64,000 nt of DNA from Thermoplasmata archaeon (lineage in GTDB: Archaea; Thermoplasmatota; Thermoplasmata; RBG-16-68-12): positions 1-64,000 of the forward strand of contig DASWDU010000044.1 in NCBI GenBank assembly GCA_036395115.1. Direction: 5' to 3'. The position numbers and the translations under genes are program-made. Shown one piece after another: positions 1 through 64,000 of the stretch. The notes beneath the pieces were generated by a model. The model did no database searches. It was not told the origin of the DNA and worked only from the letters and a program-made list of their open reading frames with translations. Position 1 is the stretch's first letter, and every line of letters begins with the position of its first letter.

Positions 1-2
1 CG

Positions 3-449
3 AAACTCGCGGTCCAGCTCGACCTCGAGCGACGCCGGCTCGAGGCGCTCGTGGCCGCGCTTGCGGACGGCCTGGTCGTCGTAGACCGCGACCTCCGCGT
101 CCTGTACCTGGACGGCGGCGCAGAGGCGCTCCTCGGTTGGCAATCGTCCGAGGTCCGCGGTCGTCGGATGCACGATGTCTTCGACATCTCCGAGGCCGAG
201 GCGAGCGTCGCCTGGACGAGGGAGAAGAGCCGTCCCGCCCTGGCGCCGAAGGATCTCCGGCTCCGGGCTCATGATGGCGTCACGGTCCAATGCAACGCGC
301 AGGCGATCGCGGTGCGCGGGGACGACGGCGAGTTGATCCAGATCCTGTTCGCGCTCCGCAAGAAGGCAGGGACGAAGGGCTATTCGGAACGGATGATGGA
401 CTCGATCGATCAGCTCGGGCCGCTTCAGGCCGCGGACCCGCCCGAATAG
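3..449 (+). CDS. PAS-domain signalling protein, C-terminal part
   Basis: The frame is open from the left edge, so the N-terminus lies outside the window; only the last 148 residues are seen. A short charged helix (ERRRLEALVAAL) leads into a PAS fold: the ADGLVVVDRDLRVLYLDGGA strand pair, then GWQSSEVRGRRMHDVF, then a closing strand pair near ILFALRKK. PAS domains bind small ligands or mediate dimerisation in sensors. No kinase or output domain follows; the protein ends about 25 residues after the PAS fold, so any effector domain must be N-terminal. The stop overlaps the end of the convergent wHTH/ATPase gene by 25 bases. Confidence 0.8.
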   Translation, partial: KLAVQLDLERRRLEALVAALADGLVVVDRDLRVLYLDGGAEALLGWQSSEVRGRRMHDVFDISEAEASVAWTREKSRPALAPKDLRLRAHDGVTVQCNAQAIAVRGDDGELIQILFALRKKAGTKGYSERMMDSIDQLGPLQAADPPE

Positions 450-1516
450 AGCAGCAGGCGGATCTCCGCCGTCGTGAAGCGGCTGTTCGCCCGCAACGTC
501 GCCTCGTCGCCTTCGCGGATCGCCCGGAGGAAGAGCGGGCATCCTTTCGTCAGGAGGAAGACCCGCCGCAACGCTTCGTCCTCGATTGCTGGATTCCCGA
601 GGATCGCGCGGCAGTCCTCGGGATCGAGGCCGCGGAGGTGGCGCTCCACCACCGTCCCTCGGTCGACGTCCTTCTTCGCATAGAATCGGCAGTACGCGGG
701 CGTCGATTCTTGAGCGAGCAGGAGCACCTTCGCCTTCGTCCCGGCCGCCCCGTTCAGGAAGCCGACGAACGCCTCAACGATCGGCTCCGCCACGTCGCCG
801 TACCCGTCGACGATGAGGAGCTTCGTCCCGCCAGCGAAGGGGCGGCCGAGGGCCCGTGCGACGTCCCCCGGATCGTCCGGCGCTTCCACCGGCGTCCCCG
901 TGGCCGACGAGAGGGACTCCGCGAAATCCTCCAGCCGCGCGCCGTCCTCGATGACGACCCACACGGATTTCGGCACGGCCTCGCCGAACGCCCATCCGAG
1001 CGCCGTCTTTCCCATCCCCCGGGAGCCGTAGACGACCGCCACGGGCGCGCTCCCGGTGAGCCAGCGGCGGAGGGCCGCGAGATCCTCGTCCCGGCCGAGG
1101 AGCGACGGTCGCTCCAGCTCCGTCACGCTCGGGGTCAGGCGGCCCCGTGCGTCGATGGTGCCGAGGGCAGCGAGCGGCGTCAGGCCGAACGCCTTCCGCG
1201 CGTCGCCGAGCGTCGTCGCACGGCCGTCGACCTCGACGCTCGTGCCGTCGACATCCGTCAGGAGTTGCCGCGCGCGGCGCACGCCCGCTTCCGTGAGCGC
1301 GTACACCCGGATCTTGCGCGTCTGCCCGCGGAGTCGCGTCTCTCGCGAGTCGATCAGCCCTTCGTCGTGCAGGGACCGGAGCGTCCGCGGGACGTGGCTC
1401 CGCAGGACGCGGGCGCCCTCGGCGATGCCCGCCTGGGTCGCGTGCCGTCCGGGCTCGGGGACGTTCCAGAATCCATGGAGGTGGAGGAGGACGCGTTCCG
1501 CCGCGGTGAGCTCCAC
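425..1516 (-). CDS. wHTH transcriptional regulator fused to a STAND-like ATPase
   Basis: 363 residues, GTG start. Residues 1-85 look like a MarR/ArsR-type winged helix (SHVPRTLRSLHDEGLIDSRE as recognition helix, then a basic wing). Residues 135-350 are a P-loop ATPase: Walker A GSRGMGKT at about 164-171 and a Walker B-like KLLIVDGYGD at about 232-241. Such DNA-binding plus STAND/AAA ATPase proteins are common archaeal regulators; the ligand is unknown. An A/T-rich box centred about 25 bases upstream of the GTG supports a leaderless start. It may regulate the divergent pilin-like gene, which is inference from position only. Confidence 0.8.
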   Translation of the reverse strand: MELTAAERVLLHLHGFWNVPEPGRHATQAGIAEGARVLRSHVPRTLRSLHDEGLIDSRETRLRGQTRKIRVYALTEAGVRRARQLLTDVDGTSVEVDGRATTLGDARKAFGLTPLAALGTIDARGRLTPSVTELERPSLLGRDEDLAALRRWLTGSAPVAVVYGSRGMGKTALGWAFGEAVPKSVWVVIEDGARLEDFAESLSSATGTPVEAPDDPGDVARALGRPFAGGTKLLIVDGYGDVAEPIVEAFVGFLNGAAGTKAKVLLLAQESTPAYCRFYAKKDVDRGTVVERHLRGLDPEDCRAILGNPAIEDEALRRVFLLTKGCPLFLRAIREGDEATLRANSRFTTAEIRLLLYSGGSAA

Positions 1517-1535
1517 GGCGTTCCGATGCGGTCCC

Positions 1536-1546
1536 GTTTACTTAAG
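1536..1546 (-). promoter_or_regulatory. TATA-like box of the wHTH/ATPase gene
   Basis: On the minus strand the run reads CTTAAGTAAAC, centred about 25 bases before the GTG at 1516. This spacing is what a leaderless archaeal transcript needs. Confidence 0.5.
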
Positions 1547-1598
1547 TGTGCGGCCCCTGAAAATCACGCTTTCGATGGATGGTAACGAGCGCGAACAC

Positions 1599-1606
1599 TT
1601 TATATA
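1599..1606 (+). promoter_or_regulatory. TATA box of the pilin-like gene
   Basis: TTTATATA predicts a transcript start near 1628. The resulting leader of about 30 bases contains GGGAGG seven bases before the TTG start at 1659, so this is one of the leadered genes of the window. Confidence 0.6.
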
Positions 1607-1658
1607 GCGTCGGCTCGGCTGTGCGATGTAATCTCCCCGCCCACCGGGAGGCCACGCC

Positions 1659-4600
1659 TTGAAAACGGTCCTTCGTGACGACAAGTCCGGGGTCTCCGAA
1701 GTGATGGGCACGATCCTCATCCTCGCGATGACGGTCGTCCTGTTTTCCGTGATCATCATTTGGGTCTCGAGCATCCCGACCCCCGCCGCGCAGACCCGCC
1801 TCGACGTCCGGTCCGAGGAGGCGCCGCTGTACAACCTCGGGATCGAGATTGGCGTGAACATCACCCTCACGCACCAGGGCGGCGAGGCGCTCCAGCCCCT
1901 CCCGACGCTCATCTACGTCACGTCGCAGCGCGGCGCGAATCCCCTGAAGACGGACATCATCCGCTTGCACCTCTACAACAAACTCCTCGGGAGTCCGAAC
2001 GGCCTCGTCGACGGGAAGGACAGCGTGTGGAACGTGGGCGAGCGGTGGGCGTACAAGAACACCACGCTCCGGTCCACGGACCTCGTCACCGTCACGATCG
2101 TCGACACCCAGAAAAGCGCCATCCTGTGGACGTCGCAAGTCAGCGCCTCCGTCGGCACGCGCCCGCCCGTGTTCGTGGAGAAGTGGGCGGACGGCCTCTA
2201 CTCGACCGACGCGATCGACCCCGTCCAATCGGGACTCGGCTTCTACCTGTTCGCGAAGGTCGCGGATCCGGACAACGACTTGAACACCAAGTCGGTGTAC
2301 GCGACGATTACCGCGTGGTACGGCACGCCCGACCCCTGTTCCAGGCCGCAGGCGATGCGGGACGACGGCCTCTTCCCGGACAAGGTCTCGGGCGACGGCG
2401 TCTTCACCCTCGGCGGCATCTCGTGCATGAAGCCTCCGTATCCGAGCCTCGACTGGGCCGGTACGATCATCCTGTTCAACGCGACGGACAAGGCCGGACA
2501 CGCGACGCAATCCCGCTTCGTCCTCGGCGTCACGGCGGGCCCGCCGGGGAGCGGCGGAGGAGGCGGCATCAACGGCACGGGCCGTCCCGCGAATCTCCGC
2601 TGGAACGGCCGGCAAGGCTACAACATCTTCAACTCGTCGGAGTGGGACCGGTTCAAGTACACGGCGAAGGAGACCCGGACGTTCCGGGGCGCCGAGGAAG
2701 TCATCGTCGTGGTCGGCAGCCTGGACCTCGAGAACACCTTCGATACGGACAGGTTCACCCTCTACGACCCGTACAGCGGATTCCCCTCGCAGCCCGTCGT
2801 CTACGGGACGAACAAGGGCGTGACCTCCGCGAGCACGCCGTCGTCGGCGCAGGGATTCACGTTCCTCGAATTCATCAACGGGTACTACATCTACACGTTC
2901 CGGTTCAAACTGAACGCGCCGAGCGACCCGCTCGTCGGCACGAACTACTACAAGGTCCCGGCCCACCCGCCCCAGTACTTCTTCGCGAAGTACACGCTCG
3001 ACATCCTCCTGTTCTCGTCGAGCGCGGTCCGCTTCAACACGACGGACTCGATCCAGATCACGGACGAGGACGGATACCTGCGTGACTTCCCGCAGGTCGA
3101 GACCTTCAAGGACGTGGGATTCACGAAGCCCGCGACGCGGTTCAATTCGACGGACGTCGCGTACGTCCAGATGAAGATGTTCACCACGGATGCGACGATC
3201 ACGAATGTGGTCTTCGGGAACGTCATCATCAAGGACTACGCCGGGGGCGTGCAGCTGATGCGCGCGCCCGTGAGCGGCCACGACACGAACATCCCGATTT
3301 GCCCGGTGAGTCCGCCGTGCTCCGGCACCGCCGTGACGATCAACGGGGTCCAGCGGGTCTACCGGTTCGCGATCAACTTCACCCGCGCGAGTCAGGATCC
3401 GTGGATCGAAGGCACCCAGAACTACGCCCTCACGATCTCGAGCATCCGCGACACGGACGAATCGTACGCGAACGTCGCGACCCAGCTCGTCGTCGTCGCG
3501 CCGTTGTACAAGCTCGACGTGGTCTCGGGCACGGATCCGGCGACGAACAACGCATGGGGGACGAAGGACTACTCGTACTACTACGAGAACCTGAACGGCC
3601 TGGACCGGTGGCGCGTCGACCGGATCGAGTACTGCGGCCTCTCCGGCACCTGCAAGTCGTCGTATCACACGATCTCGATCGTCTACATCGACTTCGACCG
3701 CGACGGGGACCTGGACACCGTGAGCAGCATCTTCGTCGACAATGGCAACGGACAAGTCGTCCTGCACCGCCGGGACCTGGATTCCCAGGGCAACGTCGTC
3801 TTCACCCGCTTCGTCCTGGAGAACCTCGCCAGCATCTTCTGCAACGCGCTCGCCGTCGGCGACCTGACGGGAGACGGCGCTCCGGAGGTCGTCTGCGGCG
3901 CCTCGAACGGGGCCGTGTGGTACTACAAGAACGACGGCAGCTGGCAAGGCGGGGCGGCGACGAAGATCGCCGTCGACAACTCCCGTACCCAATCGATCTC
4001 TTCCGTCGCGATCGGCGACTTCAACGGCGATGGGGGGAACGACATCGCGGTCGCCGGCGCGTCCGGTCGGCTCACGTGGTACCCGAACTTGGACAAGCTC
4101 GGGAAGTTCCAGAACGCCGGGATCACGGACGACTGGTTCGCGGAGGGCGAGGTGGCGAAGAAAGGGAACGTCACCTCGGGGAGTTACCTGAACACGTTCG
4201 TCTCGGACGACAGCTATGAACAGGTGCGCGAGTACACGTTCACGGAACCGGTCCAGTCGGGCGCCACGACGAACGGGGCGTTCACGTCCGACCTGAGCGG
4301 TTGGACGTACGCCGACTGGCAAGACCCGGGCACCTACGCGAGCGGCACGTGGGCCTCGAGCGGCGGGAACCCCGGTGGATACGCGTCCATCTCGACGAAC
4401 TGGGTGAACAACCAAGTCGTCTCCGGGTACTTCTACCAGCCCTTCACGGCGACCGGCTCGCCGCCCTTCACGGCCCAGGTCAGCCTCGACTGGAAGGTCG
4501 TCGCCTTCGGAGCGACGGGCGGCGGTAAGGTCGACCTCTATGCGTTCGTCGACCCGACGAGCGGCGCGCCTACCTTCGGCCAGCAGGTCTGGTCCTCGAC

Positions 4601-5672
4601 CGACCAGACGGGCACGACGAACTGGGCGACGGTCAGCGCGATCGACGTGAGCGCGAAAGTCCCCGCTCCCGGGACGTATTACCTGAAGATCGCGGTGCGC
4701 ACGCAGAATGCCGGCAGCGGCACCACGACGACGGGCGGCTTCGACAACGTCGCGCTGTCGTGGTCCTCCACGGGCGGCCTGACGAGCGAGCTCGAGCAGT
4801 ACTGGCGCATCACGCAAGTTCCGAACCGACCCGGGACCACGTTCACGCTCAACTTCGAGGGACGGCACAGCACGAACTCGGAAGGCGACAACTTCGCCGT
4901 CGCGTTCGCGAGCAACGTCGTGGGCAACGATCCGACCACCGGGACGTACGCGTCGGTGTTCTGGGTCAATGCGACCTCGGACCAGACGTACTCGTTCATC
5001 CTCCCGTCGTCGGTCGCCGGCAAACAGGTGTGGATTCGGGTCCTGGACATGGACCACACGGTCGGGAACACGAACCTCGACACGCTCTACGCCGATCAGA
5101 TCTACGTCCGCGCGTCGACGCCGTCCGGGACGACGGGCGTCAGCCTCTCGAACCCGGGCGATGCCGGCACCGTGAACGCGATCGATGCGGATGACCGGAA
5201 CGGCGACGGATTCGGCGATCTCATGATCGGGACGGCGAACAACAACGTGTTCAAGTACCTCGGCGGATCCGGCGGACTCCAGACACCGTCGGGCGCGTTC
5301 TATACCGCGCCGTCCCCGATCGTCGGCCTAAAGATGGGGAACTTCTCGACGACGCAGGCGGGCCTCGAAGTGGCGATCGCCTTCGGGACGACGGTCCGGA
5401 TCCTCACCGGGTTCGGGACGACGGGTGGCGTGATCATCAGCGCGCTCCCCGCGTACACGCCCGCGAATGCGATCACCGCGCTTGGGGTCGGGGACGTGAA
5501 CGGGGACGGACCGGACGACGTCGTCGTGGGCACATCGACCGACGTCTGGTACTGGTCGAACACGAACAACGGGGTCGGTTGGACGGCCCCGGTCAACATC
5601 GCATCGCTCGGTGCGAACGTCTACTCGATCGATCTCGGCGACGCGAGCAAGTCGCAGTACGTCGGCCGCTAG
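1659..5672 (+). CDS. giant secreted protein with type IV pilin N-terminus and FG-GAP/VCBS repeats
   Basis: 1337 residues from a TTG start with an SD (GGGAGG) seven bases upstream. The N-terminus is an archaeal type IV pilin signature (Pilin_N/DUF1628-like): a short basic leader, then GVSEVMGTILILAMTVVLFS, a hydrophobic helix that should be cut by a prepilin peptidase just before it. Ordinary archaeal pilins have 120-250 residues; this one carries about 1270 more. The extracellular part has a glycine-rich linker (about residue 305), beta-rich domains, and FG-GAP/VCBS-like stretches with DxDxDG-type loops near residues 680-790 (DFDRDGDLD, DLTGDGAPE, DFNGDGGND) and 1170-1300 (DRNGDGFGD, DVNGDGPDD), probably a calcium-binding beta-propeller split by an insert. 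Likely a filament-linked or membrane-anchored adhesin; function not shown. Confidence 0.85.
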   Translation: MKTVLRDDKSGVSEVMGTILILAMTVVLFSVIIIWVSSIPTPAAQTRLDVRSEEAPLYNLGIEIGVNITLTHQGGEALQPLPTLIYVTSQRGANPLKTDIIRLHLYNKLLGSPNGLVDGKDSVWNVGERWAYKNTTLRSTDLVTVTIVDTQKSAILWTSQVSASVGTRPPVFVEKWADGLYSTDAIDPVQSGLGFYLFAKVADPDNDLNTKSVYATITAWYGTPDPCSRPQAMRDDGLFPDKVSGDGVFTLGGISCMKPPYPSLDWAGTIILFNATDKAGHATQSRFVLGVTAGPPGSGGGGGINGTGRPANLRWNGRQGYNIFNSSEWDRFKYTAKETRTFRGAEEVIVVVGSLDLENTFDTDRFTLYDPYSGFPSQPVVYGTNKGVTSASTPSSAQGFTFLEFINGYYIYTFRFKLNAPSDPLVGTNYYKVPAHPPQYFFAKYTLDILLFSSSAVRFNTTDSIQITDEDGYLRDFPQVETFKDVGFTKPATRFNSTDVAYVQMKMFTTDATITNVVFGNVIIKDYAGGVQLMRAPVSGHDTNIPICPVSPPCSGTAVTINGVQRVYRFAINFTRASQDPWIEGTQNYALTISSIRDTDESYANVATQLVVVAPLYKLDVVSGTDPATNNAWGTKDYSYYYENLNGLDRWRVDRIEYCGLSGTCKSSYHTISIVYIDFDRDGDLDTVSSIFVDNGNGQVVLHRRDLDSQGNVVFTRFVLENLASIFCNALAVGDLTGDGAPEVVCGASNGAVWYYKNDGSWQGGAATKIAVDNSRTQSISSVAIGDFNGDGGNDIAVAGASGRLTWYPNLDKLGKFQNAGITDDWFAEGEVAKKGNVTSGSYLNTFVSDDSYEQVREYTFTEPVQSGATTNGAFTSDLSGWTYADWQDPGTYASGTWASSGGNPGGYASISTNWVNNQVVSGYFYQPFTATGSPPFTAQVSLDWKVVAFGATGGGKVDLYAFVDPTSGAPTFGQQVWSSTDQTGTTNWATVSAIDVSAKVPAPGTYYLKIAVRTQNAGSGTTTTGGFDNVALSWSSTGGLTSELEQYWRITQVPNRPGTTFTLNFEGRHSTNSEGDNFAVAFASNVVGNDPTTGTYASVFWVNATSDQTYSFILPSSVAGKQVWIRVLDMDHTVGNTNLDTLYADQIYVRASTPSGTTGVSLSNPGDAGTVNAIDADDRNGDGFGDLMIGTANNNVFKYLGGSGGLQTPSGAFYTAPSPIVGLKMGNFSTTQAGLEVAIAFGTTVRILTGFGTTGGVIISALPAYTPANAITALGVGDVNGDGPDDVVVGTSTDVWYWSNTNNGVGWTAPVNIASLGANVYSIDLGDASKSQYVGR

Positions 5673-6280
5673 CCACCCAGCGCGGCCAGCACGCCGCGGA
5701 CCCGTTCCACCTCGATCACGGCGAGGACGGACGGCGCGGAGATAGCGATCTCGCGAAGCCGCGAGGCGATGAACGCTTCCCGACGTGCCTGGAGGCGCGC
5801 GAAGCCGGGAGAGCCGTTCACCTCCGCATCCCACTCGAGGACGAAGTCGTGCGGGTTCGTCGCTTCGAAGCGCTTCTTCAGGAGCTTGCGCTCCAGCCGG
5901 CCTTGGAAGACCACCTCGAGCGTCGATACGCAGTCCACGTAGTTCTCCGTGTACGTGACGTCGTCCATGTCGAGCGCCTCTACGCGGATCTGGAGGGCGT
6001 CCGCCGCGCGGATCGCCTCGGAGAAGCAAGGCGGGGGCTTGATCGGCGGCTCCCACGCCGACAGGCCGGCGACGTAGACCTCCTCCTCGAAGTTGTCCGG
6101 TTCGAGCGGCCCGCCATCGTAGTGGCGGAGCGTCTGGAGCTCCTCGGCCCCGATGCTCAGCCCGACGGCGGAAGGGCGCATCGACCCGATCGCGTCGCGC
6201 ACCGCGACGGCCTCCGAGCTCAGGCCGCGGACCGCAGGGAGGATGCGGACGGATGTCGCCCCGAGGCGGACCTCCTCCAT
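5669..6280 (-). CDS. conserved protein, possibly TraB/PrgY-like
   Basis: 203 residues, ATG start overlapping the stop of the upstream COG1395 regulator gene as ATGA, so the two are translationally coupled. The layout (VRGLSSEAVAVRDAIGSMRP at the N-terminus, a central E/D-rich region, RLREIAISAPSVLAVIEVERVRGV near the C-terminus) recalls the TraB/PrgY family, whose members end in a similar VLAVVG..H..GI segment; the key His and Gly appear absent here. No signal peptide or membrane segment is seen. Function unknown; the family call is tentative. Its stop overlaps that of the convergent pilin-like gene by 4 bases. Confidence 0.6.
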   Translation of the reverse strand: MEEVRLGATSVRILPAVRGLSSEAVAVRDAIGSMRPSAVGLSIGAEELQTLRHYDGGPLEPDNFEEEVYVAGLSAWEPPIKPPPCFSEAIRAADALQIRVEALDMDDVTYTENYVDCVSTLEVVFQGRLERKLLKKRFEATNPHDFVLEWDAEVNGSPGFARLQARREAFIASRLREIAISAPSVLAVIEVERVRGVLAALGG

Positions 6281-7221
6281 CAGCCTTTCCTCTCGGAAAT
6301 CATCTCCTCGATGTCGTCGGAGTCGCGCATCCGGCGCAGCTCCTCGCGGGCGATGACTGGCACGCCGCGGATGCTCATGCGAAGGGACCGGCGCACGACG
6401 AACATCACGGAGCCCTTCTCGACCACGCGGCTGATGTTCGACACAACCTCCGCCTTCCGGTCGAGTTCGAGATCCGCGTCCGCGACACCCGTCAGGAGGG
6501 TCGTCGCCTCGCGGCTCGAGAGCGCGTCGAACGGGCTCTTGACCGTCGGCAGGACCGCGAAGCCGAGTCGCTCGAGCCGCCGGAACAGCTCTCGCTCGAA
6601 GCCCTCCGCCCGCGGCGGCGGGGCTCCCGACCCCGTCGGCTCGTCGAAGAACCGGAACGGGTCGACCGGAAGGACGAGCGGCTCGTTGAGGTAATCCTCC
6701 AGGCGGAGCGCGACGTCCATCGTGGCGGACATCCCCTCGAGGTACATCTGGATCGTCCGGCGCGAGACGCCCGCGATGTCCGCGAGGGTTCCGAGGGAGA
6801 TCTGGCGGTCCCCTCGGAGGCGGCGCAACGCGCTGGCGTCGAGCCGCACGTACAGGCCGCCGGGAGCGGAGTACAGGAAGGGCGGCACGCCTTCCTCGAG
6901 GAAGTCCAGGAGCGTGGGCCGTGACAGGATCGGCACGCCGAACCGGTTGTAGATGACGCCGTCCTCGAGCCCTCCCGTCCCGGTCCGCTCCCCGACGACG
7001 AGCGGCGATCCTTCGAGCGTCCGAGCGATTACCTTCAGTTCGCGCGCCATCTCCCGGGCGAGCGCGTCGACGTTCTGGAGCACCTTGACGATCAGGAGCG
7101 TGTCGTCGCGTCGGGCGACGAGGTCGAACGAGAGTCCACGTTCCCCGTGCGGGCGGGAGAGGAAGAAGCCGGTCTTCGCGAGCGTCTCCCGCGTCTCCTC
7201 CAGGAGCCGGTCCCGTTTCAT
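6280..7221 (-). CDS. HTH-type transcriptional regulator, COG1395 family
   Basis: 313 residues from the ATG at 7221. An N-terminal domain of about 120 residues resembles a restriction-endonuclease fold (FDLVARRDDTLLIVKVLQNV), followed by an XRE-type helix-turn-helix near residues 140-165 (SLGTLADIAGVSRRTIQMYL) and a C-terminal conserved domain. This order is that of the archaeal 'putative HTH-type regulatory protein' family. A longer start exists at 7233, but the TATA box centred near 7248 sits 27 bases before 7221, which favours the shorter, leaderless start. It leads a two-gene operon with the next gene on the minus strand. Confidence 0.85.
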   Translation of the reverse strand: MKRDRLLEETRETLAKTGFFLSRPHGERGLSFDLVARRDDTLLIVKVLQNVDALAREMARELKVIARTLEGSPLVVGERTGTGGLEDGVIYNRFGVPILSRPTLLDFLEEGVPPFLYSAPGGLYVRLDASALRRLRGDRQISLGTLADIAGVSRRTIQMYLEGMSATMDVALRLEDYLNEPLVLPVDPFRFFDEPTGSGAPPPRAEGFERELFRRLERLGFAVLPTVKSPFDALSSREATTLLTGVADADLELDRKAEVVSNISRVVEKGSVMFVVRRSLRMSIRGVPVIAREELRRMRDSDDIEEMISERKG

Positions 7222-7243
7222 CACGTCATTCATCGTGTATGCT

Positions 7244-7253
7244 TCTATATAAA
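7244..7253 (-). promoter_or_regulatory. TATA box of the COG1395 regulator
   Basis: TTTATATAGA on the minus strand, centred 27 bases before the ATG at 7221. The spacing decides between the two candidate starts. Confidence 0.55.
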
Positions 7254-7304
7254 CGCCGCGGAACCGTCGCGGCGGCTGCGCCCCGACCGGCCTCCGCCCC
7301 GAAC

Positions 7305-7312
7305 CCTTTATC
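7305..7312 (+). promoter_or_regulatory. TATA-like box of endA
   Basis: CCTTTATC centred about 29 bases before the ATG at 7338; no SD precedes that ATG, consistent with a leaderless message. Confidence 0.5.
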
Positions 7313-7337
7313 GCGCGCCGGCCGTTCGCCGTCTCGC

Positions 7338-8390
7338 ATGGCGGGCGAGTTGGTCGGGGACCGCGTCGTAGTCGAGGATCCCGCCGAAGGCAGCGCCCTC
7401 CACAACCGCGGGTTCTTCGGGCGGCCGCGCGCCGGCGGAGGCTTGGACCTCGACCTCCTCGAGGCGATCTACCTCGTCGAAGCGGACCGCCTCGAGGTCC
7501 GGAGAAAGGGTCGGGCGGTGCCCGCGCGGGAGCTGTTCCGCGCGGCGACCACGGCGGTCGACTCGTTCGAGATCCGGTATCTCGTCTACCGGGACCTGCG
7601 GCAGCGCGGGTACGTCGTCGAGGCGCGCACCGGTCCCGTCGACTTCCAGGTGTATCCGCGCGGCGGCGCGCCCCGGAAGACGCCGAGCCGCTACTGGGTC
7701 CGGGCCGTGAGCGAACGCGCCGTGTTCGATCTCGCGGAGCTCCTCGAGCGCGCGGAGGAGGCGGCGGGCGTCCGGAAGACGCTCCTCCTCGGCCTCGTCG
7801 ACGAGGAGAGCGACCTGACGTACTACAGCGTGCGGGAGGCGCAACCGAAGGGGCACCGGCCGGTCGAGCGGCCGAATGGGCGCATCGTCGCGCACTTCCT
7901 CGGAGACCGTGCGGTCGTGATCGACGAGGACGAGGCGAGGGCCTTGCACGCGGCAGGCTTCTTCGGCAAGGTGATCGGACGTCGGCTTCAGCTGAGCCTC
8001 CTCGAGACCGCGTACCTGGCGAAGGCCGGCTTCGTCGAGGTGCGGAACGGGACGACGGATCGGCCGATCCGCCTGGCGCGCCTCGTCAAGGAAGCGGCGG
8101 CGGTGCAGCCGGACTTCTCGTTGCGCCTCCGGGCCTACGAGGACCTGATCGATCGCGGGGTGATCTCGAAGACGGGCTTCAAGTTCGGGTCGCACTTCCG
8201 CGCATACGAGGGCGATCCGGAGACGCACCACGCGAAGTACCTCGTCCACGTCGTCCCGAAGGGCCATCGAGGCGCGTGGCCCGAGATCAGCCGCGCCGTC
8301 CGGCTCGCCCATGGGGTGAAGAAGCAGATCCTCTTCGGTGAGGTCGGGGACGGCGTGCGCTACGTGAAGCTCGAGCGCGTCCGCCCGTGA
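7338..8390 (+). CDS. endA: tRNA-splicing endonuclease, two-repeat type
   Basis: 350 residues. Cuts the bulge-helix-bulge at exon-intron borders of archaeal pre-tRNA. The chain holds two endonuclease repeats, as in the homodimeric (alpha2, Archaeoglobus-type) enzymes. The C-terminal repeat keeps the catalytic triad: Tyr in HFRAYEGD, His in THHAKYLVHV and Lys in GVKKQILF. The N-terminal repeat keeps the fold (DFQVYPRGG, GVRKTLLL) but lacks the His, as expected for the structural half. The frame extends upstream to 7239, but that extension is basic and low-complexity and lies across the TATA box, so the ATG at 7338 is preferred. Confidence 0.93.
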   Translation: MAGELVGDRVVVEDPAEGSALHNRGFFGRPRAGGGLDLDLLEAIYLVEADRLEVRRKGRAVPARELFRAATTAVDSFEIRYLVYRDLRQRGYVVEARTGPVDFQVYPRGGAPRKTPSRYWVRAVSERAVFDLAELLERAEEAAGVRKTLLLGLVDEESDLTYYSVREAQPKGHRPVERPNGRIVAHFLGDRAVVIDEDEARALHAAGFFGKVIGRRLQLSLLETAYLAKAGFVEVRNGTTDRPIRLARLVKEAAAVQPDFSLRLRAYEDLIDRGVISKTGFKFGSHFRAYEGDPETHHAKYLVHVVPKGHRGAWPEISRAVRLAHGVKKQILFGEVGDGVRYVKLERVRP

Positions 8391-8412
8391 GGATGCGGTC
8401 CGCCCGGCGGTA

Positions 8413-8430
8413 TACCTCTAAGTAGAGGTA
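8413..8430. other. perfect hairpin between convergent genes
   Basis: TACCTCT, loop AAGT, AGAGGTA: a 7-bp perfect inverted repeat in the 75-base gap between the convergent endA and HAD genes. It could act as a 3' end structure for either transcript; no T-run follows, so termination is not shown. Confidence 0.4.
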
Positions 8431-8465
8431 CGTTCGCACAGGGCCCCGATCCCGTGCGTCCCGTC

Positions 8466-9209
8466 TCAGTTGGGCGTCGAAGCCGCACGGTGCTCGACCC
8501 AGTGTGGGAGGCCCGCGAGGTTCCGCAACGTGGCCTGGACGTACGCGGGCATAGCCTCGGGGCGGTGCGCCGCCTTCCGGTCGAGGAGGAGCGCGACGAT
8601 CCCAACGGTGGACGCCGCCTCCAGGTAGTCGAGCCGGTCGTCCACGATGACGGGGGGCACGGGCCGCCCGCCGACGATCGTCCGCACCGCCCGCCAGTAC
8701 GCATCGCGGGCCTTGCCCGTCGCGAGTCGTTCTCCCGTGAATACGCCGTCCATGGATTCGAGGAGGGAGGCTCCCGCCAGGGCGCCGCGCGCGTTGGATT
8801 CCGTCGCGTTCGTGGCCACGAACGCCCGATGGCCGCTCCGCTTCAGGCGCGCCACGGCGGGCCGGGCGTCGGGGAACGCCGCGTCGATGCCGGACATCGC
8901 TTCCCGCTCGAGGGAGCGAGCGGTCAGGAGCGGATCCGGGGGCCGCGCGATGCCCGCCTCCCGGAACAGGCGGACGAGGTGCTCCGCGTCCGCCGAATCG
9001 ACGACCTCGAGCCACGTCCCCCGCGCCCACGTTTCCGGACGGTCCATGTGGTCCGCGTACCATCCGCCCGCGACGTCGTGCGCCCGGCTCCAGTCCTCCC
9101 GAGTGCCGCCGTACCGCGCGGCGAGGAGGCTCGCGGTGCGGGCGCGGTAGGCGGAGGCCATCCGCCCGGAATCGAGGAGGACGCCCCAGAGGTCCAGGAG
9201 CACGTCCAC
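8466..9209 (-). CDS. HAD-superfamily hydrolase
   Basis: 247 residues, GTG start. HAD motifs in order: motif I DLWGVLLD at residues 6-13 (nucleophile Asp and the second Asp four residues on), motif II FVATNAT, a conserved Lys in ATGKARDAYW, and motif IV VIVDDRLDYLEAA. A helical cap lies between motifs I and II (subclass I). Substrate unknown; relatives include phosphoglycolate-phosphatase-like and haloacid-dehalogenase-like enzymes. A TATA-like box 28 bases upstream suggests a leaderless start. Confidence 0.8.
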   Translation of the reverse strand: MDVLLDLWGVLLDSGRMASAYRARTASLLAARYGGTREDWSRAHDVAGGWYADHMDRPETWARGTWLEVVDSADAEHLVRLFREAGIARPPDPLLTARSLEREAMSGIDAAFPDARPAVARLKRSGHRAFVATNATESNARGALAGASLLESMDGVFTGERLATGKARDAYWRAVRTIVGGRPVPPVIVDDRLDYLEAASTVGIVALLLDRKAAHRPEAMPAYVQATLRNLAGLPHWVEHRAASTPN

Positions 9210-9233
9210 GGATCGGGCGGGAAGGGCCCTAGG

Positions 9234-9241
9234 CCTTAAGG
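9234..9241 (-). promoter_or_regulatory. TATA-like box of the HAD gene
   Basis: CCTTAAGG, palindromic, centred 28 bases before the GTG at 9209 on the minus strand. Confidence 0.4.
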
Positions 9242-9335
9242 GTTCGTGCCGCGACGCCGCACGCAGGGCCGGAAAGGCTCGCCGGAGCCGATTGTGGACG
9301 GGGGCTCGTACGGACCGACGGAGCCCGGCACGTCC

Positions 9336-9788
9336 TCATTGCATAGGCGGTGGCGACATCGGGGGCGCCATCGGCGGAGACGCGGCCTTCCTGGCCTCAC
9401 GGTAGGCGATCGCGGATCCGAGGATGAGGAGGACCGAGAAGGCGAGGCTCACCCACGCCCCGTACTCCGTCGTGACCACGACGCCCGAACCGCCGTACTG
9501 CTGCGCGAGCGAGGCCTGCACGCCGATCACGAGGAGCGCGAAGACGAACGCGAGGATCCCCCACACGAGCGCCAAGATGGCTGTCGCCTTCCTCGGGATC
9601 GCGACGCAGATGAGCCCCAAGACGCCGAACGCCAGCACGAGGACGCCTCCCCATCCCACCCCGACTCCCATGAAGACGACGGGGCTCGTCAGGCTGCCGC
9701 CCGATACGGTGGCCCATGGCAAGTACGAACCGATGGCCGTCACAAGCCCGCCCACGATGCCTAGGATCATGCCGATGCCGATTTTCAT
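9336..9788 (-). CDS. small four-helix membrane protein
   Basis: 150 residues from the ATG at 9788, preceded by GGGGGAGGGAGA, a strong SD. Four hydrophobic segments: GMILGIVGGLVTAIGSYLPW, a second around VVFMGVGVGWGGVLVLAFGV, a third around ILALVWGILAFVFALLVIGV and a fourth around VSLAFSVLLILGSAIA, then a proline/methionine-rich tail (SPPMAPPMSPPPMQ). No recognised family. The frame continues upstream to 9926 but that part is basic and not hydrophobic, so the SD-supported start was chosen. Confidence 0.65.
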   Translation of the reverse strand: MKIGIGMILGIVGGLVTAIGSYLPWATVSGGSLTSPVVFMGVGVGWGGVLVLAFGVLGLICVAIPRKATAILALVWGILAFVFALLVIGVQASLAQQYGGSGVVVTTEYGAWVSLAFSVLLILGSAIAYREARKAASPPMAPPMSPPPMQ

Positions 9789-9974
9789 TCTCCCTCCCCC
9801 CGATCCGGGGATCGGCTCGCGAATGGGACGGTGGGTAATAATGCTCTTGCTCGCAGGAAACCGGGAAATAAGCCTCGAGCCGTTGTCGGCGCGGATGGGC
9901 CGACCGAATCCGTCGACCTTTCGCATCGTGTCGTTCGATCCGAAGACGAAAGACGGAGGCCTCGGTAGGACGCC

Positions 9975-11531
9975 TCACGATTTCGTCGCGGCGAAGGCGC
10001 GCGTCCCTCCGAGCCACGTCTCCCGGACGCGGCACCGGGCGATCGTCTCCGGATTTCGGAACGGGTCGCCGTCCAGGATGACGAAGTCCGCCGAGGCGCC
10101 GGGGACGAGCGAGCCTGCGCCGTCGCCTTCGTGGCCGGCGTAGGCGCCGCCCGCGGTGTAGGCCCGGAACGCTTCTTCCGGGGAGATCCGTTGGTCCGGG
10201 AACGGACCGTTGACCGCCCAGTGGACGCCGTACAGGGGACCGTACGGCATCCCGTCGGAGCCGAAGCAGAGCGGGATCCGACGGCGGACGATCCGGCGAT
10301 AGGGATTGTTCCGGACGACGCGCGCGCGACCGAGGCGCGTCTCGTACAACCCTCCGGGCGCGCTCCACTGGCCCACGAAATTCGGCTGGCAGGAGGCGAT
10401 CACGCCCGCGGCCTTCGTGTGCCGCAAGACGTCCTCGTCCGGGAGCTCGTAGTGTTCGATCCGATGGCGCGCGTCGTCCCGCGGTCCCGCGTCTTGGATC
10501 GCCTCGAGGCTCTCGACGACGAGGCGGACCGCGGCGTCGCCGATCGCGTGCGTGGCCGTCTGGAATCCGGCCCGGTGCGCTCGCTCCAGGAGGCCGTGCA
10601 GTTCCGAGGGCGCGTGGACGAGCATCCCTTTCTCGCCGGCGCGGTCCGCGTACGGATCCCGGAGTGCGGCGGTGTGCGCGCCCAGGGAGCCGTCGGAGAA
10701 GATCTTGATCGCCCCGAGCCGCAACCACGGATCTCCGAATCCCGTCCGGAGGCCCGCCTCGATCAGGGGCGCCAGGAGGGCGTGGCGCGGCATCGCGTAC
10801 ACGCGGAGGCGGAGCCGGCCCGCGCGTCGCGCGCGCTGGTACGCCCGCCATTCCGCCGGGCCGACGATGTCGTGGATCGACGTGACGCCGAGCCGGTGCG
10901 CCATCCGCGCCATCGACGGCAGCCCCCGCTCGATCGCCGCTTCGTCCGCCTCGAACCGCGCGTGGAACGCCGCGAACGCGTCCTCCGTCAGGATGCCGGT
11001 CGGCCGTCCGGACCCGTCGACCTCGAACCCCCGCGTGCCGGCGAGGTCCGCGGCCGCCTCGAGCGACCGCGAGTTCAGCGATCCCATGTGGCAGTCCACC
11101 CGCCGCGCGACGACTCGGTGATCGGTCGACGCCCGGTCGAGGTCCTCGCGCGCCAAGTATCGCCGCTCCGGCCACTTCGACTCGTCCCAGTCGATCCCGA
11201 TGACCCAGCCGCCGCGCGGCGTCGCGGCCGCCGCCCGACGGAGCCGGTCGACGGCGTCCGCGAGGTCCCGAGCCCCGTCGAGGCGCGTCCACCCGCGCTC
11301 CCCCGCCGACTCCGCCATGTGCGCGTGCGCGTCGACGAATCCGGGGACCACGGTGCGGCCGCGCAGGCCGACGAGCCGCGTGCGCCGGCCGGACCAGCGT
11401 TCGGCTTGGGCGTCGGTGCCCACGGCGACGAGCCGCTCTCCCCGGACCGCTAGGGCGTGCGCCCACGTCCGCTCCGGCGCCGCGGTGAAAATCCTCCCGC
11501 CTACCAGGACGACGTCCGCGTCGCCCGGCAT
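9975..11531 (-). CDS. amidohydrolase, YtcJ-like (Amidohydro_3 family)
   Basis: 518 residues, ATG start one base after the stop of the upstream aminotransferase gene, so probably an operon. N-terminal beta domain (ADVVLVGGRIFTA), then the metal-binding HxH motif in GFVDAHAHM at about residue 68, the family segment GWVIGIDWDESKWPE, further ligand candidates in FQTATHAIGDAAV and DARHRIEHYELP, and a C-terminal Asp in CFGSDGMPYGP. This is the layout of predicted metal-dependent hydrolases of unknown substrate. Pairing with an aminotransferase suggests nitrogen-compound catabolism, which is inference. Confidence 0.87.
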   Translation of the reverse strand: MPGDADVVLVGGRIFTAAPERTWAHALAVRGERLVAVGTDAQAERWSGRRTRLVGLRGRTVVPGFVDAHAHMAESAGERGWTRLDGARDLADAVDRLRRAAAATPRGGWVIGIDWDESKWPERRYLAREDLDRASTDHRVVARRVDCHMGSLNSRSLEAAADLAGTRGFEVDGSGRPTGILTEDAFAAFHARFEADEAAIERGLPSMARMAHRLGVTSIHDIVGPAEWRAYQRARRAGRLRLRVYAMPRHALLAPLIEAGLRTGFGDPWLRLGAIKIFSDGSLGAHTAALRDPYADRAGEKGMLVHAPSELHGLLERAHRAGFQTATHAIGDAAVRLVVESLEAIQDAGPRDDARHRIEHYELPDEDVLRHTKAAGVIASCQPNFVGQWSAPGGLYETRLGRARVVRNNPYRRIVRRRIPLCFGSDGMPYGPLYGVHWAVNGPFPDQRISPEEAFRAYTAGGAYAGHEGDGAGSLVPGASADFVILDGDPFRNPETIARCRVRETWLGGTRAFAATKS

Positions 11532-11532
11532 G

Positions 11533-12825
11533 TCACCGCACGTCCCGCAGGCCTTGGACCCGCGAGACCGCCTCCCGGAGCGTCTCGTCCTTCTTCGAGA
11601 ACATGAACCGGACGAACCGCTGTCCGTCCGTCGGGTTCCCGTAGAACGAGCTCCCCGGGACGACCGCGACCCGGAGCCGCTCGACGAGGTACATCGCGAA
11701 CGACCAGTCGTCCGGGAAAGGGAACGCGGAGAAATCCGCCATGACGTAGTACGCGCCGGCCGGGAGGCGGCAATCGAGGCCCACTTCCTGGAGGCCGCGG
11801 ACGAAGGCGTCCCGCTTCGCCTGGTACGCGCGCGCGAGTTCGCGGTAGTACGACTCCGGGAGATTCAACGCCGCGACGGTCGCGATCTGGAGCGGGTGCG
11901 GCGCGCCGACCGTCAGGAAGTCGTGGGTGCGGCGCATCGCACTTGCGAGCGTCCGCGGCGCGATCGCCCACCCGACCCGCCATCCCGTCGCGCTGTACGT
12001 CTTCGAGAGTCCGTTGATCGTGATCGTCCGCTCGGCCATGTCGCCGACGGTCGCGAGGGACACGTGCTTCGCGCCCTCGAACACGATGTGCTCGTAGATC
12101 TCGTCCGTCACCGCGACGACGTCGTGTTCCGCGCACAGGTCCGCGATGACGCGCAGCTCGTCGCGCGTGAAGATCTTCCCCGTCGGGTTGTTCGGCGTGT
12201 TCAGGATCAGGACCTTCGTGCGGTCCGTGAAGGCGGCCTTCAGCGCCTCCTCGTCGACGGTCCAGTCGGGCCACGCCATCCGGACGTATCGGGGCCGTGC
12301 ACCGCTCACGATCGCGTCGGGGCCGTAGTTCTCGTAGAACGGCTCGAAAATCACCGCCTCGTCGCCCTCGTTGATCAGGGAGAGCATCGCGGCCATCATC
12401 GCCTCCGTCGAGCCGCACGTTACGACGAGGTTCGCCTCCGGGTCCGCGTCGATTCCGTTGAAAGCCTTCGCCCGGCGCGCGATTGCGTCGCGCAGTTCGC
12501 GGGCCCCCCACGTGATCGAGTACTGGTTGTAGCCGCCGTCGAGCGCGCGCTTCGCGGCCTCCGTGACCTCGGGTGGCGGCTCGAAGTCCGGGTAGCCTTG
12601 GGCGAGGTTCACGGCACCGTGCAACGTCGCGATCCGGGTCATCTCCCGGATGACGGACTCGGGGAACTTCTGGACGCGGTCGGCGACGCGGCGATCTCGG
12701 ATCGCGAGGTCCTCGCGCTCTTTCGTCTCGATGGCGGCGATGGCGTCGTCTCCTTCGTCCGCGGAACGTCGAGAGGCGCAAAAACCTGTCGGGCGAGAAT
12801 TTAGGGTGCGCAAAGCCATCCGCAC
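11533..12825 (-). CDS. PLP-dependent aminotransferase, class I/II
   Basis: 430 residues at most. Fold-type I features: PNNPTGK (Asn for PLP), DEIYEH with the Asp that pairs with the pyridine nitrogen, the PLP Lys in NGLSKTYSATGWRVGW, and a C-terminal Arg in RFVRFMFSKK for the substrate carboxylate. Closest to aspartate/aromatic or kynurenine-type aminotransferases (VNLAQGYPDFEPP). The start is uncertain: homologues usually begin about 10 residues before ADRVQKFPESVIREMTR, but no ATG, GTG or TTG lies between residue 5 and that point, so the protein either has a 45-residue extension or uses a non-standard start. A TATA-like CCTAAATTC near 12800 would start transcripts downstream of the listed ATG, hinting at the latter. 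Confidence 0.85.
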   Translation of the reverse strand: MRMALRTLNSRPTGFCASRRSADEGDDAIAAIETKEREDLAIRDRRVADRVQKFPESVIREMTRIATLHGAVNLAQGYPDFEPPPEVTEAAKRALDGGYNQYSITWGARELRDAIARRAKAFNGIDADPEANLVVTCGSTEAMMAAMLSLINEGDEAVIFEPFYENYGPDAIVSGARPRYVRMAWPDWTVDEEALKAAFTDRTKVLILNTPNNPTGKIFTRDELRVIADLCAEHDVVAVTDEIYEHIVFEGAKHVSLATVGDMAERTITINGLSKTYSATGWRVGWAIAPRTLASAMRRTHDFLTVGAPHPLQIATVAALNLPESYYRELARAYQAKRDAFVRGLQEVGLDCRLPAGAYYVMADFSAFPFPDDWSFAMYLVERLRVAVVPGSSFYGNPTDGQRFVRFMFSKKDETLREAVSRVQGLRDVR

Positions 12826-12843
12826 CCCGAGGGGCCGAGCGCG

Positions 12844-13755
12844 ATGTCGGACCGTTTCTTCGACTTCTGGTGGGTCGACGTTTTCACAGGCGTTCCGCTC
12901 ACGGGAAACCCGCTCGCGGTGTTCCCCCGGGCCACGGGCCTACGGCCGACGGAGATGGCGGCGGTCGCCCGGGAGATGAATCTCTCCGAGACGACGTTCG
13001 TCTTTCCGCCAACGAACCCCGCGGCCGATTACCGCAACCGCATCTTCACCCCGGGCGGCGAGATCCCGTTCGCCGGGCACCCGTCGATCGGCACGGCGTT
13101 CGTCGCGGCCCTCGAAGGGATCGTCCCGCATCCCGAGGGTTCGTCCGTCGTGCACCAGGAACTGCAAATCGGCGTCCTGCCGCTCGAGCTGCTCTGCGAG
13201 GGCGGCCAGGTGAAGAAATTCATCATGACCCAAGGCGAACCGGTCCTCGGGCCGAAGGTGAAGAACGTCGAGGCGCTCGCGAAGGCGCTCCAGGTCCGCA
13301 GCCGAGACATCGGGCCGAAGGGGCTCGTCCCGCAGGTCGCGGCCACGGGGATCCCATCGTTGCAAGTGCCCTTCCGGAGCCTCGAGGTCGTGAAGGAACT
13401 GGATCCGGATCGGAGGGCGCTCCAGAAGATCCTCTCGAAGTTCGGCGAGAAGATCGTATGCTATGTGTTCGCCCTCGAGGCCGAGACGCCCGGAGCCCAC
13501 GTCCACGCGCGGGGGTTGGTGCCGGAACTCGGCATCGAGGACCCAGCGACGGGCAGCGCAGCGGGCGCGTGCGGCGCGTACCTCGCGGCGAACGGGACGC
13601 TGCCCGCGCCGACGTTCGTCATCGAACAGGGGATTGAGATTCACCATGCATCGCGGATCGAGGTGACCGTAGAGACGGAGGGCGGGAAGCCGAAGGTCGT
13701 CCGCGTCGGCGGCCAATGCGTCGCGATTATCCGCGGAAATCTCCGGCTGCCCTGA
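12844..13755 (+). CDS. PhzF-family isomerase/epimerase
   Basis: 303 residues, divergent from the aminotransferase with 18 bases between the start codons. Family signatures: DVFTGVPLTGNPLAVF at the N-terminus, NLSETTF with the catalytic Glu at about residue 47, the FTPGGEIPFAGHPSIGTAF segment, and EDPATGSAAGACGAYL near the C-terminus. The family holds PhzF (phenazine synthesis), diaminopimelate-epimerase-fold enzymes and many uncharacterised members. An archaeal homologue is unlikely to make phenazines; function is open. An SD-like GAGGGG lies about 8 bases upstream of the ATG. Confidence 0.9.
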   Translation: MSDRFFDFWWVDVFTGVPLTGNPLAVFPRATGLRPTEMAAVAREMNLSETTFVFPPTNPAADYRNRIFTPGGEIPFAGHPSIGTAFVAALEGIVPHPEGSSVVHQELQIGVLPLELLCEGGQVKKFIMTQGEPVLGPKVKNVEALAKALQVRSRDIGPKGLVPQVAATGIPSLQVPFRSLEVVKELDPDRRALQKILSKFGEKIVCYVFALEAETPGAHVHARGLVPELGIEDPATGSAAGACGAYLAANGTLPAPTFVIEQGIEIHHASRIEVTVETEGGKPKVVRVGGQCVAIIRGNLRLP

Positions 13756-13772
13756 CCCGCCGCGAGGCAGGG

Positions 13773-14432
13773 ATGATCGTGGTTTCCGCCGCCGAAGTCC
13801 AACTCGTCTACGTCTTTTCGGGGATGCTCGTCCTGGGTGCGGTCTTCCTCGTCTTCCTGCCGGCGTTGCACCACGCGTGGACGTACGCCGCGAGCCGCCG
13901 TTCCCTGGGCCTCTTGATCGCCGTGGTCGCACTCGTGGCGATTGGCGCGTTGGCCCTTGTCGTCGCGGCGACGTCGGATCCGGTCAATTTCATACCAATC
14001 GCCGGGATCACGGTGGGCCTCCGACTCGGATCGCCCTACCTCCTGTACCGGGGCATCCGGGATCGGTTCGAGACGTCGAGGGTCTGGGGCGTGGTTCGGT
14101 GGGTCGTCGCCCTCGGATTCCTCGGCTTCGCCGCGTTCCTCGCGTACCATGTCGCGTTGATTGCGTCCGGCGTCGAGCCACCGGTCGTGGCGAGCCTGAG
14201 CGAGAAGCTGCTCATGGCCTTCGGCGCCTCGGTCCTCATCGTGCGGGCAGGGCTGAGGATCCGGCCCCGCGAGGCGACCGCCGGGTGGCCCTACTGGTCG
14301 GCCGCCGTCCTATTCGCAATCGCGTTCGTCGTCGTGCTGCCGTACGCGATTCCGGCCTTCGAAATCGCGTATGCGGTCTCGGGCGCCGTCGGGTGGTCCG
14401 CGGCGTCCGTCGCCGCGGCCCGGGACATCTGA
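13773..14432 (+). CDS. multi-pass membrane protein of unknown function
   Basis: 219 residues from the ATG at 13773, preceded by GAGGCAGG as SD and 17 bases after the PhzF gene. About seven hydrophobic helices can be seen: LVYVFSGMLVLGAVFLVFLP, LLIAVVALVAIGALALVVAA, FIPIAGITVGL, VVALGFLGFAAFLAYHVALI, LLMAFGASVLIVRAGL, SAAVLFAIAFVVVLPYAI and a C-terminal IAYAVSGAVGW segment. No family recognised. The preceding in-frame ATG at 13716 lies inside the PhzF gene and has no SD. Confidence 0.7.
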   Translation: MIVVSAAEVQLVYVFSGMLVLGAVFLVFLPALHHAWTYAASRRSLGLLIAVVALVAIGALALVVAATSDPVNFIPIAGITVGLRLGSPYLLYRGIRDRFETSRVWGVVRWVVALGFLGFAAFLAYHVALIASGVEPPVVASLSEKLLMAFGASVLIVRAGLRIRPREATAGWPYWSAAVLFAIAFVVVLPYAIPAFEIAYAVSGAVGWSAASVAAARDI

Positions 14433-14461
14433 AGCATCCGGAATCGAGCGCGGCACCCCGG

Positions 14462-17400
14462 TCAGGGCTCGGCCGCGGGCGGTCGACGACGGGACCGGGC
14501 GCGGACCAACGCGAACGCGCCGATGACCGCGACGATTGCAGCCGCCACGCCGATCGTCGGCGCCAGCCCGTACGGTCCGTTCGGGCTGAAAACGCCCGTG
14601 TCGACGGAGAACGTCACCGAAGCGGTCGCGACGTTCCCGGCGCGATCGAACGCCGACAAGATGACGGCGTGGCTGCCATCGCGAAGCCCGGAGAACGTGT
14701 GCGACGTCGAACCCGTCACGGACACGCTCAGCGGCGCCCCGCCATCGAGGCTCAACTCGAGGCGTTGCAACCCGGAGGTTGCGTCGGATGCGGTCCACGT
14801 GATTGTCGCCGACGAGGACGTGATGATGATCCCGGCCGCCGGCGAGGAGATCGCGAGACTCGGAGGCGTGGCGTCCACAGAGACGTCCACGGCCCGCGTC
14901 TCCCGGTTGCCTGCGAGGTCGAACGCAACGACGTGGATCGTATGGGCCCCGTCCGAGAGGTCCGAGAACGTGTATCCGGACGCGCCCGCCGACAGCACGA
15001 TGGCGGCACCGCCATCGAGGGAGACCTCGATTCGGTCGAGGCCCGAGCCGAGATCCAAGGCGATCCACGAGGCGGTCACGCTCCTCGTCGCGAGGAGAGC
15101 GCCGGAGGACGGCGACTGGATGGCGAGGGATGGCGCCACGGTGTCGATCGTGAATGCGACGGCGGCGACTTGGGTGAGTCCCGCTCGATCGATGACACGG
15201 ATCGAGACCCGGTGCGATCCCTGGGAAAGGGCCGGCAACGCGTAGGTGGACACCGAGGGCGAAAGGACGATCGGTGGTTCTCCGTCGAGGGAGATCTCGA
15301 TCTGCGATACCCCGGAGGCCGCGTCCGATGCGGACCACGTCACGGTCACGTCGTTCATCGCGAGGCTCGCGCCGTTTGCGGGGGTCAGGACCGAAACCAC
15401 CGGCGCCGTCGTATCGATGATGACCGAAATGCTCGCGGATTGCGCATTCTCCGCACCATCGTAGGCGGTGACGGCGACTGCATGGGTGCCATCCGACAGC
15501 CCCGTCACTGCGTAGGTCGTCGCGTCGGCGCCGAGGATCACCGGCGCGCCGCCGTCGACGGAGACTTCGATTCGAGAGAGCCCCAGACCGACGTCGGATG
15601 CGGTCCACGCCAGATCGACGCGGTCCGTGACGAAGATGCTCCCGGAACCGGGGCTCGTGATCGCGACGGACGGCGCGGTCGTGTCGCGGCTCAGCACGAG
15701 ATCGCCGTACAGGTAGAGCGGCACGGAGTACGCCCACGGCCACGAGCTGTACCGGTACCAGTACGAGTCGAAGATGCCGGCGCTGAAGGGCCCGCCTCCG
15801 TCGAACCCGATCGAGTCTCCGGGCCGCACGCCGAGGAGCGCCATCGGGATGGCGAACTCGTAGATCCGGTGGCGGGTGCCGCTCCTCGGACTCGATCCGA
15901 ACCCGGCCGCGCTCGCGAGGCCGGCGTGGTTCGGGAGGTCCGGATCGTACGGCGAGTCCTCCACGACCCAGCCATAGGTCGAGTCCCACACGTAATGCCA
16001 CTGGTTCGTCGCGCTGCCGGCGCCCTGGAGGAAGACATCCTCGTGCCCGGCGGTGTAGTTCCCGTCGTTTCCCGTATCGAACGCAATCGACGCGTAGTCG
16101 TAGTAGTCCTGGGTCTGATCCCCCGTCGCGTCGTACGCCACGTACAGCATCGTGTTGTTGTCTTTGACCAGGAGCGTCCCCGACAGTTGGTTCCCGGAGA
16201 TCGACGACAGGTCGACCGCGACCGCGTCGTTCCATTCCCCGGACGAGATCACGCCGTCGATCGTAGGACTCGTCGGCGTCTGGACGGACTGGATCGAGGG
16301 CATTTCCTCGAAGTCGGTATGCGCGTACGCGGCCGTGTCGAACGTGTCGTTGTCCAAGAACCGCCACGAATAGCCGTCGTACAGATAGAGGGCGACATGG
16401 TACGGGCCGTCGATCCCCGTGGCGTTGATGATCGCGCCGTCGAACTGGAAGCGGACGGACTGGGTGCCCGCGTTGAGCCAGGTGTAGTTCTCGGCGTAGA
16501 GGGAGAGGTTCGCCGAGCCGTTCGTGTAGTTCGAGTAGACGTAGGCGATGACGACGAAGCTCCCGTTGTATTCGGTCGTCACGTTCGCGTCGATGACGAG
16601 ATAGTTGTACCGACCGTCCGCATCCGTATCGAGTCCGAAGTCGCGATGCGGCCCGACGAAGTATGCGGGCGGTCCGTCAAAGTCCGTGTGGAGGTACGCG
16701 GCCGTCGTGTGGGTCCCGCTGTCGAGGTACACCCACCCGTAGTACGGGTCGTAATAGTACAGGGTGAGGTCGACCGTGTACGGGCCGTCGACGCCGGACG
16801 CGTTGATCGATTGCCCGTCAAAGGGGAGGCCGATTTGGCCGAGACCTGGGTTCAGGGAGGTCGCGTTTTCCGCCCACAGGGAGAAGGAGTAGTCCGCGTT
16901 GTGGAGGTACCCCGATACGTAGTAATAGCCGCTCTGTCGCACCGCGACTGTCGTGCGGACCTCGAGGACGTTGTAGTCCCCGTCTCCGTCAGTATCGCGT
17001 CCGGCGTCCGCATGGGGCGGGCGGAAGTACGCTCGGGGCCCGGGCCCGTTGAAGTCCCCATGGTCGTACGCCGCCGTCGTGTGGTTGTCGCTCGTCAGAT
17101 ACACCCATCCCGACGCGTTGTCCCAGTAGTAAAGGCTGAAGTCGACGAAATAGGGCCCATCGATTCCGCTCTGATTGAACACCGATCCGTCGTAGAACAG
17201 GCGGATCGAGTGCGCGCCGGGATCGAGGTACGTGACATTGTCGTCGTACGATGAGAAGGACGCATTGGCGTCGTGGACCCACGCCTGCACCATGAAGTAA
17301 CCGGGACCGTTCACCGTGACGTTCATGTCCACGGCGAGGAAGTCGAAGAGGCCATCCTCGTCGAGGTCGAGGCCCACGTCGTCGTGCGGCGGGGACGGGA

Positions 17401-19231
17401 CGATCGGGGGCGACTCGAAATCGAGATGGTTGTACGCCGCGGTCGTATGGTTGCTCGACCCGAGGTACAAGCCCCTCGACCAGTCGTAGAGCGAGAGGTC
17501 GACGCTGTACGGCCCGTCGACACCGCTCACGTTGATGATGATTCCCCGGAAGAGGAGGCGTACCGTCTGGTTCCCCACGTCCAGGTATACCGCAGTGAGG
17601 GCGGAATCGCTCAGTTGGTAGGTCGGATCGTGAAGGTATCCGTCCACGGCGAAGGTGCCGGCTACGTACACGGAGACGTTTACGTCGACCTCGAGGTAGT
17701 CGAACTGCCCGTCTCCGTCCGTATCGAGTCCGGAGTCCTGATGGGGCGGCGACAGGTGCGCCGGGGGCGTCTCGAAATCGAGGTGGCTGTACGCCGCCGT
17801 GGTGTGCGTGTCCGTATCGAGGAACTCGTAGGGATAGTACCCCTCGTAGAGCCAGAGACCAACGAGGTACGGCCCGTCCTCGCCAGACGCATTGATTTGC
17901 AAGCCGAGGAAGGACAACGTGACGGTGTTCGGGCCAGCGCCCAAGTACGTGTAGACGCCGTTCCAGAGGTCGAGGTTGCGTGACTCGCTGTACAGTTCCG
18001 CGTTCAGTTCGTAGTAATTCCCTTCCGTCACGGTGACGTTGATTTCGACCGTGAGGTAATCGTACTGACCATCGCCGTCCGTATCCCAGCCGTAGTCGAA
18101 ATGCGGCGGATCGAACGCCGCGGGCCCGATTATCACATCGACCTCCCCGGAATCCGAGACGGACGGATCCGCTGTCGACGTGGCGGTCACCGAGATCGCT
18201 TCCCGCCCCGACGCGTTCGACGAGACGTTGACTCGAAGGATGACGTCGACGAAACCCCCGTTCGGCTCGAGGGCGCCCGTATCCGGGATTGAGTTGTTGT
18301 TCGTGTCCGGGAGCGGGTCGACACCGTCCGCTCGGTAGAAGGAGGCCGTCCAGCCCGACGGTGAAGAGTATTCCATGTCGAATGTATCATTGCCCGAGGT
18401 GCCCGTATTCGTCACGGTCAGGGTTGCGTCGACTTGCTCCCCGGGCGTCGATCGCACCGTCTCACTGCAAGGAGAGAGATCGACGGACACCGGACCCGGC
18501 GTCGAAGATGGGCCCACGAATCGGACGGCAACTCCGCCCGTCACGTTCGAGGTGGAGTAGGCCGTCCCAAGAGAGCCATCGGCGTTTTCGACCCCGACCG
18601 CGCCGATCCATCCACTCACCGACTCGTATTGGAACCAAATCTCGCCCGTTTGGTTCACGAGGATTTCAAAGGTGAGCGAATCACTGTCGCCATAATGCGG
18701 TACATTGTACCATTCCACCGCGAACTGGTTGGTAGCGGGGAGGAACTCGTAATACACGCCATTGGGAGAGTCCACAATTCCTGGATACAAGTCCGCCCCG
18801 AACGCCATGAGGAAGTTGTTCGGCGTGTCGGCCGAAGGGATCTGCATTCCTTGATATGGGATGTCCCAGTACCCTTGCGCGAAGCTGACGTACCCGTTCG
18901 TGTCGACGTAGACTTGGGAGTAGACGTTCCCGAAATAGGAGACGTCAAACCCGAGGCTGTAAGGGCCTGCATAGCTGTCATCCGAATTGCTATTCGCCCA
19001 ATCGGAATCCTGAATGTAGGTTCCGTTTGAAGTGATGTCAATCCAACTGAAGTCGACTTTCGGGGGCGGCTCGTAGGTATCCGTCCACCGGTAACCGCAA
19101 TCAAGGGGGCCTCCCTCATTCCCCGCAGCAGTCGGCATGCGCGTTGCCACGACAAGAGCGGACGCGAGTAGGGTGGCCGTCAGGACGATCGATCTCAATG
19201 TGCGCCCGCTCGGGGCGAGCTCTCCCCCCAC
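14462..19231 (-). CDS. large membrane-anchored surface protein: repeats, CBM9/DOMON-like domain, Ig-like domains
   Basis: 1589 residues from the GTG at 19231 (SD GGGAG six bases upstream; a TTG at 19198 is an alternative). A Sec signal follows (SIVLTATLLASALVVA), then an extracellular region with a nidogen-like first domain, then five repeats of about 130 residues (next entry), a domain starting TPTSPTIDGVISSGEWNDAV typical of CBM9/DOMON-like carbohydrate-binding folds, and four Ig-like repeats of about 92 residues, each opening with TAPSVAITSP-like sequence and containing WTASD and ALSDGTHAV-like strands. A single C-terminal helix (APTIGVAAAIVAVIGAFALV) and an RARSRRRP tail anchor it with the bulk outside. 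Many NxS/T sequons. A probable cell-surface or S-layer-associated binding protein. Confidence 0.85.
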   Translation of the reverse strand: MGGELAPSGRTLRSIVLTATLLASALVVATRMPTAAGNEGGPLDCGYRWTDTYEPPPKVDFSWIDITSNGTYIQDSDWANSNSDDSYAGPYSLGFDVSYFGNVYSQVYVDTNGYVSFAQGYWDIPYQGMQIPSADTPNNFLMAFGADLYPGIVDSPNGVYYEFLPATNQFAVEWYNVPHYGDSDSLTFEILVNQTGEIWFQYESVSGWIGAVGVENADGSLGTAYSTSNVTGGVAVRFVGPSSTPGPVSVDLSPCSETVRSTPGEQVDATLTVTNTGTSGNDTFDMEYSSPSGWTASFYRADGVDPLPDTNNNSIPDTGALEPNGGFVDVILRVNVSSNASGREAISVTATSTADPSVSDSGEVDVIIGPAAFDPPHFDYGWDTDGDGQYDYLTVEINVTVTEGNYYELNAELYSESRNLDLWNGVYTYLGAGPNTVTLSFLGLQINASGEDGPYLVGLWLYEGYYPYEFLDTDTHTTAAYSHLDFETPPAHLSPPHQDSGLDTDGDGQFDYLEVDVNVSVYVAGTFAVDGYLHDPTYQLSDSALTAVYLDVGNQTVRLLFRGIIINVSGVDGPYSVDLSLYDWSRGLYLGSSNHTTAAYNHLDFESPPIVPSPPHDDVGLDLDEDGLFDFLAVDMNVTVNGPGYFMVQAWVHDANASFSSYDDNVTYLDPGAHSIRLFYDGSVFNQSGIDGPYFVDFSLYYWDNASGWVYLTSDNHTTAAYDHGDFNGPGPRAYFRPPHADAGRDTDGDGDYNVLEVRTTVAVRQSGYYYVSGYLHNADYSFSLWAENATSLNPGLGQIGLPFDGQSINASGVDGPYTVDLTLYYYDPYYGWVYLDSGTHTTAAYLHTDFDGPPAYFVGPHRDFGLDTDADGRYNYLVIDANVTTEYNGSFVVIAYVYSNYTNGSANLSLYAENYTWLNAGTQSVRFQFDGAIINATGIDGPYHVALYLYDGYSWRFLDNDTFDTAAYAHTDFEEMPSIQSVQTPTSPTIDGVISSGEWNDAVAVDLSSISGNQLSGTLLVKDNNTMLYVAYDATGDQTQDYYDYASIAFDTGNDGNYTAGHEDVFLQGAGSATNQWHYVWDSTYGWVVEDSPYDPDLPNHAGLASAAGFGSSPRSGTRHRIYEFAIPMALLGVRPGDSIGFDGGGPFSAGIFDSYWYRYSSWPWAYSVPLYLYGDLVLSRDTTAPSVAITSPGSGSIFVTDRVDLAWTASDVGLGLSRIEVSVDGGAPVILGADATTYAVTGLSDGTHAVAVTAYDGAENAQSASISVIIDTTAPVVSVLTPANGASLAMNDVTVTWSASDAASGVSQIEISLDGEPPIVLSPSVSTYALPALSQGSHRVSIRVIDRAGLTQVAAVAFTIDTVAPSLAIQSPSSGALLATRSVTASWIALDLGSGLDRIEVSLDGGAAIVLSAGASGYTFSDLSDGAHTIHVVAFDLAGNRETRAVDVSVDATPPSLAISSPAAGIIITSSSATITWTASDATSGLQRLELSLDGGAPLSVSVTGSTSHTFSGLRDGSHAVILSAFDRAGNVATASVTFSVDTGVFSPNGPYGLAPTIGVAAAIVAVIGAFALVRARSRRRPPAAEP
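16290..18120 (-). repeat. five-fold protein repeat inside the large surface protein
   Basis: Five tandem units of about 130 residues, each opening with a PPHxDxGxDxDGDG-type motif (PPHFDYGWDTDGDGQYDYL, PPHQDSGLDTDGDGQFDYL, PPHDDVGLDLDEDGLFDFL, PPHADAGRDTDGDGDYNVL, GPHRDFGLDTDADGRYNYL) and closing with HTTAAYxHxDF. The DxDxDG loops resemble calcium-binding loops of dockerin/thrombospondin-3-type repeats. Confidence 0.75.
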
Positions 19232-19270
19232 GATTTGCTCCCGCCGGCAGCGCCCCACGGGGTTCTCACC

Positions 19271-19278
19271 GTATAAAC
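19271..19278 (-). promoter_or_regulatory. TATA box of the large surface protein gene
   Basis: GTTTATAC on the minus strand predicts a transcript start near 19249 and a leader of about 18 bases carrying GGGAG before the GTG at 19231. Confidence 0.5.
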
Positions 19279-19381
19279 CCACCGGGCCGGCCGAATGAAA
19301 CGAAGCGGGCGGCGGTTGGCGGTCGGAAGCGATTCCCGCGGCATCGGGACCGCTTGCGGTCGTCAATAGGCCGATTGAGAG

Positions 19382-20317
19382 CTACAGCTCGACCTTGATG
19401 CCGAGCTTCTCGGTGAGCTCTTTGTAGCGGTTGCGGATCGTGACTTCCGTCACGCCCGCGACGTCGGCGACTTCCCGTTGCGTGCGCCGCTCGTTGCAGA
19501 GGATCGAGGAGATGTAGATCGCCGCGGCCGCGACGCCGGTCGGCCCGCGACCCGACGTGAGCTCCTTGTCCTGGGCGTCCTTGAGGATCTCGACCGCCTT
19601 CGACTGCACCTCGCCGGTGAGCTTGAGCTCCGAGCAGAACCGGGACACGTAGTCCTGGGGTTTCGTCGGCATGAGCTTCAGCTTGAGCTCGCGCGTCATG
19701 AAGCGGTACGTGCGGCCGATCTCCTTGCGGCCGACGCGGGACGAGTTCGCGATCTCGTCGAGGGTGCGCGGGACGTTGCATTGCCGGCACGCGGCGTACA
19801 GCGACGCCGCGACGACGCCCTCGATCGACCGCCCGCGGATGAGGTTCTTGTTCACGGCCTTGCGGTACACCATGGCCGCCGTCTCGCGGACGTTCCGCGG
19901 GAGGCCCATCCCGCTCGCCATCCGATCGAGCTCGGAGAGGGCGAACGCGAGGTTCCGCTCCGTCGCGTTGCTCACGCGGATCCGCCGCTGCCACTTCCTC
20001 AGCCGGTACAGCTGCGCGCGGTTCCTCGTCGGGATCGACTTGCCGTACGAGTCCTTGTTCTTCCAGCCGATCGTCGTCGAGAGGCCTTTGTCGTGGATCG
20101 TGTACGTCATCGGCGCGCCGGTCCGGGCGCGCTTCTCGCCTTGCTCGACGTCGAACGCCCTCCATTCGGGCCCCTGGTCGATCATCTGGTCGGTCAGCAC
20201 GAGGCCGCACTGTTCGCAGATGAGCTCGCCTCGCTCGTAGTCGAACGACAGGTGACCCGAGTTGCACTCTGGGCATCTAGTGACTTCTTCGGCCTCTTCG
20301 ATCTTCTTTGTCGGCAT
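19382..20317 (-). CDS. tfb: transcription initiation factor IIB
   Basis: 311 residues from the ATG at 20317, which has a strong SD (GGAGGGAGA). TFB bridges TBP-TATA and RNA polymerase. N-terminal zinc ribbon with CPECNSG and CEQCG at about residues 15-40, the B-reader/linker stretch around [16 protein letters not shown], then two cyclin-like core repeats (residues 110-205 and 210-305), ending in the recognition helix region [20 protein letters not shown] that contacts the BRE. Full length for the family. The start lies inside the 3' end of gar1 (40-base overlap), so the two are one transcription unit. Confidence 0.97.
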
Positions 20318-20546
20318 GATCTCCCTCCGGAACGAATACGTCGGCTCCAATCAGGGACAGCGAGACCGCGCCGGCGGGCCGCACGGCGGTGAAGGGCTCC
20401 CGCACCGGGCCGAAGACCTTGACCACGCGGCCCAAGGCCCGGTTCCGCTTGTCCAACACGTCGGCGCCTCGCGAGGGGGCGAAGTTCGAGCGGATGAGCA
20501 AGGTTCCGTCGTGGGCGATGTTCTCGACCACGCCGAGCCTCCGCAT
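20277..20546 (-). CDS. gar1: H/ACA RNP protein Gar1
   Basis: 89 residues. Gar1 joins Cbf5, Nop10 and L7Ae in the H/ACA guide complex that makes pseudouridine in rRNA. The small beta-barrel core is visible: [18 protein letters not shown], then [19 protein letters not shown] (the conserved G.V..VFGPV motif) and PFTAVRP, then a basic tail. The gene precedes and overlaps tfb; gar1-tfb adjacency is seen in other euryarchaea. A purine-rich GAGGGGG lies directly before the ATG. Confidence 0.92.
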
Positions 20547-20582
20547 GCCCCCTCTCGTCCATCTGGAGGGAGAGCGCAGGTC

Positions 20583-20592
20583 CTATTTAAGG
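20583..20592. promoter_or_regulatory. TATA-like box between gar1 and a possible RNA gene
   Basis: CTATTTAAGG reads as CCTTAAATAG on the minus strand, about 40 bases before the gar1 ATG (leader of about 15 bases). On the plus strand it would start transcription near 20613, just before the hairpin-rich stretch. Confidence 0.45.
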
Positions 20593-20612
20593 ACAGCGGA
20601 ATACTTTTGTAG

Positions 20613-20760
20613 GGGCAGTCGTGTGCAACCGGCCTGTTTCGGGCGTCCGACGTGCCCGGCAGGCCGATCCGGCCTGGTAACCTCAAACCAGGTTGAACGT
20701 CCGACCCGCCTCAACGGCCGCTCGTCCTGTGCGGGGGACGGTGCCTACCGCACGCTCCGC
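20613..20760 (+). ncRNA. possible structured RNA (three hairpins)
   Basis: This 250-base gap between gar1 and the aminotransferase has no protein-coding frame of note. It contains three hairpins: 20630-20666 (CGGCCTG, bulge, CGGGC / GCCCG, bulge, CAGGCCG), 20673-20692 (CCTGGT/ACCAGG) and 20729-20753 (GTGCGG/CCGCAC). A TATA-like box sits 20-30 bases before the first. An ACA triplet at 20763 and the gar1 neighbour raise the thought of an H/ACA guide, but no clear pseudouridylation pocket was identified. Strand and ends are guesses. Confidence 0.25.
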
Positions 20761-20763
20761 GAA

Positions 20764-20771
20764 CATTTAAC
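20764..20771 (+). promoter_or_regulatory. TATA-like box of the aminotransferase operon
   Basis: CATTTAAC, centred about 31 bases before the ATG at 20799, leaving at most a very short leader. Confidence 0.45.
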
Positions 20772-20798
20772 CGCGTTTCTCCGATAGCCGCGGGCGCG

Positions 20799-21932
20799 AT
20801 GAAGATCGTCCCGTTCGAGATGGAGCGGTGGCAGTCGACCTGGGAGAACCGCGTCGAGTTCAACCTCTCGGAAAGCGGCGTCCAGCCGATTCCGCTGCGG
20901 GAGCTCCTGGGGGACCCGGCCGCGACGGAGCGGTTCCTCGATCATCCGCTCGCGTATTCGCAGGGGAACGGGACGCCGGAACTCCGGGCGACGATCGCGG
21001 GGATGTACGGCGACGCGACGCCGGACCACGTCCTCGTGACGAACGGATCGTCCGAGGCGAACTTCCTCGCGACCTGGCACCTCGTCGAGCCGGGCGACGA
21101 GGTCCTCGTCATGCTCCCGAACTACATGGAGATCTGGGGCCTCGTCCAGAATTTCCGCGGGACGGTGCGGCCGCTCCGCCTCCGCGAGGACCGGAGCTGG
21201 CAGTTCGACCCGGACGACCTGGCGGCCCTCGTGACGCGCAAGACGAAGGCGATCGCGGTCTGCAACCCGAACAACCCGACGGGGGCGATCATGGCCTCCG
21301 AGCCGCGCAAGGCCGTCCTCGATGCCGCGCGCGATGCGGACGCGTGGCTCCTCTCCGACGAAGTGTACCTGGGCGCGGAACGGGAAGGGCCGCGGACGGC
21401 GAGCCTCTGGGGCGGGTACGAGAAGACGCTCATCACGAACGGCCTGAGCAAGGCGTACGGCCTGCCGGGCCTGCGGATCGGGTGGCTCGTCGGGCCGCCG
21501 GACACGATCGCGACCCTCTGGGGCTACCACGACTACACCACGCTCGCGCCGACGTACCTCTCCGACCGGCTCGCGCAAATCGCCTTGGCGCCGCCGCGCC
21601 GCGAGGCGATCCTCGGCCGCACGCGCACGATCCTGCAACGGAACTACGCGATCCTGCGCGACTGGATCGAGGAGCACGGTCCGCTCTTCTCCCACGTCCC
21701 GCCCGCCGCGGGCGCGATCTGCTACCTGCGGTACGCGCTCGACATCAACTCGTCGGACCTCGCGGCGCGGCTCCTGAAGGAGAAGTCGACGTTGATCGTG
21801 CCGGGCGATCACTTCGGCATGGACGGCTACATCCGGATCGGGATGGGCGAGGCGACGTCGTACGTGATCGGCGGGCTCCGACGGATCGATGAGCTCCTGC
21901 GCGAGCTGAAGGCGGGCCGGGGGACGCGATAG
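20799..21932 (+). CDS. PLP-dependent aminotransferase (capreomycidine-synthase/MalY-like)
   Basis: 377 residues, first gene of a three-gene operon. Fold-type I marks: TNGSSEANF for phosphate binding, CNPNNPTGAIM, SDEVYLGAE with the pyridine Asp, PLP Lys in NGLSKAYGLPGLRIGW, and an Arg in GYIRIGMG for the substrate carboxylate. The N-terminus (FNLSESGVQPIPLRELL) differs from aspartate aminotransferases and is closer to the COG0436 branch that includes amino-acid lyases and cyclases. The following genes encode an ornithine-cyclodeaminase-like enzyme and homoserine dehydrogenase, so a role in amino-acid synthesis is likely; the substrate cannot be named. Confidence 0.87.
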   Translation: MKIVPFEMERWQSTWENRVEFNLSESGVQPIPLRELLGDPAATERFLDHPLAYSQGNGTPELRATIAGMYGDATPDHVLVTNGSSEANFLATWHLVEPGDEVLVMLPNYMEIWGLVQNFRGTVRPLRLREDRSWQFDPDDLAALVTRKTKAIAVCNPNNPTGAIMASEPRKAVLDAARDADAWLLSDEVYLGAEREGPRTASLWGGYEKTLITNGLSKAYGLPGLRIGWLVGPPDTIATLWGYHDYTTLAPTYLSDRLAQIALAPPRREAILGRTRTILQRNYAILRDWIEEHGPLFSHVPPAAGAICYLRYALDINSSDLAARLLKEKSTLIVPGDHFGMDGYIRIGMGEATSYVIGGLRRIDELLRELKAGRGTR

Positions 21933-21944
21933 GTGGAGGTCTAG

Positions 21945-22931
21945 GTGGAGGTCCTCCTCCTCTTCGAGCCAGATATCCGGTCGATCGTCGGGCCCGACGA
22001 GGCGTTCGCGGCAGTGCGCGACGCCTTTGCGGCCCTCGCGCGCGGCGAGGCGATCCTCCCCGACGTGATCAACCTCGACGTCCCGTCCTCGCGGGTGGAG
22101 GCGCACGTGAAAGGCGCGCACCTCCTCGGCTCTCCGTACTTCTCCGTGAAGGTCGCGTCCGGATCGTACGACAACCCGAGCCGCGGGATGCCGGTCGGGG
22201 GCGGCATGGTCCTCGTCTTCGACGCGACGACCGGGTTCCCGCGGGCGGTGCTCTTCGACAACGGCTACCTGACGGAGGTCCGCACGGGCGCCGCGGGCGC
22301 CCTCGCCGCGGACCTGCTCGCCAAGCGGGACGTCGAGCGCGTCGGGGTCGTCGGGGTGGGGGCGCAGGCGAGGCATCAGGTCGTGGCGCTCCTCCGCGTC
22401 CGGACGCCGGAGCGCATCATTGCCTACGGCCGGTCCGAGGCGAAGGCGACGGCCTACGCGAGGGAGATGGCGGACCGTCACGGCGTCACCGTCCTCCCCG
22501 CCAAGACCGTCGAGCAAGCCGTCCGCGGGTCCGACGTCGTCGTCACGGTGACGGCGTCGAGAGAGCCGCTCGTGCGCGCGGATTGGGTCCTCCCCGGGAC
22601 GCACATCACGGCGGTCGGCTCGGACGGCCCGCAGAAGCAGGAGCTCGACGTCGGCGTCCTTCGGAAGGCGGACAAGGTCGTCGCGGACCGCATCGATCAA
22701 TGCGCGCGGCTCGGCGAGATCCACCACGCGATCCAGGCCGGTGCAATGCGCCGCGAGGACGTTCATGGGGAGCTCGGCGAGATCGTCGCCGGCATGAAAC
22801 CGGGCCGCGAGCGGGACGACGAGATCACGGTCGCCGATCTGACGGGCGTAGGCGTCCAGGACGCCGCCGTGGCGAACGTCGTCGTGGACGCCGCACTCCG
22901 TCGCGGGATGGGGAAGGTCCTGGACGTTTGA
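21945..22931 (+). CDS. ornithine cyclodeaminase / mu-crystallin family dehydrogenase
   Basis: 328 residues, GTG start with GGTGGAGGT as SD. The family reduces imines or deaminates amino acids with NAD(P) (ornithine cyclodeaminase, archaeal alanine dehydrogenase, SbnB). Visible: substrate Lys in YFSVKVASGS, PVGGGMVLVFDATTGFP, the ARTGAAGALA-type segment EVRTGAAGALAADLL, and the Rossmann glycine motif VGVVGVGAQARHQV near residue 130, ending DLTGVGVQDAAVANVV. The stop is one base before the start of homoserine dehydrogenase. The exact reaction (alanine, ornithine or another amino acid) is not decided by the sequence I can see. Confidence 0.87.
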   Translation: MEVLLLFEPDIRSIVGPDEAFAAVRDAFAALARGEAILPDVINLDVPSSRVEAHVKGAHLLGSPYFSVKVASGSYDNPSRGMPVGGGMVLVFDATTGFPRAVLFDNGYLTEVRTGAAGALAADLLAKRDVERVGVVGVGAQARHQVVALLRVRTPERIIAYGRSEAKATAYAREMADRHGVTVLPAKTVEQAVRGSDVVVTVTASREPLVRADWVLPGTHITAVGSDGPQKQELDVGVLRKADKVVADRIDQCARLGEIHHAIQAGAMRREDVHGELGEIVAGMKPGRERDDEITVADLTGVGVQDAAVANVVVDAALRRGMGKVLDV

Positions 22932-22932
22932 G

Positions 22933-23976
22933 GTGGTCCGCGCGCGGCGTCGCATCCTCCTCGTGGGATTCGGGAACGTCGGGCGGGAGTTCGCGCGCCT
23001 CATCCTCGAACGGCGCGGGCAGCTCGCGCGGGAGCACGGCCTCGATCCGGTGGTCGTCGGCATCCTGACGGCCCGCCACGGGAGCGTCGAGCGCGCGAGC
23101 GGTATCGATCTCCGCAGAGCGGTCCGGGCCGCGGAGGCGGGCGGTTCGATCGAGGCGTGCGGACGTCCGGTGCGGGACGCCTCCGTCGATGCCGTCCGCC
23201 GCATCCGCGCCGACGTCATGATCGAGGTCACGTCGCTCCGGATCGCCTCGGCGCAGGTCGCCTTGGACCATCTCCTCGCGGCCCTCGCCAGCGGGAAGCA
23301 TGTCATCACGGCGAACAAAGGTCCCGTCGTGTACCATTACCGCCGGCTCGCCGAGCTCGCGCGGACGAAGCGGCTCGGCTTCCGGTTCGAAGGGACCGTG
23401 ATGGACGGCGCCCCGGTGTTCAGCCTGTTCCTCGAGGCGATGCGCGGCGCGCGGATCGAGTCGTTCGAAGGGATCCTGAACAGCACGAGCAACCTCGTCC
23501 TCTCGGAGATCGAGGCGGGCCGGACGTACGACGAGGCCGTCGCGGCCGCTCGGGCGATCGGATTGCTCGAGACGGACCCGGCCATGGACCTCGACGGTTG
23601 GGACGCGACCGTCAAGGCGTGCCTCCTGGCGAACGTCCTCATGGGGGGAGCCCTCCGGCCGGAGGACGTCCCGCGTCAGGGCGTCTCCTCCGTCGATGCG
23701 ACGGCCGTCCGCGGGGCGCGCGTCGACGGGCGGCGGCTCGCGCAAGTCGCCCGCGGATGGCGCGAAGGGCGAAGCGTGAAGGCGGCGGTCGCGATCGAGG
23801 TGCTCGCCCCCGACCAACCGCTCTTCCCCGTCACCGGCACCTCGAGCTCGCTGCTCGCACGCACGGACATGTTGAAGGAATTTCAGATCATCGAGAGGAA
23901 CCCGGGGTTGCGGCAGACCGCGTACGCGCTGTACGCCGACCTGATCGCGATCCACGAGGGCCGCCTCGCCCCTTGA
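22933..23976 (+). CDS. hom: homoserine dehydrogenase
   Basis: 347 residues, GTG start one base after the preceding stop. Reduces aspartate semialdehyde to homoserine on the way to threonine and methionine. Rossmann motif LLVGFGNVGREFARLI at residues 9-24; VITANKGPVVYHY carries the conserved Asn-Lys; FEGTVMDGAPVFSLF and FEGILNSTSNLVLSEIEAG are catalytic-domain signatures, followed by DLDGWDATVKACLLANV with the active Lys. It has no C-terminal ACT regulatory domain, so it is the short, probably feedback-insensitive type. Confidence 0.93.
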   Translation: MVRARRRILLVGFGNVGREFARLILERRGQLAREHGLDPVVVGILTARHGSVERASGIDLRRAVRAAEAGGSIEACGRPVRDASVDAVRRIRADVMIEVTSLRIASAQVALDHLLAALASGKHVITANKGPVVYHYRRLAELARTKRLGFRFEGTVMDGAPVFSLFLEAMRGARIESFEGILNSTSNLVLSEIEAGRTYDEAVAAARAIGLLETDPAMDLDGWDATVKACLLANVLMGGALRPEDVPRQGVSSVDATAVRGARVDGRRLAQVARGWREGRSVKAAVAIEVLAPDQPLFPVTGTSSSLLARTDMLKEFQIIERNPGLRQTAYALYADLIAIHEGRLAP

Positions 23977-23981
23977 GCACG

Positions 23982-23989
23982 CTTATATC
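23982..23989 (+). promoter_or_regulatory. TATA box of the coaD-DUF84 fusion
   Basis: CTTATATC centred 26 bases before the ATG at 24012; no SD, so leaderless. Confidence 0.6.
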
Positions 23990-24011
23990 GCGCGCACCGG
24001 ATTCGCGGTCG

Positions 24012-24986
24012 ATGCGCGTCGTCCTCGGAGGGACGTTCGACATCCTTCACGATGGGCACGAGGCGCTCCTCCGCGCCGCCTTCGAGGGGCGGCCGGCGCT
24101 CGTGCTGATTGGCCTGACGACAGATCGGTTCGCCCGCGAGTCGCGGGACCGCGTCAACCCGTACCGCGCGCGGGAACGGAACCTGACGCGGTTCCTGAGC
24201 GCCCGGCGATGGCGCCCGGTGCAGGTCGAGCGGATCGACGATCCGTACGGCCCCGCGGACGATCTGCCGGACCTCGATGTGCTCGTCGTGTCGGCAGAGC
24301 GCCACGAGGTCGCCGTGGCGCTGAACGAGGCCCGGGTCGGGAAAGCCCTCCGTCCCCTGGAGATTCGCGGCGTGCCGATGGTCTTGGCCCAGGACGGACT
24401 CCCGATCGCCTCGCGCCGGATCCGCACCGGCGTGATCGACTCGCACGGCGTTCGGACGAAGCCGCTCGCCATCCGCGTCGGTACCGACAACCCGGTCAAG
24501 GTCCGGGCGGTCCGACGCGCCTTCGAGTCCCTGGGATGGCGGGCCGCCATCGCGCGCGTCCGCGTTCCGACGGAAGTGCCCGAGCAACCGTTCGGTTCGG
24601 AGGCGATCCGCGGAGCGGTCGCGCGCGCCCGGGCCGCGCTCGGCGCCGCCGACTTCGGCGTCGGAATCGAGGCGGGGCTCGTCTGGGAGCCGATGGTCGG
24701 GGACTACTTCGACGTCCAGTACTGCGCGATCGTCGACCGAGCCGGTCGCGTGACGGTCGGCCACGGTCCCGGCTTCGGCTATCCGCCTTCCGTCGTCCGC
24801 CGGGTGAAGGAGGGCTTGACGGTCGGCGAGGCGATGGCGCACCTGACCGGGATCCGAGGGATCGGCTCGAAGCAGGGCGCGATCGGCCACCTGACGGATC
24901 GGCGGCTCGATCGCGACGCGCTCACGGAGTCCGCGGTCCTCATGGCGATGGTCCCTCGCATTCGGCGGGACCTGTACGGGTCGTAG
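24012..24986 (+). CDS. coaD: phosphopantetheine adenylyltransferase fused to a DUF84 (ITPase/XTPase-like) domain
   Basis: 324 residues. Residues 1-150 are an archaeal-type PPAT, which joins AMP from ATP to 4'-phosphopantetheine in CoA synthesis: GGTFDILHDGHEALL holds the HxGH motif, and SRRIRTGVID is the ISSTxIR-like closing motif. Residues 156-324 are a complete DUF84/YjjX domain, a family that hydrolyses inosine and xanthosine triphosphates: RVGTDNPVKVRAVRRAF, the Glu-rich VPEQPFGSEAIRGA, GVGIEAGLV and a C-terminal ALTESAVLMAMVPR. The second domain starts about ten residues after the first ends, with no stop or frame change. The in-frame extension upstream of 24012 lies antisense-free inside hom and is a shadow. 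Confidence 0.9.
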   Translation: MRVVLGGTFDILHDGHEALLRAAFEGRPALVLIGLTTDRFARESRDRVNPYRARERNLTRFLSARRWRPVQVERIDDPYGPADDLPDLDVLVVSAERHEVAVALNEARVGKALRPLEIRGVPMVLAQDGLPIASRRIRTGVIDSHGVRTKPLAIRVGTDNPVKVRAVRRAFESLGWRAAIARVRVPTEVPEQPFGSEAIRGAVARARAALGAADFGVGIEAGLVWEPMVGDYFDVQYCAIVDRAGRVTVGHGPGFGYPPSVVRRVKEGLTVGEAMAHLTGIRGIGSKQGAIGHLTDRRLDRDALTESAVLMAMVPRIRRDLYGS

Positions 24987-25035
24987 ATCCTCATTTCGGT
25001 GCCGGATGCCTATCATACGGCGCAGGCTGTCCGCC

Positions 25036-25245
25036 TTACCGAGTCGCGTACACGGGTTGCACGGAGCAGTGGCCGCACCAGATCGCATTGCTCACGATCA
25101 CGTAATCGGCTCGCGTCCCGCTCAGCTCGCCGTGGGACGCCCAGCCGCTCACGAACCGACCGGCCTTCGTGTGATCGGAGCACACCGCGGCGCCGCAGAA
25201 TCGGCAAATGGCCCGCGCCTCCTTTTCGCAATAATAGCACTGCAT
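25036..25245 (-). CDS. small cysteine-rich zinc-binding protein (DUF2180-like)
   Basis: 69 residues from the ATG at 25245. Cysteine pattern CYYC, CRFCG, CSDH and a later WCGHC suggest two zinc sites in a treble-clef or B-box-like arrangement, as in the small archaeal DUF2180 proteins. No catalytic motif. A longer GTG start at 25303-25305 exists, but the extra 20 residues are low-complexity. Convergent with the coaD fusion. Confidence 0.65.
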   Translation of the reverse strand: MQCYYCEKEARAICRFCGAAVCSDHTKAGRFVSGWASHGELSGTRADYVIVSNAIWCGHCSVQPVYATR

Positions 25246-25353
25246 GGCCCGGAATCTCCGGGTCTCGGAAGAGCCTTCCGCGGCCTCTCCGGGCGGCGCG
25301 ACCACATAAGCCTTTTAGGCCGCGCGACCCTTCGCTGCGATTGAAGGTCCGCC

Positions 25354-26373
25354 ATGCCCGCGAGGATCGCGATCAACGGATACGGGACGATCGGAAAGCG
25401 GGTGGCGGACGCCGTCGCACTGCAGGGCGACATGCACGTCGTCGGCGTCGTGAAGGCGAGACCCGACTTCGAGGCGAAGCTCGCCGCGCGGAAGTCGTAC
25501 GCGCTCTACGCCGCGAGCGAGCACGCGCTCCGAAAGTTCGAGAAGGCGGGCGTCAAGGCGTCCGGCGTCCTCGAGGACGTCCTCAAGGAAGCGGACCTCG
25601 TCGTCGATTGCACGCCCGAGGAAAGCGGATACAAGAAGCTCTACGAGAAGGCGGGCGTCAAGGCGATCTGGCAAGGCGGCGAGGAACACGCCCTGACGAA
25701 CCTGTCGTTCAACGCCGCGGTGAACTACGCCGAGTGCCTCGGCGCGACGTTCGTCCGCGTGCCGTCGTGCAACACGACGGGGCTCATCCGCACGCTGTAT
25801 CCGCTCGACGCCGGGCTCGGCGTGGAGCGCGCGCTCGCGGTGATGGTGCGCCGCGCGACCGACCCAGGCGACTCGAAGAAGGGTCCGATCAACGCGATCG
25901 AGCCGGAACTCGAGATGCCGAGCCACCACGGGCCCGACGTGCAGACCGTCCTCCCGCAGCTCGACATCCACACGATCGCCCTCAAGGTCCCGACGACGCT
26001 CATGCACGTGCACGCCGTGAGCGTGGACCTCAAGAAGGCCGCGGACGAGGAGCGGATCGCCGAGCTCTGGAAACGGCAGCCCCGCATCGCGTTCGTCGAG
26101 GGGGGCGAGGGCGTCAAGTCGACGGCGCAGATCATGGAAATGGCCCGCGACCTCTCCCGGAACCGGTCCGACCTCTACGAGGTCGCGGTCTGGCGCGACG
26201 GCGTCCATGTGGTCGACGGGAAGCGGCTCTACTACTTCCAGGCGGTCCACCAAGAGTCAGATGTCGTCCCCGAAAACGTCGACGCGATCCGCGCGTTGCT
26301 CGAGCTCGAGAAAGAGGGCCGGCGAAGCATGGAGAAGACGGATCGGTCCCTCGGCATCGGCCTCGCGGGATGA
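25354..26373 (+). CDS. gap: glyceraldehyde-3-phosphate dehydrogenase, archaeal type II
   Basis: 339 residues. Oxidises glyceraldehyde 3-phosphate with phosphate and NAD(P) in glycolysis/gluconeogenesis. N-terminal Rossmann motif IAINGYGTIGKRVADAV, then the archaeal active site VPSCNTTGLIR with the catalytic Cys near residue 140 (bacterial enzymes have a different surrounding), MVRRATDPGDSKKGPINAI for phosphate binding, and PSHHGPDVQTVLP carrying the His. Full length. GAAGGTCC seven bases upstream is a plausible SD, and a CTTTTAGG box lies further upstream. Confidence 0.96.
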   Translation: MPARIAINGYGTIGKRVADAVALQGDMHVVGVVKARPDFEAKLAARKSYALYAASEHALRKFEKAGVKASGVLEDVLKEADLVVDCTPEESGYKKLYEKAGVKAIWQGGEEHALTNLSFNAAVNYAECLGATFVRVPSCNTTGLIRTLYPLDAGLGVERALAVMVRRATDPGDSKKGPINAIEPELEMPSHHGPDVQTVLPQLDIHTIALKVPTTLMHVHAVSVDLKKAADEERIAELWKRQPRIAFVEGGEGVKSTAQIMEMARDLSRNRSDLYEVAVWRDGVHVVDGKRLYYFQAVHQESDVVPENVDAIRALLELEKEGRRSMEKTDRSLGIGLAG

Positions 26374-26542
26374 CGCGGGACGCATCCGGTCCCACTCGAC
26401 CGGAGCGGTTCCGCGGAGATGCAGAGACCGGCCGCTAAGCTTTTCTCTCGTACGACGTTCCGTTGTCGGGGCGAGCTGGATCGAGCAGGCTCCGTCGACA
26501 GCTCTGCGATGTCGCTCGTGCGGCTCGATTGACCTCCAACAA

Positions 26543-27112
26543 GTGACGCCGTACTGGCTCCGGTGTCGGTCTTGCGGGGAACTGACGTACCTTCCGCCTC
26601 AAAGGGCCCGACTCGCACCGACGGACGAAGGCAGCGCGTCGACGAACCGTCGGTTGTACGGCGCGGAGACCGTCCGATTGCCCGTGCTGACGGATCCGAG
26701 GACGCGCCTCGCCGAAGCATTGTTGGGCTTTACTGCCGCAGGATTGTTCGCGGTGTCGATGCCCTTGGCAATCGTCCTGCTCGCCAATGCCCGCGGGGAG
26801 AGTGTCGGAGACCTCCTCCGCGCCGCGGGTGTTTCGCTGGTCGTGACGCTTTGGATATTCACGGGAATCGCCCTCGTCGCCACGGCGGCGTACTCGGCCG
26901 TCCTGGTCCTCCGGAAGAAGACCGAGGCCGGCAGCGCATGGATTGCGTTCGGAATCCTCTCGATTGCCTTCTGCCTGATGTTCGTGGCCCTTGGCAAGTT
27001 GCCCGGCGCTCTGGTTGGCGTCGCGGCGGGCGGCCTCGTCCTCGTGGGAGGATTGTTCGATACGGTCTTGGCCGCGCTGAAGAAGGCGGCGAGTGAGCGC
27101 GCGCGAATCTGA
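26543..27112 (+). CDS. zinc-ribbon membrane protein, start uncertain
   Basis: 189 residues from the GTG at 26543. Four hydrophobic helices follow a soluble N-terminus: LLGFTAAGLFAVSMPLAIVL, LLRAAGVSLVVTLWIFTGIA with VATAAYSAVLVL, IAFGILSIAFCLMFVALG and ALVGVAAGGLVLVGGLF. A CxxC pair (CRSCGEL) lies near the new N-terminus. A matching first pair (RCRSCGSIDLQ) is encoded just upstream in the same frame, so the real protein probably starts near 26450-26500, but that stretch has no ATG, GTG or TTG; the start may be non-standard or the gene damaged. This family of zinc ribbon plus four helices resembles paraquat-inducible-like membrane proteins only in outline. Confidence 0.55.
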   Translation: MTPYWLRCRSCGELTYLPPQRARLAPTDEGSASTNRRLYGAETVRLPVLTDPRTRLAEALLGFTAAGLFAVSMPLAIVLLANARGESVGDLLRAAGVSLVVTLWIFTGIALVATAAYSAVLVLRKKTEAGSAWIAFGILSIAFCLMFVALGKLPGALVGVAAGGLVLVGGLFDTVLAALKKAASERARI

Positions 27113-27280
27113 GGAGCCCGGTTCGATCTCCGTCCCTCGCACCGCGGTTCTCGCCCGCCCCCGGCCCGCGTCCGCATCGTGGACGACGATGCACCCCATC
27201 GGTTCCGGACTTCCCGGCTTAAAGGCATAACATTATAATGACCATTCCGTGTAACGGTATATCAAGGGGGTGGAGCGTCC

Positions 27281-28342
27281 CTGGGCCTTGGCCGCCACCT
27301 GGCGAAGAGAGCCATATTCCTTGCCCTGACGCTCGTCATCGCGATTTACATCACGGTCCTCATCGCGAACGGGGGCGGGCTCATCGATGACATCCTGAAG
27401 GCCCAAATCAAGAACGACGTTACCCAGCAACTCCACAACAATCCGGCATACAATCTGATGAACCAGACGGAGAAGGACGCGCTTTTCAACAAGACGTACA
27501 ACAACCTCGTCGAGGCGAGGGGTCTGAACGAACCGTTCCTCGAGAAGTCCTTCCGTTTCACGCTCGATGCGCTCACCCTCAATCTCGGTCGGGCTCAGTA
27601 CCTTCAGGCGAACGACGGGTCGTTCCTAGTCAGCGACATCATCGGGGAGCGCTTGCCGCGCACCCTCACGCTGTTCACAATGGCAAACGCAATCGGGGCC
27701 GTATTCGGGATTTGGCTCGGGTTATGGATGGCGCGTCGGGCGCTCACGGTGTTCGATCGAGGGATGACGGTCCTCTCCGTCACGACGTTCATCGTGCCAC
27801 CCTGGGTGTACGGCCTTTTCTTCATCCTTCTGTTCGGCTACTCGCTCCATTGGTTCCCCACGGGCGATTGGATCGGCGTCCCGGCGCCGCCGCAGGGCAC
27901 GATCAACTGGTATGCCGACGTGCTGTACCACATGTTGCTGCCGATGTTCACCTTTGCGTTTGCGACATTCGGGTCTTGGTCGTACACGACCCGGAACTTG
28001 GTCCTCCAGATCATGGACGAGGACTTCGTAGTGGCCGCGCGGGCGAAGGGCTTGCCGGAGCAGACGGTCCTCACGAAGTACGTGCTCCGTGCGGCGTCTC
28101 CCCCGATCGTCACGTCCCTCGCCCTGACCCTGATTTCCGCCTGGCAAGGCGCGATCATCACGGAAACAGTGTTCAACTACCAAGGCATTGGCCAGCTCTT
28201 TTTCAACGCGATCGGCCAGTTCGACGCCCCCGTCATCATCGCTCTGACAGCGATTTACGCCTACCTCCTCGTCATCACCGTATTCATCCTCGATCTCGTG
28301 TACGGTCTCCTCGATCCGAGGATTCGCGCGCTCCGGAGGTGA
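27281..28342 (+). CDS. peptide/opine-type ABC transporter permease (DppB-like)
   Basis: 353 residues from a CTG at 27281. Inner permease of a peptide importer. The first membrane helix (HLAKRAIFLALTLVIAIYITV) lies upstream of the first ATG (27458), so the ATG cannot be the true start; the frame is open there and the only start-like codon after the GGGGGTGG SD (27266-27273) is CTG 27281. Later features: FTMANAIGAVFGIWLGLWMA, the EAA loop AARAKGLPEQTVLTKYVLR that docks the ATPases, and the closing FILDLVYGLLDPRIR. A periplasmic-side loop of about 90 residues follows helix 1, as usual for DppB. TATA-like boxes lie at 27218-27240. Confidence 0.83.
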   Translation: MGLGRHLAKRAIFLALTLVIAIYITVLIANGGGLIDDILKAQIKNDVTQQLHNNPAYNLMNQTEKDALFNKTYNNLVEARGLNEPFLEKSFRFTLDALTLNLGRAQYLQANDGSFLVSDIIGERLPRTLTLFTMANAIGAVFGIWLGLWMARRALTVFDRGMTVLSVTTFIVPPWVYGLFFILLFGYSLHWFPTGDWIGVPAPPQGTINWYADVLYHMLLPMFTFAFATFGSWSYTTRNLVLQIMDEDFVVAARAKGLPEQTVLTKYVLRAASPPIVTSLALTLISAWQGAIITETVFNYQGIGQLFFNAIGQFDAPVIIALTAIYAYLLVITVFILDLVYGLLDPRIRALRR

Positions 28343-28400
28343 GCAAGCGTCGGCTCCGGCTCCGATTGGCATCAGGGCCGCGGTCCGCGAGGCGGTCCGG

Positions 28401-29804
28401 ATGAAGTCGGGCATCGTGGGCTTCGGCATCATCGCCTCCCTGATCGTCGTCGCAGGGGTTGTCCCGTTCTACGCCCCATATGACGTGGTCCGCCATTGGT
28501 CGTCCTTCGAGCCTTGGCAAGACAACCCGAAGCGCGCCGCCCCCGAGTGGTCCGATCCTTCGGGCATTCACGAGCCTCGCACTATGATTTTTGAAAGCGA
28601 CAGCTTCCGCAAGGTGGTTGTGCGAAAGTACATTCCGCCGTCGCAGGGGGGTCCCCTAAATCTCACCATCATTAACCTCACAAAGAACTTCTACTGGAAC
28701 TACGACGAATTTCCCTCCGAGATTTCGATCGCAGTCAACGCGAGTTTTCCGGGCCAGAGTCCGGCCATCTCAGTATACATGTGGCGACCGGACAACCAGT
28801 ATGTCCTTCTCCTCCCCTACTCGGCCACGGACGAACAGAGGAACGTATCCACGATAATCACGCAGAAATCGGAGTACATCGAGCCGCTCAAACGAAACCT
28901 GCGAACCTGGGTCCTCCGTGAGGGCGTGCTCAACGAGAGCAATGTCCCCAATTGGCAATCCATCACGCCGGAGACGGTCCTCTTTGCGAGAAACGATTCT
29001 GCTCAGGTCAGCAGTCGCAACGCGAACATCGCCAAGGGGTTCTACCAACTCGTCATCGACTACGAAGGGTTCAGCCTGTCGGATGATGTGAATGGCCGTT
29101 TCATCGTCTACGGGACGGTGTTCGGACTTGCCGGGACGGATGATCATCGCCGAGACCTCCTGACGGGACTGTTGTGGGGCGCACCGATTGCGTTGGCGTT
29201 CGGCGTCGCAGCCGGTGGCGTCGTGGTGCTCATCCAGACCCTTCTCGGGGCGCTCGCTGCCTGGTACGGAGGTCCGATTGACGAGTTCGTCCAGAGGGCC
29301 GCGGACTTCTATCTCGTCATCCCGACCTTACCCATCCTGATCTTGGTCTCTCTGTTCTATCGACCCGGGATCGTCGCTCTGCTCTTCTATCTCGTCGCAT
29401 TCGGGGTGGTCGGTTCGACCACGAAGGTCGTCCGTAGCATCGTCCTTCAGATCAAGGAAGAGCAATTCATCGAGGCCGCCCAGTCCTACGGCGCGAGCCG
29501 AGGTCGCATCCTGTTCAAGTACATCATCCCGCGCATCATGCCTTACACGTTTGCCCTCGTCGCGCTCAGCGTCCCTGCCTTCATTTTCGTTGAGGCGTCC
29601 TTGAGTTTCCTCGGCTTGGGCGATCCGGTCCTTCCGACCTGGGGGGCCATCATCGGCGAGGCGTATACGCAAGGCGCTCTCTTCTACGGCTGGTGGTGGT
29701 GGATTCTCTTCCCGGCCGGGGGGATCATCTACACGACGATAGGCTTCGCGCTCCTAGGGTATGCCTTCGACAAGGTGCTGAACCCGCGTCTTCGCGAAGA
29801 ATGA
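28401..29804 (+). CDS. ABC transporter permease (DppC-like) with large extracellular insert
   Basis: 467 residues; ordinary DppC proteins have 280-320. Helix 1 (GIVGFGIIASLIVVAGVVPF) is followed by an insert of about 210 extracellular residues rich in NxS/T sequons (LNLTIINLTKNF, INVNASF-like), before the normal core resumes with GTDDHRRDLLTGLLWGAPIAL. The EAA loop EAAQSYGASRGRILFKYIIPR and the LGLGDPVLPTWG motif are intact. A plausible in-frame extension (SAPAPIGIRAAVREAVR) lies before the ATG without a standard start codon. Second gene of the importer operon. Confidence 0.88.
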   Translation: MKSGIVGFGIIASLIVVAGVVPFYAPYDVVRHWSSFEPWQDNPKRAAPEWSDPSGIHEPRTMIFESDSFRKVVVRKYIPPSQGGPLNLTIINLTKNFYWNYDEFPSEISIAVNASFPGQSPAISVYMWRPDNQYVLLLPYSATDEQRNVSTIITQKSEYIEPLKRNLRTWVLREGVLNESNVPNWQSITPETVLFARNDSAQVSSRNANIAKGFYQLVIDYEGFSLSDDVNGRFIVYGTVFGLAGTDDHRRDLLTGLLWGAPIALAFGVAAGGVVVLIQTLLGALAAWYGGPIDEFVQRAADFYLVIPTLPILILVSLFYRPGIVALLFYLVAFGVVGSTTKVVRSIVLQIKEEQFIEAAQSYGASRGRILFKYIIPRIMPYTFALVALSVPAFIFVEASLSFLGLGDPVLPTWGAIIGEAYTQGALFYGWWWWILFPAGGIIYTTIGFALLGYAFDKVLNPRLREE

Positions 29805-29818
29805 GGGCGTGACAGGAC

Positions 29819-31060
29819 GTGCCGGCTCTCGAGGTGGAGAACCTACGGTACTACTATCGAACACGTCGGGGAGCGGTGAAGGCCGTCGACGACGTTTCAT
29901 TCTCGATCGAACCGGGCGAGACGATCGCGGTGGTGGGGGAGAGCGGATGTGGCAAGACCTCGACCGCGAACGCGATCATGAGGCTGCTCCCTCGGAACGT
30001 GGAGACGTACGAAGGCCGCGTTGTGCTCGACGGACAAGACACGATGGCCTACTCGAACGAAGAGTTCCGGCATAAGGTGCGCTGGCGCGGTATCTCGATG
30101 GTCTTTCAGAGCGCGATGAACGCTCTCAGCCCGACGACCCGTTGCGGCTTCCAGGTCGCGGAGCCACTGATGGTCCACTACGACCTCGAGAAGGAGGAGG
30201 CGCTTGAGGCCGCACGCGAGGGCCTCCGGAACGTCGGCCTGTCCGAAGATGTCGCGAAGCGGTATCCGCACGAACTGAGCGGCGGGATGAAGCAGCGGGT
30301 CGTCATCGCGATGGCCCTCGTACTGAAGCCCAAGGTAGTGATCCTGGATGAGCCCACCTCGGCCCTCGACGTGATGACCCAGGCGAACATCATCAACCTG
30401 TTGAAGGGATTGCAGAAGGAATCTCGTCTCGCGTACCTTTTCATCACGCACGACCTGGGGCTCGCCAGCGAACTCGCGGACAAGGTCGCGATCATGTACG
30501 CGGGGAAGATCGTCGAGATAGGCACTGCGTCTCGAGTGTATCCGGCCCCGCAGCATCCCTACACGCAGAAGCTCATCCAAAGCGTGCCGCTCCTAAGGGG
30601 CGAGGTCGCGCCTGACTTCATCCCGGGCGTGCCGCCGGATCTCACGAGCGTGCCGGCGGGCTGCCGGTTCCATCCGCGCTGTCCCGTCTCTTTCAAGATG
30701 TGCGGCTGGTCGGCGTCCGAGCTTCAGGCGTTTCTCGAGGCGCGATCCGGTGCGACTGGGCAGGCGGGCGTGAAGCCGTTGAGCGCCGCGAAGTTCGAGC
30801 CGAAGGATTCTTGGAAGCTCGTCGTGAAACCGAAAGCGGGGACGGCGCCGGCCGACCTCGCCTCGGAGATTCGGGCCCTCGTTGACGTCGAACGTGCGAA
30901 GGCGCCTGTGCTCCAAGGGATCGAGACCGTGCGAGAACGGGGAGAACGGGTCGTCATCGACCTCTACGCGGCCGCGGTGCCGGAGCTCATGGGTGCCGAT
31001 GGCCAGAGGGCGGCGTGTTGGTTACTCACGGAGGAGGGGAAGAGGTATGCAGGCGGCTGA
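29819..31060 (+). CDS. ABC transporter ATPase (DppD-like) with C-terminal extension
   Basis: 413 residues, GTG start. Energises peptide uptake with its partner ATPase. Walker A GESGCGKTS, signature LSGGMKQRVVIA, Walker B VVILDEPTSALD, His-switch ITHDLGLAS; then the oligopeptide/dipeptide C-terminal region with GCRFHPRCPVSFKMCG (Cys-rich, as in DppD/OppD where it can hold an iron-sulfur cluster). After that comes an extra domain of about 95 residues (KDSWKLVVKPKAGTAPADLA to the end) that typical DppD proteins lack. The stop overlaps the next start by 14 bases. Confidence 0.92.
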   Translation: MPALEVENLRYYYRTRRGAVKAVDDVSFSIEPGETIAVVGESGCGKTSTANAIMRLLPRNVETYEGRVVLDGQDTMAYSNEEFRHKVRWRGISMVFQSAMNALSPTTRCGFQVAEPLMVHYDLEKEEALEAAREGLRNVGLSEDVAKRYPHELSGGMKQRVVIAMALVLKPKVVILDEPTSALDVMTQANIINLLKGLQKESRLAYLFITHDLGLASELADKVAIMYAGKIVEIGTASRVYPAPQHPYTQKLIQSVPLLRGEVAPDFIPGVPPDLTSVPAGCRFHPRCPVSFKMCGWSASELQAFLEARSGATGQAGVKPLSAAKFEPKDSWKLVVKPKAGTAPADLASEIRALVDVERAKAPVLQGIETVRERGERVVIDLYAAAVPELMGADGQRAACWLLTEEGKRYAGG

Positions 31061-32078
31061 GCCGACCCCGCAATCGGAAGGGCTCCCGTTCGACGATGGC
31101 GGGGACTACCCGCTCCTGCAGCTCGATGATCTGCGGATGTGGTTCATGGTGGGCAGCGGCCTGTTCCGCACCCCGCTCGCCGTCAAGGCCGTGGACGGTG
31201 TCTCGCTCGCCCTCTGGAAAGGCGAAACCGTCGCCATCGTCGGAGAGAGCGGGTCTGGCAAGACAACCTTGGGGCGCGTCGTCCTCCGGATTCTGGAGCC
31301 CACCGAAGGGCGACTCTTGTACGCAGGGATGGACATCACTCACGCCTGGCAGCGAGATCTCATGTGGCTTCGGCGAAAGGCGGGAATCATCCCGCAGGAC
31401 CCCTATTCCTCCGTCAACCCGACGTTTCCGATATACCGGATCCTCGAGGAGCCGCTTGCGGTCCACCGCCTCGGCACGCCGGGGGAGCGAGCCGAGATGA
31501 TCGGCAAGGCGCTCGAGAACGTGAAGCTCACTCCGCCCGAGCTGTTCCAGGCGAAGTTCCCGCACCAGCTCAGCGGTGGCCAGCGCCAGCGCGTCGCCGT
31601 TGCCCGCGCCATGATCCTCAATCCGGAATTCATCGTGGCCGACGAGCCGGTATCGATGCTCGACGCCTCCGTGCGGATCTCGATCCTGCGCCTGCTCCGC
31701 CAACTCCAGCGGAAATTCGGGATTGCGTTCCTCTACATCACGCATGACCTCGCGACCGCGCGACACTTCTCCGACCGCGTCGCCATCATGTATGCGGGCA
31801 AGATCGCCGAGACGGGCCCCGTCACCGACGTGCTGAGCGAACCCCTCCATCCCTACACGCAGGCGTTGATCGAGGCGATTCCGGACCCGGATCCAGAGAA
31901 CCGGTTGCGGGAGCGTCCTGCCCTCCCGGGCGAACCCCCCGTGCTGACGTCCCCCCCTCCCGGGTGCCGCTTCCATCCGCGATGCCCGATCGCGAAGGCG
32001 GGCCTCTGCGACGTGGTAGAACCGCCGCTCCGGGAGCTCAGGCCTGGCCATCTCGCCGCCTGCCACCTCGCTTCTTGA
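31047..32078 (+). CDS. ABC transporter ATPase (DppF-like)
   Basis: 343 residues from the ATG at 31047, with a strong purine-rich SD (GGAGGAGGGGAAGAGG). Walker A GESGSGKTTL, Q-loop IIPQDPYSSVNP, signature LSGGQRQRVAVA, Walker B FIVADEPVSMLD (Thr-to-Val and Ala-to-Met changes relative to DEPTSALD), switch His in ITHDLATAR, and the C-terminal GCRFHPRCPIAKAGLC. Overlaps the previous ATPase gene by 14 bases and the convergent surface-protein gene by 41 bases. Confidence 0.92.
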   Translation: MQAAEPTPQSEGLPFDDGGDYPLLQLDDLRMWFMVGSGLFRTPLAVKAVDGVSLALWKGETVAIVGESGSGKTTLGRVVLRILEPTEGRLLYAGMDITHAWQRDLMWLRRKAGIIPQDPYSSVNPTFPIYRILEEPLAVHRLGTPGERAEMIGKALENVKLTPPELFQAKFPHQLSGGQRQRVAVARAMILNPEFIVADEPVSMLDASVRISILRLLRQLQRKFGIAFLYITHDLATARHFSDRVAIMYAGKIAETGPVTDVLSEPLHPYTQALIEAIPDPDPENRLRERPALPGEPPVLTSPPPGCRFHPRCPIAKAGLCDVVEPPLRELRPGHLAACHLAS

Positions 32079-33555
32079 TCTTCGAGGGAACGTCGAGCTC
32101 GACCAGAGCCACGAGGACGACGCCAATGGTCGCGATGGTGACCGTGGCGCTCAGCAACAAGAACGCCAGAGGATCCGGGACCGTGGGGATTGACGTGCTG
32201 AACTTCAGTATCCGACCCATCGCCATCGTCCCGCCCGCCTCCACGACCGCGCGGAACTCATATGACCCACCAGGGATGAGATCGAGCAGCGGCATCTCGA
32301 ACGGATCGGCGGAGCCGAGGGACGTCGTGCCCGTCCTCCTCCAATCGGCCTCCCCGAGGGGCCGCCAATCGAACGAGACGTTCGCGGCGGCGTAGCTCCC
32401 GAGGGACGTGACCTCACCGTGAAGCCGCGCTGAGCTCGTCGTGACTTCTGACGCTCCGAGCGTCCTCGTCCCCAGGACGGACAAGCCCACCGCATGGCGC
32501 AGCGCGCCGCGCGTCCAATCGTAGTACGTAACGTGCGGGGCCCCACCGGGATCCAACGCGAGGCTTGGTTCCCACCCGACGGTGCTGTCGTCGTCGACCG
32601 TCTGGATCTCCCACGTGCCGTTCACGGATTCGGCGTATCGGAGAACGCCCTGAAGTTGGGCGTAGTAGGCAACGCGAAGTCGGTCGTCCGGGCCGACGAC
32701 GAGGCTCGTCCCCAACCCGGGGTTCCCCGCGGCGTCGATGGTTGAAAACAACCAGGCATCCGGCGAACGTCTCGCGTACCCGAGGCTCGCGCTCTTGGCG
32801 TCGTAGTAGACGATGTGCGGCGTCCCGCCGCGATCGAGCCCGAATCGTACGTACCAGGACGCGCGCTCCATGCCTCCAACGTCCTCGACGATCCACGTGC
32901 TCCCCGGTCTCGATGCGTACCGGAGGTGTCCGAACCCGAAGTACGCGACGTGCGGAATGCCATTGCGATCGAGGGCGATCGACTCATACGCCGCACCCGG
33001 CCCCGAGGCATCGACATCTTCGCGGATCCACGACGAGCCGGTGAAGTGCGCGTACCGCAAGGTGTTGCTGTACGTCGTGTAGACGACATGGGGCGTTCCC
33101 AACCTGTCGAGGACGAGCCCGCTGAATTCGTCGACGTGTCCCGTGTCCACGTCCGAGATGTTCCACGCCCCGGGAGAGGGGCCTCGGACTCCATAGCGGA
33201 CCGTGTCTCGATTCTGGTCGTAATACAGGATGTGCAGCGCCCCCGATGTGTCCACGGCGATGTTCGTATCGCCCGTGTACAGTCCCGGGCCCGTCACTTG
33301 CTCCGACGACCAGCCGCTTCCGGCGGACGTGGCCAGCCGCAACGTGCCCCCGCCATCGTCTTGATAGAGAACGTAAAGGGTCCCGTTGGGGGCGATCGCC
33401 AAACTCGAATGACGCCCTGCGTCCCCGCTTCCGTCGACGATTTCCACACGCCATGTGAGCCGCGTCCCGGACACGGACACCAACGCCGCGGCAAGGATTG
33501 CAGCGGCGAGGATCCCCACGAGCCCGACGGGCCGCCGAATCAAACGTCCTTTCAT
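32038..33555 (-). CDS. membrane-anchored beta-propeller-like surface protein
   Basis: 505 residues from the ATG at 33555. N-terminal signal/anchor helix (GLVGILAAAILAAALVSVSG), then seven or so repeats of about 45-50 residues with the pattern LALDxxGxPHVxYYD...LRYA (e.g. LDRLGTPHVVYTTYSNTLRY), a six- or seven-bladed propeller, then a fibronectin-III-like domain (ARLHGEVTSLGSYAAANVSF) and a C-terminal helix (LAFLLLSATVTIATIGVVLV) with a KIKKRGGRRR tail inside. It sits on the opposite strand between the importer ATPases and the binding protein. Function unknown; could be a surface ligand-binding protein. Confidence 0.78.
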   Translation of the reverse strand: MKGRLIRRPVGLVGILAAAILAAALVSVSGTRLTWRVEIVDGSGDAGRHSSLAIAPNGTLYVLYQDDGGGTLRLATSAGSGWSSEQVTGPGLYTGDTNIAVDTSGALHILYYDQNRDTVRYGVRGPSPGAWNISDVDTGHVDEFSGLVLDRLGTPHVVYTTYSNTLRYAHFTGSSWIREDVDASGPGAAYESIALDRNGIPHVAYFGFGHLRYASRPGSTWIVEDVGGMERASWYVRFGLDRGGTPHIVYYDAKSASLGYARRSPDAWLFSTIDAAGNPGLGTSLVVGPDDRLRVAYYAQLQGVLRYAESVNGTWEIQTVDDDSTVGWEPSLALDPGGAPHVTYYDWTRGALRHAVGLSVLGTRTLGASEVTTSSARLHGEVTSLGSYAAANVSFDWRPLGEADWRRTGTTSLGSADPFEMPLLDLIPGGSYEFRAVVEAGGTMAMGRILKFSTSIPTVPDPLAFLLLSATVTIATIGVVLVALVELDVPSKIKKRGGRRRDGQA

Positions 33556-33699
33556 CGAGATGCGTGGCGATTGGGCGACGTCCTCTTCAAGGTGGCGCGA
33601 CGATGGGACGCGGTTCGAAGTGAGGAGGTCTCCGGTCGCCGCCTGTGGGACACCGTTCGAATCGGTTCGAATTAGGTTCGGGACTCGTCCGGGAAAAGT

Positions 33700-33707
33700 G
33701 ATAAATA
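33700..33707 (+). promoter_or_regulatory. TATA-like box of the binding-protein gene
   Basis: GATAAATA preceded by the purine-rich GGAAAAGT (BRE-like). It predicts a start near 33730 and a leader of about 70 bases ending in TTGGAGGA before the ATG at 33797. Confidence 0.4.
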
Positions 33708-33796
33708 CCGTCCAAGTCATCCGGCGGATTCGAATGCGGGCGGGGAGAGAAGGGGGAGCCTATTCTCGTCTTTCCCGTCAGCATTGGAGGAATACT

Positions 33797-36469
33797 ATGA
33801 AGCACCTTGTTGCAGGCGCGCTCGTGGCCGTCTTGCTTTTGGCGGGGTTGATTTCCCTGCCGAACGCGAGGGCGCAGGGGCGCGTGGGAGGTCAGACCGA
33901 CAGCCTGCTCTGGTATCAGCAACCGATCCAGGACCAGGCTCTGGTCGATCTGACATCAGGCACGATGGATGTGTATATGTTCCCGTTGAGGACCGCAGCG
34001 AGTATCGCGGCCGCGAGGTCGAATCCCGATCTCTGGACCATCGACGTGGGAGGGAGTCTGAACAACCTGTTCATCAACCCCGTCGCGGTGTCCACGACCC
34101 CGGCCCCTCCCGACGGTGTGGGGAATCCGTTTGTCCACCGAGAAATTCGCGAGGCGATGAACTACATCATCGACCGCGATTTCATCTCGCAGGAGATTGC
34201 CGGCGGAAGTCAGTTCCCGCACATCACGTTGGAGAACCGGCTCAATCCGGAGTACGGACGCGACGCCGTCTACGACTCGCGGCTGGAGCGGAACTACAGC
34301 TTCGATTTCGACAAGGGCGCGTCGATCATATCCAGCACGCTCAGCGCCGATACTCCGCTCTACCGGTTCAGCGCCGGGAAGTGGCAGATCAGGAACAGCA
34401 TCGGGGTGTATCATGACCTCGTGCTGAACTTCGTCATCCGGACCGAGGACATCCGGAAGGACATCGGGCTCTACATCGCGGGCCAGCTCGAGAAGCTCGG
34501 CTTCGGTGTGAACCGCATGATCCTCTCGGGCTCCGCCGCGTTCGCGATCGTGTACAACGGGCCGGTCGACACCGGCGCATGGCAGTTGTACACGGAAGGA
34601 TGGGCCGCGACCGCGCTCACGGCGTGGTCGGACACCGACCCGAACTTCTACTTCTGCGGTGGCGAAGGAAGCAATGTCTGGGGCGTCTACGACGTTTCCG
34701 TGGAAGATCCGCCGCTCTGGACGGTTTGCGAGAACCTCCTGAACGCGAACTACACCAGCCTTGCACAGCGGCAACAGTGGTTCGAGGAGGCCACGTCGCT
34801 GTCTCTGAGGAACGCCGTCCGCGTATGGGTCACCGCCGGCGGGACGTTTGCGGTGAGCAAGCGCGTCACGGGCATGGTCTACGACCTCTCCGGAGGTGCG
34901 TGGGGCCTGTTGGCGTCGCGCACCGCGCGCTTCACGAACCCCGGCGGCACGCTGCACGTCGGTCAGCGGCTGCAGTACCTCTCGCCGTGGAACCCGTGGC
35001 AAGGATTTGGATGGCTGTATGATGCTCTCCAGGAGTACGCGTTCTCCGATCCCGCGGTCTGGCCGCACCCGCACACCGGCCTCTACATGCCGATTCGTTC
35101 GACGTTCGCCGTGACGGCTCCGAGCCCGACGAATGTGATTAACGTCCCCTCGACCGCGCAGATCTGGGACCCGACGACCCTCGGCTTCACGACCGTGGGC
35201 ACGGGCGTGACCGCGAAGTCCTCGGTGGCGTACACGTTCACGTTCGGAACGTGGCACGACGGGGAGCCGTTCACGATGGACGACGTGCTCTACGAACTCG
35301 CCTTGGTGTATCGCCGGGCCTGTGCTCCGGCCGCGGGCGGAGTCTGTGGAACCGCGGGAGGCGATGTCTACGCGAAGGACAACGACGCGGCGACCTTCGC
35401 CTCGATCTTGCTGAAGAACATCCTCCGAGGGTTCACGGTGTCCGGGAACCAACTGACCGTCTACTACGACTACTGGAACGTAGACCCGACGACGATCGCG
35501 GCGCAGATCAACCCGGCGTTCCCCGTGACCCCGTGGCCCGCGAGCCAACTCGCACTCAGCACCGTCTTCGACGACACGTGCCGAATCAGCGAAGTCACGG
35601 CGGAGAACGAAGCGAAGGTCGCGCTCGACCTGACGAAAGGCAACTGCCTGGCCCGGATGGACCTGAACCTCCCGACGGTGACGGGGACGCTCCCGCCCGG
35701 ACTGAGCTTCGACCCCACGGAAGCGGCAACCCGATGGGCGGATCTTGCGAACTTTAGGACGACGTACGGTCACTTCTTCGTGAGCAACGGGCCGTACATC
35801 CTGACTAAGGTCGACGAGGCCACGCTCCAGACGACTATGGCGCTCGATACGAGCTACCCGATCGCGGCGAATGCGTACGATGCATTCTTGGTGCCGCGGA
35901 TCCCGCAGATCTCGTTCGCGCCGCCGTCGTTGGTCCTGATCGGCCGACCCGCGCAGTTCGAAGTGAAATCGACGCTCCAAGGGGGCGGCGCCTACGACCT
36001 GTTCGACATGACGTGGCTCCTCGTGAACCCGGCAACCGGCGGGGTACTGTACCAGGGCCAGCCGACGAAGGTAGCGGCCGGCGAGTACACGATCACCCTT
36101 ACGGGGACCCAGACGGACGCGTTGGCAGCGGGCGCATACGAGCTTCGGACGATCACGGTAGGCAAAGAGGCAGCGGTGCCGGTGATCGTGTCGCAGTCGT
36201 TCATCGCCATTCCGGACGTCGTGACGATTGTCGATGAGCTCCGCGGCGAGATCAACAGCTTGCAGCAGTCGTTCAACACCCAACTGCAAGACCAGAAGAA
36301 CCTGACGGCGCAAGCGCAGGCACAGGTCGCGACCCTCCAGACGCTCGTGATCGCGTCGATGGCGGTCGCGCTCATCGCCGTCATCGTCGCGGTGGTCGCC
36401 ATCGTCCGGATCCGGTCGATGCCTCGGCGGCCGAAGGGAGGCATGCCTCCGGCGGAAGAGGAGATCTAA
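33797..36469 (+). CDS. ABC transporter substrate-binding protein (SBP_bac_5, DppA-like), membrane-anchored
   Basis: 890 residues from the ATG at 33797 (SD TTGGAGGA). Binds the solute for the upstream importer. Signal peptide LVAGALVAVLLLAGLISLPNARAQG; SBP family 5 stretches include FVHREIREAMNYIIDRDFIS near residue 115 and TFTFGTWHDGEPFTMDDVLYE near 480, plus FVSNGPYILTKVDE. An Ig-like domain (about 700-800) is followed by a short coiled coil (VTIVDELRGEINSLQQSFNT), a C-terminal helix (VIASMAVALIAVIVAVVAIV) and a basic tail, so it is tethered by its C-terminus, which is common in archaea in place of a lipid anchor. Longer than usual (500-700). Confidence 0.9.
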   Translation: MKHLVAGALVAVLLLAGLISLPNARAQGRVGGQTDSLLWYQQPIQDQALVDLTSGTMDVYMFPLRTAASIAAARSNPDLWTIDVGGSLNNLFINPVAVSTTPAPPDGVGNPFVHREIREAMNYIIDRDFISQEIAGGSQFPHITLENRLNPEYGRDAVYDSRLERNYSFDFDKGASIISSTLSADTPLYRFSAGKWQIRNSIGVYHDLVLNFVIRTEDIRKDIGLYIAGQLEKLGFGVNRMILSGSAAFAIVYNGPVDTGAWQLYTEGWAATALTAWSDTDPNFYFCGGEGSNVWGVYDVSVEDPPLWTVCENLLNANYTSLAQRQQWFEEATSLSLRNAVRVWVTAGGTFAVSKRVTGMVYDLSGGAWGLLASRTARFTNPGGTLHVGQRLQYLSPWNPWQGFGWLYDALQEYAFSDPAVWPHPHTGLYMPIRSTFAVTAPSPTNVINVPSTAQIWDPTTLGFTTVGTGVTAKSSVAYTFTFGTWHDGEPFTMDDVLYELALVYRRACAPAAGGVCGTAGGDVYAKDNDAATFASILLKNILRGFTVSGNQLTVYYDYWNVDPTTIAAQINPAFPVTPWPASQLALSTVFDDTCRISEVTAENEAKVALDLTKGNCLARMDLNLPTVTGTLPPGLSFDPTEAATRWADLANFRTTYGHFFVSNGPYILTKVDEATLQTTMALDTSYPIAANAYDAFLVPRIPQISFAPPSLVLIGRPAQFEVKSTLQGGGAYDLFDMTWLLVNPATGGVLYQGQPTKVAAGEYTITLTGTQTDALAAGAYELRTITVGKEAAVPVIVSQSFIAIPDVVTIVDELRGEINSLQQSFNTQLQDQKNLTAQAQAQVATLQTLVIASMAVALIAVIVAVVAIVRIRSMPRRPKGGMPPAEEEI

Positions 36470-36480
36470 GCCAAGCGAAT

Positions 36481-36510
36481 CGGGCGCGCAACAGCGCGCC
36501 CGCCTTTCCT
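36481..36510 (+). terminator. terminator-like hairpin after the binding-protein gene
   Basis: A perfect 9-bp stem CGGGCGCGC / GCGCGCCCG with loop AACA (36481-36502), 12 bases after the stop, followed by the pyrimidine-rich CCTTTCCTATTTCTTC. This is the clearest terminator-like structure in the window. Confidence 0.6.
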
Positions 36511-37102
36511 ATTTCTTCATTCGTTTCTCATACTGCGGGCGAGAGCGCTCGAGAAGTCGATCCGTACCGCGCGCCATGGCCGTCATGGAAATCCAGATCG
36601 TGACGCCGAGCGCGAGTCCGGCCCCGGGGATCGAGAGGAGCGCGTACGGTGCGCGCGGTCCGAGGAACGCGACGGTGATCGCGAACGTGACGTTCGACGC
36701 GGCCGGCGATGCGCTGTAGTTCGTCACCAGATGGCCGACGCGGTATTGGACGAGGGCCTCCGTCCGATTGCAGTCGAGGGTCGAGGGCGGAAGGGAGCCG
36801 TCGGACTGATAGGCTTGGTATGCGGCATCGCTCAGGAGGTAAAATTCGACCCCGCACGGGGCCGTGACGAGTGATGCCCGGAATAGCGGCGTGGCGCGGA
36901 ACGCCACCTCCCGCTCGCTGATGCCGGGACCGGCATCCCCCGCGGCGAATCCCGTGCCCACGATGGCGGTCTCGATCGTGAGGGAAATGATCAGCAACCC
37001 GCTCGCGGTTGCGAACAGGATGGGCCCGATCGTGTACGCGGTCGGAATTTTCCGGATGCGCTTCCTCACCCGCAGCAAGAAATCGGGGAGCTGGAATTTC
37101 AT
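36509..37102 (-). CDS. membrane protein with two helices and an extracellular loop
   Basis: 197 residues from the ATG at 37102; starts at 37129 and 37159 (GTG) are also possible. Basic N-terminus (RVRKRIRKIP), helix 1 (YTIGPILFATASGLLIISLT), an extracellular domain of about 90 residues with two Cys and several NxS/T sites (DCNRT, TNYSASP, SNVTF), helix 2 (YALLSIPGAGLALGVTIWIS) and a basic tail. No family recognised. It follows trmJ on the same strand and may be cotranscribed. Confidence 0.65.
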   Translation of the reverse strand: MKFQLPDFLLRVRKRIRKIPTAYTIGPILFATASGLLIISLTIETAIVGTGFAAGDAGPGISEREVAFRATPLFRASLVTAPCGVEFYLLSDAAYQAYQSDGSLPPSTLDCNRTEALVQYRVGHLVTNYSASPAASNVTFAITVAFLGPRAPYALLSIPGAGLALGVTIWISMTAMARGTDRLLERSRPQYEKRMKK

Positions 37103-37172
37103 CGCGGCCCGAGCGTCAGGAGCCGGCATCGGTTGAAGCTTTCGTCTTCCCCAAAGCACGTCTCGCGCGAGG

Positions 37173-37877
37173 TCAGTCCTTCGATCGCCGGATCGTCTTC
37201 GTCGCGCGCGTGAGGACTCCCATGAAGGTGTGGAACTCCCATTTCGATGGGACGGCGCGGCCGACGAGGCGGCGGAACATGATCTGCGTGCGCGCCCGCA
37301 GATGCGTCGGATAGTTCGTCGCGATCAGCAGGTCCCGGAACGCCGAATGCAGGTGTTCTTTCTCCGAGCCGGACGCCTCGCGCGGCCGGGGCTCCGGTTT
37401 GCCGGCGAACATTTCGTAGAGGAGGATCGCGGCCGCGTGCGAGAGGTTCAGGACCGGGTATCCCGCCGCCGCGGGGATCGACACGAGGGCGTCGCACCGA
37501 GCGAGCTCTTCGTCGAGGAGGCCGAAGTCCTCGCGGCCGAAGAGGACCGCAAGCGTCCCGTCCATCGCCGCCACCCGCGTGGCGAATTCTCGCGGTGTGA
37601 CGGATATCCGGGGGAATCGCCTCTCGCTCTTCGTCGTGATCCCGGTCGTCCCGACGACCAGGTCCGCGTCCTTCAGGGCCTCGTCGAGCGATCCGACCGT
37701 GCGCGCCCGGGCCAGCACGTCCGCGCCGCGCATCGCCCGCTTGTACGCCTCGTCGCCAATCGCGCACGGATCGACGAGGACGAGGTCCGAGATGCCGAAG
37801 TTCTTCATCGCGCGCGCGACCGCGCCGACGTTGCCCTCATTCTTCGGGCCGACGAGGACGACGCGGGTCTTCGGCAT
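37173..37877 (-). CDS. trmJ: tRNA 2'-O-methyltransferase, TrmJ-like (SpoU family)
   Basis: 234 residues from the ATG at 37877. SPOUT methyltransferase that uses S-adenosylmethionine to methylate a 2'-OH, in archaeal TrmJ at Cm32 of tRNA. Motif 1 GPKNEGNVGAVARAMKNFG at residues 9-27 with the catalytic-region Asn and Arg, motif 2 TLAVLFGREDFGLLDEEL, motif 3 ALVSIPAAAGYPVLNLSHAAAILLYE (trefoil-knot SAM site), and a helical C-terminal extension. A TATA box 29 bases upstream shared with truA supports a leaderless start. Confidence 0.9.
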   Translation of the reverse strand: MPKTRVVLVGPKNEGNVGAVARAMKNFGISDLVLVDPCAIGDEAYKRAMRGADVLARARTVGSLDEALKDADLVVGTTGITTKSERRFPRISVTPREFATRVAAMDGTLAVLFGREDFGLLDEELARCDALVSIPAAAGYPVLNLSHAAAILLYEMFAGKPEPRPREASGSEKEHLHSAFRDLLIATNYPTHLRARTQIMFRRLVGRAVPSKWEFHTFMGVLTRATKTIRRSKD

Positions 37878-37902
37878 GCGACCTCGACGGAGGGCGAGGC
37901 TT

Positions 37903-37910
37903 GTATATAA
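37903..37910. promoter_or_regulatory. shared TATA box of trmJ and truA
   Basis: GTATATAA lies about 29 bases from the trmJ ATG on one side and 25 bases from the truA GTG on the other. The 53-base gap has no second A/T-rich box, so a single near-palindromic element seems to serve both leaderless genes. Confidence 0.6.
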
Positions 37911-37930
37911 CGGCTCGAATCCCGCGCGGT

Positions 37931-38737
37931 GTGCCTCGGATCGCGATGAAGATCGCGTACGACGGCCGAGCGTTTCACGGGCAAGCCCGGCAGCCCGGAC
38001 TTCGGACCGTGGAAGGGGAGATCGCCACGGCCCTGACGCGCGCCCGGGCGATCCGCGACCTCCGGACCGCGCGATTCCAGAGCGCAAGCCGGACGGATCG
38101 CGGCGTGAGCGCGCTCGGGAACGTCGTCGCCTTCGATTCGTCGCTCGCCCCTATTCCGACCGTGCGGGCGTTCAACGGGAAGGCCCGCGGGGTGTGGGCG
38201 TGGGCCGTCGCCGAGGTGCCGCTCGCTTTCAGCGCGCGACGCGCGCGCGATCGCTGGTACCGGTATGTCCTCCCCGGGGACCACGACGCGGGACGCCTGT
38301 CCGACGCCCTTCGGGCCTTCGTCGGGGAGCACGATTTCCGCAACTTCACCCGCGACCGCACGCGGACCGAGTTGCGGATCGACGGGGCGGAGGCGACGCG
38401 GGAAGGCGACGCGGTCGTCCTCGACTTCCGCGCGCCCCGGTTCGCCTGGAACCTCGTCCGCCGGCTCGTCGCCGCGGCGGTCCGTGTCGAAACCGGCGTG
38501 GGTTCGATCCGAGACCTCGAACGGGCGCTCCGGCCGGGGACGCGGGCGGACTTCGGCCTCGCGCCCGCGGAGCCCCTCCTCCTCATGGACGTCCGGTACG
38601 ATGTCGAGTTCCGGCGCGTGCGCGATCCGACGACGGAGGCGCGGATCGATCGGATCCTCGCGGAGCGCCGGCTCGATGCCTCGTTCTACGAGCGGCTCGC
38701 GGCGCGGTTCCTCAGGGGGGATTCCGGCGTCCGCTGA
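37931..38737 (+). CDS. truA: tRNA pseudouridine synthase A
   Basis: 268 residues from the GTG at 37931 (25 bases after the shared TATA box; the ATG at 37946 is an alternative). Makes pseudouridine at positions 38-40 of tRNA anticodon arms. KIAYDGRAFHGQARQPG at the N-terminus, the catalytic Asp in SASRTDRGVSALGNVVAF, then RWYRYVLPG, the FVGEHDFRNFT motif and FAWNLVRRLVAAAV near the C-terminus. Somewhat short of bacterial TruA but within the archaeal range. Confidence 0.92.
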   Translation: MPRIAMKIAYDGRAFHGQARQPGLRTVEGEIATALTRARAIRDLRTARFQSASRTDRGVSALGNVVAFDSSLAPIPTVRAFNGKARGVWAWAVAEVPLAFSARRARDRWYRYVLPGDHDAGRLSDALRAFVGEHDFRNFTRDRTRTELRIDGAEATREGDAVVLDFRAPRFAWNLVRRLVAAAVRVETGVGSIRDLERALRPGTRADFGLAPAEPLLLMDVRYDVEFRRVRDPTTEARIDRILAERRLDASFYERLAARFLRGDSGVR

Positions 38738-38740
38738 ACG

Positions 38741-38749
38741 CTTAATATA
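38741..38749 (+). promoter_or_regulatory. TATA box of the AK6-type kinase gene
   Basis: CTTAATATA centred 25-26 bases before the GTG at 38771. The 33-base gap after truA shows that the gene has its own promoter. Confidence 0.55.
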
Positions 38750-38770
38750 GCGCCCCGGGATTGCGCGGGC

Positions 38771-39292
38771 GTGCTCGTCGCGCTCACGGGGACGCCGGGG
38801 ACTGGCAAGACCTCCATCGCGGAGCTCCTCGCCGCACGCGGTTACTACGTCCTCTACCTCGACCGGCTCGCGGCGGAACGGAACCTCCTGACGGGCGTGG
38901 ACGAGGCCCGCGGGGCCCGCGAGGTCGATGTCGAGGCGCTCGACCGGGAGATCCGCGTGCCCGTGAAACTCGGGTTCCTCGTCGCGCACTACGCGCACCG
39001 GATGAGCGTTGACCTCGCGATCGTCCTGCGGTGTCATCCGCGCGTCCTCGCCGAACGACTGCAGTCGCGAGGGTGGCCGGAAGCGAAAGTCCGCGAGAAC
39101 GTCGAGGCGGAGGCGATCGACGTCATCGTGCAAGAGGCCGTCGAACGCCTGCCCTTCGTCTACGAGGTCGACACGACCCGCGCGACGCCGGCGGAGTCCG
39201 CGGAGGCCGTCCTCGGGATCCTGCAAGGCCGGGTCGCGGGCCACGAACCCGGTTCAGTCGACTGGAGCGACGAGGTGCTCTCGTGGTACTAG
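38771..39292 (+). CDS. AK6/Fap7-type adenylate kinase
   Basis: 173 residues, GTG start. P-loop GTPGTGKTSI at residues 7-16, an NMP-binding segment DVEALDREI, and RGWPEAKVRENVEAEAIDVI, which with the C-terminal VDWSDEVL is typical of the archaeal 'putative adenylate kinase' related to eukaryotic Fap7/hCINAP. The eukaryotic protein acts in late small-subunit ribosome maturation as well as having NMP kinase activity. Ends inside the next gene (10-base overlap). Confidence 0.9.
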   Translation: MLVALTGTPGTGKTSIAELLAARGYYVLYLDRLAAERNLLTGVDEARGAREVDVEALDREIRVPVKLGFLVAHYAHRMSVDLAIVLRCHPRVLAERLQSRGWPEAKVRENVEAEAIDVIVQEAVERLPFVYEVDTTRATPAESAEAVLGILQGRVAGHEPGSVDWSDEVLSWY

Positions 39293-39909
39293 ACCGCTAT
39301 CGGGCCGCCGCGGATCGGCTCCTCGTGCCGGTCGCACGACGGCTGATTCGGGTGAACCCGGATGCGGTCTCGTGGGCGGGACTCTTGGCGGCCGCGGGCG
39401 CGGGAATCTCGTTCGCTCTCGGAGGCGCCGGGTTCCTCGCCCTCGCGCTCGTGTTGCTCCTCGCGAACTCGTATCTCGATGCCCTTGACGGGAAGATCGC
39501 GAAGCTCGCCGGACGTGCGTCCGCGCGCGGGGATTTCTTGGACCACGTGCTCGACCGATATGCAGACGTGTTCATGATCGGCGGGATCGCCTTCTCCACC
39601 TACTGCCAGTTATGGGTCGGGACCCTCGCCCTGCTCGGGGTCCTCCTGACGTCGTACATGGGCACGCAGGCGCAGGCCGTGGGCCAGGGACGCCGGTATG
39701 CGGGGATCCTCGGTCGGGCGGACCGCCTGGTCCTCCTGTTCGTCGGCGGCGTCCTCCAGCTCGTCGTCGCTCCCGCGGGCGGCGTCCGCTGGGGCGTCGC
39801 GCCGATTGCGTTCCAGCCGCTCGAGTGGGTCCTCGTCGTGTTCGCCGTCCTGGGAAACGCGACGGCCGTGCAGCGCGGCGTGTCGACGTGGCGCGGCTTC
39901 GCACGCTAG
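39283..39909 (+). CDS. CDP-alcohol phosphatidyltransferase (archaetidyl-lipid synthase type)
   Basis: 208 residues from a GTG at 39283 inside the end of the AK6 gene, with GAGGTG as SD six bases upstream. Transfers a CDP-activated ether lipid to an alcohol phosphate. Catalytic signature DALDGKIAKLAGRASARGDFLDHVLDRYAD at about residues 62-91, matching DxxDGxxA(x)8-10GxxxDxxxD, flanked by hydrophobic helices (LLAAAGAGISFALGGAGFLA, LWVGTLALLGVLLTSYM). Closest to archaetidylinositol phosphate synthase. The head group is inferred, not shown. Confidence 0.88.
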   Translation: MVLDRYRAAADRLLVPVARRLIRVNPDAVSWAGLLAAAGAGISFALGGAGFLALALVLLLANSYLDALDGKIAKLAGRASARGDFLDHVLDRYADVFMIGGIAFSTYCQLWVGTLALLGVLLTSYMGTQAQAVGQGRRYAGILGRADRLVLLFVGGVLQLVVAPAGGVRWGVAPIAFQPLEWVLVVFAVLGNATAVQRGVSTWRGFAR

Positions 39910-40946
39910 ACGGCGGTCGACGCGCTCTCGCCCCGCGGCCTTCGCTCGCGCCCCTTCACCCGATAGTACGACAGCGGATGCTTGATCGTCATGCAGATCC
40001 GGTCCGGGCCCGGGCAGATGCCGTACGACTTCATCGTCGAGCATTCGGGCGGCGTGTACTCCGTCGGGCTCGACGTGCCGGTGATGTGCTCGATTTGGTA
40101 CCGCGTCACGTCCGCGGCGAAGTCCGGCACGTCCCCGAAGACCCGGAAGATCTCGTCGTTGCTCAGCCCGATGTGATGCAGGAAGGCGACGATCGCGAAA
40201 CGGCCCATGTGCGGCACGTTCTCGTGGTTCTGGATCTGCGCGAGGAGGTTGTACATGCACGGCGGGAAGCGCGTGATGCTCACCTTCCCGATGTCCTCCG
40301 CCCTGAACGTCGCCTTCTTCGCCTCGAGCACCCCGCGGATCTCGGCGAGGTCGGCGCGGAACGCCGCGAGGATGTCGTCGTTGACGGGCAGCGGGAGGCC
40401 CTGCTCGATGTGCCGTTGGATCGCGTTGCGCAGGACGCGCAGCGCCCGTTCCCGCCGCAGGAGGACGTATCCGCGCTCGACGGGCTGGTTGATCAGCTTC
40501 CACGGCGCGTCGCGCATCGTGTTCGTGAAGCGCAGGAAGTCCGTGAAGTGCAGCCGGAATCCGCCGTCCGACCGCCGGAGCTCCATCCCGAGTTCCGCGG
40601 CGACATGGAGGATGAAGTCGTCTCCCTCGCCGGCGAGGCGGCCCTCGGCCTCGATCGCCTCGCGCAGTGCGAACCGCCGGGTCAGGTAGGTGTCGTCGAG
40701 CGCCGAGGCGAGCATGCGGGCGACCGGGTACGCCAGCAGGAGCCCGAGTTGGTCCGCCGTCGCGATCGCGATCCGCTCGGACGCCTGCGTCCTCTCGAGG
40801 GCCTCGAGCACCCGCGCCTTGCCGAGGCTCCGCGCGCGGGCGTACGCCGGCTCGAGCAGGATCTCCTCGAGGCTCACCTTCTCTCCGAGGACGAACCCGG
40901 AGGCTTCCCGGAGGAAGGGATACTTCGCGAGGAGCGCGAGGTCCAC
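39906..40946 (-). CDS. priL: DNA primase large subunit
   Basis: 346 residues, GTG start. PriL regulates the catalytic PriS subunit and carries a 4Fe-4S cluster in its C-terminal domain. Candidate cluster Cys: FPPCMYN (about 240), PPECSTM, YGICPGPD and RICMTIKHPL (about 300-320), in the family order. The N-terminal helical domain (DLALLAKYPFLREASGF) and QIQNHENVPHMGRFAIVAF are typical. No priS is in this window. Leaderless by TATA spacing; its stop overlaps that of the convergent lipid synthase by 4 bases. Confidence 0.94.
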   Translation of the reverse strand: MDLALLAKYPFLREASGFVLGEKVSLEEILLEPAYARARSLGKARVLEALERTQASERIAIATADQLGLLLAYPVARMLASALDDTYLTRRFALREAIEAEGRLAGEGDDFILHVAAELGMELRRSDGGFRLHFTDFLRFTNTMRDAPWKLINQPVERGYVLLRRERALRVLRNAIQRHIEQGLPLPVNDDILAAFRADLAEIRGVLEAKKATFRAEDIGKVSITRFPPCMYNLLAQIQNHENVPHMGRFAIVAFLHHIGLSNDEIFRVFGDVPDFAADVTRYQIEHITGTSSPTEYTPPECSTMKSYGICPGPDRICMTIKHPLSYYRVKGRERRPRGESASTAV

Positions 40947-40967
40947 GGCCTCGGGAACGCGCGGCGC

Positions 40968-40975
40968 AATAAAAG
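40968..40975 (-). promoter_or_regulatory. TATA box of priL
   Basis: TTTTATTG on the minus strand, centred 25 bases before the GTG at 40946. Confidence 0.55.
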
Positions 40976-41048
40976 CCCATGGCGGGGACGCGCGAAAGTG
41001 CGTCGCCCGCGCGGGGTCAGTCGAGCCCCGAATCCATGCGGAGGCGCT

Positions 41049-41525
41049 TCACTCGTTCTCCGGCTCTCCCGGCGTCTCCGATTCTTCGGGCGTCTCCAGC
41101 GCTTGTGGCGGCGGAGGCGCGACGCCGAGTTGCTGCATGAGGCCCGCCGTGTCCCATTCGCCCCAGCGTTCGACGGCCTGCCCTTGCTCGAAACGCATGA
41201 CGTCAATGCCGGTGATCTTCACCGGCTTCCCCGTGGCAGGGATCCCCATGAAATCCCCTTGATGCGTCCCGGTCATCGTCGCGCGGACGACGACCTTGTC
41301 GCCTTCCGCGATGATGTCGTCGATCGTCGTCAGTCCGTCGGGAAACGCCGCACGGATCATCTGGAACGTCTGCTTCGAGCCCTCTCGGCCCGGAGTCGCG
41401 CCCGGCGGCGGGTTGTGGTCCACGAAGTTTTCCGCCGTCATCTTGTCGACCACGCTGAGGTTCCCTCGGTTCCAGACCTCGTCATAGAACATGCGCACGC
41501 TTGCCTTGTTCTCCTCGATTCCCAT
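41049..41525 (-). CDS. SnoaL-like NTF2-fold protein
   Basis: 158 residues from the ATG at 41525 (SD GGGGGAG). SnoaL/steroid-isomerase-like cone fold: VRMFYDEVWNRGNLSVVDKM, NFVDHNPPPG with the Asp-His typical of SnoaL-like polyketide cyclases, GDKVVVRATMTGTHQGDFMGI, and GQAVERWGEWDTAGLMQQLG. Such proteins include cyclases and many ester-cyclase-like members of unknown substrate; no polyketide genes are nearby. A Pro/Glu-rich tail closes the chain. A hairpin (GCGCCC/GGGCGC, 41542-41556) sits at the predicted transcript start. Confidence 0.82.
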   Translation of the reverse strand: MGIEENKASVRMFYDEVWNRGNLSVVDKMTAENFVDHNPPPGATPGREGSKQTFQMIRAAFPDGLTTIDDIIAEGDKVVVRATMTGTHQGDFMGIPATGKPVKITGIDVMRFEQGQAVERWGEWDTAGLMQQLGVAPPPPQALETPEESETPGEPENE

Positions 41526-41560
41526 GTTGCTCCCCCTGTAAGCGCCCCAAGGGCGCGTCT

Positions 41561-41570
41561 GGTATTTAAC
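41561..41570 (-). promoter_or_regulatory. TATA box of the SnoaL-like gene
   Basis: GTTAAATACC on the minus strand, about 40 bases before the ATG at 41525, giving a leader of about 17 bases with the SD. Confidence 0.5.
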
Positions 41571-41608
41571 GGCGCCCGTAGGGACGCGGTGGATCCGGCG
41601 CTGGGTCG

Positions 41609-42730
41609 ATGGCACGGTCCGCCGCGGTGCGCCCTAAGGTCTTTCTTGGATCGGACGATGCGCCACGCGAAATGGGCGAGCTTCGCGGCTACGTCGCGGT
41701 CCATTCGCAGGGTCTCGGCCACGCGACGCGAGCCGTGGCCCTCGCCCGCGGCCTCCTGGAACGACGGCCGGACGTGGATCTGCTCTTCCTCGCCGGCTCG
41801 CCTGCCTTGGACCTCGTCGTCGCGAACGGGTTCGATGCGCTCACGATGCCGCCCGCGCCCGACTGGCGCGCGGCAGACGGAGTCCTCGGGCCGGCGTGGC
41901 GGTGGTACCTCGACTACGCACGCTATCTGCGGATCGCGCGGCGATTCCTACGGAAGGAGGCGGACTGGGGATACTACCGGTTCGTGATCTCGGACAGCGA
42001 GCTCGCGACCGCCCGGGAGGCGGTCCGGCGACGGATTCCGACGGCGCTGATCCTCGACGCGACGCGGCACGAGTTCGCCCGCGACCCCCTGTCTCGATTC
42101 GTCGAAGGGTGCGGCAACGTCTGGCTCTCCCGATTCGCGCGGAAGGTGGACCTCGTCCTGACGGCCGAGCCCGGTCCTGCGTGGCCGAACGTGCGGCGCG
42201 TCGGCCCGATCGTGCGCCCGTTCAGCGCGCCGCGCGAGCGGTTGCGGGACGACTTCTTCTTTCGGAAGAAGACGATCCTCGTCACGGGCGGCGGCACGGC
42301 GATCGGCGAGTTCCTGATTGGAGCCTCGATGGACGCGTTCCGCGAGCTGAACCTCGACGACGTCTCGATGGTCGTCGTGAGCGGTCCGAAGTTAAAGGTA
42401 GAGCCCGCCCCGGGCGTCTACACGTATGGGTTCCTCCCGAACCTCCACGACTACGTCCTGGCGGCGGACCTTGTCATCACGACGGCCGGCAAGGGGACGG
42501 TCAACGAGGCGCTCGCGGCGGGCACCCCGGTAATCGCGATCCCGCCGAGGGGCCACGCCGAGGCGGAGCGCAACGCGGCGGCACTCGGATACGGACACGA
42601 AGACGTCCAGCGGTTGAAGGAGATGATCCCCGCGAAACTCGCCCTCGGTCGGCTCCCTCCCGCGCGGACGGGAAATGCCGAAGCTATCGGATTCCTGGCC
42701 GAATTCCTCGAGACGGTCGGGAACCGCTAG
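41609..42730 (+). CDS. MurG-like glycosyltransferase (MJ1255-type)
   Basis: 373 residues; the ATG at 41672 (residue 22) is an alternative start. GT-B fold: the N-terminal domain opens YVAVHSQGLGHATRAVALARGL with the GxGHxxR motif of GT28/MurG-like enzymes; the C-terminal domain has TILVTGGGTAIGEFLIGA, YGFLPNLHDYVLAADLVITTAGKGTVNEALAAGTPVIAIP, the donor-nucleotide site. Probably transfers a nucleotide-activated sugar to a lipid or surface glycan; donor and acceptor unknown. Divergent from the SnoaL-like gene. Confidence 0.85.
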   Translation: MARSAAVRPKVFLGSDDAPREMGELRGYVAVHSQGLGHATRAVALARGLLERRPDVDLLFLAGSPALDLVVANGFDALTMPPAPDWRAADGVLGPAWRWYLDYARYLRIARRFLRKEADWGYYRFVISDSELATAREAVRRRIPTALILDATRHEFARDPLSRFVEGCGNVWLSRFARKVDLVLTAEPGPAWPNVRRVGPIVRPFSAPRERLRDDFFFRKKTILVTGGGTAIGEFLIGASMDAFRELNLDDVSMVVVSGPKLKVEPAPGVYTYGFLPNLHDYVLAADLVITTAGKGTVNEALAAGTPVIAIPPRGHAEAERNAAALGYGHEDVQRLKEMIPAKLALGRLPPARTGNAEAIGFLAEFLETVGNR

Positions 42731-42812
42731 ATCGCCCGTAGGACGAGGCCGCGGACAACTCCGCCAGGCAGGGATTTCGCCTCAGTCGCCCCGAGGTCGC
42801 CGCTCGGATCAA

Positions 42813-43121
42813 CTAGGACAGCCTGACTCCGCAGTTCGTGCAGTATGTCTGAACGGCGTCGTTCTTCATCCCGCATTGCGTGCAGAACCTTACGCTCTCC
42901 TCGCTCGCCGGCACGAAGGAGGACGGTGGGCCCTGTCCCCTTGCGACAGCGATGCGATGCCCCGAGCGACGCGGTTTATTGGTCCCGAACAGACCCGCGA
43001 AGAGTTCGATCGGTCCGAAGATGAGCGCCCCGATGCAGATGAACGGGACCTCCGGGACCAGGAGGCTGAAGACCCCCACCAGCGTGAACAAGCCTCCAAC
43101 CAAGACGTGCCGAACGATCAC
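42813..43121 (-). CDS. small membrane protein with C-terminal zinc ribbon
   Basis: 102 residues. Two hydrophobic stretches (HVLVGGLFTLVGVFSLLVP and VPFICIGALIFGPIELFAGLF), a basic linker, then a zinc ribbon FCTQCG....YCTNCG with four Cys. Such zinc-ribbon tails occur in many small archaeal membrane proteins of unknown role. It lies between the glycosyltransferase and the cobalamin genes with no overlap. Confidence 0.7.
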   Translation of the reverse strand: MIVRHVLVGGLFTLVGVFSLLVPEVPFICIGALIFGPIELFAGLFGTNKPRRSGHRIAVARGQGPPSSFVPASEESVRFCTQCGMKNDAVQTYCTNCGVRLS

Positions 43122-43177
43122 GCGATCCCTCCGCGTTCCCGATCGGCTTCGTGGCTAATGAATCCTGCCTTTGCGAG

Positions 43178-43726
43178 CTAGGTACGATAGGTCGGATGTT
43201 CGACGCGCTTCCTTTCTCTGCGCTGGACCCATACCGCCATCTGGTAGAGGACGGAGGAGAGACGGTTCATGTATCGCAACAAATCGGGGTTCAGCGTCGT
43301 TCGCTTCGAGAGGGCGACGACCCGGCGCTCCGCGCGGCGAGCGACCGTGCGGGCCCAATGGAGTCGGGCAAGACCTTCCGATCCCCGGGGAAGGATGAAC
43401 TCCTTGATTGGGCCAACATCCATTGCCTCGATTCCCGCCTCAAGCCGGGCGACGTGCGATTCCGTGATCTTCGGCACCCTCGTCTCCTTCGAGGCGTGGG
43501 CCATCGCAATCTCCGCTCCGACCGTGAAGAGGTCGTCTTGGATCTTCAGGAGGAGTTCGCGGATTCGTTTCTCTCTCTGCGAGACGAGCGCGAGGCCGAT
43601 CACCGCGTTCAGCTCGTCGACCGCGCCCATCGCCTCCACGCGCGGGTCGTCCTTCGAGACACGCTCCGGGCCCAGGAGCCCCGTCTCGCCCGTGTCCCCG
43701 GTCCGCGTGTAGAGCTTCGCCGTCAG
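43178..43726 (-). CDS. cob(I)alamin adenosyltransferase, PduO type
   Basis: 182 residues from a CTG at 43726. Converts cob(I)alamin and ATP to adenosylcobalamin. KLYTRTGDTGETGLLG at the N-terminus is the ATP-binding motif; VEAMGAVDELNAVIGLA and the C-terminal RTVARRAERRVVALS and LLRYMNRLSSVLYQMAVW are family signatures. Homologues begin exactly at this residue. The codon there is CTG and it overlaps the TGA of the upstream cobalamin-binding gene as CTGA, with GGGAGGTG just before, so coupled translation from CTG is the simplest reading. Confidence 0.9.
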   Translation of the reverse strand: MTAKLYTRTGDTGETGLLGPERVSKDDPRVEAMGAVDELNAVIGLALVSQREKRIRELLLKIQDDLFTVGAEIAMAHASKETRVPKITESHVARLEAGIEAMDVGPIKEFILPRGSEGLARLHWARTVARRAERRVVALSKRTTLNPDLLRYMNRLSSVLYQMAVWVQRRERKRVEHPTYRT

Positions 43727-44640
43727 CCCACCTCCCGATGCGCGTCCGTCGCTCCGGGAGGCCTCGGGAACAACCGCGGCTGGAGGATGTGCGCGAGGAT
43801 CTCGAGCCCGTCCACGAGGCGGGGTCCGGGCCGGTTGAAGTAGCTCGAGCCGTCGACGGCCCATACGCGGTCCGTGCGCGCCGCCGGGAGGTCCGCCCAC
43901 CATCGGGCCCGCGTGACGATGGGCGCCTCTTTCCGCGTGCGCTCGAGGTCGAAGCCGCACGGCATCAGGACCGCAACGTCAGGGGAGGCGAGGACGACGT
44001 CCTTCGGCTCGATCCGGCGCGATTTCTCTCCCGGCCGCCCGAGCGGGTCGACGCCGCCCGCGAGGTCGACCATCTCGGGGACCCAGTGGCCGCCGAGGAA
44101 GAGCGGGTCGAGCCATTCGAGACACAGGGCCTTCGGGCGGTCGATCGCCCTTGCGGCCCGCTGGGCGACGCGGTCGACCCGCTCCCGCAACGTCGCGGCG
44201 ACCTGCGCGGCTCGATCCTCGACACCGCAAGCACGCCCTACCCGTTCGATGTCCTCGAAGACGTCCTCGAGGCGGTGCGGGTCCAGCGAGAGGATTGCCG
44301 GCGTCTGCGGGAGGCGCCGGGCCACGTCTTCGACGTCGCCGAGGGTCGGCGCGCAGACGACACAGAGGCCCTGCGTCACGATGATGTCCGGGTGTGCGGC
44401 GTGGAGCGCGGTTTCGTCGACTTGGTACAGCGCCCCGCCCGATTCCAGCCTCTCGCCGACCATGCGACTCGTCTCGCCGCTCGATGTCCCCTCATACGGG
44501 AGGAGGGCGCGGCTGACGACCGGCTTCTCGCGGGCTGCCGGCGGATAGTCGCACTCGGGCGACACGCCGACGAGGTCGTCCCCGAGGCCCAAGACGTAGA
44601 CGATCTCCGTGGCGGCGGGGAGGAGGGAGACGATCCGCAT
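43723..44640 (-). CDS. cobalamin-binding protein, BtuF-like, without signal peptide
   Basis: 305 residues. Type III substrate-binding fold: RIVSLLPAATEIVYVLGLGDDLVGVSPECDYP at the N-terminus, PDIIVTQGLCVVC, WLDPLFLGGHWVPEMVDLAGG, and DVAVLMPCGFDLERT. These match vitamin-B12/iron-complex binding proteins. The chain starts directly with the first beta strand, with no signal peptide or lipobox, so it should be cytoplasmic; such signal-less members occur beside adenosyltransferases, and here the pair points to B12 salvage. No BtuC or BtuD gene is adjacent. Confidence 0.86.
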   Translation of the reverse strand: MRIVSLLPAATEIVYVLGLGDDLVGVSPECDYPPAAREKPVVSRALLPYEGTSSGETSRMVGERLESGGALYQVDETALHAAHPDIIVTQGLCVVCAPTLGDVEDVARRLPQTPAILSLDPHRLEDVFEDIERVGRACGVEDRAAQVAATLRERVDRVAQRAARAIDRPKALCLEWLDPLFLGGHWVPEMVDLAGGVDPLGRPGEKSRRIEPKDVVLASPDVAVLMPCGFDLERTRKEAPIVTRARWWADLPAARTDRVWAVDGSSYFNRPGPRLVDGLEILAHILQPRLFPRPPGATDAHREVG

Positions 44641-44796
44641 CCGAGTCGACCGGCACGATAGCCCGCGAGCCGCTAAAAGGGTTTATGCGCCCTTCATCGG
44701 GACCCAGGGCGAATGCGGTCTGAGATTTTTCGAACCGCTGTGGCCGGACTCGCCCATTCGCCCTTCTCCGACCAAGAACTGCCGGATCAAGAATAG

Positions 44797-44806
44797 ACCT
44801 AAATAG
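44797..44806 (+). promoter_or_regulatory. TATA box of the anchored surface protein gene
   Basis: ACCTAAATAG, predicted start near 44827, leaving a 17-base leader with GGGGGAG before the GTG at 44844. Confidence 0.5.
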
Positions 44807-44843
44807 GCACAATGTTCATGCCCCGCCGTCTTGGGGGAGCGTT

Positions 44844-45509
44844 GTGCGTTCGGTTCGGGCTTTTTCGAGTAGCATCATCGTAGTCGTGGCTCTTGGGATT
44901 CTCGTAGCGGGCTCGGCAGACGTCTCCGCCTGGCAGGCCGATGTAATATTCCACCCTCCGTCTACGACCTACGAGGACACCACGTACGCGTTCTCCGTCG
45001 ATATCGACAACACGGGACCCGACTCGATGAGAATCTCATCCGTCGGACTTCGATTCGATTGGGTTGCGGAGTCCTATTACTACTTCGCGTCCGGGCTCCC
45101 CCTGACTCTAGCAAGTGGCCTGACGAGGACTTTCTCGTTCGAGGTTCACGTCCCACAGGGCATCACGACGAACGCAATTCACATTGCGACCGTCCGCATC
45201 GAGGCGGCGGATCCCGGGCTATTCGGAGGTTGGGGAACGCCCACTTCGGACGCTGTCGACTTCCAGTTCCCCGTGTACCCGCAACCCACGGCAGGCGGAG
45301 TGGGAGGCTCAGGAGGTCTCGCGCTCGGCATCATCGCGCTCGTGGGCGTTGTTGCGATCGCGATTGTCGTCGCCGTCGTCGTGGTTCTCATCCGAAAGAA
45401 ACCTCCGCCCGCGACTCCCGTCTACCCAGCGTACTCCTACGCTCAGGTGCCACCGCAACCGCCGGGTCAACCGCCAACGCAACCACCTCAATTTCCGCCC
45501 GAGCGGTAG
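44844..45509 (+). CDS. small secreted, C-terminally anchored protein with CARDB-like domain
   Basis: 221 residues, GTG start with GGGGGAG as SD. Signal peptide (SSSIIVVVALGILVAGSADVSA), one beta-sandwich of about 110 residues resembling CARDB/NEW3-type domains (FSVDIDNTGPDSMRISSVGL), a glycine-rich linker, a membrane helix (LGIIALVGVVAIAIVVAVVV) and a proline-rich cytoplasmic tail (PPQPPGQPPTQPPQFPP). No partner is evident. Confidence 0.75.
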   Translation: MRSVRAFSSSIIVVVALGILVAGSADVSAWQADVIFHPPSTTYEDTTYAFSVDIDNTGPDSMRISSVGLRFDWVAESYYYFASGLPLTLASGLTRTFSFEVHVPQGITTNAIHIATVRIEAADPGLFGGWGTPTSDAVDFQFPVYPQPTAGGVGGSGGLALGIIALVGVVAIAIVVAVVVVLIRKKPPPATPVYPAYSYAQVPPQPPGQPPTQPPQFPPER

Positions 45510-45610
45510 GCTGCCTCGCGAAGTCACGGACGACCTCAAGGCCCGCGGCGTGATTGAGGGCGCGGGGGGCGAAGCATGCAGTCTATCGCATCAAGAAATC
45601 GGACGGGGGC

Positions 45611-45615
45611 AAAAA
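45611..45615 (-). terminator. T-run after the proteasome operon
   Basis: On the minus strand TTTTT follows the psmA stop by about 21 bases, inside a C-rich context. Archaeal RNA polymerases can stop at short U-runs; weak support only. Confidence 0.35.
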
Positions 45616-45635
45616 GGGGGGGAGAAGGCCGGGGC

Positions 45636-46307
45636 TTACCCGGCCTGGTTCCCGTTGTGCCGGTGCTCGAACCGCTTCGCCTGCGCGGTCACGACCCCGT
45701 GCTCGATCTGCGTCGCCCCGCCGTTCACGCCCTCGACCGCCTGCGTGGCGAGGGCGATCGCCTCCTCGACGTTCAGGTTCGGGCGGTAGCCCTTGACGAT
45801 CGTCTCGAGCGCCTCGTCCGACGATTGGCCGATCGCGAACGCCGAGCCTTTGAACGTCGTGCCGCTCGGGTCCACCTGGATCAGCTGCACGCCGAGGTCG
45901 TCGACGCCCGCCACGATGATCGACGCGCCGAACGGGCGCACCGCGTACATCGTGAACTCGTGCAGGTACTCCGACAGGTTCCGCGAGAGCGTGCCGACGT
46001 CGATCGGCTCGTCGTAGACGATACGATGGCGTTGCGCCGCGACGCGGAGCTGGTCGAGGAGCGTCGTCACGTCGCCGATGTAGCCGCTCCCAGTCGCACC
46101 GATGTGGTCGTCCACGACGAAGACTTTCTCCGCGGGCTCCATCAGGGGCCGGGTCGGCTTGACCTGGCTCGTCAGGAGCGCGAAGTCTTTCGTCTTCAGG
46201 CCGAGCGTCGTCGAGCCGCGGTTGACGGCTTGGAGGGCGTAGTCCACTTGGACGAGCCGGCCTTCCTGGTTGTAGAAGAACGGCATCCGTCCCACTTCCG
46301 CCGCCAT
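45636..46307 (-). CDS. psmA: 20S proteasome alpha subunit, short N-terminus
   Basis: 223 residues. Forms the outer rings of the 20S proteasome that gate substrate entry. EGRLVQVDYALQAVNRGSTTLGL is the alpha-type N-terminal signature; EKVFVVDDHIGATGSG keeps the pocket Lys that receives C-termini of activators. The segment before the first strand is only about 15 residues (MAAEVGRMPFFYNQ), shorter than the usual gating tail and H0 helix, and the usual YD-R anchor is not visible. The start follows the psmB stop with one base between them. Three genes short of a complete proteolysis locus: no PAN ATPase is nearby. Confidence 0.93.
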   Translation of the reverse strand: MAAEVGRMPFFYNQEGRLVQVDYALQAVNRGSTTLGLKTKDFALLTSQVKPTRPLMEPAEKVFVVDDHIGATGSGYIGDVTTLLDQLRVAAQRHRIVYDEPIDVGTLSRNLSEYLHEFTMYAVRPFGASIIVAGVDDLGVQLIQVDPSGTTFKGSAFAIGQSSDEALETIVKGYRPNLNVEEAIALATQAVEGVNGGATQIEHGVVTAQAKRFEHRHNGNQAG

Positions 46308-46308
46308 G

Positions 46309-46902
46309 TCAGTTCGCCTCCCAAGCGTGGCCGTTCGGGATCGCGAGCACGTCGACGCCGTTCCCGCTCCCCGGATCGCGTTCCATCGCCGCCCGCACGG
46401 CGGCTTCGGCGAGCTTCGTCGCGTCGTCCAGCGAGAACTCCTTCCGGAATCCCTGCTCCAGCACGCCGTACGCGATCGGCGAGCCGCTGCCCGAGGACAT
46501 GAAGTCCTCCGAGGTGATCGCGCCGCTCATGTCGCTCGTGTACACGTGCGCGCCGTCCCGGTCCACGCCGGCGACGACGAGTTCCACGTAGAACGGGTTG
46601 TAGCTCTTCATCGACGAGTAGACGATGTTCGAGATCAGCTTCGCACTCTCCTTGACGGACAGCGGGTAGCCGCGTCGCAGCGCGAGGAGCCGGCGTTCGG
46701 CTTTCGCGAGATTGACGAGGTACTCCGCGTCCGACATCGCACCGGCGATCGCCACCGCGGTCGCGCCGTCGAGGGAGAAGATCTTCTGGACCACCTTGGA
46801 TCCGACGAAGAACCCCTTCGACGCACGCTTGTCGGCCGCGAGGACGACGCCGTCCTTGCTTCGTATTCCGACCGTTGTGGTCATGTCGAACCTCGAAGGC
46901 AT
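46309..46902 (-). CDS. psmB: 20S proteasome beta subunit
   Basis: 197 residues. Catalytic inner-ring subunit. The propeptide is seven residues (MPSRFDM), then Thr1 in TTTVGIRSKDGVVLAADKR; Asp17 (AADK) and Lys33 (VVQK) stand at the expected distances, and SGSGSPIAYGVLE is the conserved Gly-rich segment. All catalytic residues are therefore present. Beta precedes alpha in one operon, whereas in many archaea the two are unlinked. Confidence 0.95.
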   Translation of the reverse strand: MPSRFDMTTTVGIRSKDGVVLAADKRASKGFFVGSKVVQKIFSLDGATAVAIAGAMSDAEYLVNLAKAERRLLALRRGYPLSVKESAKLISNIVYSSMKSYNPFYVELVVAGVDRDGAHVYTSDMSGAITSEDFMSSGSGSPIAYGVLEQGFRKEFSLDDATKLAEAAVRAAMERDPGSGNGVDVLAIPNGHAWEAN

Positions 46903-47027
46903 ATGTCGGTGGTCGAGTATGTTGACTCGAATCGTGGGCCTTCAGTCACAATTCACTATGAATCGTTCCTTCCCAGTAGTGGTTCTTGCAGCCGGATGGC
47001 CCGTCGGGGGACAAAGCCCAGCGGAGC

Positions 47028-47627
47028 CTACCGCGCCAGCCTGACGTCGACTTCTCGTTCAACGTAATCCCATTCTCGCGTCTCACGAAGCCGCAGGACC
47101 AATTGTTCGAATGCGGCCGCGTCGGTTGGCGCATACTCGAACCAAGTCAAGAAATCAAAGGGCTCGCCTAGGTCGCGGCAGTGATAGAGTCGTCGGGCGA
47201 TGGCCGGGAGGTACTCGAGGCCGATCGCAATATGGTGTGAGTCCTCTTCGAATATCGTGCGCCGCTCCTCCTGGGAGAGCTCCCACCACTCGGCTGATTT
47301 CTTGATGGGGATGAGGGCAGCTCGTGTCGCCTCCGCGCGATCGAGGGGAGCCTGTAGAGCGGCGAGCCGCTCGTGCTCGGCCCGTGTCGCGTACCTCTCG
47401 TGGCTGGCCACTCCACGGAGCACCCAGGCGGCGCCCGGCGGTTTCAGCGGTGAGTCGAGAACGACTTGGAGGTGACTCGCCGGGGCCAACGATGGCCCGC
47501 GAACGGCGTCCCGCTTCACGATTTTCCATTTCCCCACCGCGCTTCCCACGAAAGTCGTCTGTATGATTCCGGGGGCCTGTTTTTCTTGGTTCGTACTCAG
47601 AATGGACCGTGAGGCGAGCCTTCGCAC
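47028..47627 (-). CDS. chlorite dismutase-like family protein
   Basis: 199 residues, GTG start. Cld-like haem-binding fold (also coproheme decarboxylases). Family segments: AAWVLRGVASHERY, ATRAALIPIKKSAEWWELSQEERRTIF, IGLEYLPAIARRLYHCRDLGEPFDFLTWFE with the candidate haem His, and WDYVEREVDVRL. The size fits the short clade. True chlorite dismutation requires a distal Arg that I could not place, so the activity is open. Confidence 0.85.
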   Translation of the reverse strand: MRRLASRSILSTNQEKQAPGIIQTTFVGSAVGKWKIVKRDAVRGPSLAPASHLQVVLDSPLKPPGAAWVLRGVASHERYATRAEHERLAALQAPLDRAEATRAALIPIKKSAEWWELSQEERRTIFEEDSHHIAIGLEYLPAIARRLYHCRDLGEPFDFLTWFEYAPTDAAAFEQLVLRLRETREWDYVEREVDVRLAR

Positions 47628-48008
47628 AGACGGTGCACGTCACAGGTTTACATAAGGCTTGACAGAGAGCTGCAGAACATTCCTTCGTTGTGAGTTCTGG
47701 GAGACACTTTTCAGGAGACGATACTCGATGCAATCGCTCAACTGAAGACGAGGGTCAATCTGATGGGCGTCTGTGCATCCGTGGCACTTCACACCGAGTG
47801 TGACAGAGAGACCATAGAGAGAACGAGTCAACCCTCTCCCAGGACGCATCTGTCTCGGCGAAAAGTATGTGTCTGTCAATATTCGAACGGAATCATCTCA
47901 GACAAGCAGTCCAGGGATGCTGAAGAGCCAGGGATTCTGAGCAGGCAACGGATCTCACACCGCTTTACTATTATGTACTGGTCTCATAATCCATGAAATG
48001 GCAGAGCC
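47628..48008. other. gap at the left edge of the low-GC island
   Basis: About 380 bases without a convincing gene. Small open frames exist on both strands but none has codon use or a domain like its neighbours. GC falls visibly here. A TTTACTATTA box at 47964-47973 lies about 40 bases before the peptidase ATG at 48009. A 14-codon frame, ATG at 47993 ending TGA, overlaps that ATG and could be a leader peptide. No attachment-site repeat or tRNA was found. Confidence 0.4.
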
Positions 48009-48974
48009 ATGCCACAGCCGTCCCCGAATCCGCTTGACCCCGACTGGGCGAGATTGCGAAAGGACCTCGTCAAGGTTCGGCGACGCCGAATAGCCCGACC
48101 AGGCATGGCTCGCCTGCTCGAAGAGTGGGCGGAGGATGTTGACAAGCAAATCCGGAAGCTCGCGTCCTACGGCGCCGAAGAGCAACTCAGGTTAATTTCT
48201 GCAATCTCGGCACATTTCCTAAGAATCCGCGCGTTGGTGGATGCGCTTTCCCGAGGCCTCGTCACATCTAACAGAGTCATTCACGAGTTGCTCGAGGAAT
48301 CCATTATAGAAATCTCGGGAGCGGCCCTTATCCGAGACATTGTGGTGGTAGACTCTCCTTTGGAGACTCGTAGTCTAGAATCGAAACTGGACGTCTCGTC
48401 CGACGAAGTCAGTTTCGTGCTCTTTGTCAAACCCGGAGTCGGCTACGACAAGCTACCTCTCCTTCCTCGGGTCGTTCATGAAGCCGCTCATTGCGATTTC
48501 GAAATCCGAAACTTGGTCGCAGACAGTTCTATTCGAGTGCGCTGGCTTGGAGAGGCCTGTTGCGACCTGGTTGCCCTCTGCCTCGCCGGACCCTGTTTTC
48601 TCATGTCAACCAGGGCCCTAGTCGAGCTGGTAGGCCCAGAGGCAGCTCGTCTTCCTGATCGGCGACACCCAAGCTTGGCTATGAGAATCTCCATTTTGAA
48701 GGCCGTTTCGGACCAAATATGGCCAGGTGGCCGAGTGCACGCATTTGCATTGGCAGAGCTCGGAAGGGTGTCGACCGTCGTTTGTCGTCCCGAGGATCTC
48801 GAGGACCAGCGACGACTGGAGCGGCAAGTTCTTGAAGCTCTCCCGCGCTATTCTAGGCTGAGCCGGGATCCTCAGCTCTGGCAGGACATCTACCAAGGTC
48901 GGACAAGCGACAGAACACGATCGGCGTTACTGTCCATGAACTATCAAGCGGCGGAGGGGTTCGAGAAACCATGA
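48009..48974 (+). CDS. predicted zinc metallopeptidase (HExxH)
   Basis: 321 residues. HEAAH at residues 157-161 supplies the catalytic Glu and two zinc His; GEACCDLVA about 21 residues later offers Glu182 as third ligand and Asp185, a gluzincin-like arrangement. The N-terminal half is helical and basic. No signal peptide or membrane segment, so it acts in the cytoplasm. No named family recognised. It is the first gene of a two-gene unit: its TGA overlaps the ATG of the next gene as ATGA. In an island with toxin-like genes, a peptidase plus DNA-binding partner could form a signalling pair, which is inference. Confidence 0.68.
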   Translation: MPQPSPNPLDPDWARLRKDLVKVRRRRIARPGMARLLEEWAEDVDKQIRKLASYGAEEQLRLISAISAHFLRIRALVDALSRGLVTSNRVIHELLEESIIEISGAALIRDIVVVDSPLETRSLESKLDVSSDEVSFVLFVKPGVGYDKLPLLPRVVHEAAHCDFEIRNLVADSSIRVRWLGEACCDLVALCLAGPCFLMSTRALVELVGPEAARLPDRRHPSLAMRISILKAVSDQIWPGGRVHAFALAELGRVSTVVCRPEDLEDQRRLERQVLEALPRYSRLSRDPQLWQDIYQGRTSDRTRSALLSMNYQAAEGFEKP

Positions 48975-49960
48975 GTCTCCACTTGCGTGACGAATTCGAA
49001 CTCTTCGAAGCATCGCACAAGGTGGCCGAGTTCCGGAAGGATCTGTTGAAGGCGGTTTCGAATGGTACTCTCTCGTTCGATCAAGAAGTTGTCAAGGAAA
49101 TGAGGGACATTGTTGCGAGGTTTTCCTCAAACCTTGACGACGCAGAATTCCTAAAGATGCTGCTTGAGAGGATTGGCAATCGACAACGCGACGAAGGCTT
49201 CTGGAAGGATCTTTCGGCCGCGGATGAGGTTCTCGTTTCGGTCCAGATGCGAATGCGGTACCTTCTGGACAGGGAGGAGTCTTTGGCGCCGACGGCGGAA
49301 TACCGGGATCTGTACGAGAGAATCACAAGCCACCTTCTTAAGGCGGTTGGACCTCGGGAGGTGCGTAACAGACAAGCGAGACACAGAGCCATCTTTGCAA
49401 CACTTCAGATCAGTCCGGGTCTCTATGTCGCCGAACTCTACAGTCGGCTTGTAGGCAGCGGAACCGTTCGTACCACCTATACGACGCTATGGAGCGACGT
49501 CCGTTGGCTTCAGATTCAGGAACAGCTTATTACGGTAGGCGGCCCCCAAGGAAGTCCGCGCTACTGCTTCCCTCATCCAAAGACGATCCAGAATCGGCAT
49601 GATTTCTACAACCGATTCTACTGTGCTGAAGGGATTGTCGACAAGAATCTTACGGACAGCTTTTCGATGCGCAAGCACTGGTTTGACATTTATAGGGTGA
49701 ATTCGATGACGAAAGCCCTGATCCTCGTACTGGAACACGGCGCTGTAAAGGGAGAGATGGTTGGTAGTCGTGTGAAGTCTTTCGGCAGACTACACAAGTT
49801 CGAGTCGGCGCAGAGAAGCCACGGACTCGATCCGAAGCCCGGCGTCAAGCCGGAGGATGTGCTGAGAGCGATTAACGTGACGCAGGTTCGCAATGGCAAG
49901 GAAGTGACTATGTGGCACGAGCGGCCCTACGGCGGTCCGTTGTCGCTCTACTCATCCTGA
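48971..49960 (+). CDS. unknown protein with a winged-helix-like region
   Basis: 329 residues, coupled to the peptidase gene by an ATGA overlap. Residues 1-125 are helical and charged; residues 130-200 look like a winged helix (HRAIFATLQISPGLYVAELY, then SDVRWLQIQEQLITVGG as recognition helix and wing); the remainder, from RKHWFDIYRVNSM, is a mixed fold without known motif. It may sense a signal and be cut or modified by the peptidase partner (inference). The 3' end overlaps the convergent PCNA-like gene by 13 bases. Confidence 0.6.
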   Translation: MSLHLRDEFELFEASHKVAEFRKDLLKAVSNGTLSFDQEVVKEMRDIVARFSSNLDDAEFLKMLLERIGNRQRDEGFWKDLSAADEVLVSVQMRMRYLLDREESLAPTAEYRDLYERITSHLLKAVGPREVRNRQARHRAIFATLQISPGLYVAELYSRLVGSGTVRTTYTTLWSDVRWLQIQEQLITVGGPQGSPRYCFPHPKTIQNRHDFYNRFYCAEGIVDKNLTDSFSMRKHWFDIYRVNSMTKALILVLEHGAVKGEMVGSRVKSFGRLHKFESAQRSHGLDPKPGVKPEDVLRAINVTQVRNGKEVTMWHERPYGGPLSLYSS

Positions 49961-50703
49961 ATGACCGCACCGATGAAATACACCAAGACTGCGTTTGGGT
50001 AGAGATATCTGACCCGCGCTTGACCGTCGTCAATCAGTGAGAGTTCAAGGCTTGACGGCTTCTCGTGAAGAATGATCCTTGACGCATAGTCAATAGCCGC
50101 CCTGTCGAGAAGGGTTGTTGCCTCCGAGCTCGATGTCACGCTCGCGGGCTCAAATCGATCATCTTTCGAGTTCGGGTGAGCGAAGGATATTCCGTCCTTC
50201 CTGAACGAGACCTTGAGCGTCTCAGTCGTCCCCATCGCGTCATGAACCTCCCGAAGCAGTTCAACAGACTGAGGGGTGCAACTGGCAGCCTTACCAAAGT
50301 CAAGGTCGGTTTTGGGCGCGAGTAGCGCATCGGGGACGTGCCTCAAGATTCTGGTCAGACTGCCCCAACCCTCAACTGAAACCCGAACCCGGACTCGAGC
50401 ATTGTCGAACTGCAGTGCTGCGTCAACCGGTGCGTTCTCGTGTCGGCCAATCAACGCGAAATCCAATGCGCTTGAGACATGTGCAGAAAAAAGACAGATG
50501 TCTCCCGGCTCCTTGCACTCATAGCTGGAAAAAGCGGACGGTTTTATGTCGAGGTGACCGACCAGATTGCGGTTTTTCGACATTGCCTCGTAGCGGAGTC
50601 GGGTGGCGTTCCAATGGAACGAGATTGTCTCGAAGGCCACGGAAGGGAACGCGTTCGACCACAGCCTTAGAATCGCAGGATTGTTCGTCCTTAGTGTTAG
50701 CAA
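49948..50703 (-). CDS. divergent PCNA-like sliding clamp
   Basis: 251 residues, TTG start 28 bases after a CTTTTAGC TATA-like box. Length and order match PCNA: N-terminal strand-helix unit (AILRLWSNAFPSVAFETISFHW), then GHLDIKPSAFSSYECKEP (PCNA: hxhxxxaFxxYxC), a first helix around SAHVSSALDFALIG, an interdomain region, then a second domain with LLREVHDAMGTTETLKVSFRKDGISFAH (PCNA helix plus strand), ATTLLDRAAIDYASRIILHEKP (PCNA YsldYL) and the closing RVRYLYPNAVLVYFIGAVIQDE, resembling the PCNA end with its hYhhAPxhxDE. Sequence identity is clearly low. A chromosomal PCNA should exist elsewhere; this copy is embedded in the island. Alternatives: another clamp-like or 9-1-1-type fold. Confidence 0.62.
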   Translation of the reverse strand: MLTLRTNNPAILRLWSNAFPSVAFETISFHWNATRLRYEAMSKNRNLVGHLDIKPSAFSSYECKEPGDICLFSAHVSSALDFALIGRHENAPVDAALQFDNARVRVRVSVEGWGSLTRILRHVPDALLAPKTDLDFGKAASCTPQSVELLREVHDAMGTTETLKVSFRKDGISFAHPNSKDDRFEPASVTSSSEATTLLDRAAIDYASRIILHEKPSSLELSLIDDGQARVRYLYPNAVLVYFIGAVIQDE

Positions 50704-50838
50704 GGCGGAGGAACTCGGTTCTGGATGCTAAAAGCGTTGTGGTCCAAAGGCTGGCTAGGAGGTGGAGCATTACAGATCGGTCGAACTTCCTGGACATAAG
50801 GGGGCGGACAGGCAGGAGACGATTCACAGCAATCACTA

Positions 50839-50856
50839 CCGATGGCGCACCATCGG
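50839..50856 (-). terminator. hairpin after the GHKL ATPase gene
   Basis: CCGATGG, loop CGCA, CCATCGG: a perfect 7-bp stem about 22 bases past the ATPase stop on the minus strand, before the promoter of the PCNA-like gene. It may end or process the ATPase transcript. No strong T-run follows. Confidence 0.4.
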
Positions 50857-50877
50857 GTTCGGTGGTCCGGCGAAACG

Positions 50878-53169
50878 CTACAGAGCTTCGATAGGAAGAG
50901 AGAGAACGGACACCACCTGAGCCACGCGATCCAGTTCAGCTGAACTGTCGCTCGAGCCGTTTGGTTCCGAATCAGGCAAGGACTTTCCCTTGATTTCATG
51001 TACCTTTCGCAGCAACAAGTAGAATGCGACACCGGCCAAGTACCGATCTTCGACTGCACGCGAGACATCCGCTTCGAGCTTCCTTCTACGTAGTGCCTTT
51101 GCGAGATTGAGGTTGTCCAAGCTCACGTAAATACCCGAATCCTCCGGTTTCGCTTTCTCGATGACAACTTTGCCTACCGACCTCTCGTCCCACCCAAAAG
51201 CGGCCCACACCGCAGCGTTGTCGGCTTTCGATACGGGGAAAATTCTCGGTTCCGGAAGCTTCTCCTCCCCGGGTTCCTTCTTTCTCTCGAAGGGCGGTAC
51301 GATTACTATGCTTCTCTCAACGGCGAGGACTGAACCGTCTGGGAGGTCGAGTTCGAAACGCAGCTCCTCTTGGGTCCCGGTCTTTCCTGAGGGGGGACAA
51401 TGTGCAAAGTAGGAGATTTTCCCGTTGCGAAGACGGGAGCTACTTCTGCGAATAGTCAAGCCGGTCTTGTGAACTCCGCGGAAGTGTGAGTCCCAATCCG
51501 ACTCGAAATATGAATCGACGGCGTCGGTTTCTAGCCTTACCAGAGAGTTCCCACCCTTCTCAATCGGGATTGGGTCCTTCACGTTTGTGATTCGGAGATA
51601 AGTTGGAATTGGCTTAAGGTCAGGACGATCGAGTTCCTCCTCTCGAATTTCCTCAGGTCCTGCGTATTCTCTTTCCTGCTTCTTTTGCTTCTGACCCTCG
51701 AGGGGCTCTTTTCCCCGTGCCAGAATCAGTTCGGCAAGCTCCGGGTTTTGTCCAATGTATCGGCCAACAAGACTTCGGATTTTCGACGTGTCGCGCTCTG
51801 ATCTCGCGGACAGAATTTTGACCTTCCTATCTCGTTCAAAAGCCAGGACGTTTCGATCTTGGCGCAGGTGTTGAGCCACCTCCTCCATTAGGTCTTCCTT
51901 GAACTCACCTTCCTTCAGTCGATCACGCGTACTAGACAGGAGTTCCTTCTTCGACTGATTTGTTAGCCCGTCACAGTCGACCTGAACGATCAGGTAGTCA
52001 TGCGAATAGGTTAGATTCACCCGGTCGCGCAGGAAGGTCGTTTGTTCGACTCCATGACGTTGTCCGTTCAGAGTCACATAGATCGCGTGATTCCCCGAGA
52101 CATAACCTTTCTTGATATCGCGCCAATTCTCTAGCTCGTCCGCTGGCGACAGAGCCCAATAGTTGATTGTCACCGAACCTCTTGTCCCGAGCCTTAGTTC
52201 GTATGAGTCGGAACTCCAGATCTGCGCCTTGTCTCCCCGCCCTCCACTCCAGAGCCTGTTTGCCAGGCCTGCGAGCGCTCGATTTCGGTTCTCATATTGT
52301 ACACGAGACTCGTAGAGCCTCATTGGCAGGAGAGGATCGAAGAGTGATTGGCTGAGAAAGCTCCAGGCCGTACTTGCCGGCTGAAGCACGTCGCTGGTAC
52401 CCTTTGGCAGGTCGTATGACACCAGACGAATCAAGGTGCCATGTTCGAAGGCTATACGGATTTCGCGGGGGTCACAGGTAGGAACCCTCCTGGTTCCAGC
52501 TTCAACGCAATATTCCCAACGACCTCGTTTGAAAATGACGTCTGGTGTTGTCATGTCTCGATAGCGGACGATGCTCCAGCCGACCAGGTCGTCCCGGCCG
52601 GCTTTCAATAGGCTCGACTCTTTTCTTGATACAATGATCCCGTACGTGCAATGGGCGAACGAAGTCTGTCCACCCTGTCCGAACGCACCCATCAGATACA
52701 GCTTCGACACTTTGTAGTCCTCGTTCAACCCTAACAACGTCGCGGGGAAGTCAAGTGGGTGTTGACCGATGCCTTGGTCTTGTATTTCGATGGTTGGGCG
52801 CTTCGAACTCTCGCTATCCATGAACTTGACTTTGATGTGTGAAGCGAGTTCGCCGATTCTCCTCTGCTCGCACCACCTTAGCTTGCCGTCCTTCAACTCG
52901 TAAATCGCTTCGACCGCCTTCCGCGGGCTAGTGGTTCTCTTGAGCTCAGGTCGGAGTTCGACTTGGAGTTCAATCATAGCATCGATGGCGTTTGTGATTC
53001 TCTCGGTAATCCCATCGTAGGGATCCGCGCCCATGGAAATAATCCCATAATTGCCCGCGTTGCCGCCAAGGGGAACCCATTCGATTCTGTTACTGAGACG
53101 CTCGATTACCTTCTCCACATCTCCAGCTGTAGTCGCCATCAATAACTCGTTGAGTTCAGAATCACGCAT
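50878..53169 (-). CDS. GHKL (Hsp90/MutL/MORC-type) ATPase, large
   Basis: 763 residues. GHKL ATP-binding fold in the N-terminal 250 residues: N-box TERITNAIDAMIE (Glu56, Asn60, Asp63), G1 IQDQGIG at about 130-135 (DxGxG), and the lid/G2 motif GAFGQGGQTS at 161-170. Then a MutL-transducer-like region, a charged helical section with KQKKQEREYAGPEEIREEEL (about 500-525), a beta-rich domain (PTYLRITNVKDPIPIEKGGN) and a C-terminal helical domain ending DRVAQVVSVLSLP. There is no histidine-kinase H-box, so it is a mechanochemical or clamp-type GHKL. It is the second gene after a small partner (8-base overlap). MutL/MORC-type ATPases linked to restriction-modification genes have been described in bacteria. 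Confidence 0.8.
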   Translation of the reverse strand: MRDSELNELLMATTAGDVEKVIERLSNRIEWVPLGGNAGNYGIISMGADPYDGITERITNAIDAMIELQVELRPELKRTTSPRKAVEAIYELKDGKLRWCEQRRIGELASHIKVKFMDSESSKRPTIEIQDQGIGQHPLDFPATLLGLNEDYKVSKLYLMGAFGQGGQTSFAHCTYGIIVSRKESSLLKAGRDDLVGWSIVRYRDMTTPDVIFKRGRWEYCVEAGTRRVPTCDPREIRIAFEHGTLIRLVSYDLPKGTSDVLQPASTAWSFLSQSLFDPLLPMRLYESRVQYENRNRALAGLANRLWSGGRGDKAQIWSSDSYELRLGTRGSVTINYWALSPADELENWRDIKKGYVSGNHAIYVTLNGQRHGVEQTTFLRDRVNLTYSHDYLIVQVDCDGLTNQSKKELLSSTRDRLKEGEFKEDLMEEVAQHLRQDRNVLAFERDRKVKILSARSERDTSKIRSLVGRYIGQNPELAELILARGKEPLEGQKQKKQEREYAGPEEIREEELDRPDLKPIPTYLRITNVKDPIPIEKGGNSLVRLETDAVDSYFESDWDSHFRGVHKTGLTIRRSSSRLRNGKISYFAHCPPSGKTGTQEELRFELDLPDGSVLAVERSIVIVPPFERKKEPGEEKLPEPRIFPVSKADNAAVWAAFGWDERSVGKVVIEKAKPEDSGIYVSLDNLNLAKALRRRKLEADVSRAVEDRYLAGVAFYLLLRKVHEIKGKSLPDSEPNGSSDSSAELDRVAQVVSVLSLPIEAL

Positions 53170-53650
53170 CGGCTACCAGTGCTCCAGTCTCCTTTTGCGC
53201 AAGAAACTCCAGCGTGTTTGTGAGGAAGTATTCAACTGATTCCTCGGAGGGATCATTACCGTTCGCGATGAGGATCTGTCGAACAACCTTTCGTTGTTCC
53301 GATTTCGCGATTTCTCTCCGCTCGAGAGCCTTCACGAGGGGTTCGTAAATGTTCGCGACAAGACCTTTGGAATTCTGAATCTTCGCGACCACGTTCCATC
53401 CACGAGTCCTGACACGGTTCCTTTTGCGTCTGCGCCGGCGTGCTCTCCCAGGCCTTCTTTCCGTCGATGGGTGGACCCTTTCCGTCGCCGGGTGGGCCCC
53501 GGATTCATCATCCACGAGGACTGCGAAAACAACATGGTCCTTCTCCAGATAGGGATCTACCCCAGCTAGGTCAACTCCATACTGTGTCTTCAGGAGATCC
53601 CGAATCTCCTCGACTGGAATCTTGAACAACCGTTCTTCGCGGACCTTCAT
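53162..53650 (-). CDS. small partner of the GHKL ATPase
   Basis: 162 residues, ATG start 26 bases after an A/T-rich box, leading the ATPase operon with an 8-base overlap. N-terminal part ERLFKIPVEEIRDLLKTQYG and EKDHVVFAVLVDD; a very basic linker (RPGRARRRRRKRNRVRTRG), then a helical C-terminal part (VKALERREIAKSEQRKVVRQ). Basic linkers of this kind often bind nucleic acid. No family recognised. Confidence 0.6.
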   Translation of the reverse strand: MKVREERLFKIPVEEIRDLLKTQYGVDLAGVDPYLEKDHVVFAVLVDDESGAHPATERVHPSTERRPGRARRRRRKRNRVRTRGWNVVAKIQNSKGLVANIYEPLVKALERREIAKSEQRKVVRQILIANGNDPSEESVEYFLTNTLEFLAQKETGALVADA

Positions 53651-53664
53651 GGCGTATCCTCTAT

Positions 53665-53690
53665 ACGCTATAATGTTTATAGACTTTACG
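53665..53690. promoter_or_regulatory. A/T-rich bidirectional promoter region
   Basis: CTATAATGTTTATAGAC is A/T-rich and roughly palindromic. On the minus strand an ATAAACAT box is about 26 bases from the ATG at 53650; on the plus strand it would start transcripts near 53702 for the RHH-methyltransferase operon. The RHH product could bind this shared region (inference). Confidence 0.45.
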
Positions 53691-53777
53691 GCGGTTTGGG
53701 TCGCAGAGGCGGCCAGAAAGAGTATTGTATGTCTAATTCATATCCTACGCGATACGAAAACGATATCAGGCGATACT

Positions 53778-53978
53778 CTGGCAGCTCCAAAACGAGTCCT
53801 TGTGACTTTTACGCCAGAGCAATGGCGAATCATCGAGTCGCTGAAAGGGGAAATGGGAAGAGGAGACGCAGCGGCCGTGAGGACGATTGTGATTTCCTGG
53901 TTGATTGAGAAAGGGTTCGCCCTTCAGGCGATTAAGAACAGGGCACGTAAGAAGACCGGCCATCAGAGGACTTCATGA
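53778..53978 (+). CDS. ribbon-helix-helix DNA-binding protein, start uncertain
   Basis: 66 residues from a CTG at 53778; the frame extends further upstream, with an ATG at 53673 that lies inside the promoter box, and a GTG at 53802. Core: KRVLVTFTPEQW (ribbon strand and helix start), IIESLKGEMGRGDAAAVRTIVISWLIEKG (two helices), the CopG/MetJ-type arrangement. A small basic tail follows. Its stop overlaps the methyltransferase start as ATGA. Probably an autoregulator of the divergent operons. Confidence 0.55.
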   Translation: MAAPKRVLVTFTPEQWRIIESLKGEMGRGDAAAVRTIVISWLIEKGFALQAIKNRARKKTGHQRTS

Positions 53979-54868
53979 TTCGAGCGAAGCGATCGGTTGA
54001 CCCTCGCAACCGGTTGAATGATCTCACCGGCAAGGAGTGGCTACAATTGTCTCGTTCATGGTGGTTCCAGACGGGGCTTGGCAAGAACCATCCTGAGGCC
54101 TCAATCGAGGCAATGCATCCCGCTCCATTCTCGTTTCACGACATCCGCAAACTTGTGCAGTTTTTCACAAAGCCAGGCATGACTGTCCTCGATCCATTCT
54201 GCGGCGTGGCTTCAACATTGAAGGCCGCTGCGTTGTGCGAGAGGAATGCGATCGGGATCGAACTTTCACCTCGCTGGGTACGCTTGGGGAAACGCCGTCT
54301 TGAGGAGGAGTTACCAGAGCATGTTCGATCCAAAGTCCGAATCCGATTCATCCGCGGAGATTGCATAAGAAGGCTTCCGAAACTCGCGAGGAAGAGCGTG
54401 GACTTCATTGTAACCAGCCCCCCCTACTGGAACATTCTCAACAAGGATCCCGATCACAAAGTAATCTCCGAGAGATTAGATCGAGGTCTAGAGACTCGCT
54501 ACTCGAAGAGCCTGTCGGACCTGGGGAATGTCGATGATTATGACACATATTTGATGAAGTTGCGTCGAGCATTCCGGCAATGCCTTGGGGTTCTCAAGCG
54601 TGGACGATACATGGTGGTGATTGTCGGCGACTTCCGTCACAAAAGCGTGTTCTACCCATTCCACATCCACGCTGCGGTTGAAGGCGAGAAAGCCGGTTTC
54701 CGCCTTCGCGGGGTACTCCTGCTCATCCAAGGCGAAAAGCGGTTGTTTCCCTACGGATACCCCTTTGACTTTGTTCCGAATATCCATCATCAGTACGCAC
54801 TGATCTTCCAGCGACCAGTTCGCTCGGCACCAAATCCTTCTCGAGTCTTCGGCATGAACGGACTATAG
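53975..54868 (+). CDS. site-specific DNA methyltransferase (N4-cytosine / N6-adenine type)
   Basis: 297 residues, ATGA overlap with the RHH gene. Motif I DPFCGVAST at residues 73-81 (SAM site) precedes motif IV TSPPYW at 147-152 (target amine); the order and the SPPY motif fit N4C or N6A amino-methyltransferases. The N-terminal SWWFQTGLGKNHPEASIEAMHPAPF segment and C-terminal GVLLLIQGEKRLFPYGYP are also family-like. No target-recognition domain of usual size and no obvious restriction enzyme follows in the operon; the GHKL ATPase operon is divergent. Confidence 0.88.
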   Translation: MIRAKRSVDPRNRLNDLTGKEWLQLSRSWWFQTGLGKNHPEASIEAMHPAPFSFHDIRKLVQFFTKPGMTVLDPFCGVASTLKAAALCERNAIGIELSPRWVRLGKRRLEEELPEHVRSKVRIRFIRGDCIRRLPKLARKSVDFIVTSPPYWNILNKDPDHKVISERLDRGLETRYSKSLSDLGNVDDYDTYLMKLRRAFRQCLGVLKRGRYMVVIVGDFRHKSVFYPFHIHAAVEGEKAGFRLRGVLLLIQGEKRLFPYGYPFDFVPNIHHQYALIFQRPVRSAPNPSRVFGMNGL

Positions 54869-55007
54869 GGTTCCGTTCACTCTTACACTGGGGAGCGTGT
54901 CGACTTGGAGCGATTACTCACTGGCGAACGGTGGTGATTTGGCGCAATCGTCTTGGACCCCAATCTGGGGCGCAGCATCCTCAAAAATGATGCGGGTCGC
55001 ACGAGGG

Positions 55008-55754
55008 TTATGTGACGAGCCGAACTGCGTTACTGACTATGCGCGAAGCCTCTTTCTGCAAGATTTCGTACTTGGCGGCCGCATTAGGGTCTTCTCCGGC
55101 ATGTTTGAGAACGCCGACGAGGAACTCGAATTTCTTCAATGCAGCTCCGAGGACCGAGACATCAACTTCCCGGCCTCCGCGATCTGGATCCAGTAGCGCA
55201 ATGATGTCACTTCGGTCCTTGATGACTTTTGTTTTCTCCCACGCTGGATTTCGACTCTGGTTATTCTCAAGGCGGTACGATCGGTCGTAGGCAGCTTTCA
55301 GCTTGAACAGAACGAGCAACGCACGTGAAGGGACCAGCACGGGTATCCTACCGAGAGTGCGTTCTATGGTCTGTCCCTCCAAAATCGAGAAGTTCAGTCT
55401 GTGTTTTCGACCCATGAAATAGTCATCTGCCTCTCGACGGGCAAACTCGACCACGATTTCGTCGGGAGGGGTCCCCTTCCTCATCGTAAGCCATCGTCGT
55501 GACTCGGTTCTGTCTTCGGTGTATCCATGGTTTTTGGCAAGCCAGTAACCAAGCCGTTTTCGAGTCTCAGAATTAGTCACGATGTCGATGTCGACGCTAC
55601 CGTAATAGTCGTTGTACAGGTATACCGCCCAGCCGCCGATGAGAACGGCAGGCTGCAGGCCAGGTCCGCCGCTCTTATTGTATTCAGCGACTTTTGCGAG
55701 TATTATCTCGAGTTCTCGAAAGCTGAGTTCGACGAGAGTGTCACGGATGGGCAT
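55008..55754 (-). CDS. nucleotidyltransferase, AbiEii-like
   Basis: 248 residues. Polymerase-beta-like minimal nucleotidyltransferase: GGWAVYLYNDYYGSVDIDIV gives the Gly pair (40-41) and the metal Asps (55 and 57) after Ser53; a third acidic residue lies in EIVVEFARRE. The C-terminal KDRSDIIALLDPD is the helical segment seen in AbiEii toxins. AbiEii proteins are the toxin half of type IV toxin-antitoxin phage-defence pairs. The start overlaps the end of the AbiEi-like gene by 14 bases. Confidence 0.8.
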   Translation of the reverse strand: MPIRDTLVELSFRELEIILAKVAEYNKSGGPGLQPAVLIGGWAVYLYNDYYGSVDIDIVTNSETRKRLGYWLAKNHGYTEDRTESRRWLTMRKGTPPDEIVVEFARREADDYFMGRKHRLNFSILEGQTIERTLGRIPVLVPSRALLVLFKLKAAYDRSYRLENNQSRNPAWEKTKVIKDRSDIIALLDPDRGGREVDVSVLGAALKKFEFLVGVLKHAGEDPNAAAKYEILQKEASRIVSNAVRLVT

Positions 55755-56718
55755 AGGGCTTCACCATCTCGAGCGCAAGATCACGTGAGCTGAACCCCAG
55801 CCCTGCGATATCCAATAGAGTCAGTTCCCAACTGGCCATCAGGATACCTTGGATGGATTCCAGCCCCTCCAACGGCCGGTCTGGTTTGAAAACGTTAGCC
55901 GTGACTTTGCCTGCGCCCGAGCCTACCAGTCCCAGATCATCTTCAGCGAGATAGAGATCGATCGACTTGAACTGCCGAGAATATCCTGTGCGAAGGGTTG
56001 CAGAGGTTCGCGCTGTGAATGCAAAATGAGCCCCAGCCCGCTTGAGGATTCGCGTTAGTTGTCGCGCTCCTTCGAACGCATTGTCGTATTCTGACGCAAA
56101 GACGCCGACTCTGAGGCTTTCGAAAGGCCTCTCCCAGGCAACACCATTGAGAAGCTTCTCCACGTCAAGGAATCGCACCATTGAGCCTTGCCGACCTGCA
56201 ATGCCTTCTCTGACTAGCCTCTGGACCGTCGCATGCGCCCAGGCATACGACACCTTGGACTTCAGAGCGAGTTGGCGTATGCTCGTGGTTCGAAGCTCGA
56301 GAAGTCGGCAGACTACCCGCCAGGCCTTCGGACCAGTCAACCGTGAAGCCTCACGTGACCCGGGACCCTGTGAAGGCTGGATCTCCCTGGACAGGAGCTG
56401 TGGCGGGGGCTCAAGTGCATCAGCTCCGATCCTGCGCAGAAGGCCGTCGACACTCGGGGGCACCTCCCGTGACACAAGGATTGGCCGGATCTTCAGATTT
56501 GGATAACGAGCCTCGTACAAATCGCGATACAAGGCGAGTTGGGCAACATCGCTCTGTGTAGCGCGCCTGGCTTTCACTTCGATTACGTAGAGAGTCCGAC
56601 CGTCTCTTGCGGTAAAATCTGGTCGAATTGAGTCGACTGCAGGCTCGCGTTTGAGTGATTTCTCAGGGAGATGGAGTCGATCGATGATATAGAACTCGAG
56701 CGGTTCTGGGGCCGGCAT
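55741..56718 (-). CDS. AbiEi-like regulator with an N-terminal PD-(D/E)XK nuclease-like domain
   Basis: 325 residues from the ATG at 56718, 26 bases after a TATA box. Residues 1-105 look like a PD-(D/E)XK nuclease: IRPDFTA (Asp34) and YVIEVKARR (Glu47, Lys49) followed by QLALYRDLYEARYP, as in RecB/Cas4-like folds. Residues about 130-195 are a winged helix (TTSIRQLALKSKVSYAWAHA, VQRLVREGIAG). The C-terminal part (about 200-325) resembles the AbiEi antitoxin domain. Usual AbiEi proteins have only the winged helix and C-terminal domain. Overlap with the NTase gene fits an AbiE-type pair. Confidence 0.68.
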   Translation of the reverse strand: MPAPEPLEFYIIDRLHLPEKSLKREPAVDSIRPDFTARDGRTLYVIEVKARRATQSDVAQLALYRDLYEARYPNLKIRPILVSREVPPSVDGLLRRIGADALEPPPQLLSREIQPSQGPGSREASRLTGPKAWRVVCRLLELRTTSIRQLALKSKVSYAWAHATVQRLVREGIAGRQGSMVRFLDVEKLLNGVAWERPFESLRVGVFASEYDNAFEGARQLTRILKRAGAHFAFTARTSATLRTGYSRQFKSIDLYLAEDDLGLVGSGAGKVTANVFKPDRPLEGLESIQGILMASWELTLLDIAGLGFSSRDLALEMVKPYAHP

Positions 56719-56740
56719 GCTATATCGTACTGCAACGATA

Positions 56741-56750
56741 CTATATAAGT
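56741..56750 (-). promoter_or_regulatory. TATA box of the AbiE-like operon
   Basis: ACTTATATAG on the minus strand, centred 26 bases before the ATG at 56718. Confidence 0.55.
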
Positions 56751-56753
56751 ATA

Positions 56754-56775
56754 TCACTGATATATGTCACTGATA
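56754..56775. repeat. direct repeat beside the AbiE-like promoter
   Basis: TCACTGATA occurs at 56754-56762 and 56767-56775, 13 bases apart, directly upstream of the TATA box. ATACT/AGTAT flanks the box itself. This suits an operator for the winged-helix protein; AbiEi antitoxins are known to repress their own promoters through repeats. Confidence 0.45.
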
Positions 56776-56903
56776 ATCTCGCGCGCCATCGCCATAATAC
56801 GATATGGCTGAAATCTCAGCATTCGATAGCAACACTATGACGCGATTGTCTTCCCCGCAGGTTCCTCCATTTCAGTTGTTCGCATGAAGAGCATCGCGCG
56901 AAT

Positions 56904-57623
56904 TCAGAGCTCCGAGGAAAGGACTGTTTCTGCTCCATTTACGAACCTCTCGATGAAGTCAGCACAGGACTCTGCATCCGCCCTGGCGATATCTCGTCGT
57001 CTTCCACCACCCCTTCGCCTGCCTATGCGGTCGTGTTCGTGGGCGATCTGGTTTCGTCTTTCGGCCCATCTGGACAAGCGGGATCTGATGGTGTCCTCCT
57101 CGAGGTCTATTTCCTCTCCAACTTTCGAGAAGAAATCCTCAACGCCGAGAAGCTTGACTGCGTCGAGGACCTTGTCAGGTTTCATGTAGGACAGCGTATA
57201 CAGCCGATCCTTCAGGACAGCTTTGATTTTCTCGTGTGGCCTGTTGTAGTATCGCAGCATCCTCTCCACCTCGAGGACCGGCATGGCCATGTTGCCTAGA
57301 GGCCCCGGCATTTTCTCGATGTCCGCATTCAAAATCGGAACGATGGCGTCCTCAATCTTCTGGTGGAAATAGGCATCAAGAGCGCTCAACGAGAAGACAA
57401 CAGCAGACCGGAGAAGCTCCTTCCTGTCCTCGGTAAGAAGGCCGGCGGTGCGAGCCGTTTTGTCATAGATTGCAATCAAGTTGCGTGCCGACTTGATGTT
57501 CTCCCCGAAATCCTCGAAAGCGGTCAAGCTTGCTTGCCAGCCACGAACCCCTTCGGTAGGGCCATAATTCTTTCGGCCTATGCCTCTAGAGTGGCGGCAT
57601 GATGCGATTGTCTCGCCTTCCAA
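56904..57623 (-). CDS. HEPN-domain RNase-like protein
   Basis: 239 residues, TTG start (other starts possible). An all-helical protein with VVFSLSALDAYFHQKIEDAI early (the RiboL-PSP/MAE_28990-type HEPN helix) and the RNase motif RNQIAH (Arg190, His195, an Rx4H motif) in WAERRNQIAHEHDRI, followed by a basic RRRGGGRRR loop and a short helix. HEPN proteins are metal-independent RNases frequent in toxin and abortive-infection systems. No MNT partner is adjacent, although the AbiEii-like NTase lies two genes away. Confidence 0.72.
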   Translation of the reverse strand: MEGETIASCRHSRGIGRKNYGPTEGVRGWQASLTAFEDFGENIKSARNLIAIYDKTARTAGLLTEDRKELLRSAVVFSLSALDAYFHQKIEDAIVPILNADIEKMPGPLGNMAMPVLEVERMLRYYNRPHEKIKAVLKDRLYTLSYMKPDKVLDAVKLLGVEDFFSKVGEEIDLEEDTIRSRLSRWAERRNQIAHEHDRIGRRRGGGRRRDIARADAESCADFIERFVNGAETVLSSEL

Positions 57624-57690
57624 GTTCTAGATCGCCTGCTGGCCTTCTCGGGGGAAAAGGTCTAAGCTACCGACGAAGAGTCACGAATGA

Positions 57691-58596
57691 ATGCGGGATC
57701 CCAGGGACGAGTTGCGGACCCTAGTCGATCGGGGCAAATTCCTGATTCAGGAGGCGGAGGGTGTCAAACAGGCTAGTAGGTCTTTGGATCCGAACGTCCA
57801 ATTGGGAGTTGGAGTGTTCGATCTCGCGGTTGGGCTAAGAGGACGAAAGAGGCTAGCCGCGGCTCTGGGAAAGACGTGGCTTCGAGGAAACCTCGTTCAG
57901 CGCTACTCGTCTCTGACAAAGAACTTCGATCAATGGTACACCGAGACGGTTGCCACGCTGCGGAGAATCTCGGTCGCTAGGAAGAACCTGGCTCACGGCG
58001 GCAACAGCTCCGCTCTCGTGAAACGCCTCGCCACGGCCAAGACCTACCGGAGGCTCGACACCCAGATTGCGAAGGCCGTCGGAACCTTGGAGGCCATCGC
58101 ATCGGAAGACTTGGTCTACAATGACGAGATCGACGAACTCCGTTTCCAACGGAAGAAGGAGGCATTCGAGGAGCTTCGTAGGGGCAGAGAGGAGCAACTC
58201 CTGGACCTGAGGAAAGTAGCCCCGGAACTCGGTTCTGTCAAACTCGAAAACCGTCAAGAACTTCGGACTCAGCTGGCCGGTCATCCCGAGGTCGCTCGGA
58301 TGATTGAGGGAGCGTTGGACACCCTTTCGACGACCGGAGCCGACGCGAACAGGCAAGCCCTTGCCTCTTGCCGTTCAGCGATCGAACTTCTCCTAATCGA
58401 GATGACCGGAGAAACTGAGTGGCGGACAGGGCTTAATGAGCTCGCCGCGGGGACCCGCAAGAAGTTGGTGGCCGGCACGTATGCCTTTCTTTCCGGGTAT
58501 GGGTCGCACCCCGGAGGCGTTACAACGAAGCGGGATGCAGAGTATGGGATACGAATGACTATCGCGTCGTGCTTGTGGCTCCTGGGTCGCACTTAG
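57691..58596 (+). CDS. Abi-like helical protein of unknown function
   Basis: 301 residues, divergent from the HEPN gene. Residues 1-190 are helical and basic with RKNLAHGGNSS at about 92-103. The C-terminal 100 residues (SCRSAIELLLIEMTG, FLSGYGSHPGGVTTKRDAEYGIRM, TIASCLWLLGR) resemble the C-terminal HEPN-like helical bundle of abortive-infection-type proteins. The AH and SHPG motifs could be remnants or variants of an RNase site. No named family assigned. Confidence 0.55.
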   Translation: MRDPRDELRTLVDRGKFLIQEAEGVKQASRSLDPNVQLGVGVFDLAVGLRGRKRLAAALGKTWLRGNLVQRYSSLTKNFDQWYTETVATLRRISVARKNLAHGGNSSALVKRLATAKTYRRLDTQIAKAVGTLEAIASEDLVYNDEIDELRFQRKKEAFEELRRGREEQLLDLRKVAPELGSVKLENRQELRTQLAGHPEVARMIEGALDTLSTTGADANRQALASCRSAIELLLIEMTGETEWRTGLNELAAGTRKKLVAGTYAFLSGYGSHPGGVTTKRDAEYGIRMTIASCLWLLGRT

Positions 58597-58695
58597 GAAT
58601 TCCGGTTGGCATTGTCTCGAAAATTGTAGCGAGAGCCCATCAGGGTACGAAGTGCGTTCCCTCGATGCAAGGTTCCATAAGTAGTCGTCCGTCGT

Positions 58696-59982
58696 ATGCT
58701 CAGGACTGTGGGTGTAAGAAAGAGCAAAAATTGGCTCGATTTGCTCCATGAGGACCCCAAGCTTGCCGACGACAGAGGTCGCTTTGAAGCTGCGTCCGAC
58801 CTAGTCGAAGGTGTCTTCGGCGCTGAATGGTTGTCAAGCGAACTTTCGAAGCCCCCGCGGCGCAGGCACGAGCTAGCGAACTGGTGGAAGGTTGGTGGAA
58901 TCGTGAGTGCGTGGAGTATTCGAGGGCTCGCTGAGGATATCGGGGCTGTGCAAAATGCCAGACAATTTGACCAGATTTTGGCAAGACTTCGTAGCCCAAT
59001 CGAGTTCGGATCGGCACGTTACGAGGTGCACTGCGCGGCCCTCGTGGCGCGGGCAGGCGAGGTCAACCTCGAATTCGCCCCTGATGTTCCGCCCGGCAAA
59101 GCCGATTTCGCATTCGACGCAGGGGGGCAGCGAATCTTCAATGAATGTAAGAAACTGGGAATCTCGAACGCGGAGAAGGCCTTTCTCAACTTGTTTGTCC
59201 GTTTGCGAGATCGAATCTACCGAATGGTCTCCGATTCCGACTCCGGGTTCCTCGAAGTCCGCATTCGTTCCCGGCTTCTGCCACGTGAAACACCAATCCT
59301 TCCAACGATCAATACAGTGGAGCGCCTCATCAAGGGCTATGACGGACGATTCGCAAGAGTCGTTTCGGGGCCCGTAGATGCTAGCATTTTCCCCTTGAGG
59401 GCCCGGATACGACCACAGGATTCGGAACCTGATGTCGGGCCAGGTGGATCCATCTTCTCTGCACCGCCGCCACGGATTGCTTTTCGTCCCAGGCTCCGGG
59501 GAGTTGAATTGTGGACCAAATTTGACCTTACCGCGGGCGTCTACGTTGAGTCGCCGTGGGTCCTATATGTGGAGTGCGCGAGAGACCCGCGAGAGACCAC
59601 ACGTATTGAGAGCATCCTGAAAAGGGTTGCGAAACAACTCCCCCGGGACACGCCGAACCTCCTCTGGCTAGGTACCACACAGTACCAAGATCACGAGTCA
59701 ATCGCCAACGAATTGAGGAAACGATTCGGACGAGGCCTTAACAGGCGTCTTAGCGGTGTGATGCTCACACTTCCCACAGTGTACCGCAGTGCTGACATTC
59801 TCTCCTGGCTCGATTGGCTCCAGTTTGTCGAGCACCCTAACCCATGGATCAGACTTCCCGAGGTACCCTTTTCAGCTATGGGTCTCGTTACACAGATGAA
59901 GTCCCAGGGTGACAGGGTTCCATTCCCTGCCAATCGGTACTCCCTCCGCTTCCTGTACTGGAAACGAGTCGCCGCATACTGA
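58696..59982 (+). CDS. PD-(D/E)XK nuclease-like protein
   Basis: 428 residues. A nuclease-like core at residues 105-155: RYEVHCAALVARAGEVNLEF, then PPGKADFAFDAGGQRIFNECKKLG, with Asp137, Glu150 and Lys152 in the D...ExK arrangement. The preceding 100 residues are helical; a large C-terminal region (about 160-428) has beta-strand patterns without recognised family (LWTKFDLTAGVYVESPWVLYVECARD). It is the last gene of the low-GC island. Catalytic competence is plausible, not shown. Confidence 0.58.
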   Translation: MLRTVGVRKSKNWLDLLHEDPKLADDRGRFEAASDLVEGVFGAEWLSSELSKPPRRRHELANWWKVGGIVSAWSIRGLAEDIGAVQNARQFDQILARLRSPIEFGSARYEVHCAALVARAGEVNLEFAPDVPPGKADFAFDAGGQRIFNECKKLGISNAEKAFLNLFVRLRDRIYRMVSDSDSGFLEVRIRSRLLPRETPILPTINTVERLIKGYDGRFARVVSGPVDASIFPLRARIRPQDSEPDVGPGGSIFSAPPPRIAFRPRLRGVELWTKFDLTAGVYVESPWVLYVECARDPRETTRIESILKRVAKQLPRDTPNLLWLGTTQYQDHESIANELRKRFGRGLNRRLSGVMLTLPTVYRSADILSWLDWLQFVEHPNPWIRLPEVPFSAMGLVTQMKSQGDRVPFPANRYSLRFLYWKRVAAY

Positions 59983-60081
59983 ATCGTTGCGAAACTGCTC
60001 GCGGTGATTAGAATCGCGATTTTCATTTAGGCAGTCGTGTAGCATGGCACTATGTATGAACTGCCTCTTCCAGAGACGGCA

Positions 60082-60672
60082 TCAGCCACTAATTCCAGAG
60101 TACGATTCGCGCGAGACCTCGCGCACGATGTGCTGGAAGAGCTGGTGACCCAGGCGAGTCGCGTCGTCCAATCGATCCGGGGAGACGACCTTCGCCGTGA
60201 CGACGAGCTGTCCCGGTCGGATGAACGTCTCGAGTCGGATCGCATCGTCCTCGAGCGCCCACGCGAGGCGCATCCCTTCCGCGAACTCGGAAAGCCCGTA
60301 CCAGCGGAGCGGCCCGATCCAGGCCCCGCGGAGCGCCTGGACGAGGGTCCTCAGATCGAGGTTCGCGGGCAGGTAGGTCTGGAGGATCGTGATGCCCGGC
60401 TCTTCGGGCCGAAGGCTTCCCGGACTCAGGACCTGCATCGCCCTGGACGTCACCCGGTAACCGAGCTCCGTGTGCTCGACGAGGTCGTCGTCCGCGAGCC
60501 GGTGGAGGGCGCGGGACAGTTGTTCCGGATGGATGCCCAGACGGCGGCGCAGCCCTTGGAATGCCACCTGCGACGACGGATCCTGGGAGAGGAACTCGAG
60601 GACCTCCCGGTCGTGTTCTCGGAGGTCCAACGGGAGAGGTCCGATGCGAGGTTCGCCGTTCTCCGGCACCAT
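60082..60672 (-). CDS. winged-helix transcriptional regulator
   Basis: 196 residues from the ATG at 60672, just after a TATA-like box. A winged helix in residues 15-80: DREVLEFLSQDPSSQVAFQGL, LGIHPEQLSRALHRLADDDL (recognition helix), VEHTELGYRVT (wing). The C-terminal domain (LRTLVQALRGAWIGPLRWYG) resembles those of archaeal HTH proteins that sense small molecules. High GC again. The gene follows the aminopeptidase gene on the same strand. Confidence 0.75.
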   Translation of the reverse strand: MVPENGEPRIGPLPLDLREHDREVLEFLSQDPSSQVAFQGLRRRLGIHPEQLSRALHRLADDDLVEHTELGYRVTSRAMQVLSPGSLRPEEPGITILQTYLPANLDLRTLVQALRGAWIGPLRWYGLSEFAEGMRLAWALEDDAIRLETFIRPGQLVVTAKVVSPDRLDDATRLGHQLFQHIVREVSRESYSGISG

Positions 60673-60699
60673 CGTCCCGCGCTCAGGACGTCCGCGGCG

Positions 60700-60707
60700 G
60701 ATAAATC
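60700..60707 (-). promoter_or_regulatory. TATA-like box of the winged-helix gene
   Basis: AGATTTAT on the minus strand, centred about 31 bases before the ATG at 60672, predicting a leader of six bases or less. Confidence 0.45.
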
Positions 60708-60761
60708 TGCGGCCGCGAGAATCGAAAGGGAGAAGAGGGACGGTCGCGGCCTGGAGGTCGA

Positions 60762-61859
60762 CTAGCTTCCGGCTGTCAGCGTCCCGTTTCGGACCACGGG
60801 TCGACCCTCGATCGTGACCGTCGCTCCCGTGAGGCTCGCACCGAAGTAGAAGTCCGTCTTGTTCTTCCCGCCCGGGACTTCGTCGTTCGCGCCGACGGCG
60901 ACGTAGACGTTCCCCGCAACGATCGCATCCTGGAGGAATCCGGACCGTGCCTTCGGATTCAGCCCGATATCGATGTACCCGAGGAGGTCCTTCGGTCCTT
61001 TCGCCTCGTCCCAATCCGACCGGATGAAATCTTCGTTCTCGGACGCGGAGAACTTCGTCAGCCGGCCGCCGTCGAACGCGATCCGCACGTCTCGGATCCA
61101 CTGGCCGAGCCACGCGATCGGCCGGTCGAACACGATCGTCCCCTCGCCCGACTTCTCGTCCGGCACGACGAACGCCTCGCCCGCCGGGAGGTTTGCCATG
61201 TTCTCGCCCTCATCGAGGTCCTCTTTCGTGATGATCCCGTCCTCGATCCCCGCCGGGCGGCCGACGAGGTCGCACGAGAACCGGGTCCCATTCGGATGGG
61301 TGATTTCGAGACGGCCCCGGCCCGCGAGGGCGCGTTTGACCTTCCGCCCCTCCCGGACGATTTCCCGCCCGTCCACGGAACTCGCCTCGAGCACCATCGA
61401 CCGCCACGCGGGCAGGTCGAACCCGTACGCCCGCGCACGCGCCTCCGTGACGTAGCCGAGTCCGATCCGCGCGCCCCGAAGCCGGTTCCGCTTCGCGCGA
61501 CGATACCACTCGTCGTTGTACGCCGTCGCGGCGCTGTACTTCTTGCCGGCCTCGCGGACCTTCGTGATGTCGGCGGGGCCCGGGATGAAGGCGTAGCCGT
61601 CCGCCTCCCCCACGGCCTTCCACTCGTGGCTCCCCACCTGTCCGAGTTTCGATTCCGGGAGCGTCTTGATGGACCGCCAATACGCGTCCTCATCCTCGAA
61701 GAGGAGCATCGGGCGGGCGCCGGCCGCACGCACCTGGTAGACGATCTCCGCCGCGATCGGGAGACCGTGGTTCCACGTCTCCACGATCACGTTCTCGTTC
61801 GGCTTGATCTGCAACGTCCGCCGGATGACGTTCTTCGCGAGGGCTTCGTACTCGGACAT
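60762..61859 (-). CDS. aminopeptidase, M29 (thermophilic) family
   Basis: 365 residues from the ATG at 61859 (SD GGAGAG). M29 aminopeptidases use two metal ions held by Glu, His and Asp. Visible: LQIKPNENVIVETWNHGLPIA at the N-terminus, the catalytic-domain segments NMANLPAGEAFVVPDEKSGEG (Glu ligand), SENEDFIRSDWDE, GYIDIGLNPKAR, and NDEVPGGKNKTDFYFGASL (Asp and Gly of the metal site; the usual His appears replaced or shifted). An alternative reading is an inactive M29 relative. Together with the binding-protein importer it could take part in peptide use, but the genes are far apart. Confidence 0.8.
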   Translation of the reverse strand: MSEYEALAKNVIRRTLQIKPNENVIVETWNHGLPIAAEIVYQVRAAGARPMLLFEDEDAYWRSIKTLPESKLGQVGSHEWKAVGEADGYAFIPGPADITKVREAGKKYSAATAYNDEWYRRAKRNRLRGARIGLGYVTEARARAYGFDLPAWRSMVLEASSVDGREIVREGRKVKRALAGRGRLEITHPNGTRFSCDLVGRPAGIEDGIITKEDLDEGENMANLPAGEAFVVPDEKSGEGTIVFDRPIAWLGQWIRDVRIAFDGGRLTKFSASENEDFIRSDWDEAKGPKDLLGYIDIGLNPKARSGFLQDAIVAGNVYVAVGANDEVPGGKNKTDFYFGASLTGATVTIEGRPVVRNGTLTAGS

Positions 61860-61894
61860 GGATGGCTCTCCTGGGCCGGTCGAAGTCCCACCGC

Positions 61895-61904
61895 GAATAA
61901 ATAC
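61895..61904 (-). promoter_or_regulatory. TATA box of the aminopeptidase gene
   Basis: GTATTTATTC on the minus strand, predicted start near 61875, leaving a short leader that contains GGAGAG before the ATG. Confidence 0.5.
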
Positions 61905-61962
61905 ATGCGCCCATCGGCGGGGGAAGGACCTTACCGTTCCCGGCCATTCGCCACCGACCGCA

Positions 61963-63996
61963 ATGGATGGGTCCTTTTCGCCGGCGGAGCGGCGCACCCT
62001 CCGTCTCGTCGCGGACGCCCTCGTGCCCTCGTTGGACGTCCCCCCGGATCCCGACGGCTTCTACCGGCGGAGCGCGAGCGACCTTGGCGTCGACAGCGAC
62101 GTCGCTCAGATTATCGAGTCGTACGTCACCCCGGACCAGCGCCACGACTTCCGCCGGTTCCTCCGGACGCTCGAGAATCCCGCCCTTAACGCCCTCTTGA
62201 CCGGCACTCCCAGGAGCTTCTCCTCGATGTCCCCGGAGGACCGCGAGCGGTACCTGCTCGGCTGGGCGCGGAGCCGACTCCCGGTAAAACGGCGGGGCTT
62301 CCACGCGGTGAAGCGCCTCGTCCTCTTCCTGACGTACGGCAAGGCCCTCGCCGACGGCGGGAATCCGAACTGGCCCTCGGTCGGATATGCCGCGCCGGAT
62401 TCAGGGGGACGCTCGCACCCGGCCCAGCCGAGGGACGCCCGGATCGAACCGCTGCGGCCCACGGCCGAGCTCTCGCTCGACGCCGACGTCTGCGTCGTCG
62501 GGAGCGGCGCCGGCGGATCCGTGATCGCGGCAAAGCTCGCGGCCGCCGGCCATCGCGTCGTGGTTCTCGAGGCGGGGGCCTATCGCACGGCGGACGACTT
62601 CTCGCAGCGGGAGGCGGACACGTTCGATACGATGCTCCAGGGCCATGGCGTGCTGACGACGCGCGACCTAGCGTTCGGCGTCCTCGCGGGGCAGACGGCG
62701 GGCGTGAGCGCGACGGTCAACTGGATGACGTGCCTGCGGCCGCCGATGTGGGCCCGGCAGGAGTGGGAACGGGATCACGGCATGGCGGGCGTGGCCTCGG
62801 CCGCGTTCGACGCGCTCCTCGACGAGGTGTGGGAGCGGCTGCACGTGAACACGGAGGAGAGCATCGTGAATCCGTCGAACGACGCGTTGCGCCGCGGTTG
62901 CGAGGCGCTCGGCTACCGCCTCGGCGCGGACTACGACGTGATCCCTCGGAACGCGCGCGGCTGCGACAACCGGTGCGACTACTGTTTCTTCGGATGCATC
63001 TACAACGCGAAGCAGTCGCCGATCCTGACGTATCTCCCGGACGCCCATCGAGCGGGCGCGCGATTCCTCTTCGACACGAGGGCGGACACGATCGTGGTCC
63101 GTGACGGAGCGGCACGCGGCGTCGAGGCCACGTACCGAGGCGGCGGACGCGACGTGCCGGTCCACGTCCGGGCGGGAACCGTCGTGGCGGCCGGCAGCGC
63201 GGTGCAGACGCCCGCGCTCCTGTTGAGATCCGGCATCCGCTTTCCCGGCGTCGGCCGGGGACTGCGGCAGGATCCGACGACGGCCGTCTTCGCGGAATTC
63301 CCGCATCTGATCCGGATGTGGGCCGGTCCGATGCAGACGATCGTCGTCCATCGGTTCCAGGCCGCGGACGAGGGCCACCACGGTCCCTGGCTCGAGAGCG
63401 CACCGGCCCACCCGGGCCTCTCGGCGCTCGCGATGCCGTGGTCCGGCGGGCGCGCCCACAAGGAGGCGATGGCCCGCCTCGCCCACGCCGGCTCGACGAT
63501 CGTCCTTGTGCGGGACGTCGCGGAGGGCCGCGTGCGGATCGACGCGCGCGGCGAGCCGATCCTCGAATACCGTCTCACGTCGCGGGACCGCCGCAACCTC
63601 GTCCGCGGATTGCAGGAGGCCGCCCGGATCCAACGCGCGGCGGGCGCGGTGCGGATCTCGTCGCTCCACCTCCGCGAGTGCACGGTCGGGGACGGACGCG
63701 CGCCGATCCGGGAGGCGGATCTCGACGCCTTCATCAACCGCATCGCCCGCCTCGGAGTCCGCGAGAACGGACTCGCCCTCTTCTCCGCTCACCCGATGGG
63801 CTCCGCGCGCGCGGGCTTGGATCCGAAAACCTCCGCCGCACGACCGACGGGCGAGTGCCACGAGGTCCGGGACCTCTGGATCGGCGACGGCAGCCTCCTG
63901 CCGACCGCGCCGGGCGTGAATCCGATAATCTCGATCATGGCTCTCGCCGCCCGCACTGCGGGGTTCATCCATGGTCGGCAGTCCCGGGCCGCCTAG
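61963..63996 (+). CDS. GMC-type oxidoreductase, long-chain alcohol oxidase-like
   Basis: 677 residues from the ATG at 61963. FAD enzyme: an N-terminal helical domain (SPAERRTLRLVADALVPSLD) as in long-chain alcohol oxidases and gluconate-dehydrogenase-subunit-3-like domains; then the dinucleotide motif DVCVVGSGAGGSVIAAKLA at about 174-192 and VVVLEAGAYR; AGQTAGVSATVNWMT; a Cys cluster CDNRCDYCFFGC at about 333-344; and the GMC C-terminal part with FSAHPMGSARAG (active-site His) and WIGDGSLLPTAPGVNPIISIMALAART. The Cys cluster could hold a metal or disulphides. Probable substrate: long-chain or terpenoid alcohol; not shown. Stops four bases before the window end. Confidence 0.88.
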   Translation: MDGSFSPAERRTLRLVADALVPSLDVPPDPDGFYRRSASDLGVDSDVAQIIESYVTPDQRHDFRRFLRTLENPALNALLTGTPRSFSSMSPEDRERYLLGWARSRLPVKRRGFHAVKRLVLFLTYGKALADGGNPNWPSVGYAAPDSGGRSHPAQPRDARIEPLRPTAELSLDADVCVVGSGAGGSVIAAKLAAAGHRVVVLEAGAYRTADDFSQREADTFDTMLQGHGVLTTRDLAFGVLAGQTAGVSATVNWMTCLRPPMWARQEWERDHGMAGVASAAFDALLDEVWERLHVNTEESIVNPSNDALRRGCEALGYRLGADYDVIPRNARGCDNRCDYCFFGCIYNAKQSPILTYLPDAHRAGARFLFDTRADTIVVRDGAARGVEATYRGGGRDVPVHVRAGTVVAAGSAVQTPALLLRSGIRFPGVGRGLRQDPTTAVFAEFPHLIRMWAGPMQTIVVHRFQAADEGHHGPWLESAPAHPGLSALAMPWSGGRAHKEAMARLAHAGSTIVLVRDVAEGRVRIDARGEPILEYRLTSRDRRNLVRGLQEAARIQRAAGAVRISSLHLRECTVGDGRAPIREADLDAFINRIARLGVRENGLALFSAHPMGSARAGLDPKTSAARPTGECHEVRDLWIGDGSLLPTAPGVNPIISIMALAARTAGFIHGRQSRAA

Positions 63997-64000
63997 GAGC

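What the first reader, a model, noticed from the sequence alone, without database searches (positions are those of the whole stretch)
49948..54868. Candidate system: clamp-like protein, GHKL ATPase, basic small protein, RHH and DNA methyltransferase
Two operons share one A/T-rich promoter: small basic protein plus 763-residue GHKL ATPase on one side, RHH plus methyltransferase on the other, with the clamp-like gene following the ATPase. MutL/MORC-type ATPases associated with restriction-modification are known in bacteria, but the combination with a clamp-like protein and without an obvious restriction enzyme is not one I recognise. The ATPase might load or act with the clamp on unmodified DNA.
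Basis: inference. Interest (0 to 1): 0.85.

Follow-up and report, generated by a model that had tools for sequence, protein, structure and literature searches.

The report
Methyltransferase-linked Hsp90-like ATPase defence module
This archaeal genome carries a small gene cluster that pairs a DNA-marking enzyme with a gyrase/Hsp90-like ATPase and a small basic protein; similar pairs occur in distant archaea and bacteria, so it looks like an uncharted relative of restriction-modification defence in which the destroying step is not done by a recognisable nuclease.

Summary
Four of the five genes form a recurring module; the "clamp-like" fifth does not. The 763-aa protein is a GHKL ATPase by family and fold tests, with invariant catalytic columns, no Pfam, NCBIfam or PADLOC model of its own and no recognisable nuclease part. 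Of 20 distinct loci found with ATPase queries, 9 have a DNA methyltransferase within three genes, 5 have phosphorothioation genes nearby, 5 show neither and 1 is cut by a contig end. In the reverse search with a bacterial methyltransferase subfamily, 2 of 3 new loci carry the ATPase; for the window's own methyltransferase type, 0 of 2 relatives examined do. Small basic proteins precede several copies; the RHH-like gene recurs in G356. One copy lies beside Thoeris. Best reading: a modification-based defence module in which the methyltransferase marks self and the ATPase with its DNA-binding partner acts on unmarked DNA. How it restricts is inferred. It works like the MORC/paraMORC systems of Iyer et al. 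2008, but lacks the MORC motif; membership of a numbered paraMORC family is undecided. The clamp-like protein has no relative in 21 other ATPase loci; its fold is inconclusive.

The parts
50878..53169 (-). GHKL ATPase, 763 aa: GHKL + transducer (S5) module about residues 30-455, then strands about 525-623 and C-terminal helices (the latter of low confidence)
53162..53650 (-). small basic protein, 162 aa, pI 9.7; relatives in G395 (40% identity), upstream of the same ATPase family, and in G507 (56%), upstream of a 678-aa gene in which I read GHKL motifs by eye only
53622..53978 (+). RHH-like small DNA-binding protein (ORF bounds; start uncertain, last standard start before the conserved part is ATG 53673); conserved with the methyltransferase in G356
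   Evidence: RHH assignment read from the pattern only
53975..54868 (+). DNA methyltransferase, 297 aa, motif I (DPFCG) before motif IV (TSPPYW); 58% identical copy in G356
53651..53786 (.). putative divergent control region, 46% GC, with TATAAA at 53676-53681 on the minus strand; may overlap the RHH coding start
   Evidence: TATA assignment by reading
49948..50703 (-). clamp-like orphan protein, 251 aa: a neighbour, not shown to belong to the module

Best explanation
A mobile, modification-based defence module. The methyltransferase marks the host's own DNA. The GHKL ATPase, with its small basic DNA-binding partner, is the sensing and restricting half: it meets DNA, closes an ATP-driven dimer gate on it, and acts only where the mark is missing. 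The RHH protein most likely represses the divergent operons. SHOWN: gene anatomy; GHKL identity and intact catalytic motifs; recurrence near DNA-modification genes of different chemistry; recurrence of small basic proteins before the ATPase; accessory, low-GC location. INFERRED: that the basic protein binds DNA, that the mark is read by the ATPase complex, that the outcome is restriction of foreign DNA, and how (compaction or silencing by the ATPase itself, or recruitment of a nuclease).
For: 9 of 20 distinct ATPase loci have a DNA methyltransferase within three genes: the window; G356; G395 and G456; L028, L030 and L031; Halarchaeum and Natronobeatus (C5 type, by record annotation). 5 of 20 lie near phosphorothioation genes: Devosia (SspB and SspC by model), Ensifer and Hymenobacter (by record annotation only), Rhodococcus and L026 (DndB by model). 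Reverse search with the bacterial methyltransferases (built from L028, L030, L031): 6 loci, of which 3 are those three and 2 of the 3 new ones (L036, L037) carry the ATPase. G000 has only 3 N6/N4 methyltransferase genes, so chance neighbourhood is unlikely (rough, one-genome background). ATPase columns E56, N60, D131, G133, G135, K153, G161, G166 and R415 are invariant in the 21-22 rows that cover them, a few rows being pieces or a duplicate of one gene. Small basic proteins (pI 9.7-10.0) precede the ATPase in the window, G395, L030, L036 and L037. L030 lies beside Thoeris. 0 of 18 same-genus genomes match the ATPase (many incomplete).
Against: No experiment. No destroying activity was identified in the module. 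5 of 20 loci show no DNA-modification gene (G394, Pontibacillus, Haladaptatus, L025, L027; by annotation or by reading ORF lists), so the ATPase also has other uses. For the window's own type of methyltransferase, the order search found 4 other genomes; the 2 I fetched (G453, cut on one side, and G425) have no ATPase nearby, and G416 and G471 were not examined. The small partner differs: G356 has an unrelated 235-aa gene, and the bacterial small proteins are another family. L039 has the methyltransferase without the ATPase. Several copies are fragmented (G356 split over two contigs; G395 and L037 in two frames), by assembly or decay.
Confidence: 0.57

Rival explanations
1. An ordinary restriction-modification system whose nuclease is encoded apart from the core: the ATPase is only the motor or switch, as MutL is for MutH, and a nearby or unlinked nuclease cuts.
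For: G395 has an SRA-HNH endonuclease convergent to the ATPase. The window has a NucS_C-type domain gene at 55741-56757, two genes beyond the methyltransferase. Rhodococcus has an annotated NgoMIV-type restriction enzyme with C5 methyltransferase and Vsr some 4-6 kb from the ATPase, and Halarchaeum a helicase-related gene next to it. Iyer et al. 2008 describe MORC and paraMORC genes with helicases and nucleases (PMC2292703, parts 1 and 2 of 4 read).
Against: By eye, without models, I saw no nuclease gene directly beside the pair in L028, L030, L031, L036 or L037 (ORF lists). The window's NucS_C-type gene overlaps a nucleotidyltransferase-like gene and reads better as a separate pair.
Confidence: 0.24
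2. A regulatory or maintenance module rather than defence: the ATPase remodels methylated host or plasmid DNA, for example in segregation or gene control.
For: MORC proteins compact DNA or chromatin in eukaryotes (abstract starts PMC12216690, PMC8277788, seen). Copies lie on plasmids and on large virus-like contigs without a methyltransferase seen.
Against: Patchy distribution (5 of 400 class genomes, own included), low-GC island, and neighbours such as Thoeris and Ssp genes point to defence.
Confidence: 0.13
3. The first reader's five-gene system in which the ATPase loads a dedicated clamp.
For: The clamp-like gene follows on the same strand. Two NCBIfam PCNA models match its N-terminus collinearly at E 0.13. 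36 of the 50 listed Foldseek rows for its low-confidence model are PCNA or beta clamps, best E 0.017, TM-scores about 0.1-0.25; one 9-1-1 clamp chain ranks third on VIA (Z 5.9, rmsd 2.7, 58 aligned).
Against: No relative in 21 other ATPase loci; 174-bp gap with its own start; profile comparison fails; model pLDDT 51.
Confidence: 0.04

Closest known systems
MORC / paraMORC ATPases of restriction-modification loci (Iyer, Abhiman and Aravind 2008, PMC2292703)
   Same: GHKL + S5 ATPase beside DNA methyltransferases, patchy distribution; that paper notes a minority of loci with methylase or nuclease but no helicase
   Different: MORC S5 motif absent in 26 of 26 rows, about 23 of which cover the region; no helicase beside the window copy; small basic partner; which numbered paraMORC family, if any, could not be tested
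Ssp / Dnd phosphorothioation defence
   Same: relatives of the ATPase lie near SspB, SspC, PAPS-reductase-type genes or DndB in 5 of 20 loci
   Different: the window has a DNA methyltransferase; no known Ssp or Dnd effector showed among the 7 neighbours of Devosia and Rhodococcus scanned with PADLOC; other neighbours not scanned
Type II restriction-modification
   Same: stand-alone DNA methyltransferases matching PADLOC MTase_II models
   Different: no restriction endonuclease recognised in the module; a GHKL ATPase takes its place
HEF_HK / Response_reg_2 elements (PMC8011034)
   Same: GHKL proteins near modification genes; HEF_HK hit in a Devosia neighbour
   Different: the window protein has no HEF_HK or HATPase_c hit
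paraMORC-HEPN (Ymh) fusions (PMC3710099, passages)
   Same: GHKL ATPase in restriction-modification neighbourhoods with extra C-terminal part
   Different: no HEPN Pfam hit in the 9 family members scanned; low-confidence C-terminal helices leave this open

Membership tests
GHKL ATPase superfamily | Bergerat fold with N-box and glycine motifs | tested here: met
   invariant motif columns; HATPase_c_3 hits in 4 of 9 members; Hsc82 Z 19.2, rmsd 4.3, 301 aligned; Morc3 Z 17.4, rmsd 4.0, 290 aligned
MORC | GhXhhpXXRhl motif in the S5 domain | tested here: not met
   0 of 26 rows match the pattern as I coded it from the paper; about 23 rows cover the region
paraMORC3 | C-terminal restriction-endonuclease-fold domain, E-D-ExK | tested here: inconclusive
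   no conserved acidic/lysine set in the C-terminal half, but that part of the model is of low confidence
paraMORC1, 2, 4, 5 | family alignments; TIR (4), HxH (5), ExxxH (2) | not testable with these tools
   the paper's alignments are in a supplement I could not use; HxH is absent in the window protein; no TIR Pfam hit in the 9 members scanned; ExxxH not tested
Type II restriction-modification | cognate restriction endonuclease beside the methyltransferase | tested here: inconclusive
   no nuclease model hit in the four module genes, but a NucS_C-type gene lies two genes beyond the methyltransferase
N4/N6 DNA methyltransferase | N6_N4_Mtase domain with catalytic xPPY | tested here: met
   PF01555 1.8e-22, TSPPYW; m4C versus m6A not testable
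PCNA / sliding clamp | PCNA sequence profile and fold | tested here: inconclusive
Ribbon-helix-helix regulator | RHH profile match | tested here: inconclusive
   no Pfam hit in the two copies; pattern only

The most novel reading that the evidence does not exclude
A nuclease-free restriction system: an Hsp90/MORC-like ATP-gated protein clamp, steered by a small basic protein, traps and compacts DNA that lacks the host's mark. This would be a prokaryotic counterpart of MORC silencing that can be coupled to different marks (N-methylation, C5-methylation, phosphorothioation).
Probability: 0.24. Interest if true: 0.88.

Novelty: new variant of a known kind. Interest (0 to 1): 0.6.

Why it matters
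GHKL ATPases that recur near several kinds of DNA mark, without a recognisable nuclease, would make a proposal of Iyer et al. 2008 testable: that MORC-type silencing grew out of modification-linked prokaryotic systems. It would also add to the known ways of restricting DNA without an obvious cutter, as in BREX (recalled).

Tried and rejected
The clamp-like gene as a member: no clear relatives, no PCNA profile match, single-sequence model pLDDT 51, no Foldseek match at 0.001, the two best VIA rows not clamps and the third a 9-1-1 chain over 58 residues. A nuclease hidden in the ATPase's C-terminus: no conserved acidic/lysine set, not excluded structurally. Relatives of the ATPase in annotated phages: none at 1e-3 and 1e-5. 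The one genome-contig scan, with narrow patterns, gave only the G356 record. Three single-sequence viral scans found nothing. A tRNA call inside an ORF was not supported by Rfam. Two weak basic-protein hits with stops (G370, G432) were dropped. L024 repeats L025 letter for letter and was counted once. L036 and L037, found through the methyltransferase, were left out of the 20. A small generic SAM methyltransferase next to the Devosia copy and a DPPY-containing gene four genes from the L026 copy were not counted as DNA methyltransferase neighbours. The 678-aa gene beside the basic protein in G507 is GHKL only by my eye: the family HMM does not hit it and profile comparison gives probability 0.4%. 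Papers: in the rows listed (25 of 1,935; 15 of 53; 7 of 7; 12 of 103; 4 of 4; 0 papers; 6 of 132) I saw no description of this combination; open-access library only, mostly titles and abstract starts.

Changes after the self-check: confidence lowered from 0.60 to 0.57 and the rival of a separate nuclease raised to 0.24, because the reverse count was restated (3 of the 6 loci were the query's own) and the NucS_C-type, Rhodococcus and G453/G425 results were given their weight.
Full report
WHAT IS THERE. The genes are as described: two divergent pairs, basic protein + ATPase (8-bp overlap) and RHH-like + methyltransferase (4-bp overlap), with the clamp-like gene 174 bp after the ATPase. They sit in a low-GC stretch at about 48-60 kb of a 2.40-Mb genome in 50 contigs, archaeal by its PCNA and proteasome genes and its kin. 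Of the 18 same-genus genomes in the class search, 0 match the ATPase (many are incomplete), so the module is accessory.

THE ATPASE. Alone it hits no Pfam GHKL model, no PADLOC or NCBIfam family and no PDB sequence. Relatives do: HATPase_c_3 in 4 of 9 members, best 9.5e-6, and a six-sequence profile finds topoisomerase VI-B at E 0.009. In a 26-row alignment, in which some genes appear as two pieces and G356 twice, E56, N60, D131, G133, G135, K153, G161, G166 and R415 are invariant in the 21-22 rows that cover them, so it should hydrolyse ATP. The predicted structure (pLDDT 68, pTM 0.61, 12 rows) matches GyrB (Foldseek 8.2e-9) and MORC4 (3.7e-7). On VIA it matches Hsc82 (Z 19.2, rmsd 4.3, 301 aligned), Morc3 (Z 17.4, 4.0, 290) and MORC4 (Z 15.7, 3.8, 283). 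These matches cover about residues 35-455; the C-terminal part is of low confidence and barely tested.

WHO ELSE HAS IT. Searches with ATPase queries gave 20 distinct loci: 5 in the archaeal class, 8 on plasmids and 7 in viral-contig records (8 contigs, L024 and L025 identical). Annotated phages gave none. Contexts: 9 of 20 have a DNA methyltransferase within three genes, namely the window; G356, where RHH + methyltransferase (58% identical) run tail-to-tail into the ATPase; G395 and G456 with a second methyltransferase type; L028, L030, L031 with a third; Halarchaeum and Natronobeatus with C5 methyltransferases by annotation, the former also with a helicase-related gene. 5 of 20 lie near phosphorothioation genes: Devosia, SspB and SspC by model; Ensifer and Hymenobacter by record annotation only; Rhodococcus and L026, DndB by model. 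5 of 20 show neither, judged by annotation or by reading ORF lists (G394, Pontibacillus, Haladaptatus, L025, L027), and L029 is cut by its contig end.

THE REVERSE TESTS. A scan with the bacterial methyltransferases of L028, L030 and L031 gave 6 loci: those three, L036 and L037, which also carry the ATPase, and L039, which does not; so 2 of 3 new loci. For the window's methyltransferase type the result goes the other way: 5 of 37 genomes of the order match, own included; the two fetched, G453 (cut on one side) and G425, have no ATPase nearby, and G416 and G471 were not looked at. For the basic protein, 3 clear hits in 300 class genomes, all directly upstream of a GHKL-type gene, the one in G507 by eye only. 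G000 has 3 N6/N4 methyltransferase genes, so 4 of 5 in the class is far from chance (rough, as the background is one genome and in the window and G395 the gene is not the immediate neighbour). On a 21-row tree the methyltransferase-linked members fall in both deep groups; presence or absence of a modification gene takes at least 3 changes (several long branches).

THE SMALL PARTNERS. The basic protein (pI 9.7) is 40% identical to that of G395 and 56% to that of G507. L030, L036 and L037 have an 86-89-aa basic protein of another family in the same place. G356 has an unrelated 235-aa gene there. That these proteins bind DNA is inferred from charge.

THE CLAMP-LIKE GENE. It is an orphan: two partial hits at E 0.001 and 0.007 in 389 phylum genomes besides itself, none in viral contigs or plasmids, none at 0.01 in 21 other ATPase loci. 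PCNA tests are negative or weak, although 36 of the 50 Foldseek rows listed are sliding clamps, at poor scores. The genome's ordinary PCNA is elsewhere. By eye its strand-helix pattern does resemble PCNA; I leave this open.

HOW IT PROBABLY WORKS. The methyltransferase (motif IV TSPPYW; m4C by recalled rule, m6A possible) marks self. GHKL proteins of this build close as ATP-driven dimer gates (established for GyrB, Hsp90, MORC; recalled). MORC2 is titled a DNA compaction machine and C. elegans MORC-1 is said to entrap DNA topologically (PMC12216690 and PMC8277788, title and abstract start). I infer that the ATPase with its basic partner closes on unmarked DNA and silences it or calls a nuclease. 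G395's SRA-HNH neighbour, the window's NucS_C-type gene and the NgoMIV-type set near the Rhodococcus copy keep the nuclease option open. Thoeris beside L030 supports a defence setting.

WHAT IS KNOWN. Iyer et al. 2008 (PMC2292703, parts 1 and 2 of 4 and passages read) describe MORC and paraMORC1-5 in restriction-modification loci, mostly with helicases, and a minority with methylase or nuclease but no helicase. Bellieny-Rabelo et al. 2021 (PMC8011034, part 1 of 7 and passages) link a related GHKL kinase to such loci; its domain occurs near the Devosia copy. PMC3710099 (passages) reports paraMORC-HEPN fusions. A V. cholerae Shedu protein has a GHKL domain fused to a nuclease (PMC12137116, passages). 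In the phosphorothioation review PMC10853773 the terms MORC, Hsp90, MutL, gyrase and histidine kinase do not occur in the text searched. So the kind is known, and this family and combination appear to be an undescribed variant within the listings I saw of an open-access library.

Noticed in passing
window 55008-56757 (-): Nucleotidyltransferase-like gene (weak hit, E 0.16) overlapping a gene with a NucS_C-type domain (E 1.7e-5); looks like a separate toxin-antitoxin-like pair, but is a candidate nuclease for the module.
   Followed up: partly
window 56904-57623 (-): RiboL-PSP-HEPN domain protein (E 7.9e-9), a further defence-type gene in the island.
   Followed up: no
window 48009-49960 (+): Two overlapping genes without a convincing family hit; the first has an HEAAH metalloprotease-like motif, by eye.
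   Followed up: no
window 57968-58041 (-): ARAGORN tRNA-Asn call inside a 301-aa ORF on the other strand; Rfam finds nothing there, so probably false.
   Followed up: yes
L088 5920-9409: Basic protein followed with 4-bp overlap by a 678-aa gene with GHKL-like motifs (by eye) and a 299-aa gene, no Pfam or PADLOC hits: possibly a sister system.
   Followed up: partly
L020 6846-7535: SRA-HNH endonuclease tail-to-tail with the ATPase in G395.
   Followed up: partly
L030 11903-13932: Thoeris ThsA and ThsB genes next to the ATPase-methyltransferase pair.
   Followed up: yes
L025, L027: ATPase relatives on very large virus-like contigs (372 and 597 kb) with no methyltransferase seen; that of L025 has an HTH-like N-terminal extension, by eye.
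   Followed up: no
L079, L080, L081, L082: Second PCNA-type genes in four genomes of the order, some with long acidic N-terminal extensions.
   Followed up: no
L004, L005: HATPase_c_3 + HATPase_c sensor-kinase-like genes near the ATPase and phosphorothioation genes; HEF_HK domain hit in L004 only.
   Followed up: partly

Follow-up and report, generated by a model that had tools for sequence, protein, structure and literature searches.

Two kinds of AbiE pair are close to the locus described here. The classical kind (COG5340-COG2253) includes AbiEi-AbiEii of S. agalactiae, MenAT3, and MenAT4. The second kind, COG4861-COG4849, has antitoxins of the AbiEi_2 type (PF09952 is COG4861; PMC7251935) and includes MenAT2 (Rv0837c-Rv0836c), an assignment taken from the literature rather than from an alignment of ours (PMC7319586, PMC3968373). 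COG5340 and COG4861 have been published as sharing no sequence identity (PMC3985639), and the MenT toxins are phosphorylated at a Ser/Thr site (PMC11375011). A PDB search turned up no sequence relative of the COG4861 antitoxin, and in the literature we found no description of a nuclease-like domain in these antitoxins, of which an earlier mention in censuses of the REase fold is possible.

In the window, that is, the whole stretch of 64,000 nucleotides of Thermoplasmata archaeon DNA that was analysed, a regulator gene lies directly upstream of an NTase gene, and the ORF listing holds both where the earlier note had placed them (Table 1). In our judgment the two are probably a toxin-antitoxin operon, an archaeal form of AbiE that belongs with the COG4861-COG4849 (AbiEi_2-AbiEii) pairs, because of the domain make-up and AbiEi_2 kinship of the regulator, NTase motifs that are near-invariant, and an operator conserved around the promoter. 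The 14-bp overlap of the genes likely couples the translation of regulator and NTase. The regulator start given by the ORF finder is an upstream GTG (56757); the numbering of the residues D34, E47, and K49 fits the ATG at 56718, not this GTG. A TATA-like TTATATAG about 27 nt ahead of the ATG suggests that a leaderless archaeal message begins there.

Table 1. Features of the AbiE-type locus, in positions of the window
Feature	Position	Strand	Remarks
NTase CDS, presumed toxin	55008..55754	-	248 aa, AbiEii/COG4849-like
Regulator/antitoxin CDS	55741..56718	-	325 aa, AbiEi_2 (COG4861)-like; ATG 56718
Gene overlap	55741..55754	-	14 bp, from coordinates
C-terminal AbiEi_2-like domain, residues 195-325	55744..56136	-	hhalign Prob 98.3, E 2.5e-14
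Winged helix, residues 125-186	56161..56346	-	S157-Y158-x-W160 conserved (alignment of 22 relatives)
NucS-like PD-(D/E)XK domain, residues 1-107	56398..56718	-	D34, E47, K49; Pfam, Foldseek, hhalign
Candidate operator site B	56723..56740	-	TATCG-N8-CGATA (TATC-N10-GATA)
TATA box	56741..56748	-	TTATATAG; position conserved as A/T-rich in the site-A alignment of promoters
Candidate operator site A2	56752..56762	-	TATCAGTGATA
Candidate operator site A1	56765..56775	-	TATCAGTGACA, one base off palindrome

Neither window protein matches at the curated Pfam cut-offs of AbiEi_2 and AbiEii, a library criterion and not a biological one. When profiles were compared by hhalign, however, the regulator aligned with 12 AbiEi_2 proteins (Prob 99.7, E 8e-27), colinearly over the full length, the nuclease-like part included. 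The three parts also matched AbiEi_2 separately (N-terminus, E 8e-8; winged helix, E 1.4e-9; C-terminus, E 2.5e-14), while reversed and column-shuffled controls gave no match (E 0.5-0.6 for the C-terminus). The NTase likewise matched the NTases of AbiEi_2 pairs (Prob 96.9, E 2e-10), not significantly the classical AbiEii profile (Prob 0.4). The nearest linking member, L022 of the same phylum, is matched by the regulator profile over its full length (E 1e-28) and itself passes Pfam AbiEi_2 (5e-9, 37 bits); most of its bacterial-plasmid relatives carry the annotation "type IV toxin-antitoxin system AbiEi family antitoxin", and they usually have an AbiEii NTase downstream. The AbiE-type pair and the winged helix of the earlier note are borne out. 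Its AbiEi-like C-terminus holds for the AbiEi_2/COG4861 type, to which this domain is homologous, but not for the structurally solved COG5340 type: hhalign with COG5340-type AbiEi gave Prob 0.8, and no AbiEi structure was among the top 50 Foldseek hits of the regulator model. Kinship to classical AbiEi was set aside, as hhalign with classical archaeal AbiEi found a generic winged helix only, in agreement with the published lack of COG5340/COG4861 identity (PMC3985639). Judged by sequence, the pair is an archaeal COG4861-COG4849 branch of AbiE that is not recognised as AbiE by Pfam, NCBIfam, or PADLOC.

The regulator (AlphaFold2 model, mean pLDDT 89) is composed of an N-terminal NucS-like PD-(D/E)XK domain, a winged helix, and a C-terminal domain that is presumed to be the neutralising one. 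A nuclease-like N-terminus with D34, E47, and K49 had been proposed before and was confirmed: Pfam NucS_C matches residues 21-107 above its cut-off of 24 (25.3 bits, E 1.6e-5) with all three residues inside the match, and EndoMS and NucS rank first when the model is searched against the PDB by Foldseek (E 2.7e-5), so that both the core fold and the D...E-x-K residues are present. The NCBIfam NucS model matches residues 25-98 (2e-7), far under its own cut-off, and phmmer aligns residues 22-106 to EndoMS (E 0.07). In the latter alignment the E and K positions are matched and D34 stands opposite an alanine of the EndoMS chain, which we take to be a mutant of the catalytic Asp made for crystallisation. 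The winged helix of relatives matches HTH domains of the HVO_A0114, TrmB, and MarR types. The idea that the fusion is peculiar to this locus was dropped, since AbiEi_2 antitoxins of bacteria and of other archaea are built from these three parts as well; the arrangement is old and common to the bacterial relatives.

Of 390 genomes of the phylum, 23 had the regulator and 33 the NTase. The NTase profile, run against 85,000 species genomes, detected 80 loci. Going by their titles, all of these are archaeal: they come from Thermoplasmata, methanogens, and ANME and, at a greater distance, from Bathyarchaeota and Asgard lineages. The NTase adjoins the regulator in 71 of the 72 long-form loci with enough downstream sequence; in Bathyarchaeota, Freyarchaeota, and others it adjoins short regulators of 200-260 aa that have no nuclease-like domain. 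Carriage by viruses or plasmids was considered and rejected, as no relatives of the window proteins were found in viral contigs and none of the regulator in plasmids.

By automatic count, 53 of 74 long-form regulators, that of the window included, retain the whole D/E/K triad and 21 do not; three of these 21 have D/Q/K. D34 is locally misaligned in one of the others (L006), and after one hand correction D is present in about 73 of the 74. The five bacterial AbiEi_2 proteins aligned also have the full triad. On a quick tree of the other two regulator parts, which has partial support, the state of the active site changes 16 times, a rough count because many branches are long. In 17 of the loci with an incomplete triad the scored NTase residues are intact as far as they can be read (the reading frame of L137 does not include the first two); in a few others the NTase is broken too, so that decay of the whole module lies behind some of the losses. 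As the triad is complete in only this share of the long forms, and the domain is absent from the short ones, catalysis by the N-terminus is, from the pattern of residues, optional.

The N-terminus may well be a non-cutting domain for DNA binding or sensing, which would add DNA affinity or detect foreign or damaged ends and thereby release the toxin. Its E or K has been lost repeatedly with D34 kept, and it adjoins a DNA-binding winged helix, although the full triad in most members suggests selection for catalysis there. The earlier note had envisaged a two-layer defence unit. We regard as unlikely such a unit, in which the N-terminus would be an active nuclease that, on triggering, cuts invading or own DNA besides the action of the NTase. 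The prevalence of the triad, in the window and in the bacterial proteins as well, and a nearest fold that is an active mismatch endonuclease (EndoMS/NucS) speak for it, yet the NTase motifs are intact in most loci affected by the 16 active-site changes, and short forms that still adjoin the NTase lack the whole domain. With about a quarter of relatives short of the full triad, mostly beside an intact NTase, the proposal went unsupported. Distinctly doubtful is the broader idea that COG4861 antitoxins, archaeal and bacterial, are switchable nucleases that repress and neutralise the NTase at rest and, when released, cut DNA with the N-terminal domain, with catalysis gained and lost in an arms race; if true, it would make this whole AbiE branch a two-effector defence. 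In the reading that we prefer, the NucS-like N-terminus would most likely be an accessory, DNA-engaging domain, with catalytic residues kept in most members and dispensable elsewhere. The scattered loss of the nuclease site provides natural mutants for asking what the domain does.

The direct repeats noticed earlier at the promoter, TCACTGATA at 56754 and 56767 of the plus strand, proved to be part of a conserved site, TATCA[C/G]TGATA. The 11-base site of the window promoter has no other copy in the 2.4-Mb genome, so the repeats are not there by chance. An exact TATCA[C/G]TGATA is present in 70 of 76 regulator upstream regions, promoters that are not independent because some loci are close relatives, but that span regulators 23-40% identical to that of the window, many of them at roughly a quarter to a third. 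Copies number 121 in 19.6 kb of upstream sequence versus 3 in 434 kb of flanks, and none in shuffles. At least two copies occur in 51 promoters, 42-43 bp apart in 41 of them and 13 bp apart in the window. When the promoters are aligned on the nearest copy, they read TATCASTGATA-NN-TTTATATA-NN-TATCAC..TGATA, and 59 of 70 relatives have the second palindrome (site B) at a constant spacing, where shuffles would give 0.4; in the window, sites A and B bracket the TATA box. In ten other genomes, this layout was found only at the AbiE-type module among the places examined. A wider regulon was rejected, since the other exact 11-mers in these genomes, examined at all but four places, were single and without site B. 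The A/B layout predicts autorepression of the operon. A code of TATCASTGATA, TATA box, and TATC-N10-GATA that is common to distant archaea gives an exact prediction of the operator, so that autorepression can be tested directly. Among short-form and AbiEi_2-type promoters read by eye (L112, L116, L120-L123, L047, L048, L050, L053, L134, L022, L171), several carry palindromes of other kinds close to the start, for instance TTTCGGTAAAAACCGAAA and GTTTCACCGAACGGTGAAAC, and each branch may therefore have its own half-site.

The NTase contains GGW...S-x-D-I-D, a third acidic position, and a C-terminal K.KA..DR...K..KD..D pattern, that is, motifs I-IV (GG, DxD, third acid, K and D residues), in keeping with the AbiEii pattern assigned to it before. 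These residues are near-invariant in 67 toxins, with the third acidic position placed from alignment only. For its AlphaFold2 model (pLDDT 94), the top Foldseek match was MenT1 (E 1e-5), with TM-scores of only 0.4-0.6, more narrowly about 0.45-0.57; ANT(2'')-Ia and TM1012 were also among the fold matches. MenT1 was the only PDB sequence match of the family profile as well (E 0.77, not significant alone), and weak Pfam matches to Aminoglyc_resit were seen. An autoregulated pair without toxin action, whose NTase modifies a small molecule in the manner of ANT(2'') or modifies the regulator, would suit the ANT(2'')-Ia, TM1012, and Aminoglyc_resit matches but is very unlikely given the standing of MenT1 in both searches and the kinship to annotated AbiE pairs. 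MenT1 (Rv0078A) and this NTase both have a Ser/Thr ahead of DxD, here S53, which from our own comparison of positions we take to be the counterpart of the MenT phosphorylation site. Silencing of the NTase by phosphorylation, as in MenT, is therefore possible.

We propose that the regulator contacts sites A and B, on either side of the TATA box, with its winged helix and, once bound, keeps out TBP/TFB and RNA polymerase. The operon would in this way repress itself, and the C-terminal domain of the regulator would neutralise the NTase. Were the regulator lost or occupied, for example during infection, the NTase would be free to extend an acceptor by nucleotides, probably the 3' ends of tRNA as with the MenT toxins, and growth would halt. 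Autorepression and antitoxin function are proposed by analogy with work on AbiE and MenAT (PMC3985639, PMC10435456, PMC11375011). Against the toxin reading, MenT2, the NTase of a COG4861 pair, had no detectable effect in M. smegmatis (PMC10435456).

The surroundings of the pair (49948-59982) resemble a defence island. Nearby are a large protein without significant Pfam match that looks GHKL ATPase-like by eye (50878-53169), genes for an N6/N4 DNA methylase (53975-54868) and, by Pfam, a RiboL-PSP-HEPN protein (56904-57623), and two further ORFs (57691-59982). A tRNA-Asn called by ARAGORN at 57968-58041 is inside the ORF 57691-58596, has no Rfam match at gathering score, and is probably false. 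Elsewhere in the genome, Pfam finds two classical AbiEii NTases (C5:24072-24713 and C5:15024-15635), at least the first of which is adjoined by a COG5340-like AbiEi.

The locus adds to AbiE an archaeal branch that was missed by the family libraries searched, and COG4861 antitoxins are shown to carry a nuclease-like domain. With AbiEi_2/COG4861-COG4849 pairs it has in common the gene order, the adjacent or overlapping genes, the three-part regulator (REase-like N-terminus, wHTH, AbiEi_2 C-terminus), and the GG...DxD and K..KD..D motifs of the NTase. It differs from them in being archaeal and diverged past the Pfam models, in an NTase of about 248 aa versus 280-290 aa, and in TATCASTGATA, which did not show up in the AbiEi_2 promoters that were inspected. 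MenA1, the antitoxin of MenT1, is a short, unrelated protein. The NucS/EndoMS endonuclease shares only its C-terminal PD-(D/E)XK domain with the regulator, and NucS itself has no wHTH, AbiEi part, or NTase neighbour. Classical AbiE systems have the same antitoxin-then-NTase operon, wHTH regulator, and NTase-fold toxin, but their AbiEi is without the N-terminal nuclease-like domain that the regulator described here carries.
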